Below, piece after piece: positions 1 through 64,000 of a DNA stretch of 64,000 nt; position 1 is the first letter of the stretch, and every line of letters begins with the position of its first letter. This DNA comes from Arthrobacter sp. zg-Y844. GTDB lineage: Bacteria; Actinomycetota; Actinomycetes; Actinomycetales; Micrococcaceae. Location of the stretch: assembly GCF_024385465.1 (NCBI RefSeq), contig NZ_JANFLS010000001.1, forward strand, positions 1,054,001 to 1,118,000. Direction: 5' to 3'. Made by a program: the position numbers and the translations under genes. The notes beneath the pieces are model-generated. The model made no database searches and was not told the origin of the DNA. It was given only the letters and a program-made list of their open reading frames with translations.

Positions 1-1160
1 GTCCACTGATACTCCGGGGCCGAGACCTGCGCATCGCTGACTGCCTCCACGATCAGTTCGGTGAGGTCGACGCCGGTCCGCTCGCCCCGCTGGCCCTCGT
101 CCAGCCTCGCCAGCAGCAGCAGGTCTTCAACTAACGCGGACATACGCTTGGACTCACTGTCCACGCGTTCCAAGGCGGCGCGGCCCGGAGGGCTGACGTG
201 TTCGCTGAGCAGGACCAGCTCCGTGTACCCGCGGATCGAGGTGAGCGGCGTGCGCAGCTCGTGGCTGGCGTCGGCAACGAACCGCCGCACCTTCGTTTCG
301 CTGTCCTGCCGGGCGCGCAGGGCGTTGGTAACGTGATCGATCATGCCGTTCAGGGCCATCCCCACCGTTCCGACTTCGGACCCGGGCCGCGCGGCCGCCG
401 GGGGCACACGGACTGGAATCTCCACCTCTCCGGAGGCCAGCGGCAGCTTGGATACGGAGGTCGCGACGGCGGCCAGCTCATCCAGCGGGCGCAGCGAGCG
501 GCGGATGATCATTGTGCCCGCAAACCCGGTGACGAGCAGGCCGGCCAGGGACAGCACAACCATGGTCAGATCGAGCGAGGCCAGGGTGCTCTCCCGCTGC
601 GCCGTTGAAAGTCCGGTGACCAGCATTCCGTTCCCGGCGCCGGGCGGGGCGGGGAACGCATCCACCCGGTAATGCTCGCTGGACAGGTTCATGTCCTGGG
701 GGCCGCGGGCCGGATCCATTCCCGCCAGCAGTTCCAGGTCTGCCCCGTTCAGCGACACCGCAGAGCCGTCCTCAAGCACAAGCGTGGATCGGCGGGCAGC
801 GCCGTCCTCGAAGAAGGCATTCAGGGAGCCCGGGCGCTGGCCGGACTGGTAGTCGCTGCCGTCACCGCGTTCCCCGGCTCCGTTGTCCGTGCCGGCGGTG
901 CCCGGGGCCGGCTCCTTTTGGGGCGACGGATACTCCCCCGCAGAGTGGCCGGGGCGGAACCCGGCTCTGGCCGCCGCACGTTCCAATCCGTCGTCGAGCA
1001 CTCCAGTGAGATACCGGTCCATGGCCACGTGGCTGAAAATGCCCAACGCCGCACAGGTCACAGTCAGGAGCGCCAGGGTGGTGAGTATGAGCTTGGTACG
1101 CAGCGGATGGCTGCGTATCTGCGATCCCCCGGCAGCCGGACGAGTACCCGCGTGGATCAT
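1..1160 (-). CDS. Sensor histidine kinase, 3' part beyond window
   Basis: Membrane sensor kinase of a two-component pair. The reverse-strand frame is open from an ATG at 1160 to the window edge, giving about 386 residues. A transmembrane segment follows the short cytoplasmic N-terminus (about residues 22-42). Next come an extracytoplasmic region, a second membrane segment near residues 205-228, a HAMP-like linker and the H-box VADASHELRTPLTS, with the phospho-accepting His at about residue 300. The dimerisation helices continue to the edge, so the HATPase domain lies outside the window. Its ATG overlaps the TGA of the response regulator (ATGA), so the two are co-transcribed and translationally coupled. 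The signal sensed is unknown. Confidence 0.93.
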   Translation of the reverse strand, partial: MIHAGTRPAAGGSQIRSHPLRTKLILTTLALLTVTCAALGIFSHVAMDRYLTGVLDDGLERAAARAGFRPGHSAGEYPSPQKEPAPGTAGTDNGAGERGDGSDYQSGQRPGSLNAFFEDGAARRSTLVLEDGSAVSLNGADLELLAGMDPARGPQDMNLSSEHYRVDAFPAPPGAGNGMLVTGLSTAQRESTLASLDLTMVVLSLAGLLVTGFAGTMIIRRSLRPLDELAAVATSVSKLPLASGEVEIPVRVPPAAARPGSEVGTVGMALNGMIDHVTNALRARQDSETKVRRFVADASHELRTPLTSIRGYTELVLLSEHVSPPGRAALERVDSESKRMSALVEDLLLLARLDEGQRGERTGVDLTELIVEAVSDAQVSAPEYQW

Positions 1161-1906
1161 GGGGCCGCCGGTTTAAGCACGTAGCCGGCGCCCCGGACCG
1201 TATGGATCATGGGCGGGCGTCCGACGTCGATCTTCTTGCGCAGGTAGGAAATGTACAGCTCGACAATGTTCGCCTGGCCGCCGAAATCGTAGTTCCAGAC
1301 ATTCGTCAGGATCTGCGCCTTACTCAGCACCCGCCTCGGGTTTTCCATAAGGTACCGCAGCAGCTCCCACTGGGTATTCGTGAGGGCAATGTCCTCCCCG
1401 CCCCTGATGACCTCGCGGGTTTCGAGGTTCATCACCAGGTCGCCGACCACCAGTTCGTCCGAGCCCGACGCCGCGGCCCCGGAACGCTGCACCAGGCGGT
1501 GCAGGCGGAGCATCAGTTCCTCCATGCTGAACGGCTTGGTCACGTAGTCATCCCCGCCGGCGGCCAGCCCTGAGATACGGTCCTCCACGGCATCCCTGGC
1601 GGTAAGGAACAGAGCGGGAACCTGCGGCAGAAAGGTCCTGATCTTCTGCAGGGCCTGAAGCCCGTTGACCCCGGGCATCATCACGTCCAGCACCAGGACG
1701 TCGGGCCGGAATTCGCGGGCAGCAGAGACCGCACCGAGTCCATTACCTGCAGTAACGACGTTCCAGCCCAGCATCCGCAGCCCCATGCCCACAAGCTCCG
1801 CGAGGCTGGTCTCGTCGTCGACCACCAGCGCCCGGATCGGACTCCCGTCCGGGTGCGCGAGGCGCGGAAGATTACCCGTGGGCGATTGGGACGAAACGTG
1901 TGCCAT
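1157..1906 (-). CDS. OmpR/PhoB-family response regulator
   Basis: DNA-binding response regulator of 249 residues, partner of the sensor kinase whose start overlaps its stop. The receiver domain (about residues 25-140) has the acidic pair in LVVDDE, the phospho-acceptor Asp74 in VLVLDVMMPG and the conserved Lys in YVTKPFS. A winged-helix domain follows (about 150-245) with the family-typical NIVELYISYLRKKI and RGAGYVL. The start is supported by AAAGGA eight bases before the ATG. The N-terminal extension before the receiver is about 24 residues longer than the family core. Targets are not deducible from the sequence. Confidence 0.95.
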   Translation of the reverse strand: MAHVSSQSPTGNLPRLAHPDGSPIRALVVDDETSLAELVGMGLRMLGWNVVTAGNGLGAVSAAREFRPDVLVLDVMMPGVNGLQALQKIRTFLPQVPALFLTARDAVEDRISGLAAGGDDYVTKPFSMEELMLRLHRLVQRSGAAASGSDELVVGDLVMNLETREVIRGGEDIALTNTQWELLRYLMENPRRVLSKAQILTNVWNYDFGGQANIVELYISYLRKKIDVGRPPMIHTVRGAGYVLKPAAP

Positions 1907-2136
1907 GAATACGTCCTTTGGCTCGGTGCCGGTGGCTGGGTCAAGCGTAAGCGCAAAATTCCCTTTTGCGTCCCGGTATTTTCCCTGCTGTCTCCACCCT
2001 GTGCTGAGACTGTGCCATGTCTGTGCGAAGCCGGTACGGGTACGGACTCACGGAATGGGAATTGAACCGCGCCCCGGCCGCTTTATGGTTTAACAGCACC
2101 GCATCCAGAAAGATCCAGCCGCACCGGAAGGACGCC

Positions 2137-2976
2137 ATGAGCGAGGAACGCCGCAGCGAAATCGGAGAGTCCGCAGCGCCGGTGGAGGACGAACTTAAGG
2201 AATCCTTCGACAAGACGGTGACGGAAGGCGCAGAACGGCTGCACCGCACCTTCCGGACCATCCTGGTGACCGGGGTGTTCGGCGGCATGGAGGTTGGGCT
2301 GGGCGTCATGGCCTATCTCGCCGTGATGCATGAAACGGGAGACCACCTCCTGGCGGGCCTGGCATTCAGTGTCGGCCTGATCGCCCTCTTCCTGGCCCAC
2401 AGCGAGCTGTTCACGGAGAACTTCCTCATGCCGGTCGCGGCAGTTGCCGCAAGGGAAGGCAGCATGAAACTGCTCGCCAAGCTCTGGGGCGGGACCCTGC
2501 TGGCCAACCTGGCCGGCGGTTGGATCTTCATGTGGATAGTGATGCAGGCCTTTCCGCAGTGGTCGTCCACGGTGGCAACATCGGCGTCGCACTTTACCGA
2601 GGCGCCCTTCTCACTCCAGACCGTGGCACTGGCGGTTCTGGGCGGCAGCACCATCACCCTGATGAGCCGTATGCAGCAGGGAACCACCTCGGACCCGGCA
2701 AAGATCGTGGCGACGGTAATCGGCGGTTTCCTGCTCGCCGGGCTCCAGCTTTTCCACTCCATCCTGGACTCGCTGCTGATCTTCGGCGCGATCATCTCCG
2801 GCGCGGAAATCACGTACCTCGAATGGCTGGGCTGGTTCGGCTACACCCTGCTGTTCAACATGCTGGGCGGGCTGGTGCTGGTCACGGCACTGCGGCTGGT
2901 GCGCACCAAGGAACTGGTGGCACAGCGGCGCAGTGAGGCACCCGAGGACCCCGACGCCTCACGGGGGAAAGCCTGA
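2137..2976 (+). CDS. Formate/nitrite transporter (FNT) family protein, YfdC-like
   Basis: Integral membrane protein of 279 residues in the FNT fold, probably a small-anion channel. The hydrophilic N-terminus (about 45 residues, rich in Glu) resembles the E. coli YfdC branch rather than FocA/NirC. Six hydrophobic segments follow, with the FNT-like HSELFTENF motif. An upstream in-frame ATG at 2017 is disfavoured because GGAAGG sits just before the ATG at 2137. It is divergent from the two-component pair; the 230-base gap must hold both promoters, but I cannot assign boxes with confidence. The substrate is not known. Confidence 0.85.
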   Translation: MSEERRSEIGESAAPVEDELKESFDKTVTEGAERLHRTFRTILVTGVFGGMEVGLGVMAYLAVMHETGDHLLAGLAFSVGLIALFLAHSELFTENFLMPVAAVAAREGSMKLLAKLWGGTLLANLAGGWIFMWIVMQAFPQWSSTVATSASHFTEAPFSLQTVALAVLGGSTITLMSRMQQGTTSDPAKIVATVIGGFLLAGLQLFHSILDSLLIFGAIISGAEITYLEWLGWFGYTLLFNMLGGLVLVTALRLVRTKELVAQRRSEAPEDPDASRGKA

Positions 2977-3272
2977 GCACAAGTGCGCCGAGCGGCGGAA
3001 CCAAGCACTGGAAGCGGCCCCGAAAAGAAGGCACTTGCGCAGGGAGGATAAGCTGACGGGACAGCGTGGGGACCGCGAGCCGGACAGTCAACGACTAATC
3101 CGTCAACCTTTTCAGCAAGATCCGCACCTCCCGCCTGGAAATTGACTCCTTCTCTATTGCCCGCGCGCCCGGCCGTCACCCTTCACCGGTGACCGGCCCG
3201 GACAGGTCCAAGCGGTCTCGGGAGCCCGCTTCCGAAGCAAGCTCGGAACCATTTGAACAGAGGGACGTCATT

Positions 3273-3785
3273 TTGAATTTCACCGTCGGGCAGACCCTGG
3301 TGTACCCGCACCACGGCGCCGTCACCGTTACCGATATTTCCCCCATGACAGTCAAGGGAGTGGAGCGGGAAACCCTGACCTTCCGCGTCCACGCGACTGA
3401 ACTGACCATCAAGCTCCCGGCGGACAACGCCGAAGACGTAGGGGTACGTTCCGTCATCGACGACGCCGGCGTAGAGGCCGTGTTTACGGTGCTGCGCGGA
3501 CCCGTGGGGATGGAACCGGACAACTGGTCCCGGCGGTTCAAGGCCAACGAAGGCAAAATGTCCACCGGTGAACTTCGCCTGATCGCAGAAGTTGTCCGCG
3601 ACCTGTGGTGCCGCGAGCGGACCCACCCCCTGTCCACCGGGGAAAAGCGGATGCTGCTGAAGGCCAGGCAGCTGCTTGTCTCCGAACTTGCCTTGGCCCG
3701 ATCCTCGTCAGCGGAGGACGCCGGTGACCTGCTCGATTCCGTCCTGATGGAAACGGTTAGCGAGCCGGAGCTGGCGACCAGCTAG
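3273..3785 (+). CDS. CarD/CdnL-family RNA polymerase-binding regulator
   Basis: CarD-type protein that contacts the RNA polymerase beta subunit and stabilises open complexes. The first part carries the RNAP-interaction Tudor-like fold (FTVGQTLVYPHHG). The C-terminal helical DNA-binding part has NWSRRFKANEGKM, EVVRDLW and GEKRMLLKARQLLVSELALA, all typical of CarD. I start it at a TTG preceded by GAGGG, because family members begin immediately before this FxVG motif (about 160 residues; 170 here). The frame stays open 28 codons upstream to an ATG at 3189. The sequence diverges from canonical actinobacterial CarD, so it may be a second paralogue. I see nothing in the 296 bases before it. Confidence 0.88.
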   Translation: MNFTVGQTLVYPHHGAVTVTDISPMTVKGVERETLTFRVHATELTIKLPADNAEDVGVRSVIDDAGVEAVFTVLRGPVGMEPDNWSRRFKANEGKMSTGELRLIAEVVRDLWCRERTHPLSTGEKRMLLKARQLLVSELALARSSSAEDAGDLLDSVLMETVSEPELATS

Positions 3786-3798
3786 TTCCCGGCCGCCG

Positions 3799-3843
3799 CT
3801 TCCCGTCCTTCCGCATTCCACCGGCGTGCGGAAGGACGGGAAG
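3799..3843 (+). terminator. Perfect 17-bp hairpin after carD-like gene
   Basis: CTTCCCGTCCTTCCGCA (3799-3815) pairs perfectly with 3827-3843 around an 11-nt loop, 14 bases after the CarD-like stop. There is no T-run, as is common for actinobacterial intrinsic terminators. Confidence 0.75.
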
Positions 3844-4328
3844 GCTGCGGAAACTGCCCGTTTTGGCTCAGGACGCGCTGGCGTTGTATCAAGGAAAGTA
3901 GGACGGTTTCCGCTTCCCGCGGGGACCCTCCGCTGCGGATCAAGAGAACTTCGAGGGCCTTGATGCGAGGGCCCGGAAAGGCGCCCGTGAACTTTCCCTG
4001 CACCTGCTTTTGCCAGCCCGTGCCCGGCACCGGCCGGCTGGGGATCGAACTTTATGACCCGTTTTGCCTGGTGCGCCAGCACCGGGTGGCGGCCTCCACC
4101 AACCACGAGCCCACGTATCGGCACGGGCAGGGCAGCTGGTAGGCATTGACGTGGTTTCCGGCTACAGCCTGAAGGAAACCTTGGAACAGCAAACAGGTCC
4201 ATCCTGTAACATTCCTTGGACTATGGATGACCCTCCCTCACATAAACCCATGCCCCTCCCCGTCCTGACCGACCTGCAGACTGTGCCCACTCCGGCTGCA
4301 CCGGCTATCACGAGAGAGGGGCAGCCCC
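3844..4328. other. Intergenic region without recognised gene
   Basis: About 485 bases between the CarD-like hairpin and the CNNM operon. Only short open frames without ribosome binding sites are present and none resembles a known family. It presumably contains the promoter of the downstream pair; no convincing -35/-10 pair was identified. Confidence 0.5.
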
Positions 4329-5690
4329 ATGTATGAATGGCTCATGGTCGGCGTAGGATTGCTCCTCACCGTCGGCACCGGACTCTTTGTCGCCTCCGAA
4401 TTTGCGCTCGTCAATTTGGACCGTGCGGACCTTGAGTCCCGCCGCGCCAAGGGCGAGAAACGCCTCAATCCCACAATCAACGCGCTGAAGATCACCTCCA
4501 CCCATCTTTCCAGCGCACAGCTCGGCATCACCCTGACCACCCTGCTGACCGGGTACACCTTCGAACCTGCAATCAGCTCGATGCTGCGCTCCCCGCTCAC
4601 GGCGCTGGGCCTGCCGGAGGGGATGGTGCCGGGCATCGGCGCCGTCGCCGGCATTTTCCTCGCCACCATCTTCTCGATGATCATCGGCGAACTGGTTCCC
4701 AAGAACTTTGCCCTGGCGCTCCCCCTGGCCACCGCCAAGCTGGTAGTGCCCTTCCAGACCGTTTTCACCACGGTGTTCAAGCCCGTCATCCTGCTGTTCA
4801 ACAACACGGCGAACGCCATCATCCGGTCCTTCGGCATCGAACCCAAGGAAGAGCTCTCGGGCGCACGCAGCGCCGAAGAACTCAGCTCCCTGGTTCGGCG
4901 TTCAGCGCTGGAAGGCGTGCTGGACCTGGACCACGCCGTGCTCCTGAACCGAACCCTGCGCTTCGCCGAACACTCCGCGGCGGACGTTATGACCCCCCGG
5001 GTCCGCATGCGGACGGTCCACGAGTCCGACACTGCCGAACAGGTGGTCGCCGTTGCCACGGCAACCGGCTATTCCCGCTTCCCCGTGATCGGACGCGATT
5101 CGGACGACGTTCTGGGCGTGCTGCACCTCAAGCAGGCCTTCGCCGTACCGCTGGCCGCACGGACCTCCGTCACGGCCGCAGAACTCATGGTGGAACCGCT
5201 GCATGTACCCGAGTCCATGGGCGTTGACACGCTGCTGGGACTGCTGCGCGCCCAGGGCCTGCAGGTCGCGATCGTGTCCGACGAGCACGGCGGCACCGCC
5301 GGCATCGTCACCCTCGAAGACCTCGTGGAGGAGATTGTGGGCGAACTCGAGGACGAACACGACCGCGCGCGCGTCGGCGTCATCCGCACGGGCCGCGCCA
5401 TCACGTTCGACGCCTCGCTCCGGCCGGACGAACTCCTGGACCGCACCGGCGTCGAGGTTCCCGACGGCGAGGAATATGACACCATCGCCGGTTTTGTCAC
5501 GGACGTACTGGACCGGCTGCCGGAGCTGGGCGACGAAGTGGAAATCGAGGGCGGCACGCTCCGTGTGGAACGGGTGGTCCGCAACCACATCGAACGCCTG
5601 CGCTTCACCCCGTCGGGCTCCCTGGAGACCCCGGTGAGCGCCCATGACCGCATTGTCGACTCGCTGACCAAGGACCTGACCCATGAGTGA
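4329..5690 (+). CDS. CNNM/DUF21-CBS-CorC_HlyC membrane protein
   Basis: Hemolysin-family (HlyC/CorC, CNNM) protein of 453 residues, by family probably involved in Mg2+/Co2+ handling. An N-terminal CNNM domain with several membrane helices (about 1-190, including GELVPKNFAL) is followed by a CBS pair (about 210-335, with GIVTLEDLVEEIVGEL) and a C-terminal CorC_HlyC domain (about 350-430). GAGAGGGGC precedes the ATG. It overlaps the next paralogue by 8 bases, so the two are one operon and probably form a hetero-oligomer. Whether it transports or regulates transport cannot be told from sequence. Confidence 0.92.
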   Translation: MYEWLMVGVGLLLTVGTGLFVASEFALVNLDRADLESRRAKGEKRLNPTINALKITSTHLSSAQLGITLTTLLTGYTFEPAISSMLRSPLTALGLPEGMVPGIGAVAGIFLATIFSMIIGELVPKNFALALPLATAKLVVPFQTVFTTVFKPVILLFNNTANAIIRSFGIEPKEELSGARSAEELSSLVRRSALEGVLDLDHAVLLNRTLRFAEHSAADVMTPRVRMRTVHESDTAEQVVAVATATGYSRFPVIGRDSDDVLGVLHLKQAFAVPLAARTSVTAAELMVEPLHVPESMGVDTLLGLLRAQGLQVAIVSDEHGGTAGIVTLEDLVEEIVGELEDEHDRARVGVIRTGRAITFDASLRPDELLDRTGVEVPDGEEYDTIAGFVTDVLDRLPELGDEVEIEGGTLRVERVVRNHIERLRFTPSGSLETPVSAHDRIVDSLTKDLTHE

Positions 5691-6723
5691 ATACCTGCCC
5701 GGAATCATCTGGCTCGTAGTGCTGCTGGTGGTCAACGCGTTCTTCGTCGGTGCTGAATTCGCCGTCATCTCGGCCCGCCGGTCACAGATTGAACCCAAGG
5801 CCGAAGCCGGCAGCAAGGCCGCGAAAACCACCCTGTGGGCCATGGAGCACGCCACGCTGATGCTGGCGACCAGCCAGCTTGGCATCACCGTCTGTTCCCT
5901 GGTCATCCTGAATGTCTCGGAACCGGCCATCCACCACCTGCTGGAGATTCCGCTGGGCCTGACTCCGCTGTCCGCAGACGCCATCGGCATTATCGCGTTT
6001 GTGGTGGCGCTGCTGCTGGTGACGTTCCTGCACGTGGTGGTGGGTGAAATGGTGCCGAAGAACATCTCGTTCTCCGTGCCCACCCGCGCCGCACTGCTGC
6101 TGGCTCCGCCCCTGGTGATCGTGTCCCGCATTGTCCGTCCGATCATCTGGACGCTGAACGGCATAGCAAACGGTGTCCTGCGCCTGTTTCGGGTGGAGCC
6201 CAAGGACGAAGCCACCAGCGCCTACACCCTGGACGAGGTCGCGAACATCGTGGAGCAGTCCACGCGTGACGGTGTCCTTTCAGACCGCAGCGGTACCCTG
6301 ACGGCCGCGTTCGAGTTCACGGAGAAGACCGTGGCCGACGTCGAAGTTCCGATCAGCCAGATGGTGCTGCTGCCCGAGACCGCAACCCCTGCGGACCTGC
6401 AGCAGGCTGTGGACGTCCACGGTTACTCGCGGTACATCCTCACCAACGACGACGGCGATCCCGACGGCTACCTTCACCTGAAGGACGTCATGGACCTCAC
6501 CACGCCGGACGAGTTCGCCGCATCGGTGCCCGCCAAGCGGATCCGCCGCCTGGCGTCCGCTTACCGGGGCAGCGAGCTGGAGGATGCCCTGGCCACCATG
6601 CGCCGCACCGGCGCCCACGTGGCTCGGGTTTTTGACGCGAAGGGCAACACCACGGGTGTCCTGTTCCTCGAGGACATCATCGAAGAGCTGGTGGGCGAAG
6701 TCCACGACGCCACCACCGTCTAA
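5683..6723 (+). CDS. CNNM/DUF21-CBS membrane protein, short paralogue
   Basis: Second CNNM-family protein (346 residues). The membrane CNNM domain covers about residues 1-190, with GAEFAVISARR and GEMVPKNISF. The CBS pair covers about 200-340 and ends in LFLEDIIEELVGEV. It lacks the C-terminal CorC_HlyC domain of its neighbour, as the second member of such actinobacterial pairs usually does. Its start lies inside the end of the upstream gene, giving tight coupling. The stop is three bases from the convergent DUF1992 stop. Confidence 0.92.
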   Translation: MSEYLPGIIWLVVLLVVNAFFVGAEFAVISARRSQIEPKAEAGSKAAKTTLWAMEHATLMLATSQLGITVCSLVILNVSEPAIHHLLEIPLGLTPLSADAIGIIAFVVALLLVTFLHVVVGEMVPKNISFSVPTRAALLLAPPLVIVSRIVRPIIWTLNGIANGVLRLFRVEPKDEATSAYTLDEVANIVEQSTRDGVLSDRSGTLTAAFEFTEKTVADVEVPISQMVLLPETATPADLQQAVDVHGYSRYILTNDDGDPDGYLHLKDVMDLTTPDEFAASVPAKRIRRLASAYRGSELEDALATMRRTGAHVARVFDAKGNTTGVLFLEDIIEELVGEVHDATTV

Positions 6724-6726
6724 CGC

Positions 6727-7320
6727 CTAGCGCCTGCGTTTCCACCAAGGCCGCCGCTGCTCCGGCTCCGGAGCGGCGGCGGCTTCTTTTTCGGCTTCCT
6801 CCGCCTTCCGTTCCCGCCAGCGCTGCACTTCCTGCTCGACGTCGCGGGTGCGCGTGATAACGGGCGGACCTCCTTCGAGCTGGCGGCGCGCATCGATGAC
6901 ACGCGCATTGAAATCCTGGACGATCTCCCGAACCTGCTTTTCGGTCCACCGCGTGTCCAGCCGAGCGTCCAGTTCCGCGTCTTCCGTGCGCAGCAGGATG
7001 GCCTTGGGTCCCAATCCAGTCACGTTCTCGCGCTGCATCAGCCCCTTGATCCACCAGTCCGGATCATGGCCGTCGCCCAGGTTCGGGATAGGTTTTCCGG
7101 CGTACAACAGGTTGTCGAATTCGCCCCGGGCCATGGCATCCCGAACCAGATAATCGGCTTTGGCGGCGTCGTCGACTTTCCGGCGCTTGTGCCGCAGCCC
7201 TTCCTCGGCCTCTGCACGCTGGAGGTCTTCATCGTCGAGCCCTCCGCCGGCCGCCGCCGCCCGCAGCTGTGCGGCCCGTTCCATCCTGCGCCGGTACTGC
7301 TCAACGCCCCTGCCGTCCAT
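6727..7320 (-). CDS. DUF1992 (DnaJ homologue C28-like) protein
   Basis: Cytoplasmic protein of 197 residues with the DUF1992 core (about 55-130): the GEFDNLLYAGKPIPNL motif followed by DPDWWIKGLMQREN. The N-terminus and C-terminus are charged and probably disordered or helical; the tail is rich in Glu, Ala and Arg. DUF1992 is found alone in bacteria and fused to a J domain in eukaryotic DNAJC28; there is no J domain here. Function is unknown. Confidence 0.88.
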   Translation of the reverse strand: MDGRGVEQYRRRMERAAQLRAAAAGGGLDDEDLQRAEAEEGLRHKRRKVDDAAKADYLVRDAMARGEFDNLLYAGKPIPNLGDGHDPDWWIKGLMQRENVTGLGPKAILLRTEDAELDARLDTRWTEKQVREIVQDFNARVIDARRQLEGGPPVITRTRDVEQEVQRWRERKAEEAEKEAAAAPEPEQRRPWWKRRR

Positions 7321-7431
7321 GATCTCCCGCCGCCTAACGTGTCCCGTGTGGTGTCTTAACCGATTCGGACCTCTCCGGTATTCCTACTAAGGACCAACGG
7401 CAGACACGACGAAGGCGTGCCCGGTTCCGCG

Positions 7432-8007
7432 CTACTTCCGCAGCCGGCGCACCACGGCGCCGACGGCGGTAGCCGCCCCCGCACCGGCCAGCAGCCACGG
7501 GCCGCCGACGATGATCGGGTCGATCCACTGGTGATTGACGTCCGCCCGCTTCCGGCCCACCCGGGAGGAGACGCCGTGGCGGGTGAACTCGCTCAGCACC
7601 CCGGTCTCCGTGATCGGATTATCCGGGTGCAGGGTCGCGAAGGAAGCAAGATGGCTCTCCACGGCGTCTACGCGGTCCGCGGCGAGCAGGATCAGCCAGT
7701 GGGCCGCACGGGCCTCGCTGTACCGGCGGTAGGCGTACCGGCGCATCACGCCGGACAGTCCCTTGGGCGGGCAGGCGGTGCCGAACACCGGGGTGAGGAA
7801 CTTGTGCTCGATCGAGCGCTCCCGCGGGAACTTTTCTTCCTGCCGTTCCGGGAATTCCCAATGCGCGCCGCTGAGGGTGGGATCAAACTGCAGCTTGGGC
7901 ACGGCAGGACGGTCCCGAGGATCGAGGTCAACACCCCAGCCCGGGATCCGCGCGCGCAGTTCCTCGCTGGACGGGGTTCGGGTCGGCTTTTGCGGCGTGT
8001 AGGCCAT
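7432..8007 (-). CDS. Conserved hypothetical protein with C-terminal membrane helix
   Basis: 191-residue protein of unknown function. The soluble N-terminal two thirds is rich in Arg and Pro. A single hydrophobic segment near the C-terminus (WLLAGAGAATAVGAVV) followed by RRLRK suggests a tail-anchored topology. It lies just downstream of the alcohol dehydrogenase (16 bases between the stop of that gene and this start), so the two are probably co-transcribed and may work together. No catalytic motif is recognised. Confidence 0.7.
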   Translation of the reverse strand: MAYTPQKPTRTPSSEELRARIPGWGVDLDPRDRPAVPKLQFDPTLSGAHWEFPERQEEKFPRERSIEHKFLTPVFGTACPPKGLSGVMRRYAYRRYSEARAAHWLILLAADRVDAVESHLASFATLHPDNPITETGVLSEFTRHGVSSRVGRKRADVNHQWIDPIIVGGPWLLAGAGAATAVGAVVRRLRK

Positions 8008-8023
8008 TGCAGTGTCCTTCCTT

Positions 8024-9169
8024 TCAGGAACCGGGGACGATGACGGGCTTGATGCAGTTATCCAGCTTGGCGGAGAACATGTGATAACCCTCGGCGATGT
8101 GCTCCAGCGGAATCCGGTGCGTGATGATCTCGCTGGGCTTGAGGTAGCCGGCCTTGATGTGCTCGAACAGGCGCGGCCACTGCCGTTTCATCGGCGTCTG
8201 GTTCATGTTCAGCGTCAGGCCCTTGTTCAGTGCGTCTCCGAACTTCACGGCGCTGAAGAGCGGACCGTAGGCGCCCATGACGGACACGGTGCCGGCCTTG
8301 CGTACCGAGTCGATCGCCCAGTTGAGTGCCACTGCGGACCCTCCCTGCAGTTTGAGCTTCGTGCCCGTAACCTGCTGCAGGAAATTACCGTCAGCCTCGG
8401 CTCCCACGGCGTCGATTGCGACGTCGGCACCCAGGTAGTCGGTGATCTTCTTCATGTGCACCACAATGTCGTCGTACTCGGTGAAGTTGTAGGTCTCGGC
8501 GTGGGCGAAGGTCCGGGCCTTTTCGAGCCGGTAGTCCAGGTGGTCAATCACGATCACCCGGCCGGCGCCCATCAGCCAGGCGGACTTGGCGGCGTACAAA
8601 CCCACCGGGCCGGCACCGAAAACCACTACGGTGTCACCTTCGACGATGTCCCCCAGCTGGGCGCCGAAATAGCCCGTGGCGAGTGCATCGGTGCACATCA
8701 GGGCGTCTTCTTCGTCCATCCACTCGGGGATGAGGGAGGGTCCGACGTCGGCGAACGGGACCCGGACGAACTCCGCCTGGCCGCCGTCGTAACCGCCGGT
8801 GGTGTGCGAATAGCCGTAGAGACTGCCTACGGCCGTGGCGTTGGGGTTGACGTTGTGGCAGTTCGAGTAGAGCCCCCGTGCGCAGAAATAGCAGGATCCG
8901 CAGTAGATGTTGGCCGGGACCATCACACGGTCCCCGACCTTGAGGTTCTGCACGGACGATCCGACTTCCTCCACCACTCCGATGAACTCGTGGCCGAACG
9001 TCGTGCCGACCCGGGTATCCGGCATCAGGCCGTGGTAAAGGTGCAGATCGGAGCCGCAGATGGCCGCCCGGGTGACCCGCACGACGGCATCATTGGGGTG
9101 CTCGATCGGCGGTATGTCCTTTTCTTCCACCCTCACCTTGTAGGGCCCTCGGTACACCATCGCTCGCAT
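8024..9169 (-). CDS. Zinc-dependent alcohol dehydrogenase (MDR family)
   Basis: Medium-chain Zn-dehydrogenase of 381 residues. The catalytic zinc ligands are seen in AAICGSDLHLYHG and FGHEFIGVVEEVG, and the structural zinc cysteines in CGSCYFCARGLYSNC. The Rossmann motif VVVFGAGPVGLYAA lies near residue 180. It belongs to the branch annotated as glutathione-independent formaldehyde dehydrogenase-like, but the substrate cannot be assigned. GAGGAG precedes the ATG. It is probably the first gene of an operon with the downstream hypothetical protein. Confidence 0.92.
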   Translation of the reverse strand: MRAMVYRGPYKVRVEEKDIPPIEHPNDAVVRVTRAAICGSDLHLYHGLMPDTRVGTTFGHEFIGVVEEVGSSVQNLKVGDRVMVPANIYCGSCYFCARGLYSNCHNVNPNATAVGSLYGYSHTTGGYDGGQAEFVRVPFADVGPSLIPEWMDEEDALMCTDALATGYFGAQLGDIVEGDTVVVFGAGPVGLYAAKSAWLMGAGRVIVIDHLDYRLEKARTFAHAETYNFTEYDDIVVHMKKITDYLGADVAIDAVGAEADGNFLQQVTGTKLKLQGGSAVALNWAIDSVRKAGTVSVMGAYGPLFSAVKFGDALNKGLTLNMNQTPMKRQWPRLFEHIKAGYLKPSEIITHRIPLEHIAEGYHMFSAKLDNCIKPVIVPGS

Positions 9170-9225
9170 TGGACAGTCTCCTCGCTCTGAAGCCGGATCT
9201 GGCCCCTTAACGATAAGCAGACTTA

Positions 9226-10773
9226 CTAACTTTGCAAGCTTGTACCCGGCCCAGCCGCCGGCAGCTTCACGGTGAAGACGCTTCCCCGCCCCGCCTCGCT
9301 GCTGAAGTCGATGCTCCCCCCGTGCTCTTCCACAATCCTGCGGGTGATCACCAGGCCCAATCCTGCCCCGGGGATGGCCGCGGTGAGAACCTGCCCGGAC
9401 CTGAAGAACTTGCTGAAGACCTGTTCCTGCTCCGCCGGCGTCATGCCGATTCCGGTGTCGGCGACCTCAATCACCACGGCTTCATCCTGCCTCCGCGCCC
9501 CTATCCGCACCGTTCCGCCGCCGGGTGAAAACTTGACGGCATTGGACACCAGGTTTTCCAGCACCTGCCGGATCCGGCCTTCGTCCGCCACTGCCCGCAG
9601 CCCGGCCGCCACCTCAACACCGATTTCCACCCCGTTGATCCGCGCGTGGGGGCGGAAGGAATCGGCGGCGGCTGCGACGGTGGAAGCCAGATCCACTTCC
9701 TGCAGTTCCATCGCGCCGTTGTCGGATGCCACGGACAGCAGATCGGAGACCAGCTGCAGCAGCCGCTCGGAATTTCGAACCGCTGCCTGCAGGGCCGATT
9801 CGACCGTGCCCGGCAACTGTCCTTCTTCTTCCAGGGCCATATCCAGGTAGCCGAGGATGGACGTCAGGGGTGTACGCAGCTCGTGGGACACATTACCCAC
9901 GAACTCACCCTGTGCCGCCAGCGCGCGCACCAGCTGGGTGACGTCGCTGAATGCCAGGACCGAGCACTTGAAGTCCCCTCCGTTCCGCACCGGGCGTGCA
10001 CACACGCTGACCGCCATCTTGCCCTCGCCGGTGCCGATCCACATGATCTGCTGCGAAAAGGATTCACCGGCAACGGCACGGCGGATGGGGAGCAACTCGT
10101 CCGGAAGCGGTGTGATCCGGTCCGGACCGTAGACAGACCACGCTCCGGACTCGAAGTCGCTCAGGTCTTCGGCCCCCAATATGGTCCGGCTGGCCTCCAT
10201 ATGGGCGTTGGCGAGGATTTCCCGGCCCTCGTCATCCACCACGAGCACCCCCACGTCCACCGTGTCCAGGATGGTTTTCAGAAGTGATTCCCGCTCCTTG
10301 GCCGCGCGCTCGGCAGCACCGCGTGCGGCTTCTGCGGCTTCGGCCTGCTGGAGCGCGTCAACCAGGTCGCGTTCATACCTGCGCCTTCCGGGCATGGGGA
10401 AAACCGTGACCAGGTCCACGGTGCGGCCGCGGGAGGCGGTCCGGACCGCCGAGATGTGAGCCGGCAGCCTGGTGTTTCCGGCTCCGTTGAAGTCGACGCT
10501 TAGATTCGCTGCAGGTGTTGTTGTGAGTGCCGCGCTCCAGCGCTGGTATTCCAGCAGGTCTTCGGGCGAAAGGAGATCGGCAAAAACGGTGCCTGCGAGC
10601 GCGCTCCGGTTCCTGCCGATCCACGCCGCGAAAGTGGAGTTTGATTCCAGGATGACGCCCTGCCCGGAAACCACAACGTATCCGGACGGGGAACAGTGGA
10701 AAAGGGCCGGCCAGTCCGGAATGGACGTCCGTTGCCGGCCGATGCGCGGAAAACGGCGGGAAATCATGGGCAT
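9226..10773 (-). CDS. PAS-domain sensor histidine kinase, no adjacent regulator
   Basis: Soluble histidine kinase of about 515 residues with no obvious membrane segment. The N-terminal PAS domain (about 20-110) begins near LFHCSPSGYVVV. A second PAS-like domain (about 155-270) has ILDTVDVGVLVVDDEGREILANA. The HisKA H-box is NVSHELRTPLTS and the HATPase has NLVSNAVKFSPGG, DTGIGM and GAGLGL. I choose the ATG at 10773 because AAAAGG lies six bases before it; the frame stays open to 10866. No response regulator is adjacent, so its partner is elsewhere. The cytoplasmic PAS input suggests a redox or metabolic signal (inference). Confidence 0.9.
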   Translation of the reverse strand: MPMISRRFPRIGRQRTSIPDWPALFHCSPSGYVVVSGQGVILESNSTFAAWIGRNRSALAGTVFADLLSPEDLLEYQRWSAALTTTPAANLSVDFNGAGNTRLPAHISAVRTASRGRTVDLVTVFPMPGRRRYERDLVDALQQAEAAEAARGAAERAAKERESLLKTILDTVDVGVLVVDDEGREILANAHMEASRTILGAEDLSDFESGAWSVYGPDRITPLPDELLPIRRAVAGESFSQQIMWIGTGEGKMAVSVCARPVRNGGDFKCSVLAFSDVTQLVRALAAQGEFVGNVSHELRTPLTSILGYLDMALEEEGQLPGTVESALQAAVRNSERLLQLVSDLLSVASDNGAMELQEVDLASTVAAAADSFRPHARINGVEIGVEVAAGLRAVADEGRIRQVLENLVSNAVKFSPGGGTVRIGARRQDEAVVIEVADTGIGMTPAEQEQVFSKFFRSGQVLTAAIPGAGLGLVITRRIVEEHGGSIDFSSEAGRGSVFTVKLPAAGPGTSLQS

Positions 10774-11150
10774 GCCGGACCTTTTGGAAGAACAAGTTAT
10801 GCAGGGACAATTTCCGGGGCCCGCATTCATCGGATATTCGAAGAAGTCTTGTGCCCGGCCAAACAATTTATCAGCCTGCTTGCGATATCCGTAAATATGA
10901 CGGAATTACCCTATTCCCGGCCCCTGCAGTACCGGGGGTGCGGCTGTGCGGCACCCCCGGACCCGCGTGCACAAGCAGGAGATATTACTACTAATCGAGC
11001 GCTTCGGGATGGGTTCCGCCCGTCTTCGCAGCGAGGAACCTCAGGTGGTGGACACGGCCGCTGGATTGGGAAAGACTTCCATCCCGGGACGCGCTGAAAC
11101 AGGCGTTCCGGGTGGGGTGGCTCAGCACAACAAGCACCGAAAGGATGGCC
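10774..11150. other. Intergenic region with hairpin upstream of orphan RiPP-like gene
   Basis: 377 bases between divergent genes. It contains the hairpin at 10932-10960. A 66-codon frame from 10897 to 11097 includes a Cys-Gly-Cys but has no ribosome binding site and no leader-peptide character, so I do not call it a gene. Promoters for both flanking genes must lie here. Confidence 0.5.
10932..10960. terminator. Perfect 10-bp hairpin in divergent intergenic region
   Basis: CCGGGGGTGC (10932-10941) pairs perfectly with GCACCCCCGG (10951-10960) around a 9-nt loop. It lies between two divergently transcribed genes, so it is not in the expected place for a terminator and may be a leader structure or an operator. 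No T-tract follows on either strand. Confidence 0.45.
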
Positions 11151-12101
11151 ATGACCCAGCCAGCCGCGCTCCGCACCCCCTCCCGCCCCTCTCCTCACCC
11201 CACATGGTGGAACCTGACCGTCGATGCCGGTAGTTTCGAACTGGCAGACCGGATCATCGGTGAACTTGTGACCCCCCTCGTTGCGCAGGCGAGGCTTTGC
11301 GGAACCAAGCGGTGGTTCTATACCCGACGGATGCAGCCGTCCAATGCGCAGGTCCGGCTTCGGGTACTTGCCCCCGTGGAAACCCTGGATCGGCTTCAGT
11401 CCCTGCTGGGGGCACTGCAGGAGCAGTCCGGGGATCCGGTGCGCAGCCTCTCGGTGGAGCATGAATTCAACGAACCGGTGCTGGACCGGACAATCGGCAC
11501 GGACGCGCTGCTGCCGTCGGTCGAAGCGGACCTGGCCCGCTACGGCGGCGTTGACGGGCTGGCCTTGGCAGAGGAAGTCTTCGAGCTTTCCTCCGATCTC
11601 TGCCTCTGGGCAACCGCCCGGTTTGCGAAGGCACAGAACCGATCGGCGCTGGCATCCCTGCTTCTCTTCGATTCGGCCTACGCCATGATGAAGGGACCGC
11701 GGGCCTCCACATGGCCGGACCGCCGTCGTGTTTCCTGGGAGTACTACTGGGACAGCCATCTCTATAGCTGCACCGCTTCCGATCCGCGGGCTGCCGGAGT
11801 GCAGAAGGCTACCGGTGCGCAGGCCCAGGCCCAGTTGATGCCCGTGCACCGGCTGATGATGGCCACCGCCTCCGAACCCGCCGTCACCAACTGGCGCCGG
11901 CGCTGGCTGCGGACCATTGACACCTACCTCTACCGGGCAGACAAGGCCGGAGCCAGCCGCAGCGCCCAGCACCTCACTGTGTACCAGGCGCACGGCCTGT
12001 TGAACCGGCTGGGATTCACGCTTCGCCAGGAGGCACTGATCGGGGTCTATGCCAGGACGTGGAGCAGGGAGAAGGAAACCGAATTGGTGGAGGCCACCTA
12101 G
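11151..12101 (+). CDS. Lantibiotic dehydratase C-terminal / thiopeptide-type biosynthesis domain protein
   Basis: 316-residue protein resembling the stand-alone SpaB C-terminal (Lant_dehyd_C) fold. That fold eliminates glutamate from glutamylated Ser/Thr in lanthipeptides and forms the macrocycle in thiopeptides. Supporting features are TKRWFYTRR followed by VRLRVLAP near the N-terminus, the central acidic-helix motif ADLARYGGVDGLALAEEVF, and a final helical part with GLLNRLGF. It lacks the N-terminal glutamylation domain of full LanB. AGGATGGCC supports the ATG at 11151. No precursor peptide, dehydratase or transporter is nearby, so its substrate is unknown. Confidence 0.68.
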   Translation: MTQPAALRTPSRPSPHPTWWNLTVDAGSFELADRIIGELVTPLVAQARLCGTKRWFYTRRMQPSNAQVRLRVLAPVETLDRLQSLLGALQEQSGDPVRSLSVEHEFNEPVLDRTIGTDALLPSVEADLARYGGVDGLALAEEVFELSSDLCLWATARFAKAQNRSALASLLLFDSAYAMMKGPRASTWPDRRRVSWEYYWDSHLYSCTASDPRAAGVQKATGAQAQAQLMPVHRLMMATASEPAVTNWRRRWLRTIDTYLYRADKAGASRSAQHLTVYQAHGLLNRLGFTLRQEALIGVYARTWSREKETELVEAT

Positions 12102-12160
12102 GCGTGGCGGGCAGCGGTTGCGCGGACGGGTGCGGGGCCGGGCGGCGATAGAATCAGCGT

Positions 12161-12892
12161 ATGAGCCTAACCGCGGACCAGCAGTCCGTTGCAGCTGAAT
12201 TGCAGCAGCTAATTCTGCAGACTGAGTCGGTGGAGTTCTTCCTTGAGGGGTTCGCCATGCGTGCCGCTGAGCTTTTCAGCAGCGATGCCGAAGTCCTGGC
12301 CGGGGTGACCCTGCTTCGGAACAAGCAGGGCACCACCGTGGCCAGCAGCAGCGAGGCGGCGCGGGCGCTGGACGAAATCCAGTACGGCTTCGGAGACGGG
12401 CCGTGCATGCGGGCCTCGCGGACAGGGCGGACCGTCGTGGTGGAAGACGTGCGCACCGACCCGCGGTGGCCGGAGTATGCGGACGCCATCCGGGACCGCG
12501 GCTTCTATTCCATCCTCGGCGTTCCGCTCATCCTCGGTAACGACGGCGGTGCCGGGCTCAACCTGTATGCCCGGGACGCCGGTCACTTCACGCCGGACAT
12601 CATCCGGTCAGCCGAAATGTTCGCCGCCGAGGCGGCAGTTACCCTGCAATTGGCCGTCCAGATCGCCCGGCACAGGAGCACCGCCGATCACCTCCGCGCG
12701 GCCATGGGAGCCAGGACCACCATCGACGTTGCCGTGGGCATTGTCATGGCGCAGAACAAATGCAGCCAGGAAGCGGCCTTCGAAATCCTGCGCGACGCCT
12801 CCAGCAACCGGAACGTGAAACTCCGGGACGTCGCCGAGCGCGTGGTGCAGTCCGTGACCTCGCAGGCTGTGAAAACCCACTTCGTCGACTAG
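12161..12892 (+). CDS. GAF-ANTAR domain regulator
   Basis: Cytoplasmic regulator of 243 residues. The GAF domain (about 20-165) contains FGDGPCMRASRTGRTV and YSILGVPL. The ANTAR domain (about 175-230) has the expected RTTIDVAVGIVMAQNKCSQEAAFEIL. ANTAR proteins bind two-hairpin RNA targets and act as transcription antiterminators; many actinobacteria carry several such orphan GAF-ANTAR proteins. There is no kinase or obvious target operon next to it, and I did not find an ANTAR two-hairpin target in the adjoining gaps. Confidence 0.93.
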   Translation: MSLTADQQSVAAELQQLILQTESVEFFLEGFAMRAAELFSSDAEVLAGVTLLRNKQGTTVASSSEAARALDEIQYGFGDGPCMRASRTGRTVVVEDVRTDPRWPEYADAIRDRGFYSILGVPLILGNDGGAGLNLYARDAGHFTPDIIRSAEMFAAEAAVTLQLAVQIARHRSTADHLRAAMGARTTIDVAVGIVMAQNKCSQEAAFEILRDASSNRNVKLRDVAERVVQSVTSQAVKTHFVD

Positions 12893-12916
12893 GGCGTGCC
12901 TCTGGACGCTGTCCGG

Positions 12917-14395
12917 TCAGGCCTTGTCCACCAGTGCGGCGACGGCAGCCGCGGCTCCGCTGCGGTGCAGGGTCCCCAGAGCGGATAGGTACGCTTCCGT
13001 GAACCGGGCATCGGAGGCCAGATCGCCGAAGAACTGCTGCTGGGAAATGAAGGCCAGCGGATCCTCCCGGTTCCGGGCGGCTACGGCCATTACCTCGTCC
13101 CGCCGGTTGTCCACAACCCGTATCGGTTCGCCTGCCTCATCCACGCCCTCGGCGTAACGTGCCCAGGCGGCAATGATCGCAGCGGAACGGGAGACTTCGC
13201 CGCCGGCCGCCACGTTCTCGCGGACCACAGGAACCAGCCACTTCGGAATCCGGTCCGAGCTTTCAGCGCACAGGCGGGCGAGGGTGTCCCGGACGTGTTC
13301 ATTGCCGAAGCGCTGCAGCAGCCGTTTCTTGTATTCGGCCAGATCGATGCCCGGGACGGGGAGCAGGGTGGGCGTGGCTTCTTTATCCATGTAGTCCAGC
13401 AGGAACTGTGCCAACTGCGGGTCACGGGCTGCTTCATGCACGTAGCGGTAGCCCTCAAGGTAGCCCAGATAGGCCAGACCCTGGTGGCCGCAGTTCAGCA
13501 GGCGCAGTTTCATGTGCTCGTACGGCTCCACATCCGTCGCCATGCTCACACCGGCGTCTTCCCACGGTGGCCTGCCCTGCGGGAAGGCGTCCTCGAGTGC
13601 CCACTGCTCGAAGTCCTCGGCCACCACGGGCCACGCGTCCTCGACGCCGAACTCCTCCGACAGCAGCGCGCGGTCGGCATCGGTGGTCGCCGGAGTGATC
13701 CGGTCCACCATCGAGGAGGGGAAGGAAACAGCCTCCTGCACCCACTTGCCCAGCTCCGGGTCCCGCAGCCGGGCGAACTCCCCGAAGGCCTTTCGCGCCA
13801 CTTCGCCGTTGCCCGGGACGTTGTCGCAGGACATCACCGCGAACGGTGCCAGCCCTCGCTCGCGCCTGCGGCGCAGTGCCTCGACCACCAGGCCGAAGAC
13901 GCTTGAGGGCACCGCACCGGGCTGCAGGTCCGCCGCCACGCCGGCATTTCCGGGATCGAATTCTCCCGTGGTGTCGCTGATGTTGTAGCCGCCCTCGGTA
14001 ATCGTGAGCGAGACGATGCGCGTGGCCAGGGATGCCATTTTTTCAATGACCGCTTCGGGATTCTCGGGTGCGAAAAGGTACTCGGCAATCGAGCCGATCA
14101 CGCGGGCTTCCAGGGCCCCGTCGGGGTGCTTCAGGACCAAGGTGTACAGGCAGTCCTGGCTGTCCATCACGGTTTTCATGGCGGCGTCGGAGGACAGTAC
14201 ACCCACTCCGCAAATAGCCCAGTCCAGGGCTTTGCCAGCGTTCATCAGCCGGTCCAGGTACATCGCCTGGTGTGCCCGGTGGAATCCTCCGACACCGAAA
14301 TGCACGATGCCGGTGCTGAGCCGGGAGCGGTCATAGCCGGGCCGGGCAATGGACTGCGGGAGATGGGGCAGGGACTCGTCACTGAGCTTGGTCAT
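12917..14395 (-). CDS. Mannitol 2-dehydrogenase / fructuronate reductase family
   Basis: Polyol-specific long-chain dehydrogenase (492 residues), NAD-dependent oxidation of mannitol or a related sugar alcohol or acid. The nucleotide-binding motif IVHFGVGGFHRAHQ is near residue 30. The catalytic set is seen in HMKLRLLNCGHQGLAYLG (Lys, Asn, His). Length matches the family. The exact substrate (mannitol, arabinitol, fructuronate) cannot be fixed. No sugar transporter is next to it. It ends 25 bases from the convergent GAF-ANTAR stop. Confidence 0.9.
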   Translation of the reverse strand: MTKLSDESLPHLPQSIARPGYDRSRLSTGIVHFGVGGFHRAHQAMYLDRLMNAGKALDWAICGVGVLSSDAAMKTVMDSQDCLYTLVLKHPDGALEARVIGSIAEYLFAPENPEAVIEKMASLATRIVSLTITEGGYNISDTTGEFDPGNAGVAADLQPGAVPSSVFGLVVEALRRRRERGLAPFAVMSCDNVPGNGEVARKAFGEFARLRDPELGKWVQEAVSFPSSMVDRITPATTDADRALLSEEFGVEDAWPVVAEDFEQWALEDAFPQGRPPWEDAGVSMATDVEPYEHMKLRLLNCGHQGLAYLGYLEGYRYVHEAARDPQLAQFLLDYMDKEATPTLLPVPGIDLAEYKKRLLQRFGNEHVRDTLARLCAESSDRIPKWLVPVVRENVAAGGEVSRSAAIIAAWARYAEGVDEAGEPIRVVDNRRDEVMAVAARNREDPLAFISQQQFFGDLASDARFTEAYLSALGTLHRSGAAAAVAALVDKA

Positions 14396-14473
14396 AATGC
14401 CGCCTTAGGCCGGGGTGCGGCCAATCTAGCAGATTGGCTCGACCCCTCCCATAGCAGCCTTGGTGCCGCACCC

Positions 14474-14674
14474 CTACTCGACGGCCTGGGCGTCCAGTTC
14501 GATGAAGGCCCAGTCCGGCTCGGCGAGGATGGGGTCCATGACGGGGCCGCCGGCCTCGGCAATCCGGTCCTGGACCTTGGGCGGCAGGCCGTCCTGGCGG
14601 AGATTGTGCCTCAACCAGTCCTTGGCCGAACCGTCCAGGTAAGGCCACCAGCGTTCGATTCGGATGGGTTCCAC
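14474..14674 (-). CDS. Small conserved protein of unknown function
   Basis: 66-residue protein starting at a GTG preceded by AAGGGGG with six bases spacing; a longer in-frame start at 14785 is possible but would run into the pstS terminator. The protein is rich in Trp and acidic residues (IERWWPYLDGSAKDWLRHNL, then a C-terminal EPDWAFIELD). It has no membrane segment and no motif I recognise. Confidence 0.6.
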   Translation of the reverse strand: MEPIRIERWWPYLDGSAKDWLRHNLRQDGLPPKVQDRIAEAGGPVMDPILAEPDWAFIELDAQAVE

Positions 14675-14760
14675 AGCAGCCCCCTTCAGCGTTGCGTAAA
14701 TCCACGGTGACACCGGCGATGAGGGGGCGCAAGAGGGCAACGAAAGAGCAGCAGGGGAAG

Positions 14761-14790
14761 CTGCGGTGCTACCGGCAGGTAGCACCGCAG
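14761..14790 (-). terminator. Terminator hairpin after pstS
   Basis: CTGCGGTGCTACC (14761-14773) pairs perfectly with 14778-14790 over 13 bp with a GGCA loop, 11 bases past the reverse-strand pstS stop. Confidence 0.8.
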
Positions 14791-14800
14791 GCCCGTGGAA

Positions 14801-15916
14801 CTAGTCGCGGACGGTGATGGATTCCAGCGCCTCGCGGGCCTCTTCGGCCAGGGATTCGGGGATGGGGGCGCTCTTCGCTGCTTCCGCGGAGGTCTGCTGC
14901 CCCTCCTCGCTCACCACGTACTGGCCGAAGGTCCGCACCCGCTCGACGAGGTCGGCGTCGTCATACGAACTGCAGTAGATCTGGTAGGAAACCAGCACCA
15001 GCGGGTAGGCCCCCGGCGCCGTGGTCCGCCGGTCCAGCTGGAGCGCAATGTCATGTTCCCCGCGTCCGGGGACGCGCTTGGACTGTTCGACGGCGGTGCT
15101 TGCCGCTTCGGCGCTGATCGGCACGAATTCGGTTCCGACGAGCAGGTTGGCGGTGCCCATGGAATCGTCGATCACCGAGTCGTCGGCGTAGGTGACGGCT
15201 CCCTCGGTGCGTGTCACCGTGCTGACGACGCCGGAGCTTCCCTGTGCGTTCTCGCCCTGCAGCCCTCCCGGCCAGGTTCCGGACGGTGCATCCGGCCAGG
15301 CATCGGGCGCCACTTCGTGCAGGTATTCGGTGAAGTTCTCCGTGGTGCCCGAGTCATCCGCCCGGCTGACGGGAGTGATCCGGGTTTCAGGCAGCTGCAC
15401 GCCCGGGTTGAGTGCGGCGATGGCCGGATCGTTCCAGGTGTCAATCTCGCCGCGGAACATCCGGGCAATGGTGACGGCATCCAGGTTCAGCGACTCGATG
15501 CCGGGGAGGTTGAACGCCACGGCAATCGGGGAAATGTAGGCGGGAATGTCCAGGGCACCCTCCGGCCCGCAGACTGCCTTGGCGTCCTCTATCTCTTCTT
15601 CCTGCAGATAGGCGTCGGACCCGGCGAAGTTCACCGCACCGGCCAGCAGCGCGCTGCGCCCTGCACCGGAGCCGTCCGGCGAATACTGGAGCTGGACTTT
15701 GGGATGCAGCGTCCCGAAACCGGCGATCCAGGAATCCATTGCAGGGCCCTGGGCACTCGATCCGGCGCCGGACAGCACTCCGGTGAGGTTGGAGGTGCTG
15801 TTCTCGGCAGCCTCGCGCTGGGCGTCACCGAGGGGGTAATCGGATCCGCAGGCGGTCAGGGCAAGCGTTGCCAGCACCACCGTGGCCAGGGAACGGGCGG
15901 GGCGGATCGGGCGCAA
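14801..15916 (-). CDS. pstS: Phosphate ABC transporter substrate-binding lipoprotein PstS
   Basis: Extracytoplasmic phosphate-binding protein of about 371 residues. A signal peptide ends in the lipobox LTAC followed by Gly, so it is a lipoprotein. The PstS core shows LSGAGSSAQGPAMDSW, VNFAGSDAYL and SRADDSGTTENFTEYL, the phosphate-contact loops of the family. I prefer a TTG start at 15916 with GGAAGG seven bases upstream over the TTG at 15931, which lies within that site. Unlike the usual pstSCAB operon, no pstC, pstA or pstB is adjacent, and a hairpin ends the transcript directly after this gene. Confidence 0.92.
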   Translation of the reverse strand: MRPIRPARSLATVVLATLALTACGSDYPLGDAQREAAENSTSNLTGVLSGAGSSAQGPAMDSWIAGFGTLHPKVQLQYSPDGSGAGRSALLAGAVNFAGSDAYLQEEEIEDAKAVCGPEGALDIPAYISPIAVAFNLPGIESLNLDAVTIARMFRGEIDTWNDPAIAALNPGVQLPETRITPVSRADDSGTTENFTEYLHEVAPDAWPDAPSGTWPGGLQGENAQGSSGVVSTVTRTEGAVTYADDSVIDDSMGTANLLVGTEFVPISAEAASTAVEQSKRVPGRGEHDIALQLDRRTTAPGAYPLVLVSYQIYCSSYDDADLVERVRTFGQYVVSEEGQQTSAEAAKSAPIPESLAEEAREALESITVRD

Positions 15917-16137
15917 GGGGTGTCCTTCCAAAGAAGCGGATACGGCGTCCAGCGCCGGGGAGGCAGGTACAAAAATGCTGCCCTTTCAAGGCTAGCGGGG
16001 AATCGGTCCCGCCTGCCAACCGAAAACCCCTTCCCCCTTGAGGATCGCCGGGGTCTGCTGTCAGCATTGACGGCACTGCGGAGAACACTGCTGGGGCGCG
16101 ACTGCGCCGGCAGCCCCCGCATCCGCAAGGAGTGCCC

Positions 16138-16518
16138 GTGCTGATTGCCGCCGCAATTTTTGCCGTAGTAGCCGCCGCCGTGGCGTTCTACTTCTTTATG
16201 CTCGAATCCCTGCGCTGGGCCGAGCCGGAAACCGCGGCGATCTTTCAGCTGCGGGGAACCAATGCCGCGGCCACCGCACAACTGGCCTACAACCTGGGGT
16301 TCTACAACCTGTTCCTGGCGGTGGGCGCAGGACTGGGTGTGGTCCTGCTTGTCGCCGGTAATGCCGTGGCCGGGCTGACGCTGATGACCTTCACCACTGC
16401 GTGCATGCTGCTCGCTGCGGTGGTCCTGGTGCTCAGCGACAGGAGAATGGGCAGGCTGTCCCTGGTGCAGGGCGGTCCGGCGGCGTTGTCCCTCGTCTTT
16501 GCGCTGCTCGGGACCTGA
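16138..16518 (+). CDS. DUF1304 small membrane protein
   Basis: 126-residue integral membrane protein with four hydrophobic segments. The family signature is visible as FYFFMLESLRWAEP near the N-terminus, NAAATAQLAYNLGFYNLFLA in the middle, and MTFTTACMLLAAVVLVLS. The GTG at 16138 is chosen because AAGGAG lies just upstream; the earlier in-frame GTG at 16132 overlaps that site. Function of DUF1304 is unknown. Confidence 0.88.
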   Translation: MLIAAAIFAVVAAAVAFYFFMLESLRWAEPETAAIFQLRGTNAAATAQLAYNLGFYNLFLAVGAGLGVVLLVAGNAVAGLTLMTFTTACMLLAAVVLVLSDRRMGRLSLVQGGPAALSLVFALLGT

Positions 16519-16535
16519 CGGGCCGCGGGCGGAAG

Positions 16536-17444
16536 CTACCGCGCAGCGGGGGCCGGCACCGCGTAGGCTGCCCGGGTCCACAGGTGGAACAGGGCGTAGG
16601 AGCGCCACGGGCGCCAGGGCTGCGAAAGCAGGGCTGCCTCCCGCCCGCTCCCCACCCCGAGAGCGCGTTTCAACACCAAGTCATCGGCCGGGTAGGCATC
16701 CCGGTCCCCCAGCACCCGTACAGCCAGGTAGTCCGCTGTCCACGGTCCGATTCCGGGCAGGGCCAGCAGGCCGGTGCGCACGGCCGCCGGCTCCGCTCCC
16801 GGGCGCAGCGGCAGGCCACCGGCCACGGCTTCGGCCAGCGCAGAAAGAGTTCGGGCACGGGCATGGGTGATCCGGACCGCGGATTGGATCTCGGCGGCCG
16901 GCACTGCTGCCAGCCGCTCCGCCGTCGGAAAAGCGGACAACCCGTTCGGCCCGGGCTCCCCGAACGCCGCAACCAGCCGGGAGCCGAAGGTCCGGGCGGC
17001 CGCGAGGGATACCTGCTGCCCGAGGACAGTCTGGACGCCGGTTTCAAAGCCGTCCGTGGAGCCGGGCACCCGCAGGCCGGGGTGCCTGTTCACCAGGGGT
17101 TCCAGCAGCTCGAATCGGGAGAGGAACGGGTCCACTACGCCCGGATCAGCATCCAGGTCCAGCCAGGTCCGGACCGTTGATATGAGGGCGGCTTCCTCCG
17201 CCGCGGGCAGCGCGGGCAGGTCGAGGACTACTCCGGCGTCCGCCAGGGACACTGCCACGGCGACGGGGGACGAAGCTCCCTCCAGCAACCGCTCGACCGT
17301 AGCGCCGTCGTCCGTCCGGGTAACCCGCTCCAGGCCGGGCACGGCGTGCGCCTGCAGGGCACCGGCGAGCGGTTCCCAGGCGAAGGGGCCGCGGTGCCGG
17401 AGTGGACGCCGCTGCCTGCCTGCCAGGGCCGCCCCCTCGGTCAT
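16536..17444 (-). CDS. alkA: DNA-3-methyladenine glycosylase II (AlkA-like)
   Basis: Base-excision glycosylase of 302 residues removing alkylated purines. The HhH-GPD part (about 120-300) contains TVLGQQVSLAAAR, ALPGIGPWTADYLAVRVLGDRDAYPADDLVL (helix-hairpin-helix plus catalytic Asp region) and WRPWRSYALFHLW, which are AlkA signatures. The ATG overlaps the alkB-like stop (ATGA). It is last in a four-gene operon of ECF sigma factor, ogt, alkB and alkA. The frame stays open far upstream on the same strand, but that extension is the shadow of alkB. Confidence 0.93.
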   Translation of the reverse strand: MTEGAALAGRQRRPLRHRGPFAWEPLAGALQAHAVPGLERVTRTDDGATVERLLEGASSPVAVAVSLADAGVVLDLPALPAAEEAALISTVRTWLDLDADPGVVDPFLSRFELLEPLVNRHPGLRVPGSTDGFETGVQTVLGQQVSLAAARTFGSRLVAAFGEPGPNGLSAFPTAERLAAVPAAEIQSAVRITHARARTLSALAEAVAGGLPLRPGAEPAAVRTGLLALPGIGPWTADYLAVRVLGDRDAYPADDLVLKRALGVGSGREAALLSQPWRPWRSYALFHLWTRAAYAVPAPAAR

Positions 17445-18124
17445 GACAGTCCGGTCATGCGCAGCGTGATGTTGATCCGCCCCGCGGGCAGGCCGGATGC
17501 CGGGTCCGCCGTGCCTGCCAGGGTCCGCGGAACACCGTGGTAGGCGAACCGGGAGGGACCGCCGAAGACAAACAGGTCTCCGGATTCCAGCTCCAAGTCG
17601 GTGTAGGGCCGGGTCCGCGTCTCGGTGTTCCCGAACCGGAAAACGCAGGTGTCCCCGATGCTGATGGATACCACCGGTGCGCTGGATTTCTCGTCCTTGT
17701 CCTGGTGCATGCCCATGTGGGCGCCCTCGGCGTAGTAGTTGATCAGCGCCGTATCGGGGGTGTAGTTCTCCGGCCGGAAATCGTCCCGGGCGTACCCGCC
17801 GTCGGGCTGCCGATAGGCCTCGCGTAGGGCGTCGCGGCCCAGCTCGACCAGCCAGTCCGGCAGCTCGGCAACGCGGCCGCCCCCGACGTCGTCGGCCGTC
17901 CGCGTGTACTTGTAGGGCTGCCAGTGCCAGCCCAGGCATACGGTCTGCACGGACATGGTGTGCCCGCCGGGGAGGACGGCCGCGCGCATGGGAACGGGCC
18001 CGATGGCCCACTGCCGGCAGGCCTGGACAATGCGCTGCTGTTTCTCCGGCGGCAGCCAACCCGGCACATGGACGGCGCCGACGGCGGGTTCGGATCGTTC
18101 GCGGGGAAAGAGGGAGTTGCTCAT
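17441..18124 (-). CDS. alkB: AlkB-type 2-oxoglutarate/Fe(II) dioxygenase
   Basis: DNA/RNA demethylase of 227 residues that oxidatively removes methyl groups such as 1-methyladenine and 3-methylcytosine. The Fe(II) ligands are seen in MGMHQDKDE (HxD) and YHGVPRT (distal His). The 2-oxoglutarate-binding Arg and closing strand are in RINITLRMTG. The nucleotide lid INYYAEGAHMG is present. Start and stop both overlap the neighbours by four bases (ATGA). Confidence 0.95.
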   Translation of the reverse strand: MSNSLFPRERSEPAVGAVHVPGWLPPEKQQRIVQACRQWAIGPVPMRAAVLPGGHTMSVQTVCLGWHWQPYKYTRTADDVGGGRVAELPDWLVELGRDALREAYRQPDGGYARDDFRPENYTPDTALINYYAEGAHMGMHQDKDEKSSAPVVSISIGDTCVFRFGNTETRTRPYTDLELESGDLFVFGGPSRFAYHGVPRTLAGTADPASGLPAGRINITLRMTGLS

Positions 18125-18750
18125 GCGGCGGCTTCCAGGTCGAGGAGGATCTTCTTGGCGGCGGGACCGCCGCGGTAGCCGCCGGTAGTCCCGTCGGAGC
18201 GCAGGACCCGGTGGCAGGGGATGACCAGGGGCAGCGGATTGCGGCCGCAGGCGGTGCCCACAGCCCGGACGGCACCGGGGTTTCCGGTTAGTGCGGCTAT
18301 GCCCGCATACGTGGAGGTGTGCCCGTAACCGATCTGCTGCAGCGCCTGGACCACGGTCCGCCGGTATCCGGCGGTGAGCCGCAGGTCCAGGTCCAGGTCG
18401 AAGCTGCGCCGGGTCCCTTCGAAGTACTCGCGGAGTTGGGCGGCGGGACGGGCCAGGCGCTCCGGAGCCTCGAGGATCCGCGGGCTGATCCGGGTGCTGA
18501 GGTCCTGCAGCACGGTATCCACCCCTTCGCATTCGAACGCGACCCGGACCAGGCCGGCGTCGGTGGCGGCAAGGATGAGCCGGCCCACGGGACTGTCGAT
18601 GACGGTGTAGGCAACGTCCAGCAGCCCGGCTAACCCGGCTCCTGCGGCCAGGCGGGAATGCAGGGCGGCAAGGACCGCGCCCTCGCGGGGGTCGGGGTCC
18701 AGGAGCCCGGCACTGGAGGGGCCGGCGTCGGTGGTCTCAAAGGATGCCAT
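18121..18750 (-). CDS. ogt: Methylated-DNA--protein-cysteine methyltransferase
   Basis: Suicide O6-alkylguanine repair protein of 209 residues. The C-terminal domain carries the active-site motif IPCHRV preceded by RAVGTACGRNPLPLV and followed by GTTGGYRGG. The helix-turn-helix part contains YGHTSTYAGIAALTGNPGAVRAVG. The N-terminal extension is about 35 residues longer than a minimal Ogt and looks disordered. GAGGAGG before the ATG at 18750 fixes the start, which lies 14 bases inside the end of the sigma factor gene. No Ada-type regulatory domain is present, so induction would need the sigma factor or another regulator. Confidence 0.95.
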   Translation of the reverse strand: MASFETTDAGPSSAGLLDPDPREGAVLAALHSRLAAGAGLAGLLDVAYTVIDSPVGRLILAATDAGLVRVAFECEGVDTVLQDLSTRISPRILEAPERLARPAAQLREYFEGTRRSFDLDLDLRLTAGYRRTVVQALQQIGYGHTSTYAGIAALTGNPGAVRAVGTACGRNPLPLVIPCHRVLRSDGTTGGYRGGPAAKKILLDLEAAA

Positions 18751-19216
18751 GGCGGTCCTCCTCATACAGGGTTCGTAGTTTCTTGATCCCGTCTGCCGCG
18801 GAGCGGCGGCAGGCGGCTTCGCTGCCGCCGAGCAGCCGGGCCACTTCGGCATACGGGAGCCCGGCGAGGTGATGGTACGCGAGCGCCTCGCGCTGGCGGA
18901 CCGGCAGGGTTTTCAGGGCCGACCACAGTCCGTCGGTGTCCACCTGCGGTGCCCTCACCGGTTCGGGGACTTCGTCCACCGGAACCGGGTTTCGGGCGGC
19001 GGAACGGTGCTGGTCCACGGCCTTCCGCTTGGCTATGGTCACCAACCAGGCCTGGACGTTGGCGCCCTCGGGCAGGTCCGGGTAGGCGCCCAGGGCGGCG
19101 AGGAACGTTTCGGACCACGCATCTTCGGCCTGGTCCGGGCCCACGACGGCACGGCAGACGCGCAGCACGGACGGGCCGTGTTCGCGGACAATCTGCTCAA
19201 AGGGTTTCACTTCCAC
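18737..19216 (-). CDS. ECF-type sigma-70 family sigma factor
   Basis: 159-residue two-domain sigma factor. Region 2 (about 5-75) contains GPDQAEDAWSETFLAALGA and VQAWLVTIAKRKAVDQHR. Region 4 (about 95-150) has LPVRQREALAYHHLAGLPYAEVARLLGGSEAACRRSAADGI. The start is a GTG at 19216, or possibly the in-frame GTG at 19210. It leads an operon with three DNA alkylation repair genes and no anti-sigma gene is adjacent, so control may be by expression level or by an unlinked factor (inference). No GGAAC/CGTC-type autoregulated promoter was seen upstream. Confidence 0.9.
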   Translation of the reverse strand: MEVKPFEQIVREHGPSVLRVCRAVVGPDQAEDAWSETFLAALGAYPDLPEGANVQAWLVTIAKRKAVDQHRSAARNPVPVDEVPEPVRAPQVDTDGLWSALKTLPVRQREALAYHHLAGLPYAEVARLLGGSEAACRRSAADGIKKLRTLYEEDRHGIL

Positions 19217-19331
19217 ATACGGTAGACGTTTTCCGCGCTCCGTTTGTGAGCCGCCGGGTCAAGAAAGTTTCCCGCGTCCGACGGCGGTGGCTAGACTTCC
19301 CTCTACGTCGCAGATCAAAGGAGATCACCCC

Positions 19332-20873
19332 ATGCACAACCTCGCCGGCATTCTGACCGACACGGTGGCGCGCTTTCCGGAGCGGACAGCCCTGAAGCTA
19401 GATGAAACCGTAGTCTCCTACGCCGCCCTCGACGCCATGAGCGCCAAGGTTGCCGGTTTCCTCGCCAGCCGGGGCGTGGAGCCCGGAGACCGCGTTGCGC
19501 TGGTGATGCCGAACATCCCGCAGATGGCGTTCCTGTACTTCGGCGCCCTGCGCCACGGCGCCGTCGTCGTTCCCATGAACCCGCTGCTGAAGGCCCGCGA
19601 GGTGGCCTACCACCTGCAGGACTCGGGTGCCCGGATTGCCTTCGCGTGGGAAGGCGTGGCCGGGGAAGTCTCTGCCGGGGCGGAAGAGGCCGGCGGAGTG
19701 GAGGTGGTTTCCGTGGATTCGGCCGCATTCCTGCAGTTGCTGGCCGGTGCGGACAGCCGCACCGAAGTGGCTGAAGTGGATGACCAGGACACCGCGGTGA
19801 TCCTTTACACCTCCGGAACCACGGGACGGCCCAAGGGCGCAGCCCTCACGCACCGGAACCTCCTCACCAACGCCTACGTGGCGCAGTCCCTGCTGAACAC
19901 GGTGGAGACGGATGTCCACTTCGGCGGCCTGCCCTTCTTCCATGTGTTCGGCCAGACCGCGGCCCTGAACTCGTCCGTCCTGTCCGGCGCGTCCATCAGC
20001 CTGCTGCCTCGTTTCGATGCGGGCAAGGCCCTGGAGATCATCGAGCGCGACGGCGTAACCATCTTCGAAGGCGTGCCCACCATGTACGTGGGCATGCTCC
20101 GCCACCCGGCGGTCAAGACCACCAACCTGTCATCCCTGCGCGGAGCCATCACCGGCGGTTCCGCCATGCCGCTGGAAATCCTGCACGAGTTCGAGGAGGT
20201 TTTCGGCATCGAACTCCTGGAGGGTTACGGCCTCTCGGAGACCTCGCCGATTGTCTCCTTCAATGTTCCCGGCGGCGACCGCCGGCCCGGCTCCATCGGT
20301 AAAACCGTGGCGGGGACGGAGGTCCGGATGCTGGACCCGGACGGCAACGACGTTCCGGTCGGCGAGGTCGGGGAGCTGTCCGTCCGCGGCGACGGCGTGA
20401 TGAAGGGCTACTGGAAGAACGACGACGCCACGGCCGCTGCCATCCCGGACGGCTGGTTCCGGACCGGGGACCTGGCCCGTTTCGACGAGGACGGGAACAT
20501 CTACATAGTGGACCGGAAGAAGGACATCATTCTGCGCGGCGGCTACAACGTCTACCCGCGTGAGGTCGAAGAGGTCCTTTACGAGCACCCGGCCGTGGCC
20601 GAAGCAGCGGTCATCGGCATCCCCGATTCGCTGCACGGCGAGGAAATCGTGGCGGTGGTCGGACTTCGTGAAGAAGCAATGCCCGCTGACGACGCAGCAC
20701 GGGACGAGCTGATCGCAGACATCCAGCAGTTCACCAAGGACCGGCTGGCCGCGTACAAGTATCCGCGCCGGATCGAGCTGACCGACGCGCTGCCCAAGGG
20801 GCCCACGGGCAAGATCCTGAAGCGGGAAATCAAGGTTTCCGCTCCCCTGGCGGCTGAGGCGCCCGGGGTGTAG
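19332..20873 (+). CDS. Long-chain fatty acid--CoA ligase (AMP-binding)
   Basis: ANL-superfamily acyl-CoA synthetase of 513 residues, activating a carboxylic acid with ATP and CoA. The P-loop VILYTSGTTGRPKGA is near residue 160, the A5 region is LLEGYGLSETSP, the A7/A8 hinge is DGWFRTGDLARFDEDGNIYIVDRKKDIILRGGYNVYP, and the C-terminal catalytic Lys lies in PKGPTGKILKRE. AAAGGAG supports the ATG at 19332. It appears monocistronic and is divergent from the ECF sigma factor. The acyl chain is not deducible. Confidence 0.93.
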   Translation: MHNLAGILTDTVARFPERTALKLDETVVSYAALDAMSAKVAGFLASRGVEPGDRVALVMPNIPQMAFLYFGALRHGAVVVPMNPLLKAREVAYHLQDSGARIAFAWEGVAGEVSAGAEEAGGVEVVSVDSAAFLQLLAGADSRTEVAEVDDQDTAVILYTSGTTGRPKGAALTHRNLLTNAYVAQSLLNTVETDVHFGGLPFFHVFGQTAALNSSVLSGASISLLPRFDAGKALEIIERDGVTIFEGVPTMYVGMLRHPAVKTTNLSSLRGAITGGSAMPLEILHEFEEVFGIELLEGYGLSETSPIVSFNVPGGDRRPGSIGKTVAGTEVRMLDPDGNDVPVGEVGELSVRGDGVMKGYWKNDDATAAAIPDGWFRTGDLARFDEDGNIYIVDRKKDIILRGGYNVYPREVEEVLYEHPAVAEAAVIGIPDSLHGEEIVAVVGLREEAMPADDAARDELIADIQQFTKDRLAAYKYPRRIELTDALPKGPTGKILKREIKVSAPLAAEAPGV

Positions 20874-20886
20874 CGGCCCGGGGCCT

Positions 20887-20902
20887 GGGGCCTTTAGGCC
20901 CC
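20887..20902 (+). terminator. Short hairpin after acyl-CoA ligase
   Basis: GGGGCC (20887-20892) and GGCCCC (20897-20902) form a 6-bp stem with a TTTA loop, 14 bases past the ligase stop. A weak terminator candidate. The remaining bases to 21068 hold nothing recognised. Confidence 0.45.
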
Positions 20903-21068
20903 TACGGGGCCTGGAACGGCGGCAACGAAATTCTCCGCTCGCAGAGCTCGCGAGAATATTAAAGCCGCCTTCCTCCAGGCCCCTCCGGTGCCCGCGGAAG
21001 GGCCAGCAAGTGCCAGTCTCCAGTTTGCGGCCCGCAGGCGTTGCGGGAATTGAAGGGTTAAGCGGCGG

Positions 21069-22049
21069 CTAGGCGTAGGGCTCGACGTCGGCCGCTGCCT
21101 CCCCCGGCAGCCCGGCCGATTCGTCGGAACGGACCAGCACAACACCGGCAACAATCAGGCACCCGCCTGCCAGCTGGACGGGGCGTGGCAGCTCCGAAAG
21201 CAGCAGCCACGCCCACAGGACCGCGAACAGCACCTCGGTCAGGGACACGAACGAAGCCACCCGCGAGCCGAGGGAGCGGGCCGCAATAATCCCGGTGACG
21301 TACGCCAGCACCGTGGAAAACAGCACCAGGCCGATCAGCGGGACCCACCATGCGGTCCGCCAGCCGGCCAGGTCCACATCCGTGGTGCTGAAATCCAGGG
21401 AAAGGACGCCGGTGAGGCCCAACGCGGCCATGGTGGCACCGCCCACGAACATCCCGCCCGTGGCCAGCACCAATGGCGGAAGGGAATCGTTCTGCTTGGC
21501 GGTGATGAAGAAATAGCTCGCCAGGCAGACCGCGGCGGCGAGTCCCCACAGCACTCCCACCGGGTCAATCCGCGTGCTCCCGCCCAGGTCCAGGACCAGG
21601 ACCAGCCCCGCCACGGCGGCCACCGTACCAAGGACCGTGCGGATGCCGGGGCGGCGTCGCGTGGCGACCCAGATCCAAAGCACCATCAGTACCGGGGCAA
21701 GGAACTCCAGGAGCAGGGCAACGCCCACGGACAGGCGCTCCACCGCGTTGAAATAGAAGAACTGGCAACCGGCCACCCCGATGAACCCGAACAGTACGAT
21801 GGTGCGCCAGTTGCTCCGCACCTGGCTCCAGCGTCCGCGCAGGACGAGAGCTGTGGGAACCGCGAGGACGAGTGCTGCTCCGAGCATCCGGACAGCAACG
21901 GCGCCGGTGGGGCTCCAACCGGTTTCCAGCAGCGCCTTCGCAAAGGATCCGGACAATCCAAACACCGCCGACGATGCCAGCGCCACGAGAATCCCGGCCG
22001 CTCCCGGCCGCAGTGCCGTTTGGCTGCCTTTTGTCCGCGCCCGTGCCAT
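21069..22049 (-). CDS. EamA/DMT-superfamily transporter
   Basis: Inner membrane protein of 326 residues with ten predicted hydrophobic segments in two EamA repeats, probably a metabolite or amino acid exporter (RhtA-like group). Examples of segments are IVLFGFIGVAGCQFFYFNAVE and LIGLVLFSTVLAYVTGIIAA. CAGGGAG precedes the ATG. It stands alone, divergent from the LPXTG protein. The substrate is unknown. Confidence 0.88.
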   Translation of the reverse strand: MARARTKGSQTALRPGAAGILVALASSAVFGLSGSFAKALLETGWSPTGAVAVRMLGAALVLAVPTALVLRGRWSQVRSNWRTIVLFGFIGVAGCQFFYFNAVERLSVGVALLLEFLAPVLMVLWIWVATRRRPGIRTVLGTVAAVAGLVLVLDLGGSTRIDPVGVLWGLAAAVCLASYFFITAKQNDSLPPLVLATGGMFVGGATMAALGLTGVLSLDFSTTDVDLAGWRTAWWVPLIGLVLFSTVLAYVTGIIAARSLGSRVASFVSLTEVLFAVLWAWLLLSELPRPVQLAGGCLIVAGVVLVRSDESAGLPGEAAADVEPYA

Positions 22050-22277
22050 GAATCTCCCTGCGGTTTAGGACAGCCCGGGACTGAGGGTCCGGGATTACGA
22101 CGGCGACGCTACCCGGCCCGGGGAGCGCTTTCAATATGCTCTTTGTCCGGATAATCTGCATCCTTGCTATCTGAGGAGAGGCACGCTATTCTCGCCCTTA
22201 CCTGCGGCATGGGTCTCTATCCGGTGCAGGTACCACTTATTGATGGCGCACATTACTGTGCGTACTTCAAATACTTG
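22050..22277. other. Divergent intergenic region, DMT exporter / surface protein
   Basis: Together with the leader at 22278-22373, this makes a 324-base gap. It holds promoters for the exporter and the surface protein; I could not place -35/-10 elements with confidence. An in-frame extension of the surface protein to 22164 is possible but is contradicted by the duplicated leader. Confidence 0.4.
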
Positions 22278-22373
22278 TTCAGCAGTTTCAGTCTCGTTTC
22301 CTCCGCATTCTCCATTTGCCGCCTTACCAGCATGGAAACGTCGGAGGTTGACGGTTTTATGGGGGAAAATTTC
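22278..22373 (+). promoter_or_regulatory. Duplicated 5' leader, copy 1
   Basis: About 96 bases directly before the first LPXTG gene align with 23948-24046 before the second, at roughly three quarters identity. Shared blocks are TTCAG...CAGTCTC, CCTCCGCA, CTCCA, GGAAACG and TTTTATGGGGGAAAA. Copy 2 has one extra A before the start codon, which shifts any upstream frame, so the block is non-coding. The GGGGG stretch is the probable ribosome binding site. Confidence 0.7.
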
Positions 22374-23693
22374 ATGCAGGAAAATTCACGCAACATTTCG
22401 GCACGGGTCGGCGCCGTCAGCGCCGTAGCCCTTTTGGCAGTCAGCGGCGCATTCATTGCCAGCCCCGCGATGGCCGGAGAGCTGGACCCGTCGGCACCCG
22501 CCTCGCCGCCGGCCACTACGCCGCCGACGACGCCGCCGCCCACCGAGGAACCGACCACGCCGCCGACGACGCCGCCGGCCACCCAGGAACCCACCGCACC
22601 GGCCACGCCGCCGGCCACCCAGGAACCGACCGCACCGGCCACCGAGGCACCCACCGCACCCGCAGTTCTGGCGCCGCCCACGACCAATCTGGCCGATGGT
22701 GATGTCATTAAGACGAGCCACCTCATCAAGGGAACAGCTCCGGGGGCAACCTCCGTGGAATTGTCCATCAATGGAGCAAAGCCGGACACCATTGCTGTAG
22801 CGGCAGACGGCACGTGGAGTATTCTCGCGCCCACCTTCACGGCGGAAGGGGGGGCTACGCTGACCCTTACGATAGTTGCCATCAACGGCGACACCCGGTC
22901 AGAACCCACCACTGTCGTTGTGACCCTTGAAGATGCACCACTGCCGGCACCCGGAGTCACCACCCCGACCCGCGTCGTGGACTCCCTGAAGGTTCTCACC
23001 GGCAACGGCGTGCCGGGAGCCACCGTCACGATCACGATCGCCGGGGACGTAGCAGCACCGATTACCGGAGTTGTCACGGTTGGCGAGAACGGTATCTGGG
23101 AGCTGGCCCTCGAGACGCCGCTGGGCTACGGAGGGTATGACCTGACCCTCGTGCAGTCGCAGGAGGGCAAGGAAAGCTCCGAGACAATCACCGACTTCAT
23201 CGATGTGGTCCCCGCCGCTCCGGTGGTCACCACCCCGGGCGAGGGTGCCGAAGTCCCCGTCAACAAGCTGCCGGCAGCAATCACCGGCACCGCGGTGCCC
23301 GGTGCGGACGTCGAGCTCGTGGTCGACTTCGACCTCGACGGTGAGGCCGATGTGGATGAACTCGCGATCCAGGCAACTGTCGCCGATGCCAGTGGCAACT
23401 GGTCCGTCCCGCTGACTCCTTTGGCTGAGGGTGCCCACAACATTGTTGCCATCCAGGCCGTCGGGGATGCAATCTCCGATTTCTCCGACACCAGCTTCAC
23501 CGTTACGGCTGCAGTTGTTGCTCCGCCCGTCACCGTCAATCCCGTTCCGGCCGGAAACCCGGGAGCCGGCGGACTGCCCGACACCGGTGCGGCGAACCTG
23601 GGCCTGCTGGCCGGAGGCGGAGCAGCCCTGCTCACCGCCGGTGGTGCAGCCCTGCTGTTCAACCGGCGCCGCAACGCGGCTTCCGAGTCCTAG
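22374..23693 (+). CDS. LPXTG-anchored surface protein with Ig-like repeats
   Basis: Secreted, cell-wall-anchored protein of 439 residues. The signal peptide (about 1-37) ends near SPAMAGE. A Pro/Thr-rich stalk (about 40-100) follows, then three bacterial Ig-like repeats (about 105-390) marked by DGTWSILAP, ENGIWELALE and ASGNWSVPLTP. The sorting signal is LPDTG at about 401, a hydrophobic segment and RRR. The ATG at 22374 is chosen because only this start is shared with the paralogue downstream. No sortase gene is in the window. Likely an adhesin or wall structural protein (inference). Confidence 0.88.
   Translation: MQENSRNISARVGAVSAVALLAVSGAFIASPAMAGELDPSAPASPPATTPPTTPPPTEEPTTPPTTPPATQEPTAPATPPATQEPTAPATEAPTAPAVLAPPTTNLADGDVIKTSHLIKGTAPGATSVELSINGAKPDTIAVAADGTWSILAPTFTAEGGATLTLTIVAINGDTRSEPTTVVVTLEDAPLPAPGVTTPTRVVDSLKVLTGNGVPGATVTITIAGDVAAPITGVVTVGENGIWELALETPLGYGGYDLTLVQSQEGKESSETITDFIDVVPAAPVVTTPGEGAEVPVNKLPAAITGTAVPGADVELVVDFDLDGEADVDELAIQATVADASGNWSVPLTPLAEGAHNIVAIQAVGDAISDFSDTSFTVTAAVVAPPVTVNPVPAGNPGAGGLPDTGAANLGLLAGGGAALLTAGGAALLFNRRRNAASES
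22500..22665 (+). repeat. Pro/Thr-rich coding repeat (stalk)
   Basis: Low-complexity GCC/ACC-rich DNA inside the first LPXTG gene encodes PPTTPP-type runs and two near-identical copies of PPATQEPTAPAT. Such tracts are prone to length variation. Confidence 0.75.
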
Positions 23694-23712
23694 GAATTCC
23701 TAAGCAATAGAC

Positions 23713-23747
23713 GAGGCGGGCCCCGGCGAATAGCCGGGGCCCGCTTC
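23713..23747 (+). terminator. Terminator after first LPXTG gene
   Basis: GCGGGCCCCGGC (23716-23727) pairs perfectly with 23733-23744 around GAATA; flanking bases extend the stem to 15 pairs with one wobble. CGTTTATGCCCTTTTT follows. Confidence 0.9.
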
Positions 23748-23947
23748 GCGTTTATGCCCTTTTTCGCGAACGCGGTGGCGTTAGGCCCGGCATGCAAAGC
23801 GCCCATGCACAAGCCTTGCCATACCGGGCGGTGGCCGCTATTCTTTCGCGTGTCTGTGATCTCGGTTACCCGGTGCTTTAATTCCGGCCGGTTGAATTCA
23901 TTGGCAGGATAACGGCCTTTCAGGGAATCGGCCGGGATCGGTACAAA
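23748..23947. other. Spacer between the two LPXTG genes
   Basis: Part of the 353-base gap between the paralogues. After the terminator it contains no gene I can support. The promoter of the second gene must lie here or within the duplicated leader. Confidence 0.4.
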
Positions 23948-24046
23948 TTCAGTAGTGTCAGTCTCATTACCTCCGCAATCTCCAGGTGCCGTACGTGCGC
24001 CTGCACGGAAACGCCGGTGGTCGATGTTTTATGGGGGAAAAATTTC
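23948..24046 (+). promoter_or_regulatory. Duplicated 5' leader, copy 2
   Basis: Second copy of the leader found at 22278-22373, ending in ATGGGGGAAAAA TTTC before the start codon. The retained similarity outside coding sequence suggests a shared regulatory or translational role. Confidence 0.7.
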
Positions 24047-26422
24047 ATGCAGGAAAGTTCACGCCCGCTCTACGCACGGGTAGGCGCCCTTAGCGCCGCT
24101 GCCCTTCTGGCGGTGAGCGGCGCATTCATCGCCGGCCCGGCCATGGCTGATACCGGGGACACCCCGCAGCCGACCACGACCGAAACACCCGCCGCTGCAA
24201 TGCAGGGCACCGGAGAACTGGCTCCCGGTCTCGAGGAGGCCCTCCAGCGCGACCTCGGCATGACCGTCGACGAATTCGTGGCTGCAGGCGACCTCGGCAA
24301 GAAGGCCTCGGACAACCTCGAGCGGCTCAAGGCCACTGCGGGCTTCGTCGGCATTGAGGTCCTCGACGGCAGCCTGGTTATCACCGGCAGCGGCGAAGAA
24401 CTCCAGGCACTCGCTACCGAACTCGACGCCACAGTCGTTAAGCCTGAGGCCCCGGTTGTGGAGGCTCCCAGCGCAGAACCGGCCCCCGCGGCGTCCCCCG
24501 CAGTCCAGCCCGCCGAAACCGAAGCAGCCGAGGACAAAGCTCCGGCTGATGTAAAGGCAAAGCGGGCATCGGATCTCCGGAGCCTCCTGTCCGAATACGC
24601 CGCAGCAACGGGCAGTGCGGACAAGCTGCAGTCGGTCAGCGGCAACATTGAGCAGGGGTTTGAACTCAAGGTGGGCGATCCCGCAGAAGCGCTGGGTTCC
24701 CAGAGGGCCCGCGGCACGACTGCACCTATGACGCCGCAGCAGTTCGACGAGCTGTACTCAAACGTCACGGTCACCTACGACCACGGGACCACGTTGAAGT
24801 TTGAAGACATTCCGAATGGTTCGGGCTACCTCTTCGCGACCGCCGAAGGTGCCTTTGCCTGCTCCATCGGTTTCGCCGGGTTCAACGCCGACGGCGAGGC
24901 TGCCGCCATCACCGCCGGGCACTGCCCGGACGGAGCATTCCCCGAGACCACTCTCGAACATCATGACTACGACCTGGGCCTCTTCAGCGCCACCTATGAA
25001 TTCGGCGGCACCGAGACCGATCCCGGTACCGATATCGGCGTCATCGACGACATCAACCCCGAGCTGACCCTGCTGCCGGAGACCCTGCAGTGGGAGAACG
25101 TTGATGATCTTTCCGCCACCACAGTGAAGGTCACCGGAACCACCTCACCCGTCGTGGGCGCACCGATCTGCAAGTCCGGCCGGACAACCTTCTGGACCTG
25201 CGGCACCATCCTGCAGAGTGATCATCTTGTCAACGTTGAGGGCTCCTGGGTTGAAGGGTTTGAAGCCCAGCTCCAGGCTGCGCAGGGCGACTCCGGCGGA
25301 TCCATGATCTCCGGCAACCTGGCCGTAGGCCTCATCAGCGCGGGCGTACCCGGCTCCGGCAAGGTCACGGGCGCCGACCTCGACCGTGCCATGCCCGTGC
25401 TCTCCGGCTACACCCTCGCCATCCACCTGGACGCACCCGCGCTGACCAGCCCGGCGAACAACGGCACCGTTGACACCGACGCGGTCATCACCGGCACCGC
25501 AACGGGCGCCAAGACCGTGGACCTGACCGTCGACGGCGTCGACTCGACGGTAGAGGTCGCCGCGGACGGCACCTGGTCCTTCAAGGCACCGACCCTGGTG
25601 CCGGCCGACGAAAAGCTCACCATCACTGCGCAGGCCGTCAACGGATACAGCAAGTCCACCGTCAGCAACTTCGAACTGACGGTCAAGGAAGCTCCCCTGC
25701 CGGCCCCGGTCTTCACGACCCCCGCCACGGTGCTGCATTCCATCGAGACCGTTGAAGGCACCGGCGTAGCCGGCGCCACCGTGTCCCTGACTGTGCCGGG
25801 CGACGCCGAGGAAGAGGAAGTAGCAGCCGCTGCAGTTCTCGATACCGAGGTCGACGACGAAGGCAACTGGGCGGTAACCCTCGAGGAACCGCTGACGTAC
25901 GGCGTCTACAAGCTGTCCGCAGTCCAGGGCGGCATTGCCGGCAAGGAAGACTCGGCGGCAGCGACGCTGAACCTTACGGTCGCACCCGACGCTCCGGTGA
26001 TCACCTCCCCAACTGACGGCCAGGAGTTCGTTGAAGGTTCACTCCCCAACGAAATCACCGGTACCGGCACCGCCGGCGTCGAGGTGACCGTTGCGGTCGA
26101 TGACGAGGCCCTCGAGGCCGTAGTCGTGGACGAAGACGGCAACTGGTCTGTTCCGATGGGCGATTTGACCGCGGGCGACTACGCAATCACGGCCGTCCAG
26201 ACCATCAACAGCGCTCCGTCGGCCGACGCCTCCGCGGGCATCACGGTCACCGCAGCTCCGGTTGTGGTGAACCCGGCTCCGGCCGCCAATCCGGGTGGCG
26301 GGCTGCCTGACACCGGCGCCGCCAACCTCGGCCTGCTGGCCGGAGGCGGAGCATCCCTGCTCGCCGCCGGTGCTGCAGCGCTGATGTACAACAAGCGCCG
26401 CCGGGTTTCTGTGGACGCCTAA
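24047..26422 (+). CDS. LPXTG-anchored trypsin-like serine protease with Ig repeats
   Basis: Surface protease of 791 residues. A signal peptide (about 1-35) is followed by an acidic, Ala-rich prodomain (about 55-230). A chymotrypsin-fold S1 domain (about 235-435) has His292 in ITAGHC, a probable catalytic Asp329 in TDIGVI, and Ser416 in GDSGGS; cysteines at ACSIG/AGHC and ICKSG/WTCG fit two disulfides of the streptogrisin/alpha-lytic type. Three Ig-like repeats follow (about 438-735). The sorting signal is LPDTG at about 753, a membrane segment and KRRR. Signal peptide and anchor are nearly identical to the upstream paralogue; the protease is unique to this copy. Confidence 0.9.
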   Translation: MQESSRPLYARVGALSAAALLAVSGAFIAGPAMADTGDTPQPTTTETPAAAMQGTGELAPGLEEALQRDLGMTVDEFVAAGDLGKKASDNLERLKATAGFVGIEVLDGSLVITGSGEELQALATELDATVVKPEAPVVEAPSAEPAPAASPAVQPAETEAAEDKAPADVKAKRASDLRSLLSEYAAATGSADKLQSVSGNIEQGFELKVGDPAEALGSQRARGTTAPMTPQQFDELYSNVTVTYDHGTTLKFEDIPNGSGYLFATAEGAFACSIGFAGFNADGEAAAITAGHCPDGAFPETTLEHHDYDLGLFSATYEFGGTETDPGTDIGVIDDINPELTLLPETLQWENVDDLSATTVKVTGTTSPVVGAPICKSGRTTFWTCGTILQSDHLVNVEGSWVEGFEAQLQAAQGDSGGSMISGNLAVGLISAGVPGSGKVTGADLDRAMPVLSGYTLAIHLDAPALTSPANNGTVDTDAVITGTATGAKTVDLTVDGVDSTVEVAADGTWSFKAPTLVPADEKLTITAQAVNGYSKSTVSNFELTVKEAPLPAPVFTTPATVLHSIETVEGTGVAGATVSLTVPGDAEEEEVAAAAVLDTEVDDEGNWAVTLEEPLTYGVYKLSAVQGGIAGKEDSAAATLNLTVAPDAPVITSPTDGQEFVEGSLPNEITGTGTAGVEVTVAVDDEALEAVVVDEDGNWSVPMGDLTAGDYAITAVQTINSAPSADASAGITVTAAPVVVNPAPAANPGGGLPDTGAANLGLLAGGGASLLAAGAAALMYNKRRRVSVDA

Positions 26423-26443
26423 CAGCACCAGCGGTACACACTG

Positions 26444-26476
26444 AAGCGGGTCCCTGCCAACGGCCGGGACCCGCTT
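26444..26476 (+). terminator. Terminator after surface protease
   Basis: AAGCGGGTCCC (26444-26454) pairs perfectly with 26466-26476 around an 11-nt loop that can itself pair GCC/GGC. Confidence 0.85.
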
Positions 26477-26510
26477 TGACTTAAGCTACTGTCACGCACC
26501 AGGAGGAATC

Positions 26511-27128
26511 ATGATCCGAAACCGGACGCCGCCGTCGCTCCACCTGCTTTCAGCCCGATCCCTGGCCGGGGTCGCCCTGGCGACCGTGATCGCCGCAGGC
26601 GCGGTTACCGGCTGCGCGCCGCTATCCGCAGACGAAGGCCCGGGCGCCCCGCCGGATTCACCATCCGGCACTGCCACGTCACCTACACCAGGATCGGATG
26701 CAACCATGACAACGGACGGACCCGCTGCCCAGCTCCTGCTGCTGCACGCGCGCCTCAAGAATGAGCTGGGAGCCGATTACGCGGACGGCTGGATTGACCG
26801 CGGCGTTCTCCACGTCGCGGTAACCGGTCCGGAGGCCGAGGCCAAGGTGCGCGACGCCGGTGCAGAGCCGGTCCTCGTGGCGTTCAACGCCGACCAACTG
26901 CAGCAGGCCCGCAGCCAAGTGCAGGCCTGGCTCGCGGCCAAGCCCGTTCCGGACCTGGAAGTGCACTCGATCAGCACCAGCGGACGCGCCGGCGCGGTGA
27001 CTGTCCAGGTCCCAGCGGATCAGGTCGCCGCACTGCAATCGGCAGCCGATGAGCAGGCACCGGCCGGGGAAATATCCATAATTGTGGAGGAATCAGCGGG
27101 AATGGCAACCCCTCTGTCCACAAAGTAG
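26511..27128 (+). CDS. Lipoprotein with protease-propeptide-like domain
   Basis: 205-residue lipoprotein. The signal peptide ends in the lipobox VTGC (Cys about 35), followed by a Pro/Ser/Thr linker. The C-terminal domain (about 70-195) reads VLHVAVTGPEAEAKVRDAGA, LVAFNADQLQQARSQVQAWL and AGAVTVQVPADQVAALQSAA. This spacing resembles the prodomain of alpha-lytic/streptogrisin proteases, which act as folding chaperone and inhibitor. That resemblance is by eye and not certain. It lies directly after the S1 surface protease but behind its terminator. AGGAGG precedes the ATG. Confidence 0.7.
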   Translation: MIRNRTPPSLHLLSARSLAGVALATVIAAGAVTGCAPLSADEGPGAPPDSPSGTATSPTPGSDATMTTDGPAAQLLLLHARLKNELGADYADGWIDRGVLHVAVTGPEAEAKVRDAGAEPVLVAFNADQLQQARSQVQAWLAAKPVPDLEVHSISTSGRAGAVTVQVPADQVAALQSAADEQAPAGEISIIVEESAGMATPLSTK

Positions 27129-27225
27129 GGACAAGCTCCGCAAAACCGGCGGTGAAGCCGCCTGCGGGCCTAGGGTTGTTGGGTCAAGCAGGCGGCACCT
27201 CCGTTCTTCCTGTCTGGATGTTCCC

Positions 27226-27555
27226 ATGGAACAAAAGCTGCTCACCCTGCTCAGTCGCCGCACCGCGTGGATTCTCCTCGCCGTCTGTGCGGCGTTCTGG
27301 CTGGTTCTGGCCACCGGATTCCTGGAGGCACCGCTCGGCACCCCGCCCACCCTGATGTTCCTGTGGATGTACTGCAGTCTTATGCTTGCCCTGGGAAGCG
27401 TGCCGGTGGCTGCGGCCGCCGTCGCCGCGTTGGTCCTGCACCGCTCCGTGGACCGGGCCGGCGCCGCAAACGGAGCCGGTCCCGCCGTGCCGGAGGATGC
27501 GGACCGTTCACGGCGCTTATACCTTCTGCTCCACCGAGAGCTCAAGAAGCAGTAA
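27226..27555 (+). CDS. Small membrane protein of unknown function
   Basis: 109-residue protein with two hydrophobic segments (about 13-32 and 44-70) and a charged, Arg-rich C-terminus ending in HRELKKQ. The ATG at 27226 lacks a strong ribosome binding site; the frame is open upstream to 27082. No family is recognised. It lies between the lipoprotein and a sigma factor gene. Confidence 0.6.
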   Translation: MEQKLLTLLSRRTAWILLAVCAAFWLVLATGFLEAPLGTPPTLMFLWMYCSLMLALGSVPVAAAAVAALVLHRSVDRAGAANGAGPAVPEDADRSRRLYLLLHRELKKQ

Positions 27556-27658
27556 CAAAACAGGTGGTCCGGACTATTGATAACCCCTGAGCGCTCTGGT
27601 GTCCTGATCAGGCGGTCCAGCAGGGGGCCGGACCTGCTCCTGAAAACCCGTGCTGCTC

Positions 27659-28456
27659 ATGAGCGATTTCTCCGGTGTTCCGTCCTCCCTGCTTCCGTTT
27701 GAAAAGGCCCGCCAGGCACGCGGTGACCTGCAGCAGGCGCTGCACAACGAACTTGTCCTCCGGTACCGGGAAATCGCCGAAACGGCTGCCGCCGCCTACG
27801 CGGGGAGAGGGCGCGAGCTGGCGGACCTGCGCCAGGTCGCCTACATGGGCCTGATCAAGGCGGTGCGCCGCTTTGACCCTGCCGTCGGCCCGCACTTTCC
27901 CGCCTTCGCGGTTCCCACCATTCATGGCGAGCTCAAGCGCTATCTTCGGGATCACTCCTGGGTTGTCCGGCCGCCGAGGCAGCTCCAGGACCTGCGGACC
28001 GCCATCGCCAGGCTGCAACCGGAACTCCTGCAGACACTGGGGCGGGAAGCGTCACTCCGTGAATTGTCCGAGGCATTGGGAGTTCCCACGAAAGCCGTTT
28101 CGGAAGCACTGAACTGCCAGAGCAGCCTTCGCCCGGAATCCCTCGAAGCCTTGGCGGACACCACCGGCGCCGAACAATGGGCCGTAGCCGATGGCCGGCT
28201 GGAGCGGGCCGAGAACCTTGCCATGCTGCGCCGCGCCGTGCGGGACCTGACGGACCAGGACAAGGAGCTGCTGTTCCTGCGGTATTTCCACGAGGAATCC
28301 CAGCAGGCCATCGGAGAGCGGCTGGGCCTGACCCAGATGCAGGTCTCCCGCGGACTGGCGAGGATCCTGGTGCGGCTGCAGCATGACCTGCTGGATGCGC
28401 CCAAGCCACTCAGCCAAGCAGCGACGCCCGCGGCCAGGGGCAGCGCAACCGCCTGA
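27659..28456 (+). CDS. SigF/SigB-type alternative sigma factor
   Basis: Group 3 sigma-70 factor of about 265 residues. Region 2 has ELADLRQVAYMGLIKAVRRFDP and FPAFAVPTIHGELKRYLRDHSW, region 3 has LRELSEALGVPTKAVSEAL, and region 4 has LTDQDKELLFLRYFHEESQQAIGERLGLTQMQVSR. The GTG at 27650, three codons upstream, is an alternative start. Partner-switch anti-sigma and anti-anti-sigma genes, typical for this class, are not adjacent. Confidence 0.9.
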   Translation: MSDFSGVPSSLLPFEKARQARGDLQQALHNELVLRYREIAETAAAAYAGRGRELADLRQVAYMGLIKAVRRFDPAVGPHFPAFAVPTIHGELKRYLRDHSWVVRPPRQLQDLRTAIARLQPELLQTLGREASLRELSEALGVPTKAVSEALNCQSSLRPESLEALADTTGAEQWAVADGRLERAENLAMLRRAVRDLTDQDKELLFLRYFHEESQQAIGERLGLTQMQVSRGLARILVRLQHDLLDAPKPLSQAATPAARGSATA

Positions 28457-28518
28457 ACCGCCGCGCGGCCTGCCCTGCCCTCCCCGGATACCGCACGGCG
28501 CCCTGTTACCGTTCCAGC

Positions 28519-29553
28519 ATGGATCCTGCCGCCGCTCCGGAAACTGCCAGCCCGGAAAATAGAGTCCCGCCAGCCACCGTCCCGCCCAAACTGGCCAGGG
28601 GCGACCTGATGCGCGTCATTGCCCCGGCGGCCAGCCGCGCCATGGTGGCCGAACACGATCACAGCGCCCTCATCGAACGCCGTTTCGCCGACTTGGGCCT
28701 GCGGCTTTCCTTCGGCCGCCACGTGGATGAGCGCGACATTTTCGACTCCACATCGGTCGCCTCCCGCGTTGCCGACCTGCATGACGCGTTTGCGGATCCG
28801 GAGGTCAAGGGCATCCTGACCGTCATCGGCGGCTTCAACAGCAACGAGCTGCTCCCCTATCTGGATTGGGACCTGATTGCCGCCAATCCGAAGATCCTGT
28901 GCGGATATTCCGACATTACGGCGCTGCAGAACGCGATCTTCGCCCGCACCGGCCTGGTGACCTATTCCGGTCCGCACTGGTCCAGCTTCGGTATGCGGGA
29001 CCACTTTGACCTAACGCAGCAGTGGTTCGAGGACGCGCTGGTGAACGGCTACCGGATGGAGCTTTCCCCCTCCCCGGAGTGGACCGACGATGCCTGGTTC
29101 CTGGACCAGGACAACCGCAGTCCCCGGCCGGGGACCGGATGGTGGCCCGTGCAGCAGGGCAGCGCCTCCGGCCGAATTATCGGAGGAAACCTGTGCACGC
29201 TGAACCTCCTGCAGGGGACCGCGCAGATGCCTCCGCTGGCCGGCGCCGTCCTCATGCTGGAGGACGATGCCTCCACCGATCCCATGACCTTTGCCCGTGA
29301 CCTCACCTCCCTGCTCCAGCAGCCGGACGCGGAAGATATTCAGGGTCTGGTCATCGGCAGGTTCCAGGCGTCCAGCGGCATCACGCTGCCGCATCTGCAG
29401 GAGATCGCTGCCCAGCCTGCCCTGGCAGGCCTGCCGGTTCTGGCGAACGTGGATTTCGGGCACACCCAGCCGCAGCTGACCCTGCCGATCGGCGGGCGGG
29501 CGGATCTAACGGTGGACGCGTCCGGCGGCCGGCTGCGCCTCAGCGACCGTTAG
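28519..29553 (+). CDS. Peptidase S66 family (LD-carboxypeptidase / MccF-like)
   Basis: Serine peptidase of 344 residues. The nucleophile Ser lies in LCGYSDITALQNAI, the Glu in VLMLEDDAS and the His in ANVDFGHTQPQ, the Ser-Glu-His arrangement of S66. The family includes murein LD-carboxypeptidases and MccF, which cleaves microcin C and related acyl-adenylates; the loop SGPHWSSFGM is typical of the MccF side. The stop overlaps the convergent glycosyltransferase stop by four bases. Confidence 0.92.
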   Translation: MDPAAAPETASPENRVPPATVPPKLARGDLMRVIAPAASRAMVAEHDHSALIERRFADLGLRLSFGRHVDERDIFDSTSVASRVADLHDAFADPEVKGILTVIGGFNSNELLPYLDWDLIAANPKILCGYSDITALQNAIFARTGLVTYSGPHWSSFGMRDHFDLTQQWFEDALVNGYRMELSPSPEWTDDAWFLDQDNRSPRPGTGWWPVQQGSASGRIIGGNLCTLNLLQGTAQMPPLAGAVLMLEDDASTDPMTFARDLTSLLQQPDAEDIQGLVIGRFQASSGITLPHLQEIAAQPALAGLPVLANVDFGHTQPQLTLPIGGRADLTVDASGGRLRLSDR

Positions 29554-30488
29554 AGCGCCTCGAGCTTATCCACGGCGGCCAGGACGTCCTCCACTGTGAC
29601 CGCCAGCAGCGCAGGGTCCGGATCCGTGGCGAAGGTGTCTCCGCGGCGTCGGCTTCCGTCGGTCAGGGCGATGTGCGGACCCGGCGGCGGACCCCATTCA
29701 CTGACCGGCGCCGGGCCGAACAGGACCACTGACGGCCGGGCATAGGCCGACGCCAGATGCGCCGCACCGGTATCGGCCGAGATCACCAGCCGGGATCGGG
29801 AAATCACGGCGGCGAACTCGTCCAGCCGGAGCTCACCGGCCACAACGCACTCCGCCCCAAGCCCGGCGGCGGCGGCGACGGCGAGCGCCCGCTGCCGCTC
29901 GGACCCGCTGCCCGTAAAGAGAATCGGGGAACCGGTGGCGGCGAGTTCACGGGCGACGTCGGCAAACCGGTCCGCGGGCCAGAGCCGGCTGCCGTAGGCC
30001 GCGCCCACATGGATCACTACCGTTTCCGGTGCGTTTTCCGCCGCCGGCGGCGGAGCCAACCGGTAATCCAGCGGATCCGCCGGGATGCCGTGCCAGGACA
30101 GCAGTCCTGCCCACCGCTCGCGTTCGTGGACGCCGTCCTTCCACGGCGGACCGTCCCATCCGGGTCCGGCGTGCCCGATCCGGCGACGGGGCTGCAGCGC
30201 CTCGATCCTGCTGCAGCTCTCCGGACCGCTGCCGTGCAGGTTCACGGCCACGTCGATTTGTCCGGGTTCGAGCGGAATGGGCACATCCAGGCCGTGCAGG
30301 GGAAGCAGGTCATCCACGGCGCCGGTGAGCGGCAGGATGGGACGCAGCCACTCCTGCGCGGCATACCGGATACGGTGCTCCGGATACTCCCGCCGCAGGG
30401 CCTTCAGCGCCGGAACTGCAACCAGCAGATCCCCCAGTTTCAAGGCTCGCAGCACCAGCAGTTCGGGACGCTCGGGCACCTCGGACAT
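29550..30488 (-). CDS. Glycosyltransferase family 9 (heptosyltransferase-like)
   Basis: GT-B glycosyltransferase of 312 residues. It has the GT9 N-terminal LRALKLGDLLVAVPALKAL and C-terminal ISADTGAAHLASA...VVLFGPAP signatures of ADP-heptose:LPS heptosyltransferases. It is divergent from the gmhB operon, sharing a 157-base promoter region with an 11-bp direct repeat. The acceptor in a Gram-positive is unknown; a wall polymer or glycolipid is possible (inference). Confidence 0.92.
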   Translation of the reverse strand: MSEVPERPELLVLRALKLGDLLVAVPALKALRREYPEHRIRYAAQEWLRPILPLTGAVDDLLPLHGLDVPIPLEPGQIDVAVNLHGSGPESCSRIEALQPRRRIGHAGPGWDGPPWKDGVHERERWAGLLSWHGIPADPLDYRLAPPPAAENAPETVVIHVGAAYGSRLWPADRFADVARELAATGSPILFTGSGSERQRALAVAAAAGLGAECVVAGELRLDEFAAVISRSRLVISADTGAAHLASAYARPSVVLFGPAPVSEWGPPPGPHIALTDGSRRRGDTFATDPDPALLAVTVEDVLAAVDKLEAL

Positions 30489-30517
30489 GGGCGCAGTTTC
30501 CTTCCGGTCGGGTCAAC

Positions 30518-30547
30518 TCCTGCCAGAACGTCCACATCCTGCCAGAA
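30518..30547. repeat. 11-bp direct repeat in heptose-locus promoter region
   Basis: TCCTGCCAGAA occurs at 30518-30528 and again at 30537-30547, 19 bases apart start to start, between the divergent GT9 and gmhB genes. A candidate regulator binding site; no function is shown by sequence alone. Confidence 0.5.
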
Positions 30548-30645
30548 GATTGTGCCGCGGGATACGCGTGGGGCGGCTGATCCGGTTGTCGAAGAAGTGG
30601 TCCCCGCGGTGTTTAGCTTCCCTTCCGGCGGGGAACAGATGCGGT

Positions 30646-31179
30646 ATGGGATTTTTGCCGTCGCCGCCGCGTGCCGTCCTGTTTGACCGGGACGGCACGC
30701 TGATTTTTGACGTGCCCTACAACGCGGATCCGGCGCGCGTGCGGCCGGTGCCCGGCGCCGTCGAGGTGCTGGCCGGGCTGCGGCAAGCCGGCGTGGCCGT
30801 AGGGGTAATCACCAACCAGTCCGGCATCGGCCGCGGAATGCTGTCCGCCGAAGAAGTAGCGGGAGTGAACGACGCCGTCGAAGGCCTGCTGGGACCGTTC
30901 GATGTCTGGGAAATCTGCCCGCATGCACCGGGCGACGGCTGCGCCTGCCGCAAGCCGATGCCCGGCATGGTGCTGCGGGCCAGCCGCCGCCTGGGGCTCG
31001 ATCCGGCAGAAGTCGCCGTCATCGGTGACATTGGTGCCGACGTCGGAGCCGCCGCGGCCGCCGGTGCACGCGGCGTGCTGGTGCCCACCGCCGCTACCCG
31101 TGCCGAGGAAACCGCCGCGGCTCCGCTCGTGGCGGGCGACCTGGCCGAGGCCGTGGAGTTGCTGTGGGGCAGCCGATGA
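30646..31179 (+). CDS. gmhB: D-glycero-D-manno-heptose 1,7-bisphosphate 7-phosphatase
   Basis: HAD-IIIA phosphatase of 177 residues. Motif I is VLFDRDGTLIFDVPYN, motif II VITNQSGIGRG, and the GmhB zinc site is CPHAPGDGCACRKPMPGM. Motif IV is AVIGDIGADV. It removes the 7-phosphate of heptose 1,7-bisphosphate before nucleotidyl transfer. Its TGA overlaps the next ATG. It opens an operon with three glycosyltransferases, gmhA and hldE, which strongly supports the heptose assignment. Confidence 0.92.
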   Translation: MGFLPSPPRAVLFDRDGTLIFDVPYNADPARVRPVPGAVEVLAGLRQAGVAVGVITNQSGIGRGMLSAEEVAGVNDAVEGLLGPFDVWEICPHAPGDGCACRKPMPGMVLRASRRLGLDPAEVAVIGDIGADVGAAAAAGARGVLVPTAATRAEETAAAPLVAGDLAEAVELLWGSR

Positions 31180-32237
31180 GCCGCCGGGTGTTGGTGGCCC
31201 GGCTCGACGGCGCCGGGGACGTCCTGCTCGCGGGCCCTGCCGTCCGGGCGGTGGCGGCGGCACCGGAGGTGGAAACGGTGCTGCTGTGCGGTCCGCAGGG
31301 GGCGCCCGCCGGACGGCTGCTGCCCGGGGTCGCGCAGGTGCTGGAGTGGTCCTGTCCCTGGATCCTGAATCCTGCCCCGGAACCTTCCCGGGACCTGCTG
31401 GAGGCACTGCGGGTCATGGTGCGGTCCGTCCGGGCCGAGGAGGCGGTGATCCTGACGTCCTTCCACCAGTCCCCGCTGCCCCTGGCATTGCTGCTCCGCG
31501 AAGCCGGGGTACGCACTATTACGGGGGCGTCCTCGGATTACGCCGGTGCCTTACTGGCCCACCGGCTCAAACCCGGGGAGGACTTCCCCGAAGACCAGCC
31601 GGAGGTGGATCGTGCGCTGCGGATCGCTGCCGCCGCAGGTTTTCCGCTTCCCGCCGGCGACGACGGCCGGCTGCGGCTGGGACCCTTGCCCGACGTCTCC
31701 CACCTGGTGGGCACCGGACCCTACATCGCGGTGCATCCGGGTGCCGCCGTCCCGGCCCGGGCCTGGCCGGCGCTGCACCATGCCGCCGCCGTCGAACTGC
31801 TTACCGCCGCCGGCTTCCGCGTGGTGGTCACCGGCGGCCCCGGAGAGAAGGAGCTGACCGCCACCGTGGCGGCGGTAGCCGGCCTGGACCTGGGCGGACG
31901 CACGGATCTGGCCACGCTGGCGGCAGTCCTGGCCGGAGCGGACGCGGTGGTGGCCGGAAACACCGGGCCGGCCCATCTGGCGGCCGCGGCAGGCACTCCG
32001 GTGGTGAGCCTCTTCGCACCCGTGGTGCCCGCCATCCGGTGGGCGCCCTACGGGGTTCCGCTGGAACTGCTGGGGAACCAGCACGCTGCCTGCAGCGGAA
32101 CCCGTGCCCGGATCTGCCCGGTGCCCGGGCATCCCTGCCTCTCCGGCGTTTCCCCAGAGCAGGTGGTGGAAGCGGTGCAGCGCCTGGTCACCGGCGTGCC
32201 GTCGCTGCAGACGCACCGTGAAATGAGGCACCGATGA
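31176..32237 (+). CDS. Glycosyltransferase family 9
   Basis: GT9-like enzyme of 353 residues. The N-terminus has VLVARLDGAGDVLLAGPAVRAV and the sugar-nucleotide site VVAGNTGPAHLAAAAGTPVVSLFAP. A four-Cys cluster (CSGTRARICPVPGHPC) near the C-terminus resembles that of some GT9 proteins. It overlaps gmhB upstream (ATGA) and the next glycosyltransferase downstream. Likely transfers heptose or another sugar from an ADP donor (inference). Confidence 0.92.
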   Translation: MSRRVLVARLDGAGDVLLAGPAVRAVAAAPEVETVLLCGPQGAPAGRLLPGVAQVLEWSCPWILNPAPEPSRDLLEALRVMVRSVRAEEAVILTSFHQSPLPLALLLREAGVRTITGASSDYAGALLAHRLKPGEDFPEDQPEVDRALRIAAAAGFPLPAGDDGRLRLGPLPDVSHLVGTGPYIAVHPGAAVPARAWPALHHAAAVELLTAAGFRVVVTGGPGEKELTATVAAVAGLDLGGRTDLATLAAVLAGADAVVAGNTGPAHLAAAAGTPVVSLFAPVVPAIRWAPYGVPLELLGNQHAACSGTRARICPVPGHPCLSGVSPEQVVEAVQRLVTGVPSLQTHREMRHR

Positions 32238-33262
32238 GGATTCTGCTGTGGCACGTGCACGGCGGCTGGATGGAGGCCTTTGTCCGCGGCGCCCATGAGT
32301 ACCTGCTGCCGGCTACTCCCGCACGGGATGGCTGGGGGCTGGGACGCGGCGGCCGGTCCTGGCCGGCAGCTGCCGTGGAAGTGGTGCCGGAAGATCTACG
32401 CACACAGCAGATCGACGTCGTCGTGCTGCAGCGTCCCGAAGAGATCGAAGCCTGCACCCGTCTGCTCGGCAGGCGGCCCGGCCGCGACATTCCGGCGGTG
32501 TACCTGGAACACAACACCCCGCGCGGCAACGTGCCCGAGACCCGGCATCCGCTGGCGGGCCGAACGGACATCCCGGTTGTGCACGTCACGCAGTTCAACC
32601 GCTTGATCTGGGACACCGGGAGGGCGCCGGTACGGGTGATCGAACACGGCATCCCCGACCCCGGCTACCGCTACACCGGGGAGCGCCCGCATCTTGGAGT
32701 GGTGGTGAACGAGCCGGTCCGCCGCAGCCGGGTGGCCGGCACCGATCTCCTGCCCGGATTTGCCCGGGCCGCACCGCTGGAAATCTTCGGGATGGGCACG
32801 GAACGGCTGCCCGGACTGCTGGGCGCAGACCGCCTGCTGGTCCGCGGCGACCTGCCCGTTGCCAGGCTGCACCGGGAACTGGCCGGCTGCCGGGCCTACC
32901 TGCACCCGATGCGCTGGACGTCGCTGGGCCTGTCCCTGCTTGAGGCTATGCATCTGGGACTGCCGGTCCTGGCCCTTGCAACCACTGAAGCGGTCCGGGC
33001 AATCCCGCCGGAGGCGGGGATGGCCAGCAACGATCCCGACGAGCTGGTCCGGGCGGCACGGATGTTCCTGGCCGAGCCCGAGCAGGCACGCGCCTGCGGC
33101 CGGGCCGCCCGTACGGCGGCATTGGCCCGGTACGGGTTGGAGCGGTTCCTCTCCGACTGGGACCGGCTCTTCGCGGACCTGCTGACCGAGACGGTTTCCG
33201 CCGCAACGTTTCTTCCGGCCGCGGGAACCGCACCGGCATCAACAGGAGGGGGACAACAGTGA
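32234..33262 (+). CDS. Glycosyltransferase (GT4-like, group 1)
   Basis: 342-residue GT-B transferase. The C-terminal half has the nucleotide-sugar motif [30 protein letters not shown], in which the Glu of LLEAM is the usual donor-contact residue. The N-terminal half includes [13 protein letters not shown]. Both ends overlap the neighbouring genes by four bases. Donor and acceptor are unknown. Confidence 0.85.
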
Positions 33263-34515
33263 GAATCTCAATGGTGTCCGAACATGCAAGTCCGCTGGCC
33301 GCACTGGGCGGGGTGGATGCCGGCGGCCAGAACGTGCATGTGGCCGCGCTGTCCGTGGCGCTGGCCGCCCGCGGCCACACCGTGCAGGTGTACACGCGGA
33401 GGGACGATCCCGGGCTCCCGGACCGGGTGCAGGTGCAGGACGGCCTGGAGGTAGTGCACCTGACCGCCGGTCCGGCCCTGCCGCTGCCCAAGGATGACCT
33501 GCTGCCGTACATGGGGCAGCTGGCCGGCGGCGTGCTGGCCGACTGGGGAACCGAACCGCCCGACGTCGTGCACTCGCACTTCTGGATGTCCGGGCTCGCC
33601 GCGCTGGAGGCGGCCCGGAGCGCCGGAGACGAGGGCGTGCCGGTGGTCCACACCTTCCACGCCCTGGGCACCGTGAAGAAACGGCATCAGGGTGCCGAGG
33701 ACACGTCCCCGCCGGAACGGGCCTGGCTGGAACCCTCCGTGGGCCGGCGGGCGGACCGGGTGCTGGCCACCTGTTCGGACGAGGTCTTCGAACTCAAGGC
33801 CATCGGGGTGCCGGGCAGCCGGATCTCCATTGCGCCCTGCGGCGTGGATCTGTCCCTCTTCTCTTCCAGCGGGCCGGCGGAACCACGCGGACGGCGGCAC
33901 CGGATTGCCGCCGTCGGGCGCCTGGTGCCGCGCAAGGGCGTGGACCTGGCCATCCGGGCCCTTGCACTGCTGCGGGACGAGGGCCTGGAAGATGTGGAGC
34001 TGCTGATTGTCGGCGGCTCCAGTGACAGTGCCGGACTGGAATCGGATCCGGAGGCCCGCCGGCTGCTGGCCCTCGCCCGGTCCCTGGATGTGGCGGACCG
34101 GGTGCTGCTCCGGGGCCAGGTCCCCCGCGAACAAATGCCCGCAGTACTGCGCAGCGCCGATGCCGTGGTGTGCGCGCCCTGGTATGAACCCTTCGGGATC
34201 GTGCCGCTGGAAGCGATGGCGTGCGGAGTCCCCGTTGTGGCCTCGGCAGTGGGCGGGCTGATCGACACCGTGGTCCACGGCAGAACCGGCCTGCATGTGC
34301 CGCCACGGGATCCGGCAGCCCTGGCCGCCGCGCTCTCGGAGCTGCTGCAGAACCCCCGCTACGCCCGGCGGCTCGGCGTAGCAGGCAAGCAGCGCGCCTC
34401 CGCCCGCTACTCCTGGGACCGGGTGGCGCTGGAGACGGAGCAGGCCTATCAGCTGGCGCTGGGCACCGCGGCGAGGCCCGGACGGCTGCAGTCGCTGGGA
34501 GGGAAAGCGCTGTGA
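33259..34515 (+). CDS. Glycosyltransferase family 4
   Basis: 418-residue retaining GT-B enzyme starting at a GTG overlapping the previous stop. The N-terminus [20 protein letters not shown] resembles sucrose-phosphate-synthase/MshA-like GT4 proteins. The catalytic region has [17 protein letters not shown] and [22 protein letters not shown] (E-x7-E motif). It is probably the third sugar transferase of the heptose cluster. Confidence 0.93.
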
Positions 34516-35138
34516 GCATCGAATCACCGGTCACCGCGCCCGTCTCCGGGCCGGAGCAGGCAGTGCTGGACCACCTGGCCCAGGCGCAGCCGGCCCTGCT
34601 CTCCCTCCAACGGCAGGCCCGGCACCTGACGGAATGGGGCCTTGAGCTGGCGGCCCGCCTGTTGGCCGGGCACCGGCTGCTGACCGCCGGAAACGGCGGG
34701 TCCGCGGCCGAAGCCCAGCACCTGAGCGCGGAACTGGTGGGACGGTTCGACGGCGAGCGCCGCCCGTTTTCCGCGATTGCCCTGCATGCCGAAACCTCAG
34801 CCGTGACGGCCATCGCCAACGACTACGGCTTCGACCAGCTCTACGCCCGGCAGGTGAGGGGCCACGGCAGGCCCGGAGACGTCCTCATCCTCTTCTCCAC
34901 CAGCGGCGCGAGCCCCAACCTGCTGGCCGCAGTGCAGGCCGCACACGCTGCCGGGCTGCGGACCTGGGCGTTGACCGGCCGGGCGCCGAATCCGCTCGCG
35001 GCGGCCTGTGAGGACTTCATTGCCATTGATGCACCGGCAGCAAATGCACAGGAGGCCCATCTGGTTGCCCTGCATGCCCTCTGCCGGTCCTTTGACGCCG
35101 AGATCGAACGGCTCACCGCGGCAGGAGGAACCGCGTGA
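34512..35138 (+). CDS. gmhA: Sedoheptulose 7-phosphate isomerase
   Basis: SIS-domain protein of 208 residues converting sedoheptulose 7-phosphate to D-glycero-D-manno-heptose 7-phosphate. [50 protein letters not shown] and [11 protein letters not shown] match GmhA active-site segments, including the metal-ligand His and Glu/Gln positions. The GTG start overlaps the preceding TGA; its own stop overlaps the GTG of hldE. Confidence 0.93.
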
Positions 35139-36493
35139 AGACAATCGTAGTGGTGGGTGATGTCCTGCTGGACACGGACATTTCCGGCTCGGCCCAGCGC
35201 CTCTCCCCCGACGCGCCCGTGCCCGTGGTGGACGTGGACGACGTCGGACGCCGGGCCGGCGGAGCGGGCCTGGTGGCGCGCCTGCTGGAGCGGGACGGCC
35301 GGCAGGTCCATCTGGTGACGGTACTCTCCGACGACGACGCCTCCGGGCTGCTGCGGACCGCGCTGGCCGGCATCCCCCTGACCTCCGGCCCGTCCGACGC
35401 TCCCACACCGGTAAAGACGCGGATCCGGGCCGGCACCCACGCCGTGGTCCGCTTCGACCAGGGCTGCTCCCCCGCCCCGGTCCCTGCGGTCACCGCGCAG
35501 ATGCTGTCCGTGGTCGCGGCGGCCGATGCGGTGGTGGTTGCCGACTACGGCCGCGGGCTCACGGCCAACCCGGCCCTCCGGGACCTGCTGGGGACCTTGG
35601 CGGGGCGTATCCCCGTGGTCTGGGACCCGCACCCGGCCGGGGCCGATCCGGTGCCCGGGGTTGCGGCAGTGACGCCGAACCTGGCTGAGGCCCTGTCCGC
35701 TGCCGGGGAGGCACCGGGCGGGGTTCCGGCCGCACTTCGGGCGGCGGAAAAACTGCTGACCCGCTGGCAAAGCCAATCCGTCGTGCTCACCCTGGGGGCG
35801 CAGGGCGCGCTGGCCCTCCCCGCAGCGGGGTTGGCACAGATCCTTCCGGCCCCGAAGGTTTCCGCCGAGGACGCATGCGGTGCCGGAGACCGGTTTGCCG
35901 CGTCCATCGCCGTGCGGCTGCTCGACGGCGACGGGCTGGAAACCGCCGCCGAAGGCGCGGTGCAGGCGGCGGCCTCTTTCCTGGCCGCCGGCGGGGTGGC
36001 CGGACTGGACGCGGAAGACCCCATCTTCGGCACCGAACCACCGGACGCGATGGCGACGGCGGCGCAGGTCCGGGCGCGCGGCGGAACCGTGGTGGCCACC
36101 GGCGGTTGCTTCGATCTGCTCCACGCCGGACATGCCCGCACCCTGCTGGCGGCCCGGGGGCTGGGCGACTGCCTGATTGTCTGCCTGAACTCCGACGATT
36201 CCGTCCGGCGGCTCAAAGGAGAGCAGCGCCCGATTATCGGTGCCGGGGACCGGGCGGAACTGCTGCAGTCCCTGGAATGCGTGGACGGGGTCCTGGTCTT
36301 CGAAGAGGATACCCCGGCCGCCGTGCTGGAGCGGCTGCGCCCGGACATCTGGGTCAAGGGCGGGGATTACCGCGAAGACCAACTTCCGGAGGCCGCGCTG
36401 ATCCGTTCCTGGGGCGGGGAAACGGTCACCGTCCCGTTCCATCCGGCCCGTTCCACCACGGCCCTGGCCTCCGCACTCGCGAAGGTCGGCTGA
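35135..36493 (+). CDS. hldE: Bifunctional heptose-7-P kinase / heptose-1-P adenylyltransferase
   Basis: 452-residue fusion. The N-terminal PfkB kinase (about 1-300) has VVGDVLLDTDISG, a GGAGLVARLLE loop where HldE usually has GGAGN, and the catalytic DACGAGDRF. The C-terminal nucleotidyltransferase (about 315-450) has GGCFDLLHAGHARTL (HxGH), LNSDDSVRRLKG and WVKGGDY. With gmhA and gmhB it completes a route from sedoheptulose 7-phosphate to an ADP-heptose. GTGA overlap with gmhA. The altered Asn in the kinase loop is worth testing. Confidence 0.92.
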   Translation: MKTIVVVGDVLLDTDISGSAQRLSPDAPVPVVDVDDVGRRAGGAGLVARLLERDGRQVHLVTVLSDDDASGLLRTALAGIPLTSGPSDAPTPVKTRIRAGTHAVVRFDQGCSPAPVPAVTAQMLSVVAAADAVVVADYGRGLTANPALRDLLGTLAGRIPVVWDPHPAGADPVPGVAAVTPNLAEALSAAGEAPGGVPAALRAAEKLLTRWQSQSVVLTLGAQGALALPAAGLAQILPAPKVSAEDACGAGDRFAASIAVRLLDGDGLETAAEGAVQAAASFLAAGGVAGLDAEDPIFGTEPPDAMATAAQVRARGGTVVATGGCFDLLHAGHARTLLAARGLGDCLIVCLNSDDSVRRLKGEQRPIIGAGDRAELLQSLECVDGVLVFEEDTPAAVLERLRPDIWVKGGDYREDQLPEAALIRSWGGETVTVPFHPARSTTALASALAKVG

Positions 36494-36550
36494 GCGGCCC
36501 CGGCCCCTGGCTCCACTGCCCCCCTAATAACTCCGTCGAAAGGAATTCCC

Positions 36551-37342
36551 ATGACCCTGTTCCCCGCGGCCCCCGCGCCGGCTTCGCTGCCCGATCCTGT
36601 GCCCGGTCCTCTCCCGGTTCCGGACCCCCTCCTCCAAACGCGCCCCCTTCCCGCGGTGTTTACCGGCCGGGTGCTGGTCACCGGCGGCGCCTCCGGGCTG
36701 GGCGCCGCCGTCAGTGCCGCCGTGACCGCCGCCGGCGGGTCCGTGGTGGTGCTGGACCGGGATATCAGCGCCGTCACGGAGGCCAAGGCCGTGCAGGTGG
36801 ACGTGGCGGACCGCGCCGGCGTGGAAGCGGCCGTCCGGGAGGCGGCGCAGATCCTGGGCGGACTCGATGCCGTGGTCACCGCCGCCGGTATTGACCGCTG
36901 CGGCCGGCTTGAAGACGTGGCGGCGGAGGAATGGGAAAAGGTCATCGGCGTGAACCTGCTGGGCACGGTCTCCGTGGTCCGCGCCGCCCTGCCGTATCTG
37001 GCCGCCTCCCACGGCCGGGTCATCACCGTGGCTTCCACGCTGGGGCTCAAGGCCGTCTCCGATGCGACGGCGTACTGCGCCTCCAAGTTCGGGGTGATCG
37101 GCTTCAGCCGCGCCCTGGCCGCCGAGACCCGCGGCCAGGTGGGTGTGACCACCATGATTCCCGGCGGCATGAAAACACGGTTTTTCGAGGACCGCACCGA
37201 GCAGTACCGCCCGCAGGACGATTCACGGCTGAACGATCCGGAGAACGTGGCTGCCGCGATCCTCTTCGTGCTGGGCCAGCCCGCCGGCTGCGAGGTCCGC
37301 GAAATGCTGATCTGCCACGATCAGGAGGATTCCTGGCCCTGA
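36551..37342 (+). CDS. Classical short-chain dehydrogenase/reductase
   Basis: 263-residue SDR. The Rossmann motif VLVTGGASGLGAAV is preceded by a 40-residue Pro-rich N-terminus. The active site has S in VASTLGL and YCASK. GAAAGGA precedes the ATG, 57 bases after hldE. It is a classical SDR, not the extended type of HldD epimerase, so it does not obviously supply ADP-L-glycero-D-manno-heptose. It may modify the sugar or be unrelated (inference). Confidence 0.88.
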   Translation: MTLFPAAPAPASLPDPVPGPLPVPDPLLQTRPLPAVFTGRVLVTGGASGLGAAVSAAVTAAGGSVVVLDRDISAVTEAKAVQVDVADRAGVEAAVREAAQILGGLDAVVTAAGIDRCGRLEDVAAEEWEKVIGVNLLGTVSVVRAALPYLAASHGRVITVASTLGLKAVSDATAYCASKFGVIGFSRALAAETRGQVGVTTMIPGGMKTRFFEDRTEQYRPQDDSRLNDPENVAAAILFVLGQPAGCEVREMLICHDQEDSWP

Positions 37343-37364
37343 GCCCGGCTCCGGTGCGTGCCGG

Positions 37365-38273
37365 TCACGCGGACGACGGCGGCGCCTTCCGTCCGCGGGT
37401 CCGCACGGCGACGCGGGCGCAGAGGATGACGGCCAGCCCGCCCAGGACGGTGGCCCAGGTCAGCTGCTCATGCAGGAGCAGGGCTGCCCAGCAGATGGTC
37501 AGCACCGGCTGGGCCAGCTGTACCTGGCTGACCTGGGCCATGGGGCCGATGCCCAGGCCGCGGTACCAGGCGAAGAAGCCCAGGAACATACTCACCACAC
37601 CCAGGTAGGCGAAGGCAGCCCATTCCCCCGGGCCACCGGCAGGTGCCCTCCCGGCAAGGCTGAACACAGTCAGGCCTGCCATCACCGGCGAGGCGAGCAC
37701 CAGCGCCCAGGAAATGGTCTGCCAGGCACCCAGCTCCCGGGTCAGGATGCCGCCCTCGGCGTAGCCAACCGCTCCGGCGATCACCGCGGCGAACAACAGC
37801 AGGTCCGACGGGTGCAGCCCGGCCAGCCCACTGCCCTGGATGGCCGCGAACCCAACGGCGGCCGCTGCCCCGACGGCGGCCATAACCCAGAACCGGCGGG
37901 GCGGACGCTCATGCGTGCGCAGGACTGCCATCACGGCGGTGGCGGCGGGCAGGAGGGCGGTGACAACGGCACCGTGGCTGGCCGGGGCGGTGGCGAGCGC
38001 GAAGGAGGTCAGCAGCGGGAAACCGGCTACCACGCCGCCGCCCACCAGGGCCAGGCGCGCCCATTGCGTGCCCCGCGGCAGCCGCTGCCGGGTCAGTGCA
38101 AGCGCGGCGGCAGCGAGCAGGGCGGCGACCACCGCCCGGCCTGATCCGACAAAAAGCGGCGCCATGCCGCCCGCCACGGCGAGTCGGGTGAAGGGAAGGG
38201 TAAAGGAGAAGGCGGTGACGCCGAGCAGGCCCCACCACAGGCCCTCGCGGCTGGGCGGTAGCACTGTTGGCAC
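37365..38273 (-). CDS. EamA-family (DMT) exporter
   Basis: Membrane protein of about 302 residues with ten hydrophobic segments in two EamA halves, such as GLLGVTAFSFTLPFTRLAV and AFAYLGVVSMFLGFFAWYRGLG. I place the start at a GTG at 38273. An in-frame ATG at 38303 exists but would share its CATG with the start of the divergent MocR gene, leaving no promoter. MocR-type regulators commonly control an adjacent EamA transporter, so the pair is probably functional together. Confidence 0.85.
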   Translation of the reverse strand: MPTVLPPSREGLWWGLLGVTAFSFTLPFTRLAVAGGMAPLFVGSGRAVVAALLAAAALALTRQRLPRGTQWARLALVGGGVVAGFPLLTSFALATAPASHGAVVTALLPAATAVMAVLRTHERPPRRFWVMAAVGAAAAVGFAAIQGSGLAGLHPSDLLLFAAVIAGAVGYAEGGILTRELGAWQTISWALVLASPVMAGLTVFSLAGRAPAGGPGEWAAFAYLGVVSMFLGFFAWYRGLGIGPMAQVSQVQLAQPVLTICWAALLLHEQLTWATVLGGLAVILCARVAVRTRGRKAPPSSA

Positions 38274-38301
38274 TCGGAGAGTAGCGCTATTATGTGGCTT
38301 C
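38267..38301. promoter_or_regulatory. Overlapping divergent promoters of MocR gene and EamA exporter
   Basis: On the plus strand TTGGCA (38267-38272) and TATTAT (38288-38293) are 15 bases apart, with the MocR ATG only eight bases beyond the -10, implying a leaderless mRNA. On the minus strand the same AT-rich block reads CATAAT (38295-38290), a -10 candidate for the exporter. Boxes are assigned by eye. Confidence 0.45.
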
Positions 38302-39717
38302 ATGGCCGATAGTAGCAGCGCGAACCGGATCGTGGCAGACCTGCGCTCGTGGATCCTGGCGGCGGCTCCCGGGGCACAGTTGCCGTCCACCCGGGAGCTC
38401 GTGGCACGGCACGGAGCCAGCCCGGTCACGGTGCAGAAAGCGCTGCGGACCCTGGCATCCCTGGGCCTGGTGGAAGGCCGGCCCGGTGCAGGAACTTTCG
38501 TCCGCGCCCGCACCGTTGCCCGCGCCCACGACTACGGCTGGCAGACCGCCGCCCTCGGCGCTCCGCGCAGCCTGCCCACCCTCTCCACCGCCATGCGGTC
38601 CGTGGCGGATGACGTGATTGCGCTGCATTCCGGCTATCCGGACCCGGAGCTGCTGCCCGGACGCCTGGTCCGGGCAGCTTTCGCCCGCGCCGCCCGCACC
38701 GACGCCGCCCTCTCCCGCTCCCCCGCCGCCGGGCTGCCCGAACTGCGTGCCTGGTTTGCCGCCGAACTGGGCAGGGATGCCCCGCCGGGGGTGGCACCTC
38801 CGGCAGCCTCCGACGTCGTAATCCTCCCCGGCAGCCAGATCGGGCTCAGCGCCGCCTTCCGCGCCCTCGTGGGGTCCGGACGTCCGCTGCTGATGGAATC
38901 CCCCACTTATTGGGGCGCCATCCTGGCCGCCGCGCAGGCCGGAGTGCAGGTGGTCCCGGTACCCAGCGGCAGTGACGGACCGGACCCGGAGGAGCTGGCA
39001 CGCGCCTTCGCGCAGACCGGTGCGCGGGCTTTCTACGCCCAGCCCGCTTTCGCCAACCCCACCGGTGCCTATTGGTCGCAGCAGCGGGCCGACCAGGTGC
39101 TGCAGACCGTACGGCGGCACGGGGCGTTTTTGATCGAAGATGACTGGGCACATGACTTCGGCATTGCCGCTGATCCCGCGCCCCTGGCCGCCCGCGATGA
39201 CGGCGGGCACGTGGTGTACCTGCGCTCCCTCACCAAGAGCATTTCCCCGGCGGTGCGGGTGGCGGCCATCATTGCCCGCGGCCCTGCACGCGAACGGCTG
39301 CTGGCGGATTTCCAGGCATCCTCCGTATATGTCAGCGGAATACTGCAGGCGGTGGCGCTCGACGTCGTCACCCAGCCCGCCTGGCGCACGCATCTGCGCC
39401 AGCTGCGGCCCCAGCTGGCAGGACGGCGGGACCTGCTGATTGATGCGCTCCGGGAGCACGCTCCGCTAGCCCAGGTGGAGGCGGTCCCCAAGGGCGGACT
39501 CAACCTGTGGGTGCGCCTGCCGGACAACACGGACCTCCCCGCCCTCACCCGGGACTGCGAAAGCGCCGGCGTGCGGGTGGCACCGGGGAACGAGTGGTTT
39601 CCGGCCGAGCAGGCCGGTGCCTATCTGCGGCTGAACTACTCCGGGCCGAATCCCGGAGCGTTCGGCGAGGGGGCGCGCATCCTGGGGCGGGTGCTGGAGC
39701 AGCACCGGCACGGCTGA
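38302..39717 (+). CDS. MocR-type GntR/aminotransferase transcriptional regulator
   Basis: 471-residue fusion of a GntR winged-helix domain (about 5-75; STRELVARHGASPVTVQKALRTLASLGLVEGRPGAGTFV) with a fold-type I PLP aminotransferase-like domain (about 100-465). The PLP Lys lies in LRSLTKSISPAVRVA. Other pocket elements are QPAFANPTG and EDDWAHDF. MocR proteins use PLP or an amino-compound as effector. It is divergent from an EamA exporter, the likely target. The start is the ATG at 38302; a longer open frame upstream is the shadow of the exporter. Confidence 0.93.
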   Translation: MADSSSANRIVADLRSWILAAAPGAQLPSTRELVARHGASPVTVQKALRTLASLGLVEGRPGAGTFVRARTVARAHDYGWQTAALGAPRSLPTLSTAMRSVADDVIALHSGYPDPELLPGRLVRAAFARAARTDAALSRSPAAGLPELRAWFAAELGRDAPPGVAPPAASDVVILPGSQIGLSAAFRALVGSGRPLLMESPTYWGAILAAAQAGVQVVPVPSGSDGPDPEELARAFAQTGARAFYAQPAFANPTGAYWSQQRADQVLQTVRRHGAFLIEDDWAHDFGIAADPAPLAARDDGGHVVYLRSLTKSISPAVRVAAIIARGPARERLLADFQASSVYVSGILQAVALDVVTQPAWRTHLRQLRPQLAGRRDLLIDALREHAPLAQVEAVPKGGLNLWVRLPDNTDLPALTRDCESAGVRVAPGNEWFPAEQAGAYLRLNYSGPNPGAFGEGARILGRVLEQHRHG

Positions 39718-39720
39718 CCG

Positions 39721-40326
39721 CTAGTCCCGCGCCGCCGCCGCATTCAACAGCTCGAACGCCCTCAGCGCCTTGGCGACAACCGCCGAAGGCGTGTCTGCAT
39801 CATCCTGGAATGCCCAGAACGCGAGGGCTTCCATGATCGCAGCCTGCACGGCCGAGGCCAGCGCCCTCGGTCGGAGTCCGTCCTCGGGTTCACCCAGTCG
39901 CCTGGAGATGATCTCTACCAGTTGACCGTGCCACAACTGGTACATCTCCGACTGGCTGGACTGCAGTTCGCGGATGGTCACGATCAGCCGCATGCGCTGG
40001 CGGCTGAGCACGGAATGTTCATCGGGTTCGCCGAACGCCGCCGTGACGGCGGCGATGATGAGGTCGATGAGGGGAAGGTCCTCTCCCGCTTGATCGAACC
40101 CCTGCTTCAACGCCTCAAAAGCAGAGTCAACGGCTCCCCAGACAATGTCCGCCTTGGCAGGAAAGTATCGATGCAGGGTACGGACGCTTACTCCTACCTC
40201 CGCCGCGATGTCTCCAACGGTGACGTTTTCGTAGCCCTGCCGGACGACGACGTCGAATGCCCGTGCACGCAATTCAACGTCTTCCAGAAGCGGGGGCCGT
40301 CCCGGTGCCCGTCTGCTCGAACTCAT
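39721..40326 (-). CDS. TetR-family transcriptional regulator
   Basis: 201-residue repressor. The N-terminal HTH (about 20-65) contains VTVGDIAAEVGVSVRTLHRYFPAK. The C-terminal helical ligand domain has no recognisable specificity. It is divergent from the FAD-binding protein, and the 79-base gap contains a 13-bp palindrome, so it probably controls that gene and itself. Confidence 0.92.
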   Translation of the reverse strand: MSSSRRAPGRPPLLEDVELRARAFDVVVRQGYENVTVGDIAAEVGVSVRTLHRYFPAKADIVWGAVDSAFEALKQGFDQAGEDLPLIDLIIAAVTAAFGEPDEHSVLSRQRMRLIVTIRELQSSQSEMYQLWHGQLVEIISRRLGEPEDGLRPRALASAVQAAIMEALAFWAFQDDADTPSAVVAKALRAFELLNAAAARD

Positions 40327-40340
40327 GGCTCAACCGTAGC

Positions 40341-40397
40341 CCTTGTCCGGTTCTGCGAGTTATGGCAGACTCTGCCGGAATTGAGGTACCGACAAGG
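40341..40397. promoter_or_regulatory. Probable TetR operator region
   Basis: A perfect palindrome GGCAGA-C-TCTGCC spans 40364-40376. A wider inverted repeat CCTTGTC (40341-40347) / GACAAGG (40391-40397) flanks it; the right arm overlaps the ribosome binding site of the flavoprotein gene. Confidence 0.6.
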
Positions 40398-40405
40398 AGG
40401 TCGTT

Positions 40406-42079
40406 ATGCCCGAAGTGCAGCAGTTCGATGTGATCGTAGTGGGGTACGGAGACGCAGGTGCGGCAGCAGCCATTGAGGCAGCCGACAACGGAGCACGGGT
40501 GTTGGTGTTGGACCGGTCTTACGGCGGCGGAGCGAGCGCCCTTTCCGGAGGCGTCGTTTATGCAGGTGGCGGCACCCGGCAGCAACGCGAGGCCGGGTAC
40601 GAAGACACCGTCGAGAATCTCTACAACTACCTGCGGCAGGAGGCGGGAAACAGTGTTGACGACTCAACGCTTCGCCGCTTCTGCGCCCAGAGCCCGGGAA
40701 CAATCACCTGGCTGGAGCAGCAGGGAGTGGTCTTCGGAAGCAGCGTTCCGTCCTACAAGACGTCGTACCCCACCGATCAGCACTACCTGTATTTTTCCGG
40801 CAACGAGAAGGCCTATCCGTACAACCTCACCGCCGAACCCGCGCCGCGTGGACACCGCGCCGTTGCCAAGGGACTGGCTTCAGGCAAGGTGCTGTGGTCA
40901 GCCCTCGCTGCCGCCGCCCGGCGGAAGGGGGTGGTGTTTGTTCCACTGGCCCAAGTGAGTGACCTGATCGTGGAGGACGGCGGCGTGGTGGGGGTGCGGT
41001 ACCGCGTACTCGGGCAGGACCATGCCAATGCGGCGGAACACGCACGGCTGACCCGGCTCACGGGGAAGCTGGGCAACTGGGCCCCCGGTCTGGTGAAGGG
41101 ACCGGTGGCGAAGATCAAGAGCCTGTGGGAAAACGGCGCCGAAGAGAAGGAAGCCCGCGCGACAGCAGTGGTTCTGGCTGCTGGAGGCTTCATCTACAAC
41201 CAGGAATGGGTCCAGCGTTACGCCCCGGAATTTACCGGGATTTCCCCGCTGGGAACACCGGCGGATGACGGGTCGGGAATCCAGCTCGGCATGGATGCGG
41301 GCGGAGCCACGGCCAAGATGGGCAACGTGACGGCCTGGCGGTTCCTCTCCCCGCCGAGCGCCTTCATAGAAGGAGTTACCGTGGGGCTGAACGGCCTCCG
41401 GATCAAGAACGAGGATCTCTACGGGGCCACCCACGGCAACGTGCTGATGCGGGAGTTCGGCGGCAAGGGCTGGGCCGTCTATGACTCGGTAAGTTGGAAG
41501 AAAGCGCGCGGCCAGGTCCGGTCCCAGACCCAGATTTTCCAAAAGCTACAGGTCGCCTTCCTTCTGACCGTGGGCCACAAGAAAGCGGATACCCTCGCGG
41601 AGCTGGCGATGAAAATCGGTGTTGATGCCTCGGGTCTGCAGCAAACCGTAGAGGCCTACAACCAAGGTATTGCCAGCGGCGCCGGCGATCCCGCCCATAA
41701 AGCTCCTGAACTATCCGTTCCCGTAGGCAAGGCTCCCTTCTATGCCTACGACATTTCCGTTGATGCCTCGCCGTTCTATCCGATTCCGGGCCTCACGCTG
41801 GGCGGACTGGTGGTGGACGGGGAGTCCGGGCTGGTGAAACGGCAGGACGGGACGCTTATCCCTGGCCTCTATGCCGCTGGCCGCAATGCCGTCGGCGTCT
41901 GTTCCAACAGTTACGTCAGCGGACTATCACTCGCAGACTGCATTTTCAGCGGCCGCCGTGCCGGACAGCACGCTGCCGCTCGGCTAAAAGCCGCACTGGC
42001 AGAAGACACGGCTTCCGGACGGGAAGACCCGCAAGGAGGCCAGATCCTCACGGACGCGGCAGATGAATCGATGGCCTAG
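40406..42079 (+). CDS. FAD-binding oxidoreductase (fumarate reductase / ketosteroid dehydrogenase-like)
   Basis: 557-residue flavoprotein. The N-terminal dinucleotide-binding motif is VIVVGYGDAGAAAAIEA with VLVLDRS. A C-terminal FAD motif is LYAAGRNAVGVCSNSYVSGLSLADCIFSGRRAG. It resembles the FAD_binding_2 group that includes 3-ketosteroid delta-1-dehydrogenases and fumarate reductase flavoproteins; the substrate cannot be chosen. It is divergent from a TetR regulator. Its TAG and the stop of the convergent XRE gene share the palindrome CTAG. Confidence 0.87.
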   Translation: MPEVQQFDVIVVGYGDAGAAAAIEAADNGARVLVLDRSYGGGASALSGGVVYAGGGTRQQREAGYEDTVENLYNYLRQEAGNSVDDSTLRRFCAQSPGTITWLEQQGVVFGSSVPSYKTSYPTDQHYLYFSGNEKAYPYNLTAEPAPRGHRAVAKGLASGKVLWSALAAAARRKGVVFVPLAQVSDLIVEDGGVVGVRYRVLGQDHANAAEHARLTRLTGKLGNWAPGLVKGPVAKIKSLWENGAEEKEARATAVVLAAGGFIYNQEWVQRYAPEFTGISPLGTPADDGSGIQLGMDAGGATAKMGNVTAWRFLSPPSAFIEGVTVGLNGLRIKNEDLYGATHGNVLMREFGGKGWAVYDSVSWKKARGQVRSQTQIFQKLQVAFLLTVGHKKADTLAELAMKIGVDASGLQQTVEAYNQGIASGAGDPAHKAPELSVPVGKAPFYAYDISVDASPFYPIPGLTLGGLVVDGESGLVKRQDGTLIPGLYAAGRNAVGVCSNSYVSGLSLADCIFSGRRAGQHAAARLKAALAEDTASGREDPQGGQILTDAADESMA

Positions 42080-42345
42080 TCTGCTGGTTGGCGGGGCACG
42101 GCGACGAGGAGCCCGCCGCTGTCGTCGGCCCCGTCCGTTTCACCGGCCTCCCAGCGCAGCAGGTCCCCGGGCTGGCAGTCCAGTACCTCGCAAAGGGCAG
42201 CCAGAGTGGTGAACCGCACCGCCTTGGCACGGCCGTTCTTCAGCACGGCCAGGTTCGCCGGGGTGATGCCGATCCGCTCGGCCAGCACCCCAACCGGCAT
42301 CTTGCGCTTCGCCAGCATCACGTCGATGTCCACAATGATCGGCAT
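42076..42345 (-). CDS. XRE/Cro-family HTH regulator (YozG-like)
   Basis: 89-residue DNA-binding protein. The HTH (about 10-65) reads MLAKRKMPVGVLAERIGITP and LAALCEVLDCQPGDLLRW, typical of the short regulators paired with DUF2975 membrane proteins. Its ATG overlaps the stop of the DUF2975 gene (TGATG), so they form one transcript. Confidence 0.92.
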   Translation of the reverse strand: MPIIVDIDVMLAKRKMPVGVLAERIGITPANLAVLKNGRAKAVRFTTLAALCEVLDCQPGDLLRWEAGETDGADDSGGLLVAVPRQPAD

Positions 42346-42836
42346 CAGATCACCCCGCCGAGTTCGGCGCGCAGGTGGCTGGCCTCGGCCGCGGTGTCGA
42401 CGGCGGAGGCCAGCAGCGCCCGCATCACCAGCACCAGCAGGGCACCGGCCGCAACGGTCACCCCCATGCCGCCAATCAGCAGGACAATGCCGGGAGCCAC
42501 CCCTTCCCCCGGTGCCAGCACGGCCCCCAGTGCAAAGAGCAGCAGGGCTGCCACCGAGAGCGCGCCAATCACCACATCCACGTAACGGAAAGCCGCAGAG
42601 GAAAACACGGTTCCCCGCCGGACCATGGTCAGCAGGCGCCAGACGCAGACCAGGCAGACCTGGAAGGCGAGGACCCCCAGCACCACAATCGCCAGGACCG
42701 GCACACGGACGGCTTCGGCGCCCGCCTCGGCCAGGTCCATGCCGAACAGCGGCACCAGCACGGCCTGCACAAACAGGGTGCCGAGGAACACCAGCACCAG
42801 CACTATCCGCAATGCCAGGATGGTTGATTTTCCCAT
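42345..42836 (-). CDS. DUF2975 membrane protein
   Basis: 163-residue protein with four hydrophobic segments, starting MGKSTILALRIVLVLVFLGTLF as DUF2975 members usually do. GGGAGAG precedes the ATG at 42836. Coupled to the XRE regulator by a one-base overlap. DUF2975/XRE pairs are common in Firmicutes and Actinobacteria; their role is unknown. Confidence 0.9.
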   Translation of the reverse strand: MGKSTILALRIVLVLVFLGTLFVQAVLVPLFGMDLAEAGAEAVRVPVLAIVVLGVLAFQVCLVCVWRLLTMVRRGTVFSSAAFRYVDVVIGALSVAALLLFALGAVLAPGEGVAPGIVLLIGGMGVTVAAGALLVLVMRALLASAVDTAAEASHLRAELGGVI

Positions 42837-42921
42837 CAGGCTCTCCCTACCGGACCACTTCGATTGAAGGACAATCAATACTTATCGACAATCGAGAGGT
42901 CCAGCAAGGGGTTCCGGCAAA

Positions 42922-43974
42922 CTAGGGCGCCGAATCCACCACGGAGGCGGTGATTGCCGTCCAAGCAGTCACGGTGCCCGCCGGGACCCCTTTGTCCTCC
43001 CTGAGCTGCACCTCCCGCTCGCCGATCACGTGGCCGGACGCCGGGTCGATGATGATTTCCATCCTGGCCCGGTAATTGCTGCTTTTCATTCCCAGGGAGA
43101 CTCCGGTCCGCCCATCCAACGTGGCCTCGCGGTCCACCAGGGACACTCCCGGAATCAGCGCAATGGCTTGGTAGATCACAGCACGCAGGTCCGCAGGAAC
43201 GGCTCCCGTACGCAGGATATTCGCGAAGGCCATGAAGGCTTCGGCCTCCGTGTTCCAGTGGTTGCCCTCTGTTTGTGCATAGATCATCTTCAACAATTCG
43301 TCCGGGTCGCGGGGGGCGCTTTTAATCACCTCGTTCAGCGACATATCGTTGAGGACATACCAGTCGGAGCCGCCCCATTGCCCGCCGGGTGCACGCAGCA
43401 CTTCGCCTTCCATCGGCATTCCGAAGGCCCGCCTTTCCGCCGCCATCCTCTCGGACGCCTGCCGCGAACCTTCGCCGAAGAATTGCACCGGTGCGCTGGG
43501 CTCCGAGGCCCAGACCCATTCCCCGGTCCTATCGGCCGGCACATACATCTGCCGGTCCATACTGGCTAGCCACCGGTGGGTGGCGTCATTTGCGGGCCCG
43601 CGCTCGAACATCATTATCACGCCGGTGGTTTTGATCTTCAGGTACTGGCCTGGCTGGACTACGGGATCAGACGTGTTGATCGCGGCTGTCGCCGCAGCGT
43701 TGAGGACCAAGGCCGCCTCCGCCGTCGCACCCGGGCGTTCATTGGCTCCGACGACGTCCACCGCCACGAGCGTTGCAACGAGCGCCGCAGCCGCGGCGGA
43801 GGCCAACAGAGTGCGGCGCCAGGGCCGCCGGGCGTGCACCGGGCCCGCCGCGCGACGGGAGGATTCCTCTTCCGCGGCCTTTTGCATCAGTTTCTCCCGC
43901 CCGGCGGCCAGGACGGCCGGGAGTACCGTTCCGGTGCTGTTACGCGTTGTGCGGAGCAGGTGCAGTTCGTCCAT
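42922..43974 (-). CDS. CU044_5270-family membrane protein, ECF sigma partner
   Basis: 350-residue single-pass protein. A cytoplasmic N-terminus of about 55 residues with Arg-rich RRPWRRT precedes one membrane helix (LLASAAAAALVATLVAVDVVG), followed by a large extracytoplasmic domain (about 80-350). This layout and the gene order, 35 bases inside the end of an ECF sigma factor gene, match CU044_5270 proteins. They are thought to act with the sigma factor, possibly as anti-sigma, although no classical zinc motif is present. Confidence 0.82.
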   Translation of the reverse strand: MDELHLLRTTRNSTGTVLPAVLAAGREKLMQKAAEEESSRRAAGPVHARRPWRRTLLASAAAAALVATLVAVDVVGANERPGATAEAALVLNAAATAAINTSDPVVQPGQYLKIKTTGVIMMFERGPANDATHRWLASMDRQMYVPADRTGEWVWASEPSAPVQFFGEGSRQASERMAAERRAFGMPMEGEVLRAPGGQWGGSDWYVLNDMSLNEVIKSAPRDPDELLKMIYAQTEGNHWNTEAEAFMAFANILRTGAVPADLRAVIYQAIALIPGVSLVDREATLDGRTGVSLGMKSSNYRARMEIIIDPASGHVIGEREVQLREDKGVPAGTVTAWTAITASVVDSAP

Positions 43975-44536
43975 GATCACTGTCCATATCGTCGAAAAGG
44001 GCAAAGCCGAGGTCGGCCCGGAGCTTGCGCCGGGCACGGTTGATGCGGGAGCGGACGGTGCCGATAGGCACGCCGGTGGCGGTGGCGATTCCGTCGTAGG
44101 TCAGGTCCGCCCACGCGTAGAGGAGGATGGCTTCCCGCTCGATCGGTGCCAGCGCATGCAGGGCCGCACCGATCCGGGACCGGTCGCCGTCGGCATCCAC
44201 TTTCGCGTCCACCGCATCGAGCCCGTCCGCGGAGTGTCCGCGGCCGCCGTTTCGGGCCAGGGCACGCAGCATGCGCGCTTCGGCGCGATGGTGCCGGCGC
44301 AGCAAATTGGTGGCGATGCCGAAGAGCCAGGGCCGCACGGCTTCGGCCGGCCCGTCAAAGCCTGCCCGCCCTTCGAAGGCGACCAGGAAGGTTTCCGCCA
44401 TCACGTCTTCGGCAGCAAAGTCACCGGCACGGCGGGCCGCGTACCGGTAGATGTCCGGCGCGTGCCGGTCATAGAGTTCCCCGAATGTGGCGGGGGCGCT
44501 CCGCGACCGCTCCACAATCTCTTTGTCTGTGTTCAC
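43940..44536 (-). CDS. ECF sigma-70 family sigma factor
   Basis: 198-residue sigma factor starting at a GTG. Region 2 contains YRYAARRAGDFAAEDVMAETFLVAFE and VRPWLFGIATNLLRRHHR. Region 4 contains LAPIEREAILLYAWADLTYDGIATATGVPIGTVRSRINRAR. It is co-transcribed with a membrane partner, so it probably responds to an extracytoplasmic signal. Confidence 0.93.
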   Translation of the reverse strand: MNTDKEIVERSRSAPATFGELYDRHAPDIYRYAARRAGDFAAEDVMAETFLVAFEGRAGFDGPAEAVRPWLFGIATNLLRRHHRAEARMLRALARNGGRGHSADGLDAVDAKVDADGDRSRIGAALHALAPIEREAILLYAWADLTYDGIATATGVPIGTVRSRINRARRKLRADLGFALFDDMDSDHGRTAPAPHNA

Positions 44537-44627
44537 ACCCTGTAATGCCCGCTCACCGCAAATGGTTCACGGTTCCCCCGATTTTCTTTTCGTCTTTCCC
44601 CTGTTTCAGCGACCTGCACATTAAACG

Positions 44628-44675
44628 ACGACGGCGCCGCCCGGACTCGCAGGGAGTCCGGCGCGGCGCCGTCGT
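44628..44675 (-). terminator. Strong terminator after gap
   Basis: A 13-bp outer stem (44628-44640 with 44663-44675) and an 8-bp inner stem (44641-44648 with 44654-44661) form one near-continuous 21-bp hairpin with a one-base bulge, just past the gap stop. CGTTTAA follows on the reverse strand. Confidence 0.88.
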
Positions 44676-44688
44676 GCGTTGTTGCTTG

Positions 44689-45747
<1,059 letters not shown>

Positions 45748-45792
45748 CTATAATTATGCTGTTATTACCGCCACACGTCAAAGGGCACTTCC

Positions 45793-46998
45793 ATGGACGC
45801 CTCAGCAAACACTCCGCAGCTACTGCGCCGCACCAACCTGCGCGCGGTGCTGGAGGTGCTCCGTGCTGCCCCCTCCGTCACGGGCACCGACCTGATCAAC
45901 GCCACCGGCCTGACCCGCGCCACCGTCATTGCCGTGTGTGATGACCTGATTGCCCGGGGCTGGGCCCGGGAAACGGAGTCCCCGCGCATCGACCGGCAAA
46001 AAGGCCGGCCCGCCCGCCGGTTCGAATTCAACGAAAGTGCCGGCTATGTCCTGGGGCTCGACGTCGGCATCGCCACCGTCCGGGTGCTGGTCGCCGACCT
46101 CGCGGGCGCCGTCGTCGGCGAATCGGAGGCACGGTTCCCGCGTCACGGCGGCGAACCGGAACAACGACGGCGCGTGGTCACCGAGGCCGTCGATGCCGCC
46201 CTGCAGGACGCAGGGATTTCCCCGTCGGCCGTGCTGTGCGCGGGGATGGGCATCGCCGCGCAGGTCACCGGCGCCGGCGACGTCGCCCCGGGGCAGGAGG
46301 TGGCGCCGATGTTCGATCTCGGACTGAGCGCCATCTTCAGCGATTCCCGCGGCTGGCCGCTGCTCGTGGAAAACGATGCCAAGCTGGCAGCCCTCGCCGA
46401 ACGCTGGCGCGGGGTGGGCGCGGGCGAAAACGACCTGGCGGTGATCCTGGCCGGCGAGCGCCTCGGCAGCGGCATCATCGAGTCCGGCCGCCTGCTGCAC
46501 GGTGCGACCGGCGGCACCGGCGCCATGGGTGCGCTGGACCTGGTGGAAGGCGTAGGCAACGAGGACGGCATTGCCAAGCTTGCCCGCCTTTGGGGCAGTG
46601 CCGCACTGAAGGAAGGGCACAACGGCCGCATCCGCGAACTCGTGGGACCGGATACCAACCGCGCCTCGGCCCGTCTGGTATTCGAAGCGGCCGAGGCCGG
46701 AGACCCGGTGGCCGAAGAAATCCTGGACCGGATTGCCCGCCGGATGGCCCGGGTACTGGCACTGGTGTCCTCGTTCTTCGATCCTCGGCTGATCGTGATC
46801 GGCGGCGCGGTGGCGGCGTCGGCCACTGCCCTGCTGCCCGCCATGACGCGTGAGCTGAACGGGTACGTGGTGAAACCGCCCCGGGTCGCCGTTTCGAACC
46901 TGGGCACCATGCTGGTGCCCACCGGTGCGGTGCGCCTGGCCCTGGACTACGTGGAAACCCACCTCCTGGACCTGGTGCCCGAGCCGCGCCGGGAGTAG
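45793..46998 (+). CDS. ROK-family transcriptional regulator
   Basis: 401-residue regulator. The winged HTH (about 12-70) reads LRRTNLRAVLEVLRAAPSVTGTDLINATGLTRATV. The ROK sugar-kinase-like domain (about 80-395) has VLGLDVGIATVRVLVADL, VENDAKLAALAERW and ARVLALVSSFFDPRLIVIGG. The zinc-binding cysteine cluster of ROK kinases is not visible, so it is more likely a sugar-sensing regulator than an active kinase. Adjacent palindrome and divergent gap suggest glycolytic control. Confidence 0.92.
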   Translation: MDASANTPQLLRRTNLRAVLEVLRAAPSVTGTDLINATGLTRATVIAVCDDLIARGWARETESPRIDRQKGRPARRFEFNESAGYVLGLDVGIATVRVLVADLAGAVVGESEARFPRHGGEPEQRRRVVTEAVDAALQDAGISPSAVLCAGMGIAAQVTGAGDVAPGQEVAPMFDLGLSAIFSDSRGWPLLVENDAKLAALAERWRGVGAGENDLAVILAGERLGSGIIESGRLLHGATGGTGAMGALDLVEGVGNEDGIAKLARLWGSAALKEGHNGRIRELVGPDTNRASARLVFEAAEAGDPVAEEILDRIARRMARVLALVSSFFDPRLIVIGGAVAASATALLPAMTRELNGYVVKPPRVAVSNLGTMLVPTGAVRLALDYVETHLLDLVPEPRRE

Positions 46999-47008
46999 GG
47001 CCGGGAGG

Positions 47009-47419
47009 CTACCGCAGTTCCTGGATCCGCAGCTGATTGCCCGCCGGGTCCCGCAGCGCGCAGTCCCTCGCTCCCCAGTCCTGCTCCATGGGCTCCTGGA
47101 CCACCTCCGCTCCGCCGGCGACGGCGCGCTCGAATGCCGCGTCCAGATCGGCAGTTGCCAGCATCATCCCGGCATAGGTGCCCTTGGCCATCATTTCCTC
47201 GATGGTCCTGCGCTCGGCGTCAGTGATGCCGGGGTCCGCTGCGGGCGGCTCCAGCACAATGGAAGTTCCCGGCTGGTCCGGCGGCCCCACCGTGATCCAC
47301 CGCATGTCGCCGTAGCCGACATCGTTGCGGACCTCGAAGCCCAGCACGTCGCGGTAGAACGCCAGCGAAGCATCGGGATCGGTCTGGGGAAGAAATACCG
47401 CATTGATGGAGATGTCCAT
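47009..47419 (-). CDS. VOC-family (glyoxalase/bleomycin resistance fold) protein
   Basis: 136-residue single-domain VOC protein with two beta-alpha-beta modules: DPDASLAFYRDVLGFEV at the N-terminus and WGARDCALRDPAGNQLRI at the C-terminus. GAGGG before the ATG at 47419 fixes the start. Probably translated from the same mRNA as the AraC-type regulator six bases upstream. Substrate unknown. Confidence 0.9.
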   Translation of the reverse strand: MDISINAVFLPQTDPDASLAFYRDVLGFEVRNDVGYGDMRWITVGPPDQPGTSIVLEPPAADPGITDAERRTIEEMMAKGTYAGMMLATADLDAAFERAVAGGAEVVQEPMEQDWGARDCALRDPAGNQLRIQELR

Positions 47420-47424
47420 CGGGC

Positions 47425-47907
47425 TCACCCTCTCTGGGACGGCGAAAACCGCCCTTTCCTGATCGGTCTTTGCACGGTGCGCCTCACGCACCCCGGCAGG
47501 TCCGGCTCCTGCTCTGCAGCCAGCCGCCGATAGGTTCCCGGCGGGACCCCCACCAGCTCGGTAAAGCGTGTGCTGAAGGTACCCGGCGAGGAGCACCCCA
47601 CGGCGAAGCACACGTCGGTGACGCTCCGGGTGCTGCAGCGCAGCAGCGTCATGGCCCGTTCAATGCGCCGGGTCATGAGATACGAATACGGCGATTCCCC
47701 GTAGGCCAGGCGGAACTGGCGGCTGAGGTGTCCGGCCGACATAAATACCCCGCGTGCCAGCGCTTCGACATCCAGTGGCTTGGCATACTCTCGGTCGATC
47801 CGGTCCCGCACCCGACGCAGTCGGGCCAGGTCGGCGAGCCGGCGGGAGTTCTCCAATGCCCGGCCGGATCCTCCGTCCTTGTCCACGGCTGCTGATACGA
47901 CACTCAT
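47425..47907 (-). CDS. AraC-family HTH regulator
   Basis: 160-residue protein consisting mostly of the AraC double HTH (about 45-130): LARGVFMSAGHLSRQFRLAYGESPYSYLMTRRIERA and DVCFAVGCSSPGTFSTRFTELVGVPPGTYRR. There is no separate sensor domain. The VOC protein directly downstream may bind the effector (a frequent AraC-VOC pairing; inference). Confidence 0.92.
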   Translation of the reverse strand: MSVVSAAVDKDGGSGRALENSRRLADLARLRRVRDRIDREYAKPLDVEALARGVFMSAGHLSRQFRLAYGESPYSYLMTRRIERAMTLLRCSTRSVTDVCFAVGCSSPGTFSTRFTELVGVPPGTYRRLAAEQEPDLPGCVRRTVQRPIRKGRFSPSQRG

Positions 47908-48098
47908 CGCACTTTCCCTGCTGCTGTCCTGTCCGGTGTTCCCTCACGCTACCGGCGGGCGGGCGGAAGGCGCTTCTTGATTCCTGATCGATTTGTCCGC
48001 CGGCCCTTTTTGCCATGGTTCCACTTCAGGGCGCGGCAGGATACCGAAATCCGCGCGATGAACTTCAAGAACACGAGCGAACCGGTCGCTCGACACAG

Positions 48099-48130
48099 AA
48101 AGGGCCGGGTGCCGCTGCACCCGGCCCTTT
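48099..48130 (-). terminator. Terminator after acidic repeat protein
   Basis: AAAGGGCCGGGTGC (48099-48112) pairs perfectly with 48117-48130 around a CGCT loop, 12 bases past the reverse-strand stop. Confidence 0.9.
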
Positions 48131-48141
48131 GACTGCGGAAA

Positions 48142-48642
48142 CTACGCCGGGGCCGATCCGTCCTCGCTTTGGTTCTCCCGGTCCTCATCCGGTCCGCCGT
48201 CGTGGTGGCCGTCGTCATGGTGCCGGCCGTGGTGGCGGCCGTCGTCATCGTACCGGCCTTCACCCTCCTCGGCGTCCGGGTCCTTCTGCTCGGGACCTTG
48301 GCCGTCCGGACCCTGTTCCGCCTCTCCGTCGGCATCCCGGCGTTCCTCGTCCCGGGTGTCCTGCTCGCCCTGCTCGTCCCGGGTGTCCTGCTCGTCCTGC
48401 TCGTCCCGGGTGTCGTGCTCGTCCTGCTCGTCCTGCTTGTCCTGGGTGTCCTGCTCGTCGAAGAAGTCCCGGCTCTCGTTGTCCCCGGCGTCCTGTTCCT
48501 GGGCGGTGGAGCCGGCCTGCTCAAACTCCGGGTTCTCCGCTACAGCGGTACCCGCCAAAAAACTGGCAACCAGCAGGCCCACACCGGCAAGGGCGCCGCC
48601 GCCCCAGACGATGACTTTCCGAGCTCCGCTGCCTATACCCAT
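48142..48642 (-). CDS. Exported acidic repeat protein with His-rich tail
   Basis: 166-residue protein of unknown function. An N-terminal hydrophobic segment (WGGGALAGVGLLVASFLAGTAVA) acts as signal peptide or membrane anchor. The rest is low complexity: Asp/Glu/Gln/Arg repeats of nine residues (DTRDEQDEQ and variants, about 55-100), an acidic Gly/Pro stretch, then a His/Asp-rich segment (GRHHGRHHDDGHHDGG) that could bind metal ions. Residues in the repeat are nearly all charged or Gln, so it is probably disordered. GGAGG lies upstream of the ATG. Confidence 0.75.
   Translation of the reverse strand: MGIGSGARKVIVWGGGALAGVGLLVASFLAGTAVAENPEFEQAGSTAQEQDAGDNESRDFFDEQDTQDKQDEQDEHDTRDEQDEQDTRDEQGEQDTRDEERRDADGEAEQGPDGQGPEQKDPDAEEGEGRYDDDGRHHGRHHDDGHHDGGPDEDRENQSEDGSAPA
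48350..48457. repeat. 27-bp tandem repeat inside acidic repeat gene
   Basis: Units beginning TCCCGGGTGTC at 48350, 48377 and 48404 repeat every 27 bases, with a degenerate fourth unit to about 48457. Each encodes nine residues on the reverse strand. Confidence 0.85.
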
Positions 48643-48943
48643 GGTGCTGTTTCACCTCCGAATAAGTGGTTTGCTGACGGTTACCATCCTCGAACTTGTT
48701 GCTTTGAGAATTCTCAAAAGCAGCTGAGGGCCAGCGGCACGCGCACGTCAGGGCGATGCCGGCGGCGGGATTCAGCCCGTTGATATCCGGCCCCTCGCCA
48801 GCATTCCAGTCAGGCCTCGGTCATCTTCGACCGCGCCGGGCGCCCAACACCTTCGCCGTCGTCCACCTCAACAATCATTGACTTTATCAATAGATTGCTG
48901 TTCCAATGGTTTTTGATGTGAACTAGCTCACGACAAAGGAGTC
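48643..48943. other. Divergent intergenic region before fadD-like gene
   Basis: 301 bases between the acidic repeat protein and the CoA ligase. The only clear element is the palindrome at 48878-48890. I see no gene. Confidence 0.5.
48878..48890. promoter_or_regulatory. MarR-type palindrome before CoA ligase operon
   Basis: TTGACTTTATCAA has TTGA/TCAA arms around five bases and differs by one base from the site at 52505-52517 beside the marR gene. It lies 54 bases before the ligase ATG. Confidence 0.6.
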
Positions 48944-50452
48944 ATGGTGAATCTGGGAATTGGTTCCTGGCCGGCACGGCGGGCAAAGGTACGCCCGCAT
49001 GATCCGGCGATCGTGTTCGAGGGTCGCGAGTGGAGCTACGCGGACGTGGACCGCCGCGTACGCCAGCTGGCCAATGCCCTGCTCAACGCCGGGATCCGCC
49101 GCGGAGACCGCGTGGCCTACGTCGGCTTCAACCATCCGGCCCTGTTGGAAACCTTCTTTGCCGCCGGCCTGATCGGCGCCGCCTGCGTCCTGGTCAATCC
49201 GCGCCTGCGGCAGGCCGAGGTGGACTACATCCTGCGCGACTGCGGCGCCAGGGCCGTGGTCTACACCGATGAGCAGCGGGAGAACAATGAACAGCTCGCC
49301 GCGGAGCTCGACGTCGAGCGGTGGCTGAGCGTGGACGGCGGCGGGCCGGGAACCGGGTTCGAAGACTTCCTCTCCGCCGGCAGCGAGGATCCGGTGCCGG
49401 ACGGCGTCGAGATGGAGGATCTCGCCCTGATTATGTACACCTCCGGCACCACCGGCCGGCCGAAGGGCGCGATGCTTTCGCACCAGAATCTGTTCTACCA
49501 GTACGTGAACGCGCTGATCGGCGTCGATCTGCGGCAGGACGAGGTGCACCTGGCCGTGGCGCCGCTGTTCCATATTGCCGGGTTGAACATGATGACCCTG
49601 CCCGCCTTCACCCTGGGCGGCCGGATCATCATCCACCGCTCCTTCAAGCCGGACGCCGTACTGCGCGAAATCGCCGCTTCCCGAGTCACCTCCTCCTTCA
49701 TGGTTCCGGCCATGCTCGATGCACTCAGCGAGCACCCCGGGTTTGCCGATGCGGATTTGTCCTCGGTCCGTGGATTCATGGTGGGAGGATCACCGGTTCC
49801 CGAACGGATGATCCGCACCTGGGCGGGCAAGGGGGCGGCCATCATGCAGGGCTTCGGCATGACGGAGACCGCTCCCGGGGTGTGCATGCTCGAGGCACGT
49901 GACGGCGTTACGAAAGCCGGCTCAGCGGGCCGTTCGCATTTCTTCACGGAGCATCAGGTGGTGGATTTCGACGGCAAGCCCGTGCCGCCGGGTGCGCCCG
50001 GAGAAGTGATCGTCCGGGGCCCCAACGTGATGTCCGGTTACTGGAACAAGCCGGAAGAAACCGCCAAGGCACTTGCTGACGGTTGGTATCACTCCGGTGA
50101 CATCGCCGTCGTGGACGAAGACGGATACATGTACATCAAGGACCGGATCAAGGACATGTACATTTCCGGCGGCGAGAACGTTTATCCCGCCGAGGTGGAA
50201 AACGCGCTGCTGAACATCCCCGGCGTCCGGGATGCAGCGGTCATCGGCATCCCCGACTCGAAGTGGGGCGAAACCGGATTGGCCTTCATTGTCCTGGCCG
50301 ACGGCGACTCCCGCACCAGCGAGGACCTCCGCGCCCAGCTGAGCCAGCGGCTGGCCACCTACAAGCTGCCGCGCCGGATCAACGTCGTTACCGAGCTTCC
50401 CCGCACCGCGACCGGCAAGATCCAAAAGCACGTCCTGCGTGCCGGTGCCTGA
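48944..50452 (+). CDS. Acyl-CoA synthetase (AMP-binding)
   Basis: ANL ligase of 502 residues. The P-loop is LIMYTSGTTGRPKGAM, the A5 motif MQGFGMTETAPG, the A7/A8 region DGWYHSGDIAVVDEDGYMYIKDRIKDMYISGGENVYP, and the catalytic Lys is in TATGKIQKH. AAAGGAG precedes the ATG. It is followed 53 bases later by an MHS-family transporter, forming an uptake-and-activation operon for an organic acid, and shares a palindrome with the downstream beta-oxidation-like operon. Confidence 0.94.
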   Translation: MVNLGIGSWPARRAKVRPHDPAIVFEGREWSYADVDRRVRQLANALLNAGIRRGDRVAYVGFNHPALLETFFAAGLIGAACVLVNPRLRQAEVDYILRDCGARAVVYTDEQRENNEQLAAELDVERWLSVDGGGPGTGFEDFLSAGSEDPVPDGVEMEDLALIMYTSGTTGRPKGAMLSHQNLFYQYVNALIGVDLRQDEVHLAVAPLFHIAGLNMMTLPAFTLGGRIIIHRSFKPDAVLREIAASRVTSSFMVPAMLDALSEHPGFADADLSSVRGFMVGGSPVPERMIRTWAGKGAAIMQGFGMTETAPGVCMLEARDGVTKAGSAGRSHFFTEHQVVDFDGKPVPPGAPGEVIVRGPNVMSGYWNKPEETAKALADGWYHSGDIAVVDEDGYMYIKDRIKDMYISGGENVYPAEVENALLNIPGVRDAAVIGIPDSKWGETGLAFIVLADGDSRTSEDLRAQLSQRLATYKLPRRINVVTELPRTATGKIQKHVLRAGA

Positions 50453-50505
50453 GCAGGGCACCGGCCCGCAACCCCGCTATCCATCACTCCCCCTCGAAGG
50501 AAACC

Positions 50506-51843
50506 ATGTCATCCGCTCCTGACGCTCCGGCCGCCCCGGCGCTGCGCACCGGAAAGAACGAGGCCCGCCGGGTCATTCTCTCCAGCTACCTCGGCTCGAC
50601 CATCGAGTTCTACGACTTCCTGCTTTACGCCTCCGCCTCGGCACTGGTGTTCCCGCATGTCTTCTTCACCAACCTGGATCCGCTGGCCGGCACCATCGCC
50701 TCCTACGGCACCTTCGCCGCCGGCTATCTTGCCCGGCCGCTGGGCGGTGCCGTGTTCGGGCACTTCGGTGACCGGCTGGGCCGCAAGAAGATGCTTATTC
50801 TGTCGATGCTCATCATGGGCATCGCCTCCACCCTGATCGGCCTGATCCCCAGCGCCAACACCATTGGTTCCTGGGGCGCCGTGATCCTGATCCTGCTGCG
50901 CGTCTGCCAGGGCATTGCCGTAGGCGGCGAATGGGGCGGAGCCGCCCTCATGGCACTGGAGCACTCAGCGAAGGGGAAACGCGGATTCGCCGCCTCCTTC
51001 ACCAATGCCGGAGCCCCCACCGGTGCGGCCCTCGGCACGTTCATCCTGGGCCTCTTCGCCTCCATGCCGGAGGACCAGTTCCTGTCCTGGGGCTGGCGGG
51101 TTCCGTTCCTGCTCTCGGCGCTGCTCCTTGTGGTGGGACTCTTTGTACGTTCCCGCGTTTCCGAAAGCCCCATTTTCAAGGCAGCCGTGGAGAAGGAAGC
51201 AGCCGATCAGGGCTACGCCAAGCCCAAGCTGCCGATCCTGCAGGTGCTGCGCCGGCCACGTGCGTTGATCTTCACCATGCTCGGCGGAGCCTCGGGCTTT
51301 GCCCTGCAGGTATTCCTGGCCACCTTCGCCGTGAGCTACGCCGTCGAACACGGAGCCGAGCGCCAGTCGGTCCTCTACGTCTTCGCTGCCGCTTCCATCC
51401 TCAGCGTCGCGTTTGTGGTGGGTATGGGCCGGCTCTCCGACCGGCTGGGCCGCCGTCCGGTCATGGTCGCCGGCCTGGTGCTGTTCATCGCCATGATCTT
51501 CCCGATGTTCTCCTGGCTGTCGACGGGCAACGTCTGGCTGATCTTCGCCGTCTTTATGCTCGGCTTGCTCTTCCATGCCGCCATTTACGGACCGCTGGCC
51601 GCGTTCATCTCCGAACAGTTTGGCACCACCGCCCGGTACACCGGTGCGTCCCTGGGCTACCAGTTCGCCACCCTGCTCGGTGCCGGCTTCACACCCGGCA
51701 TCCTGTCCTCGATCTATGCCTCCAGCGGCCGGGACACCGGGCCCGTGGTCTGGTACCTGGCCGGAATGGCACTGATCAGTGCCATCTTCATCCTGCTGAC
51801 CCGCGAATCCAAGGACTATGACCTGGAGACGCACGAGCACTGA
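50506..51843 (+). CDS. MFS transporter, metabolite:H+ symporter (MHS) family
   Basis: 445-residue permease with about twelve hydrophobic segments. MHS signatures are SSYLGSTIEFYDFLLY near residue 25, the loop GHFGDRLGRKKML, and GGEWGGAALMALEHS. The second repeat has MGRLSDRLGRRPVM. GAAGGAAACC supports the ATG at 50506. With the CoA ligase immediately upstream it probably imports the carboxylate that the ligase activates (inference). Confidence 0.92.
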   Translation: MSSAPDAPAAPALRTGKNEARRVILSSYLGSTIEFYDFLLYASASALVFPHVFFTNLDPLAGTIASYGTFAAGYLARPLGGAVFGHFGDRLGRKKMLILSMLIMGIASTLIGLIPSANTIGSWGAVILILLRVCQGIAVGGEWGGAALMALEHSAKGKRGFAASFTNAGAPTGAALGTFILGLFASMPEDQFLSWGWRVPFLLSALLLVVGLFVRSRVSESPIFKAAVEKEAADQGYAKPKLPILQVLRRPRALIFTMLGGASGFALQVFLATFAVSYAVEHGAERQSVLYVFAAASILSVAFVVGMGRLSDRLGRRPVMVAGLVLFIAMIFPMFSWLSTGNVWLIFAVFMLGLLFHAAIYGPLAAFISEQFGTTARYTGASLGYQFATLLGAGFTPGILSSIYASSGRDTGPVVWYLAGMALISAIFILLTRESKDYDLETHEH

Positions 51844-51857
51844 CCCCGCCTCAAAAC

Positions 51858-51893
51858 AGTGCCGCGTCCTCCGCTGCTAGAGGACGCGGCACT
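51858..51893. terminator. Bidirectional terminator between MFS and marR
   Basis: AGTGCCGCGTCCTC (51858-51871) pairs perfectly with 51880-51893 around an 8-nt loop, between the convergent MFS and marR genes. AAAAC precedes the stem, giving a short T-run on the reverse strand. Confidence 0.88.
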
Positions 51894-51965
51894 ACGGCGT
51901 CCACCCCCCGCTTCAGGGGTCTGTCCCGGAAGCGGGATGACACTCCCCGGCCCAGCCCGCGGCAG

Positions 51966-52418
51966 CTAGAAAGCAACCTGCTGCAGCAGCCGGCGGAGTT
52001 CGTCCTGTTCGGCGGCGGAGAGCTGCGCCATGGAGGCCGCTGTGGCTCCGACCACTGCCTCCCTGGCCCGTGCATACAGCTCGTCCCCGTCCTTGGTGGG
52101 CGCAATGACCTTTGAGCGGCGGTCCCGGGGGTCGGTCTGGCGTTCGACGGCGCCGCGGCTCTCCAGCTCGTCGATGATGGCCACGATCTGGCTGGGATCC
52201 AGCACCAGGAACTGGCTCAGCTCCCGCTGTGTTGGCGCCGCTCCGCTGCAGGCCAGGGACAGCACGGAGTAGTGGCGCACCTTCAGGCCGAGGTCGGCCA
52301 GCCGGCGGTTGGCCTCGGCCGAGCCCATGGACGCGGCGCGGGCCATCAGGAAGACGGGTTCGGCACCGAGATCGGTAGCGGCGAAGCGGGCGGCAACGCC
52401 GTCAGGGAAGGTGCTCAT
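51966..52418 (-). CDS. MarR-family transcriptional regulator
   Basis: 150-residue winged-helix regulator. Core motif: TQRELSQFLVLDPSQIVAIIDELESRGAVERQTDPRDRRSKVIAPT, the canonical MarR recognition helix and wing. It is flanked by the CoA ligase/transporter operon and divergent from the SDR operon. Both operons have a near-identical palindrome, so it is the likely repressor of the whole module, responding to the substrate or its CoA ester (inference). Confidence 0.94.
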   Translation of the reverse strand: MSTFPDGVAARFAATDLGAEPVFLMARAASMGSAEANRRLADLGLKVRHYSVLSLACSGAAPTQRELSQFLVLDPSQIVAIIDELESRGAVERQTDPRDRRSKVIAPTKDGDELYARAREAVVGATAASMAQLSAAEQDELRRLLQQVAF

Positions 52419-52504
52419 GGAGTGTTTGATCCTTCGGCAGGGGCACGGTCAGAACCCCATCCTAGGAGATAGTCGCTTCTCCCAATAAGTGAGGATATTA
52501 ACTG

Positions 52505-52517
52505 TTGACTTTTTCAA
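52505..52517. promoter_or_regulatory. MarR-type palindrome before SDR operon
   Basis: TTGACTTTTTCAA (TTGA/TCAA arms) lies in the marR-SDR divergent gap and matches 48878-48890 in 12 of 13 bases. Confidence 0.6.
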
Positions 52518-52594
52518 TGATATGCCGTGGAATGGGAACACCGCCGCAACGTGGCCGCAGTCACATGCGGCCGGCCTGAGCAAAGGAGCTTCGC

Positions 52595-53545
52595 ATGACC
52601 ACTGAATCCACTGGTGCACTCGCCGGAAAGGTCGCCGTTGTCACCGGCTCCGGCCAGGGCCTCGGGCTGGCCTACGCCGCCGAACTCGCCCGCCAGGGCG
52701 CCGCCGTCGTTATCAATGACGTGGTCCAGGAAACGGCAGACCGCGCCGTCGAAATGATTACTTCCGCCGGAGGCCGGGCCGTCGCCGTCGTCGCCCCGGT
52801 AGGCACTACTGAGGCCGCCACCGCCCTGGTGGAAGGCGCCGTGTCCGCCTTCGGTCGCCTGGACATCCTGGTCACCAACGCGGGTGTGCTGCGGGACAAG
52901 TCGCTGCTGAAGATGACTGACGAGGATTTTGACCTCGTGATCCAGGTGCATCTGCGCGGCACGTTCACCTGCGCCCGCGAGGCCTACCGGTATTTCAAGG
53001 AAAACAACGTGGCCGGCCGGATCATCACCATCGGCTCCCCCACCGGCCAGTACGGCAACTTCGGGCAGACCAACTACGCCGCCGCCAAGGCCGGCATTGT
53101 CGGCATGGTCCGCACCTGGGCGCTGGAAATGCGCAAGGCCGGCGTCACCGCCAACGCCGTCATTCCCGTGGCCGCCACCGCCATGACCGAAACTGTCCCC
53201 TACTTCCGCGCCGCCGTCGAGGCGGACCGCCGCGGCGAACCGATGCCGGACTTCTTCCGCAAGGACCTGGGTTTCGGCACCTCCGCCGACGTCGCCGGGC
53301 TGGTTGCGTACCTGGCCTCCGACGACGCGGCGGGAATCACCGGGCAGGTCATCGGTGCCGGCGGCGACCGGCTGCAGATCTTCTCCCACCCCGTACCCGT
53401 GGTCACCGAATACCGTGAGGGCGGTTGGACGTTTGAGGCCCTGCGCGAGCAGTTCCCGGTGCTCCTGGAGGGGAACCTGCAGCCGGTCGGCGAAAAGATG
53501 CCTCCGCTGCCTGAGGAACTGCAGCCCGAACCGCAGGCGCAGTAG
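52595..53545 (+). CDS. SDR oxidoreductase, MFE-2-type 3-hydroxyacyl-CoA dehydrogenase-like
   Basis: 316-residue SDR. The Rossmann motif is VAVVTGSGQGLGLAYAAELARQGA, the active site includes IGSPTGQYGNFGQTNYAAAKAGIVGM (Ser, Tyr, Lys) and NAVIPVA. The C-terminal extension beyond about 260 residues resembles the (3R)-hydroxyacyl-CoA dehydrogenase unit of peroxisomal MFE-2. AAAGGAG precedes the ATG. Co-transcribed with amidohydrolase, acyl-CoA dehydrogenase and MaoC. Confidence 0.9.
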   Translation: MTTESTGALAGKVAVVTGSGQGLGLAYAAELARQGAAVVINDVVQETADRAVEMITSAGGRAVAVVAPVGTTEAATALVEGAVSAFGRLDILVTNAGVLRDKSLLKMTDEDFDLVIQVHLRGTFTCAREAYRYFKENNVAGRIITIGSPTGQYGNFGQTNYAAAKAGIVGMVRTWALEMRKAGVTANAVIPVAATAMTETVPYFRAAVEADRRGEPMPDFFRKDLGFGTSADVAGLVAYLASDDAAGITGQVIGAGGDRLQIFSHPVPVVTEYREGGWTFEALREQFPVLLEGNLQPVGEKMPPLPEELQPEPQAQ

Positions 53546-53559
53546 GGACGGAGACGGAA

Positions 53560-54489
53560 ATGCGCTACGAATACGGCTTGGACCTCGCGTCCCTGGACGC
53601 CATCGACATGCACGTGCACATCGAGTGCTCCGACCACGGCCACGCGTCGCTGCCGGCAGCCCTCACCGAGGCGTCGGCCAAGTACTTCAAGTCCGAGGAC
53701 CGCAGCCCCTCCCTGGACACCATCGCCGAGCGGTACCGCGAATGGCGGATGGCCGCCGTCGTTTTCACCGTGGACGCCACCACCGCGCTGGGCCATGAAC
53801 CGAACTCCATCGAGGAGATTGCCGAGGGCGCGGCGCGCAACAACGACGTACTGATCCCCTTCGGTTCAGTGGATCCGCTGCAGGGCAGCCGCGCCGTGGA
53901 CCGGGCGCGGATGCTGGTGGAGGACTACGGGGTCAAGGGCTTCAAGTTCCACCCTTCGCTGCAGGGCTTCGATCCTTCGGACCAGCAGTTCTATCCGATC
54001 TACGAGGCCATCTCCGCCCTAGGCGTCCCGGCCCTGTTCCACACCGGGCAGAACGGCATGGGTGCCGGGCTGCCCGGGGGCTACGGCATCAAGCTTGCGT
54101 ATTCGAACCCGATGCTGCTCGACGCCGTCGCCGCGGATTTCCCGGAGCTGCAGGTCATCATGGCCCACCCCTCCGTGCCGTGGCAGGACGAGGCCAACTC
54201 CATTGCCACCCACAAGGCCAACGTCTGGATCGATCTGTCCGGCTGGTCGCCGAAGTACTTCCCGGAGTCCCTGGTCCGGGCTTCCAACTCGATGCTGGCC
54301 GACAAGGTCCTGTTCGGCACCGACTATCCGCTGATCTCCCCGCAGAAGTGGCTGGGTGCCTTTGAGCAGCAGAGTTTCAAGGATGAGGTACGCCCGAAGA
54401 TCCTGAAGGACAACGCGGTGCGCCTGCTCGGGCTGGATACCGCTGCCGGTGCTGCCGCCGGCGCCGCCAGCGCAGGGGAAAGCGCATGA
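53560..54489 (+). CDS. Amidohydrolase 2 family (ACMSD/decarboxylase-like)
   Basis: TIM-barrel metalloenzyme of 309 residues. Metal ligands are likely the HxH in AIDMHVHIECSD, the His in PALFHTGQNGMG or VIMAHPSVPW, and the Asp in FGTDYPLISP. The group includes aminocarboxymuconate-semialdehyde and resorcylate decarboxylases as well as hydrolases. Its place among beta-oxidation-like genes suggests decarboxylation or ring/lactone hydrolysis of an intermediate; this is inference. The stop overlaps the next start (ATGA). Confidence 0.88.
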   Translation: MRYEYGLDLASLDAIDMHVHIECSDHGHASLPAALTEASAKYFKSEDRSPSLDTIAERYREWRMAAVVFTVDATTALGHEPNSIEEIAEGAARNNDVLIPFGSVDPLQGSRAVDRARMLVEDYGVKGFKFHPSLQGFDPSDQQFYPIYEAISALGVPALFHTGQNGMGAGLPGGYGIKLAYSNPMLLDAVAADFPELQVIMAHPSVPWQDEANSIATHKANVWIDLSGWSPKYFPESLVRASNSMLADKVLFGTDYPLISPQKWLGAFEQQSFKDEVRPKILKDNAVRLLGLDTAAGAAAGAASAGESA

Positions 54490-55682
54490 CCGGGCTGCTG
54501 ACCGAGCCGCGCCTGTACCCGGACTGCGATCCGTTCAACGTCGAGGGGCGGCTGACCGAGGCGGAGAAGGCTCCGCTGCGGCGCCTGCGCCGGGTACTCG
54601 AGGACTCAGCCCGGCCGCTGCTGGCGGAATACTGGGAGGCCGGGGAGTTCCCGTACCAATTGGACGGCCCGCTGCGGGAGCTGAACCTGATGGTGCCGGA
54701 GGAACTCACCGCGGACGGCGCCGAACCCCGCGCGCTCTACCACGGCTTCCGGATCTTCGAACTGGCCCGCACCGACGCCTCGCTTGCCACCTACTACACC
54801 GCGCAGGCCGGGCTGTTCCGCACCGCGTGCCGGGTAGGCGGAACGCCGGAGCAGTTCGCCCAGTGGGATCCGTTGATCACCTCCTTTGAGATGACCGGCG
54901 TGTTCTGCCTGACCGAGCCCGAGCACGGTTCGGACATTGCCGGCGGGTTGGCGACGTCGGCACGCCGCGACGGCGAAGAGTGGATCCTGGACGGCGCCAA
55001 GCGGTGGATCGGCGGGGCGTTCACCGCCGATTACCTGGCCGTCTTCGCCCGGGACAGCGCCGACGGACAGGTCAAGGGGTTCCTCGTGGACCGCGAAGCA
55101 GCCGGGGTGCGGCTCGAAAAGATCCGCGGCAAAACGTCTCTGCGGATGATGCAAAATGCCGATATTTACCTCGACGGCGTCCGTGTTCCTGAATCCCGGC
55201 GGCTCGGCAATGTGAACTCCTTTAAGGACGTCGCGGCGATGCTGCGGGCCATGCGGTCCGACGTGGCCTGGATTGCCACCGGCATCCAGGCCGGAGCATA
55301 CGAAGCTGCCCTGCGGTACGTGCGCAGCCGCGAACAGTTCGGCCGGTCGCTGGGCAGCTTCCAGCTGGTCCAGGAAAAACTTGCCCGCATGCTGGGCAAC
55401 GTCACCGCGTCCCTGAATCTGGTGGCAGGCCTCGCGGAGCGCCAGCAGGAAGGGATTTTCCGGGATGAGGATTCCGCCCTGGCGAAGATGTGGATCAGCC
55501 TGCACATGCGTGAAACCGTTGCCCTGGCCCGCGAAGTGGTCGGCGGCAACGGGATCACCCTGGCCACCGACGTCGCCCGTTTCCACGCCGACGCCGAGGC
55601 CGTCTATTCCTACGAAGGAACCCACGAAATCAATGCGCTGGTCGTAGGCCGCGCAGTCACCGGCAAGAGCGCCTTCGCCTGA
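54486..55682 (+). CDS. Acyl-CoA dehydrogenase
   Basis: 398-residue FAD enzyme of the ACAD family. FCLTEPEHGSDIAGGLATSARR is the substrate/FAD signature of the middle domain. RSREQFGRSLGSFQLVQEKLARM and EVVGGNGITLATDVARFHADAEAVYSYEGTHEINALVVGRAVTG are C-terminal signatures, with the catalytic Glu expected in YEGTHEI. The sequence is nearer glutaryl-CoA-dehydrogenase-like members than to short-chain ones by eye. Part of the SDR operon. Confidence 0.93.
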   Translation: MTGLLTEPRLYPDCDPFNVEGRLTEAEKAPLRRLRRVLEDSARPLLAEYWEAGEFPYQLDGPLRELNLMVPEELTADGAEPRALYHGFRIFELARTDASLATYYTAQAGLFRTACRVGGTPEQFAQWDPLITSFEMTGVFCLTEPEHGSDIAGGLATSARRDGEEWILDGAKRWIGGAFTADYLAVFARDSADGQVKGFLVDREAAGVRLEKIRGKTSLRMMQNADIYLDGVRVPESRRLGNVNSFKDVAAMLRAMRSDVAWIATGIQAGAYEAALRYVRSREQFGRSLGSFQLVQEKLARMLGNVTASLNLVAGLAERQQEGIFRDEDSALAKMWISLHMRETVALAREVVGGNGITLATDVARFHADAEAVYSYEGTHEINALVVGRAVTGKSAFA

Positions 55683-55722
55683 CACGCTCCGCCGTATCCG
55701 TCCAGCAACCTAGGAGTTTTCC

Positions 55723-56199
55723 ATGACTGAAGCACCCGTCTCCGCCCAGACCGTCGTAGCGTTCGAAGAGGTCAAGGACCTCATCGGCAAGAACCTCGGC
55801 ACCTCGGCGTACCGCGAGATTACCCAGGGGCAGGTGGACCTGTTTGCCGATGCCACCGACGACCACCAGTGGATCCACGTGGATCCGGAGCGGGCCAAGG
55901 ACGGCCCCTTCGGCGCCCCGATAGCCCACGGCTTCCTGACGCTGTCACTGCTGATCCCGATGTGGGGCGAGCTGTTCGACGTGACGGGCGTCAAGACAAA
56001 GGTCAACTACGGCCTGGACAAGGTCCGCTTCACCTCGCCGGTGAAGGTCGGTTCCCGGATCCGGATGACCGCCGCGATCGCCGAGGTCCAGGAGGTCAAG
56101 GGCAACGGCCTGCACGTGGTCGCGGACCTCACCATCGAAATCGAGGGCCAGGAGCGCCCGGCAGTCATTGCGCGGTTCCTCAGCCGGCTGTACGCCTAG
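55723..56199 (+). CDS. MaoC-like (R)-specific enoyl-CoA hydratase
   Basis: 158-residue hot-dog-fold hydratase. The catalytic segment DATDDHQWIHVDPERAKDGPFGAPIAHGFLTLSL contains the Asp/His pair of R-hydratases. It provides the hydration step between the acyl-CoA dehydrogenase and the MFE-2-type SDR, so the operon encodes one (R)-type beta-oxidation turn. AGGAG lies before the ATG. Confidence 0.94.
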   Translation: MTEAPVSAQTVVAFEEVKDLIGKNLGTSAYREITQGQVDLFADATDDHQWIHVDPERAKDGPFGAPIAHGFLTLSLLIPMWGELFDVTGVKTKVNYGLDKVRFTSPVKVGSRIRMTAAIAEVQEVKGNGLHVVADLTIEIEGQERPAVIARFLSRLYA

Positions 56200-56225
56200 G
56201 CGGTCGGGGCAGGCGGGCCGGAGGA

Positions 56226-56453
56226 CTAGCGCCAGTAGTTGTTCGCGGCCGCAACGGTCGCGAACTCTGTGGCAACCACGTGTGAGGCCGCAATGATGCC
56301 GTCCGGGTTGTTGGCATAGGCATCCCGGATGATGTGCTCCGCCTGCCCGTCCGGCTGGATGGCAAAGGCGGTCTGCAGCGCCAGTTGAATGGCCAGCTGC
56401 CGGCCTTCCTCCGGGGTGGCGCACTTGAGGGAATTGTTCGGAACAAGCTCCAT
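56226..56453 (-). CDS. Hexameric tyrosine-coordinated haem protein (HTHP) family
   Basis: 75-residue protein. ATPEEGRQLAIQLA near the N-terminus and YANNPDGIIAASHVVATEF followed by ATVAAANNYWR match the small HTHP family, in which a Tyr (here in AYANN) binds haem iron and the hexamer has weak peroxidase/catalase activity. AGGACGG precedes the ATG. Located between convergent MaoC and the ABC operon; no partner genes are recognised. Confidence 0.82.
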   Translation of the reverse strand: MELVPNNSLKCATPEEGRQLAIQLALQTAFAIQPDGQAEHIIRDAYANNPDGIIAASHVVATEFATVAAANNYWR

Positions 56454-56607
56454 GGTGTCCGTCCTGTCTTTTCAAAGTCCGCCGGCCTGCCGGCTCGGCG
56501 CACGCGGGCGGATACACCCGACGCCAACAGTCTTGCGCCGCGCCGCCCGGCACTCAACCGTTTCCTCGGCTTTGCCCTCCCCCGGAGCCGGGACGGCGGG
56601 TGGCAGG

Positions 56608-57390
56608 CTACGTCCCTGCGCGCTGCTTCAGGGCCGCCTCCACTGCGGCAACCACCGCGTACAGCAGGATCGAGGCCAAGGTCACGGCGACGACGGCGGC
56701 CCACACCTGGTCATACCGCGCCCGGGACACCGCGGAGACTATCCCGTAGCCGATTCCCTGCCCCGTGGCGAGCCACTCCGCGAGCAACGCCCCGGTCAGT
56801 GCCCCGGGAATGGAGACCCGCAGCGCGGTGAACAGGGCGGGCACTGCTGTCGGCACCGCCACCTTCCGGAAGGCATCGAACCGGCTGCCCCCGTACACCT
56901 GCACCACTTCGAGCATGGCCGGTGAGGCGGAGCGCAGGCCGAACACGATGGTGACGAGCGCGGGGAACAGCACCACAATGCCGCCCATCGCGGCCACCGC
57001 AGCTTCCTGCCGGCCGAAGACCAGGATGATCATCGGGGCGAGTGCCACCAGCGGCACCGAGCGCAGGAGCATGGCCAGCGGCATCAGAGCGTGCTCCACC
57101 CCGCGGAACAGGGTGAAGACACAGGCCGCGGCGAGCGCGGCCAGCATTCCGGCGGCGAACCCCATGCCGGCGTCGAGCAGTGTCTGTCCCAGCTGCCCGC
57201 CGACCAGCGCGCGGTTCTCTGCGGCCTCCGGGTCCAGGACCAGGAATGTCCAGACCTCCCACGGTCCCTTGCCGATGTAGGCGGACACGTCGAAAACCTT
57301 CAGCAGCCCGATCCAGAGCGCACCAACCACGGCCAGTGACACCGCCAGGCCCAGCAGCATCCGGCCGACGGACCGGACCAGCGCGCCCAT
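56608..57390 (-). CDS. ABC transporter permease (NitT/TauT/THI type), 2nd
   Basis: 260-residue permease with about six hydrophobic segments. The EAA-like loop is seen around VVQVYGGSRFDAFRKVAVPTAVPALFTALRV. It starts at an ATG overlapping the stop of the first permease by one base (TGATG) and closes the four-gene operon. Confidence 0.92.
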   Translation of the reverse strand: MGALVRSVGRMLLGLAVSLAVVGALWIGLLKVFDVSAYIGKGPWEVWTFLVLDPEAAENRALVGGQLGQTLLDAGMGFAAGMLAALAAACVFTLFRGVEHALMPLAMLLRSVPLVALAPMIILVFGRQEAAVAAMGGIVVLFPALVTIVFGLRSASPAMLEVVQVYGGSRFDAFRKVAVPTAVPALFTALRVSIPGALTGALLAEWLATGQGIGYGIVSAVSRARYDQVWAAVVAVTLASILLYAVVAAVEAALKQRAGT

Positions 57391-58211
57391 CACAGGCCGC
57401 CCACCCGGACACCCGGCGCGCCGGAGGCCCACGGAACAGCAAATCGGGACAGGAGCCCCAGCACCGCGTAGGCGGAACCGGCCAGGGCGGCACAGGCACC
57501 CGCCACACCCCATACCCGTGCCACTTCCAGGGTCTGCTGCGCGTTGACCATCGCGGGCCCCAGTCCACGGTCCACTCCGCCCACGTACTCACCGAGGATG
57601 GCACCAAGCAACGCGGCCGGTGCGGCAATTTTCAACGCAGCCAGGACCGACGGCAGGGCAGCAATGATGCGGACCTTGAGCAACTGATGGATCCGGCGGC
57701 CGCCGAACACCGTGACGATGTCCAGGCAGGCACGGTCCGCCGCTTTCAACCCGGCCAGGGCGCTGACCATCGTGGTGAAAAACACCGACAGTGCAGCCAG
57801 TGCCACCGCCGTTCCCGAGGACTCTCCGGACCGCGGCGGGCCCAGGACAATAAAGATCACGGGGCCGACGGCGACCACCGGCAGGCAGTAGCTGACGACG
57901 GCCAGCTGCGTGGCGAGCTGCTCGAGCCGCGGGACCAACAGCACCAGGAACGCCAGCAGCAGGGCCAGGGCGTTGCCCCACAGATAACCGGCGCCGGCTT
58001 CGGCCAGGGTCACGGCGGCATTGCGCCAGTAGAAACCCCATCCGTCGGCCCCCACCTGGGCGAGCACCTCCCACGGGGTCGGGATGGCTCCGGGGCCGCC
58101 GTCGCCTGCGGCGCCGATGCCACTGAGGAAGGTGGCCGCACCTACCCACCAGAGGGCCAGTACGGCAGCCGCGCCGGTGACCCCCACGGCCCACGGCGGC
58201 ACGCGGGTCAT
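57390..58211 (-). CDS. ABC transporter permease (NitT/TauT/THI type), 1st
   Basis: 273-residue permease with six hydrophobic segments and the EAA loop [33 protein letters not shown]. It overlaps the ATPase gene (ATGA) upstream and the second permease downstream. The two permeases presumably form a heterodimer. Confidence 0.92.
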
Positions 58212-59059
58212 GATGCCTCCGCGGAGGACGGCCCGCCGAAAAGCAGCTCGGAGGCGTGGTCGTGCAGGGCGTGGAATTCGGGGGTCCGCATCATTTGCGG
58301 GGTGCGCGGCCGCGGGAGGTCCACGGTGATGACCTCCTTCACGCGGCCGGGACGCGGGCTCATCACCGCCACCGTGTCCGAGAGGAAGATGGCCTCGGAA
58401 ATTCCGTGGGTGACCATCAGCGTCGTGGCGGGTTTCTCGGTCCAGATCCGCAGCAGTTCAAGGTTCAGGCGCTGGCGGGTCATATCGTCCAGGGCTCCGA
58501 AGGGCTCATCCAGCAGCAGTACCGACGGTTTCAGAACCAGCGCCCGCGCAATCGAAACGCGTTGCCGCATGCCGCCGGAGAGCTGCGCGGGCCGGGCCTT
58601 TTCGAATCCCTCCAGGCCCACCAGATTGATCAGCTCGCGGATATAAGCGTCATCCGCTGCACGCCCGGCGACCTCCAGCGGCAACCGGATATTCGTGTAC
58701 ACGCTCCGCCACGGCAGCAGCGCCGAGTCCTGGAAGGCGATGCCCAGTTCATGGCCGCGCCGGAGATCCTGGGGCGACTTTCCGTCTACAAGGACTTCCC
58801 CGGTGGTCGGTGTTTCCAACCCGGCCAGGATCCGCAGCACGGTGGATTTTCCGCAGCCGGAAGGACCCAGCAGGGAGATGAAGGATCCGCGGTCGGTGAC
58901 GAGGTTGGTCTCCGCCAGGGCTGTCACCTCTTTCCGCCCCGATCCGAACGTCTTACCGAGATTCGTCAGCCGGATTCCCGTGCCGCTGCCCGGCCGGGCG
59001 GCTTCCCCGGGTGCTGTGATGCCCGGGGAAGCCGGTGCCAAGGCGTGTTCGGACTGCAT
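58208..59059 (-). CDS. ABC transporter ATP-binding protein
   Basis: 283-residue ATPase of the NitT/SsuB class. Walker A is GPSGCGKST, the Q-loop [11 protein letters not shown], the signature LSGGMRQR and Walker [14 protein letters not shown]. The start directly abuts the stop of the binding protein gene with no spacer. An N-terminal extension of about 30 residues precedes the core. Confidence 0.95.
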
Positions 59060-60121
59060 CTACTTCAGCTCCGGGTTTTCCTCGTACACCTCGGCCAGGA
59101 GGCTCATGTCGAACACCTGCTCGGCGGTGAGGTCATATCCGGCCAGTTTCAGGATTTCCAGGTTCTCCGCGATCAGCGAGTCCGAGATGGTGAACAATCC
59201 GTTGGCTTCGGTATCCGCGGATACAACAAGCTTGGTGTTCTGTTCCTCGGCCTGCCGGGTCTCCTTGGCCGTGTCCAGGTTCAGGTCCGTGCCGTAGACC
59301 TCGACGGCCAGCCGTGCGGACTCCTCGGGGTCGGCGACGGCGTCCTTCCATCCCTGCGCGGTCGCCTTCAGGAATGCCTTGAGTTCCTCCCGGCGGGTTT
59401 CAATGGCTTCGTCAGTCGTCACGAAGCTCTCTGCGATGAACGGGAGGCCGTTGTCGGCGAAGGGCAGTACGGCGGTTTGATGCCCGGCCTGCTCCAGTGT
59501 CAGCACTTCATTGGTGAGGTAGCCGAAGAATCCGTCCACATCCCCGTTGACCAGCGGCTGCGGGTCATATTGCACCGGGACCTTTTCCACGGAACCGGGA
59601 TCGATCCCGTTGACCTCGAGCAGGGCGTCAAAGAGTGTTTCGTTGACGCCGGCCTGCACTCCGATCCGTTTGCCAACGAGGTCCTCCGGCGTGGTGATGG
59701 GCAGGGAACCCAGGGAGATGATGACGAACGGGTTCTTCTGATAGGTGGTGCCGATGATTTTCAGCGGTGCGTCCTGCTCCGCGATGACCGGGGCCACCCC
59801 CATGGGGCTGGAGGTTCCCACCAGGGCGCCGCCGGAGAGGACCATGGTTTCCGTCGAGGTGCCGCCGGGACCGCCTGCTATGAGGTTCACCTCGGAGAAG
59901 CCTGCATCCGCGTAATAGCCCTTCTCCTCGGCGAAGTACTCACCGGCGAATTCGGCGTTCTTGATCCAGGACAGGTTCACGTCCAGGGTGTCGTACTCCG
60001 CGTCCCCGGCGTCGGCAGACCCGCCGCAGGCGGTGACCATCAGAAGGCTGGACGCGGCGAGTGTGCCGAGCAGGATTCGTGTATTCGCGGCGCGTGTGCG
60101 CAACCGGGGCAGGACGTTCAT
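59060..60121 (-). CDS. ABC substrate-binding lipoprotein, NMT1/THI5-like
   Basis: 353-residue lipoprotein with lipobox VTAC followed by GGS. The mature part LSWIKNAEFAGEYFAEEKGYYADAGFSEVNLI and VLSGGALVGTSSPMGV is typical of NMT1/THI5-like binding proteins, which bind thiamine-pyrimidine precursors, riboflavin or related heterocycles. The exact ligand is not decided. No TPP or FMN riboswitch is visible upstream; instead there is a paired palindromic site. Confidence 0.9.
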   Translation of the reverse strand: MNVLPRLRTRAANTRILLGTLAASSLLMVTACGGSADAGDAEYDTLDVNLSWIKNAEFAGEYFAEEKGYYADAGFSEVNLIAGGPGGTSTETMVLSGGALVGTSSPMGVAPVIAEQDAPLKIIGTTYQKNPFVIISLGSLPITTPEDLVGKRIGVQAGVNETLFDALLEVNGIDPGSVEKVPVQYDPQPLVNGDVDGFFGYLTNEVLTLEQAGHQTAVLPFADNGLPFIAESFVTTDEAIETRREELKAFLKATAQGWKDAVADPEESARLAVEVYGTDLNLDTAKETRQAEEQNTKLVVSADTEANGLFTISDSLIAENLEILKLAGYDLTAEQVFDMSLLAEVYEENPELK

Positions 60122-60198
60122 GGGTACCGCTTTCAGTAGGTGCGGGGTGATGAATCCCGAGCCTACGAACGCTTTGTTTCTGCGGCGGACACCCCCTG

Positions 60199-60233
60199 TT
60201 ACGGTGCGGTATCGGTCCGTTACGGTGCCGTAA
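60199..60233. promoter_or_regulatory. Paired TTACGG operator-like sites before ABC operon
   Basis: TTACGGTGCCGTAA (60220-60233) is a perfect palindrome, and an imperfect copy TTACGGTGCGGTAT lies at 60199-60212. Starts are 21 bases apart, two helical turns. No regulator gene is adjacent. Confidence 0.6.
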
Positions 60234-60271
60234 ACTCCCTCTCCTCCGCTGGCATCAAGGGGATCCCGGCG

Positions 60272-61426
60272 CTACCCCAGCAGCTCGTCGACGTCGGCCC
60301 ACACATCTGCGGTCCGCACTTCCGCCACAAACGAATCGTCATGTTCGCACCGCTCCGCCGTCCAGCCGACCTGCGTGACGTCCGCCTTGCAGACGGGGCA
60401 CTCCGACACCCAGGACATGTGCACCCGGTGCCGGGTGCGGCCCATCGCCCCGGCGTTGACGACGTTGCCGAACCAGTAGATCCCCACCGTGGCCGCGCCA
60501 ACCGCCTGCGCCAGATGCCGGGGCCCGCTGTCATTGCCCACCATCACCGCACTGGCCTGCAGCAGGGCTCCGAGTGTGCCGATGCCCAGTTCGCCGGCGA
60601 GTGAGCGGACGGGCGCATCGGGTCCGGCCTCGGCGAGCGCAAGGTCCACAACCTCCTGCGCGAGGCCCCGGTCGGCGTCGTCGCCCACCACCACAACCTG
60701 GCAGCCCCGGGCGACGGCACGCACCGCCACCTCCGCGAAGCACGACGCCGGCCACCGCCGCCGCGGGTCCGTGGCCCCGGGGTGCAGGGTCACCAGGTTC
60801 CGGCCCGGCAATACCAGGGCCCGCGCCGCTGCTGCTTCTTCGGGCAGGACGGGCAGCTGCGCGTCCAGGCTGACGGGGGCGGCTCCGGCGAGCCCGGCCA
60901 CTTCCAGGGCCCGGAAGACCTCGTGCTGGTAGTAGATGTAGGGAATGCTCCGCTCCAGGGCAGCAGCATCGGGGGCGCGGGTCCCCACTGTGTGCCGTGC
61001 CCCCAAGCGGAGCAGGAAGGGATTCGAGTTCCGGCCGCCCCCGTGCACCTGTACGGCCAGATCAAACCGCTCCCGCTGCATCCGGGCCAGGAATGCCTCA
61101 ACGGCCGCCGGGTTCTCCGGTCCGGAGGCAATGCCGGGGGCGGCGGGCAGGACCTCAACCCGCTGCACCGGCCCGGGCCGGTCCGCCAGCAGGGCGGCGT
61201 GCAGTGCAGTACCAAGCAACGTGATGGACGCGGACGGATAGGCGGCGGCGAGCGCTTCGACCGCAGGCAGGGCGAACATCAGGTCCCCCAGCCCTCCGCC
61301 GCGCAGCACGGCGATTTTCTTCACCGCCGGAAAGGGTGCGGCCAGGGGGCCGACACCGCGGACGAGCCCCGCCCGGTCGCCAGGGGTGTGCAGCGGCCCG
61401 CGCTGTTCCGTGGTCTGCTGCTTCAT
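60272..61426 (-). CDS. Glycosyltransferase family 9 (second locus)
   Basis: 384-residue GT9 enzyme. It has VLRGGGLGDLMFALPAVEAL at the N-terminus and VMVGNDSGPRHLAQAVGAATVGIYW at the sugar-nucleotide site. A late four-Cys cluster (CPVCKADVTQVGWTAERC) is similar in position to the Cys cluster of the GT9 at 31176-32237. GAAAGGA supports the ATG at 61426. It is divergent from the aldehyde dehydrogenase and HldE-type kinase, suggesting a second heptose-linked locus. Confidence 0.92.
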   Translation of the reverse strand: MKQQTTEQRGPLHTPGDRAGLVRGVGPLAAPFPAVKKIAVLRGGGLGDLMFALPAVEALAAAYPSASITLLGTALHAALLADRPGPVQRVEVLPAAPGIASGPENPAAVEAFLARMQRERFDLAVQVHGGGRNSNPFLLRLGARHTVGTRAPDAAALERSIPYIYYQHEVFRALEVAGLAGAAPVSLDAQLPVLPEEAAAARALVLPGRNLVTLHPGATDPRRRWPASCFAEVAVRAVARGCQVVVVGDDADRGLAQEVVDLALAEAGPDAPVRSLAGELGIGTLGALLQASAVMVGNDSGPRHLAQAVGAATVGIYWFGNVVNAGAMGRTRHRVHMSWVSECPVCKADVTQVGWTAERCEHDDSFVAEVRTADVWADVDELLG

Positions 61427-61577
61427 TGGGCTTCCTTTCGCCGAGGACGCGCGTGCCGCGCCGGTCTGCCCTGTGGGCACTCACCATAGGTGCTGGCGAC
61501 GCCGGACCCAAGGGAGGTGTCTCCTCCAGTTGGCCGCGGCGGATCGCGGTCCGAAGGACCAGAAGGCTTCGGCAATA

Positions 61578-61595
61578 TATGCCGCTGACGGCATA
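61578..61595. promoter_or_regulatory. 18-bp palindrome in second heptose-linked promoter region
   Basis: TATGCCG (61578-61584) and CGGCATA (61589-61595) form a perfect inverted repeat around CTGA, between the divergent GT9 and aldehyde dehydrogenase genes. A candidate operator. Confidence 0.5.
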
Positions 61596-61715
61596 AGTCC
61601 GACAGGGCGGCCGGAACCCCGTGGGGCCGCCTGCAGCCCCGCACCTGCTTCCGCGCCTGTCTGAACCCGCCCGAAACGGGGTATGGGAGCTATACAACGC
61701 GCGACAAGGAGCAGC

Positions 61716-63158
61716 ATGTCCACCACCATCCAGCCGCCGGCTCCCCGGCCCGCCTCCCCGATGCACCCCGCCGGTTCCCCCGAGCCGCTCACCATTTTCG
61801 ATCCCCGGGACGGAACGCTGGTGGGTCGGGTGGAGCAGGACGGACGGGCCGGCATCCGCGCCGCCGTGGCGGCAGCCCGCGGCGCCCTGCCCGGGTGGGC
61901 GGGCACCGACCCCGCAGAGCGGGGGCGCTTCCTGCGCGCCGCCGCCGCTGCTTTGGAGCTGCGTGCCGCCGAACTGGCCAAGTGGAACAGCCGTGAGACC
62001 GGACGGCCCGGGACCGAAGCCCTTGCCGGGGTGCAGGCCGGGGTGGCCACATTAGAGCAATACGCCGAACTTGGCCCTGTGCACCGGGGGCATAGCCTCC
62101 GCGGTGCATCGCTGGCTGCGGACTACACGGTAGCCGGGCCTCGCGGTGTCGCCGTGGTGCTGACTCCGTGGAACGACCCGGTGGCCGTCGCCGCCGGGTT
62201 GATCGGCGCGGCGCTGGTCACCGGAAACACGGTGATTCACAAGCCCAGCGAGCGTTCTCCCCACACCGGGAAACTGCTCGGGGAGATCCTCGCTCCGCTG
62301 TTCCCCGCCGGTGTCCTCACCACGGTCACCGGCGGCCCGGACACGGGTGCCCAGCTGACCATGGAGGCAGGGGTGGACGTCCTGGCACACGTGGGTTCCA
62401 GTGCGGCCGGCGCCAGGATTGCCCGGGCGGCTGCCCTGACGGGAGCCCACGTCATTCTCGAGAACGGCGGCAACGATCCGCTGCTGGTTGATGCAGATGT
62501 GGATCCGCGCTGGGCGGCCGGACAGGCAGCTGTCGGAGCATTCAGCAACAGCGGACAGATCTGTACCTCGGTGGAACGCATTTATGTTCACCGCAACATC
62601 GCGGATGCGTTCTGCGCCGAGCTGATGGCCGAAGCGCGGCGGCGCAACCGCGCGCACGCGGTCGCGCCGCTGGTGGATACCCGGCTCCGCGACACCGTGC
62701 ACCAGCAGGTCACCCAGGCGCTGGGCCGCGGCGCCACGGTTGCGGAGGGCGGCGCATTACCGGAAGGACCCGGAGCCCACTACCCCGCGACCGTCCTGCT
62801 GAACTGCTCGGCGGGGATGGAGGTCTTCGATGCCGAAACATTCGGCCCGGTGGCCGCCGTGCAGGTGGTGGACAGCTTCGACGAAGGGCTCGCCCTCGCC
62901 GCTGCGGGGTCCTACGGGCTGGCCGCCACGGTCTTAACGGGCAGCATTGCCCACGCGCAGCAGGCAGTGGCTGGCCTGGACGTGGGCACGGTGAAGATCA
63001 ACGCCGTGTTCGGCGGCGCCCCGGGCGGTTCGGCACAGCCCCGGCGCCGGAGCGGCCGAGGATTTGGCTACGGCCCGGAACTTCTGGACGAGTTCTCCCT
63101 CGTAAAGGTGGTCCACGTCGGCTCTCCGGGCACCGCGGCACCGGGAATACCGGAGTGA
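61716..63158 (+). CDS. Aldehyde dehydrogenase family protein
   Basis: 480-residue NAD(P)-dependent aldehyde dehydrogenase. The N-terminal domain includes TPWNDPVAVAAGLIGAALVTGNTVIHKPSE. The catalytic Cys is in NSGQICTSVERIYVH and the catalytic Glu in ILENGGNDPLLV, where most members read ELGGN. The C-terminal motif is ETFGPVAAVQV. AAGGAG supports the ATG. Its TGA overlaps the GTG of the HldE-type kinase, so it probably acts on a sugar-derived aldehyde in the same pathway (inference). Confidence 0.93.
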   Translation: MSTTIQPPAPRPASPMHPAGSPEPLTIFDPRDGTLVGRVEQDGRAGIRAAVAAARGALPGWAGTDPAERGRFLRAAAAALELRAAELAKWNSRETGRPGTEALAGVQAGVATLEQYAELGPVHRGHSLRGASLAADYTVAGPRGVAVVLTPWNDPVAVAAGLIGAALVTGNTVIHKPSERSPHTGKLLGEILAPLFPAGVLTTVTGGPDTGAQLTMEAGVDVLAHVGSSAAGARIARAAALTGAHVILENGGNDPLLVDADVDPRWAAGQAAVGAFSNSGQICTSVERIYVHRNIADAFCAELMAEARRRNRAHAVAPLVDTRLRDTVHQQVTQALGRGATVAEGGALPEGPGAHYPATVLLNCSAGMEVFDAETFGPVAAVQVVDSFDEGLALAAAGSYGLAATVLTGSIAHAQQAVAGLDVGTVKINAVFGGAPGGSAQPRRRSGRGFGYGPELLDEFSLVKVVHVGSPGTAAPGIPE

Positions 63159-64000
63159 CGGACTTCCGGAACCCCGGGGAGGTCCGCAGCCTCGCTCCCG
63201 GGCTCCCTGATCGCCTCGCGGCCGCCTCCCTGTGCATAGCGGTCATCGGCGATGTGATGCTGGACGGCTGGTGGTCCGGGGTCACCGAACGGTTCTGCCG
63301 CGAGGCCCCGGCTCCCGTGGTGGATGTGCAGCGGAAAAACTACGCACCCGGCGGTGCGGGAAACACCGCCATGAACCTGCAGGCGCTCGGAGCACGGGTC
63401 CGGCTCGGCGGACTGACCGGCACCGACGCCGCCGGTGACCGGCTGCGCGGCATCCTGGCAGAGGCGGGCGTGGACCTGCGCGGGATGGTGCGGCACCCCG
63501 ACGCGCAGACCGCCACGAAGGACCGGATTGTCGCCGCGGAACAGGTCCTGTTCCGGCTCGACGACGGCGGGCGGTTCCCGCCGGAGGCAGAAGAACTGCT
63601 GGCGGCTTCCGTGCCTGCACTGCTGGAGGGCGCCGATGCATTGGTGGTCTGCGATTACGGCACCGGGCTGCTGCACGGGGCCGTCCGCGACGCCCTGGTG
63701 GCACTGCGCGGCGGCCGCCTCACCGTCGTGGACGCCCACGACGCCGCGGGCTGGGCCCATCTGTCCCCCGACCTGGTCACACCGAATGCCGCCGAAGCCG
63801 CGCAACTGCTGGGCGGGTCAAAGTCGCTGGGGCATGACCGGGCGGCAGCGGTTCGGACCGCTGCACCGGCCCTGCTCGCCGCCGCCGGTGCGGCAGCGGC
63901 AGCCGTCACCCTGGACCGCGACGGCGCGGCCGTGATCGGCGCGGACGGCGGGTTCCACCGCACCTGGGCGCGTCCCGCCGCCGAAAAACAGGCGTCGGGA
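63155..64000 (+). CDS. PfkB-family kinase, HldE N-terminal type (3' end beyond window)
   Basis: Sugar kinase open to the window edge (about 282 residues seen), starting at a GTG that overlaps the previous TGA. The motifs VIGDVMLDGWWSG, REAPAPVVDVQRKNYAPGGAGNTAMNLQALGA and CDYGTGLLHGAVRDALVAL follow HldE/RfaE kinases; unlike the copy at 35135 it retains GGAGN. The catalytic GAGD would lie past the edge, as would any nucleotidyltransferase domain. Confidence 0.9.
   Translation, partial: MTDFRNPGEVRSLAPGLPDRLAAASLCIAVIGDVMLDGWWSGVTERFCREAPAPVVDVQRKNYAPGGAGNTAMNLQALGARVRLGGLTGTDAAGDRLRGILAEAGVDLRGMVRHPDAQTATKDRIVAAEQVLFRLDDGGRFPPEAEELLAASVPALLEGADALVVCDYGTGLLHGAVRDALVALRGGRLTVVDAHDAAGWAHLSPDLVTPNAAEAAQLLGGSKSLGHDRAAAVRTAAPALLAAAGAAAAAVTLDRDGAAVIGADGGFHRTWARPAAEKQASG

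Follow-up and report, generated by a model that had tools for sequence, protein, structure and literature searches.

A putative ECF122-type sigma factor heads an Arthrobacter operon with an N-terminally extended Ogt and may direct an Ada-independent alkylation response

Organization of the operon

The window (the whole stretch of 64,000 nucleotides that was analyzed, from Arthrobacter sp. zg-Y844) carries on its minus strand a sigma factor gene followed by three DNA repair genes. The first gene (18737..19216; GTG start at 19216 and stop at 18737) encodes an ECF sigma factor of 159 amino acids. It is followed by ogt (18121..18750; ATG at 18750), encoding an O6-alkylguanine-DNA alkyltransferase of 209 amino acids with an added N-terminal segment, by alkB (17441..18124; ATG at 18124), encoding a 2-oxoglutarate/Fe(II) DNA dioxygenase of 227 amino acids, and by alkA (16536..17444; ATG at 17444), encoding a 3-methyladenine DNA glycosylase 2 of 302 amino acids. 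For ogt, alkB and alkA, the start was set at the first ATG found where the preceding gene ends, longer open frames being present, and with these starts the open reading frames of the window overlapped by 14 bases (sigma/ogt), 4 bases (ogt/alkB) and 4 bases (alkB/alkA).

Pfam analysis detected Sigma70_r2 at residues 9 to 75 and Sigma70_r4_2 at residues 97 to 147 of the sigma factor, which consists of regions 2 and 4 only, with no C-terminal extension. Methyltransf_1N and DNA_binding_1 domains were present in Ogt, 2OG-FeII_Oxy_2 in AlkB, and AlkA_N and HhH-GPD in AlkA. In NCBIfam, scores exceeded the cutoffs for the sigma70-ECF and ogt superfamily models, and the AlkA (PRK10308) and AlkB models matched, but below their equivalog cutoffs. 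PCHR, which we take to be the active-site motif of Ogt, was found in all 103 sigma-linked Ogts, that of the window among them. The overlaps and domains bore out the sequence-only reading of this locus as four overlapping genes in the order sigma-Ogt-AlkB-AlkA. A DUF1304 gene on the plus strand converges on the operon past alkA and an acyl-CoA ligase gene, also on the plus strand, diverges ahead of the sigma gene; these two genes limit the operon to the four genes and ruled out a longer transcription unit.

Distribution of the sigma-ogt pair

A close relative of the sigma factor was present in 66 of 198 genomes of the order at a cutoff of best E ≤ 1e-15, the carriers including G194 (1.7e-19) and G125 (8.8e-16). 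When coordinates were compared by eye, 62 of these 66 close carriers had an Ogt match on the same contig, immediately after the sigma gene. The sigma and Ogt pieces of G046, G088 and G125 were on separate contigs, at or close to their ends. In G015, the two genes were split onto different contigs of a 450-contig draft, a separation that could be an assembly effect. The pair was found beyond the order, into the class, and also on plasmid records of Tsukamurella, Rhodococcus and Arthrobacter. The Tsukamurella plasmid operon is arranged as ogt-sigma-ogt-oxygenase-alkB and that of Rhodococcus as sigma-ogt-oxygenase-Ada zinc domain. Recurrence of the gene order in related genomes, which had been suggested as a check, was thus observed, and the frequency among close carriers together with the recurrence through the order and class ruled out a chance adjacency of sigma and Ogt.

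The sigma and ogt genes overlapped by exactly 4 bases in 84 of 102 pairs (59 of 72 and a further 25 of 30); where ogt had several possible starts, the one giving an overlap closest to 4 bases was chosen, which favors this count. In the window and in four close relatives, 14 bases were shared instead. Gene overlap is a frequent feature of GC-rich operons.

A same-strand AlkB was detected beside the pair at 16 of 104 loci and AlkA at 12 of 104, mainly in Arthrobacter, both counts being for similarity to the proteins of the window within the sequence stretches fetched. These low frequencies indicated that sigma-ogt is the core and that alkB-alkA is a lineage-specific, local addition. The earlier description of ogt-alkB-alkA as the unit of the sigma factor was accurate for the window but not for the family as a whole. 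A Tag-type methyladenine glycosylase was found behind the pair in three genera (L056, L059 and L095, with a domain scan of L059).

Among the genes of the window, none adjoining the operon was an anti-sigma gene by Pfam. When 72 loci were compared with the sigma and ogt frames excluded, a second ogt (12 of the 72 loci, 8 genera) was the sole gene family that reached at least 5 genera. The flanks extended for a median of 547 bases before the pair and about 3.5 kb after it, and a hidden anti-sigma gene was ruled out within these short distances by the lack of any other such family. Ogt itself had no Pfam anti-sigma domain. The statement that no anti-sigma gene is present was therefore upheld for the genes beside the operon, but it may mislead in substance because the coupled Ogt carries an extra N-terminal segment and is the obvious candidate for this role.

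Promoter motif

A shared promoter motif ahead of the sigma gene was another suggested check, and one was found. The candidate operon promoter (19224..19250, minus strand) consists of CTCAC at 19250-19246, a 17-bp spacer and CGTCT at 19228-19224, and the GTG start follows after 7 bases. The pattern CTCAC-17 bp-CG(T/A)(C/T) was present at the operon head at 100 of 104 loci, compared to 12 of 2103 control windows; this count was tuned on the data, in that A, C or G was initially required before CTCAC (79 of 104) and any base was allowed after inspection of the misses, and the control value is for the relaxed pattern. The motif preceded the sigma gene at 95 of the 104 loci and an operon-heading second ogt at 5 more. 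The spacing was 17 at all 100 motif loci, although 16 to 18 was allowed. In this locus set, L062 was skipped, its sigma gene lying at a contig end, and L097 is without a sigma gene. The loci lacking the motif were L056, L076 and L080, where a second ogt lies at the edge of the fetched stretch, and L191, which had none; the motif of L056 was located just beyond the fetched stretch (G081:C1:21205).

The first in-frame start codon lay 6 to 9 bases after CG(T/A)(C/T) in 83 of 95 cases, and exactly 8 bases after it in 67. This proximity suggested that the operon mRNA is probably leaderless or nearly so.

A stricter pattern produced 87 matches over the 198 genomes, compared to 31 for the reversed pattern. 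By eye, 31 of the 87 were seen to lie just ahead of a sigma gene, and 8 were copies of one repeat in G049. Others preceded the ogt2 genes of G081 and G076, the split ogt of G015 and the second ogt of G126. The number of matches left over was not far above that predicted by the reversed control. In the genome of the window there were 3 motif matches versus 4 reversed-control matches, and hence no regulon beyond the operon was shown there; at the two motif sites outside the operon, no clear gene start was seen behind the motif. In G015, both the sigma gene and the separated ogt were preceded by the motif. The strongest evidence that the sigma factor reads this motif was that the motif accompanies the sigma gene, precedes the second ogt where this gene comes first in the operon, and is present at both genes of a split pair. 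We infer that the sigma factor probably drives its own operon from the CTCAC-N17 motif.

Other genes were also located behind the motif. These were ogt2 at L138, stand-alone Ada zinc domains at L208, L209 and L141 (genomes G059, G182 and G159), and RecO in G117 and G183 (L140 and L145; Pfam was run on the G117 fragment). Eight genomes had a short stand-alone match to the Ada zinc domain that covered positions 20 to 62-65 of the profile; fragmentary G100 matches were omitted from this set. All 8 genomes carried the sigma factor, and the motif lay ahead of the zinc domain in 3 of them. The motif likewise preceded orthologs of a short-chain dehydrogenase from two families (L133, L134, L170, L173 and L174) and an EamA-like transporter (L053 and L058). 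The dehydrogenase and the transporter have no known tie to alkylation.

N-terminal extension of Ogt

Alignment to solved Ogts and profile separation defined residues 1 to 45 (18616..18750, minus strand) as an extension that precedes the ordinary Ogt fold. Solved Ogts that matched over the full length began to align at residues 44 to 47 of the window's Ogt. Three fusion-construct chains began at residues 23, 32 and 35, and the other solved chains matched the C-terminal half only. The closest solved chains, 4BHB and 4WXD, belong to the same family and are presumably from Mycobacterium tuberculosis, whose 165-residue Ogt aligns from residue 46 and differs in having no extension.

In the 87 linked Ogts of the main clade, 35 to 103 residues precede an anchor proline (residue 54 in the window's Ogt), and the pattern L..LH.RLA..A...LLDVAY recurs among these proteins. 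In the window, the conserved L..LH.RLA..A portion spans residues 21 to 40 (18631..18690, minus strand). An AF2 model built from 12 Arthrobacter sequences placed a helix at these residues, but its mean pLDDT was 39.9, and owing to this very low confidence the model was not used as structural evidence. Of 103 linked Ogts, 16 were more divergent in the body of the protein and had a different N terminus.

Scores on a profile of the extension were mostly 13 to 45 bits for the linked main clade and at most 3.8 bits for paralogous or ordinary Ogts; the high scores of linked Ogts are partly built in because the profile was trained on them. One linked main-clade Ogt (L092) scored only 3.1 bits, and the split Ogt of G015 scored 28.0 bits. 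The informative cases were four main-clade orthologues from genomes without a close sigma relative. Two of these (L188 and L189) had no extension and two (L187, with 11.8 bits, and L097, with 16.7 bits) retained it. In a tree of Ogt bodies with many weak forks, the sigma-less proteins fell within or beside the linked clade, which suggests that the sigma factor was lost secondarily in these lineages; the plasmid proteins L203, L204 and L205 are labeled as unlinked in this tree, although each lies behind a sigma gene.

Relationship to Ada

The Ada zinc domain PF02805 had no match in the whole genome of the window, and the reported lack of an Ada sensor in the operon was borne out at this wider scale. 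Ada carriers (n = 73) were scored at E ≤ 1e-20, with the weaker matches of G046, G100, G118 and G160 left out. Among the 198 genomes of the order, 10 had both sigma and Ada, 56 had the sigma factor only, 63 had Ada only and 69 had neither. Co-occurrence was below expectation (Fisher p = 4.8e-6, with genomes that are not independent). Counts at the level of genera gave no significant avoidance (p = 0.30). Within the five genera that vary, co-occurrence was again below expectation (Mantel-Haenszel p = 0.0009; permutation p = 0.002). This within-genus effect was carried by genera g11, g16 and g18, in which none of 37 genomes had both, and the main exception was g40, in which all 6 genomes had both.

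The proposal that a sigma factor acts in place of Ada gained support from the position of the sigma gene at the head of the operon, the lack of an Ada zinc domain in the genome, the avoidance seen across genomes and within genera, and the presence of the motif before other alkylation-repair genes elsewhere, but not from the genus-level comparison.

Discussion

The group ECF122 was reportedly named by Casas-Pastor et al. in 2021. The sigma factor of the window fits this group by context, as it has regions 2 and 4, an Ogt neighbor and no anti-sigma gene. In the available text of a 2022 review (PMC8999054), ECF122 appears among the groups without a cognate anti-sigma factor; a 6-O-methylguanine DNA methyltransferase adjoins the sigma gene as conserved neighbor, Cellulomonas sp. 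Root930 is an actinobacterial representative, and the mechanism is listed as unknown. The sigma-Ogt pair itself is thus already known as ECF122 context. The same portion of the review gives no promoter, Ogt extension or alkB-alkA for the group, whereas in the window ogt precedes alkB and alkA. A full-text literature search, with the founding classification paper outside its scope, found ECF122 only in PMC8999054 and nothing on control of alkylation responses by an ECF sigma factor. A whole-word search of the available text of PMC8103513 gave no mention of alkyl, methylguanine, Ogt or Ada; a single passage dealt with DNA repair. Within the scope of these searches, the promoter, the Ogt extension, the relationship to Ada and the alkB-alkA form of the operon are additions.

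We favor, at slightly better than even chances, an Ada-independent, autoregulated alkylation response run by an ECF122-type sigma factor, with Ogt as the most likely sensor and anti-sigma factor. A self-transcribed sigma factor needs a brake, and as only Ogt is widely conserved beside this one, Ogt as the brake is the simplest scheme. The more specific proposal, in which unmodified Ogt holds the sigma factor through the added N-terminal helix until suicide repair consumes Ogt and frees it, in a titration-type response without Ada, is tentative and falls somewhat short of an even chance. In this scheme, the sigma factor would transcribe its own operon from the near-leaderless CTCAC-N17-CGTCT promoter, resulting in self-amplification, and translational coupling of the overlapping genes would cause Ogt to be made in a roughly fixed ratio to the sigma factor. 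Unmodified Ogt would keep the sigma factor inactive via the extra N-terminal segment. Transfer of the alkyl group of O6-alkylguanine to the active-site cysteine would use up Ogt and change its shape; free Ogt would drop, the sigma factor would be freed, and all four genes of the operon would be expressed until unmodified Ogt again exceeded the sigma factor. Binding of Ogt to the sigma factor, release by alkylation and induction of the operon by alkylation are predictions drawn from the genomic patterns.

The promoter data (a motif at 100 of 104 loci) would be explained equally well if the sigma factor ran the operon from the same promoter and Ogt were only a target, with the brake supplied by an unlinked anti-sigma factor, by proteolysis or by low basal expression combined with autoregulation, and with the overlap and extension serving the expression or folding of Ogt. 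The alkB and alkA genes are obvious cargo of this kind, and the extension is retained in the sigma-less L097 and L187. However, Ogt alone is kept with the sigma factor across genera, nearly always directly behind it and with 4 shared bases, and L188 and L189 have neither sigma factor nor extension. We consider this explanation plausible but rather unlikely.

An Ada-like activation, in which alkylated Ogt binds the sigma factor or the promoter and turns transcription on, has a precedent in methylated Ada as an activator and would suit the apparent functional substitution for Ada seen in the avoidance pattern. We regard it as improbable. By Pfam, the Ogt of the window lacks an Ada zinc or AraC domain, and release from an inhibitor is the most common form of control of ECF sigma factors, as also given in the abstract of PMC8999054. 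A response to some other stress (oxidative, envelope or general), with the repair genes as passengers, seems very improbable; while it could accommodate the motif before the short-chain dehydrogenase, RecO and the EamA-like transporter, genes for alkylation repair recur with the sigma factor in separate lineages, namely, ogt, ogt2, AlkB, AlkA, a Tag-type methyladenine glycosylase, Oxygenase-NA and the Ada zinc domain.

If Ogt does restrain the sigma factor as we propose, a repair enzyme would be the anti-sigma factor, and a suicide enzyme would act as a direct gauge of damage, which would be read as depletion of the repair protein. The 121 of 198 genomes of the order without an Ada match raise the question of how an adaptive alkylation response would be mounted in them. 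The locus also offers material for tests of the ECF122 mechanism, in that its putative promoter has a constant spacing, a possible sensor is encoded within the operon, Ogt carries a segment that may bind the sigma factor, and the operon is compact, with four genes.

The Ada response (ada-alkB and alkA in Escherichia coli, adaA-adaB in Bacillus) shares with this system the Ogt/AlkB/AlkA set, an apparent self-amplification and a suicide methyltransferase as possible sensor. It differs in that the operon of the window and, by search, its genome lack the Ada zinc domain and that control would lie with a sigma factor. Sigma/anti-sigma operons of the CnrH-CnrY type resemble the operon described here in having a sigma gene followed directly by an overlapping conserved partner and in probably being self-transcribed. 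CnrY-type partners are small anti-sigma domains, whereas the partner in the window repairs DNA and has no known anti-sigma domain. In the search of solved structures, the CnrH chain 4cxf was a weak match to the sigma factor of the window (E 1.8e-4).

Repair genes associated with the sigma-ogt pair

Additional repair genes were detected around the ECF sigma factor gene and the adjacent O6-alkylguanine-DNA alkyltransferase gene (ogt) in loci from other genomes and plasmids (designated by L numbers). Oxygenase-NA (PF09859) was encoded after ogt in two plasmid copies (L203:5058-5765 and L204:5118-5873) and is a second dioxygenase family within the sigma-ogt repair setting. A Tag-type methyladenine glycosylase gene was located 3' of sigma-ogt in three genera (L056, L059, at 1697-2293, and L095).

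An Ada zinc-binding domain lacking the regulator part was encoded immediately 3' of the sigma factor's promoter-like motif, CTCAC-17 bp-CG(T/A)(C/T), in three genomes (L208, L209 and L141, on the minus strand in the last), and another stand-alone domain was present within the sigma-ogt operon of a Rhodococcus plasmid (L204:5894-6193). These domains look like demoted Ada proteins in the service of a sigma-run regulon.

Variant operons and other motif-associated genes

An ordinary second ogt (ogt2) preceded the sigma factor gene, giving the order ogt2-sigma-ogt, in L014, L017, L056, L057, L076, L080, L085, L095, L099, L100 and L203 (3477-5061). In several of these loci, the motif was found before ogt2 and not before the sigma factor gene. 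A divergent sigma-Ogt subgroup (L101-L111 and L191-L194) had the same motif in nearly all members and a different Ogt N-terminus, often RPPVLP..DVSY.

Among other genes 3' of the motif were those for one short-chain dehydrogenase in two distant families (L133, L134, L170, L173 and L174) and for RecO in two genomes of a single genus (L140 and L145). An EamA-like transporter gene followed a motif-like site in L053 and L058, ∼6 kb from the sigma operon and with a further ogt close by. The motif also recurred in one genus ahead of a conserved stretch (L139, L142, L143, L146 and L148), in which a long open frame looks noncoding.
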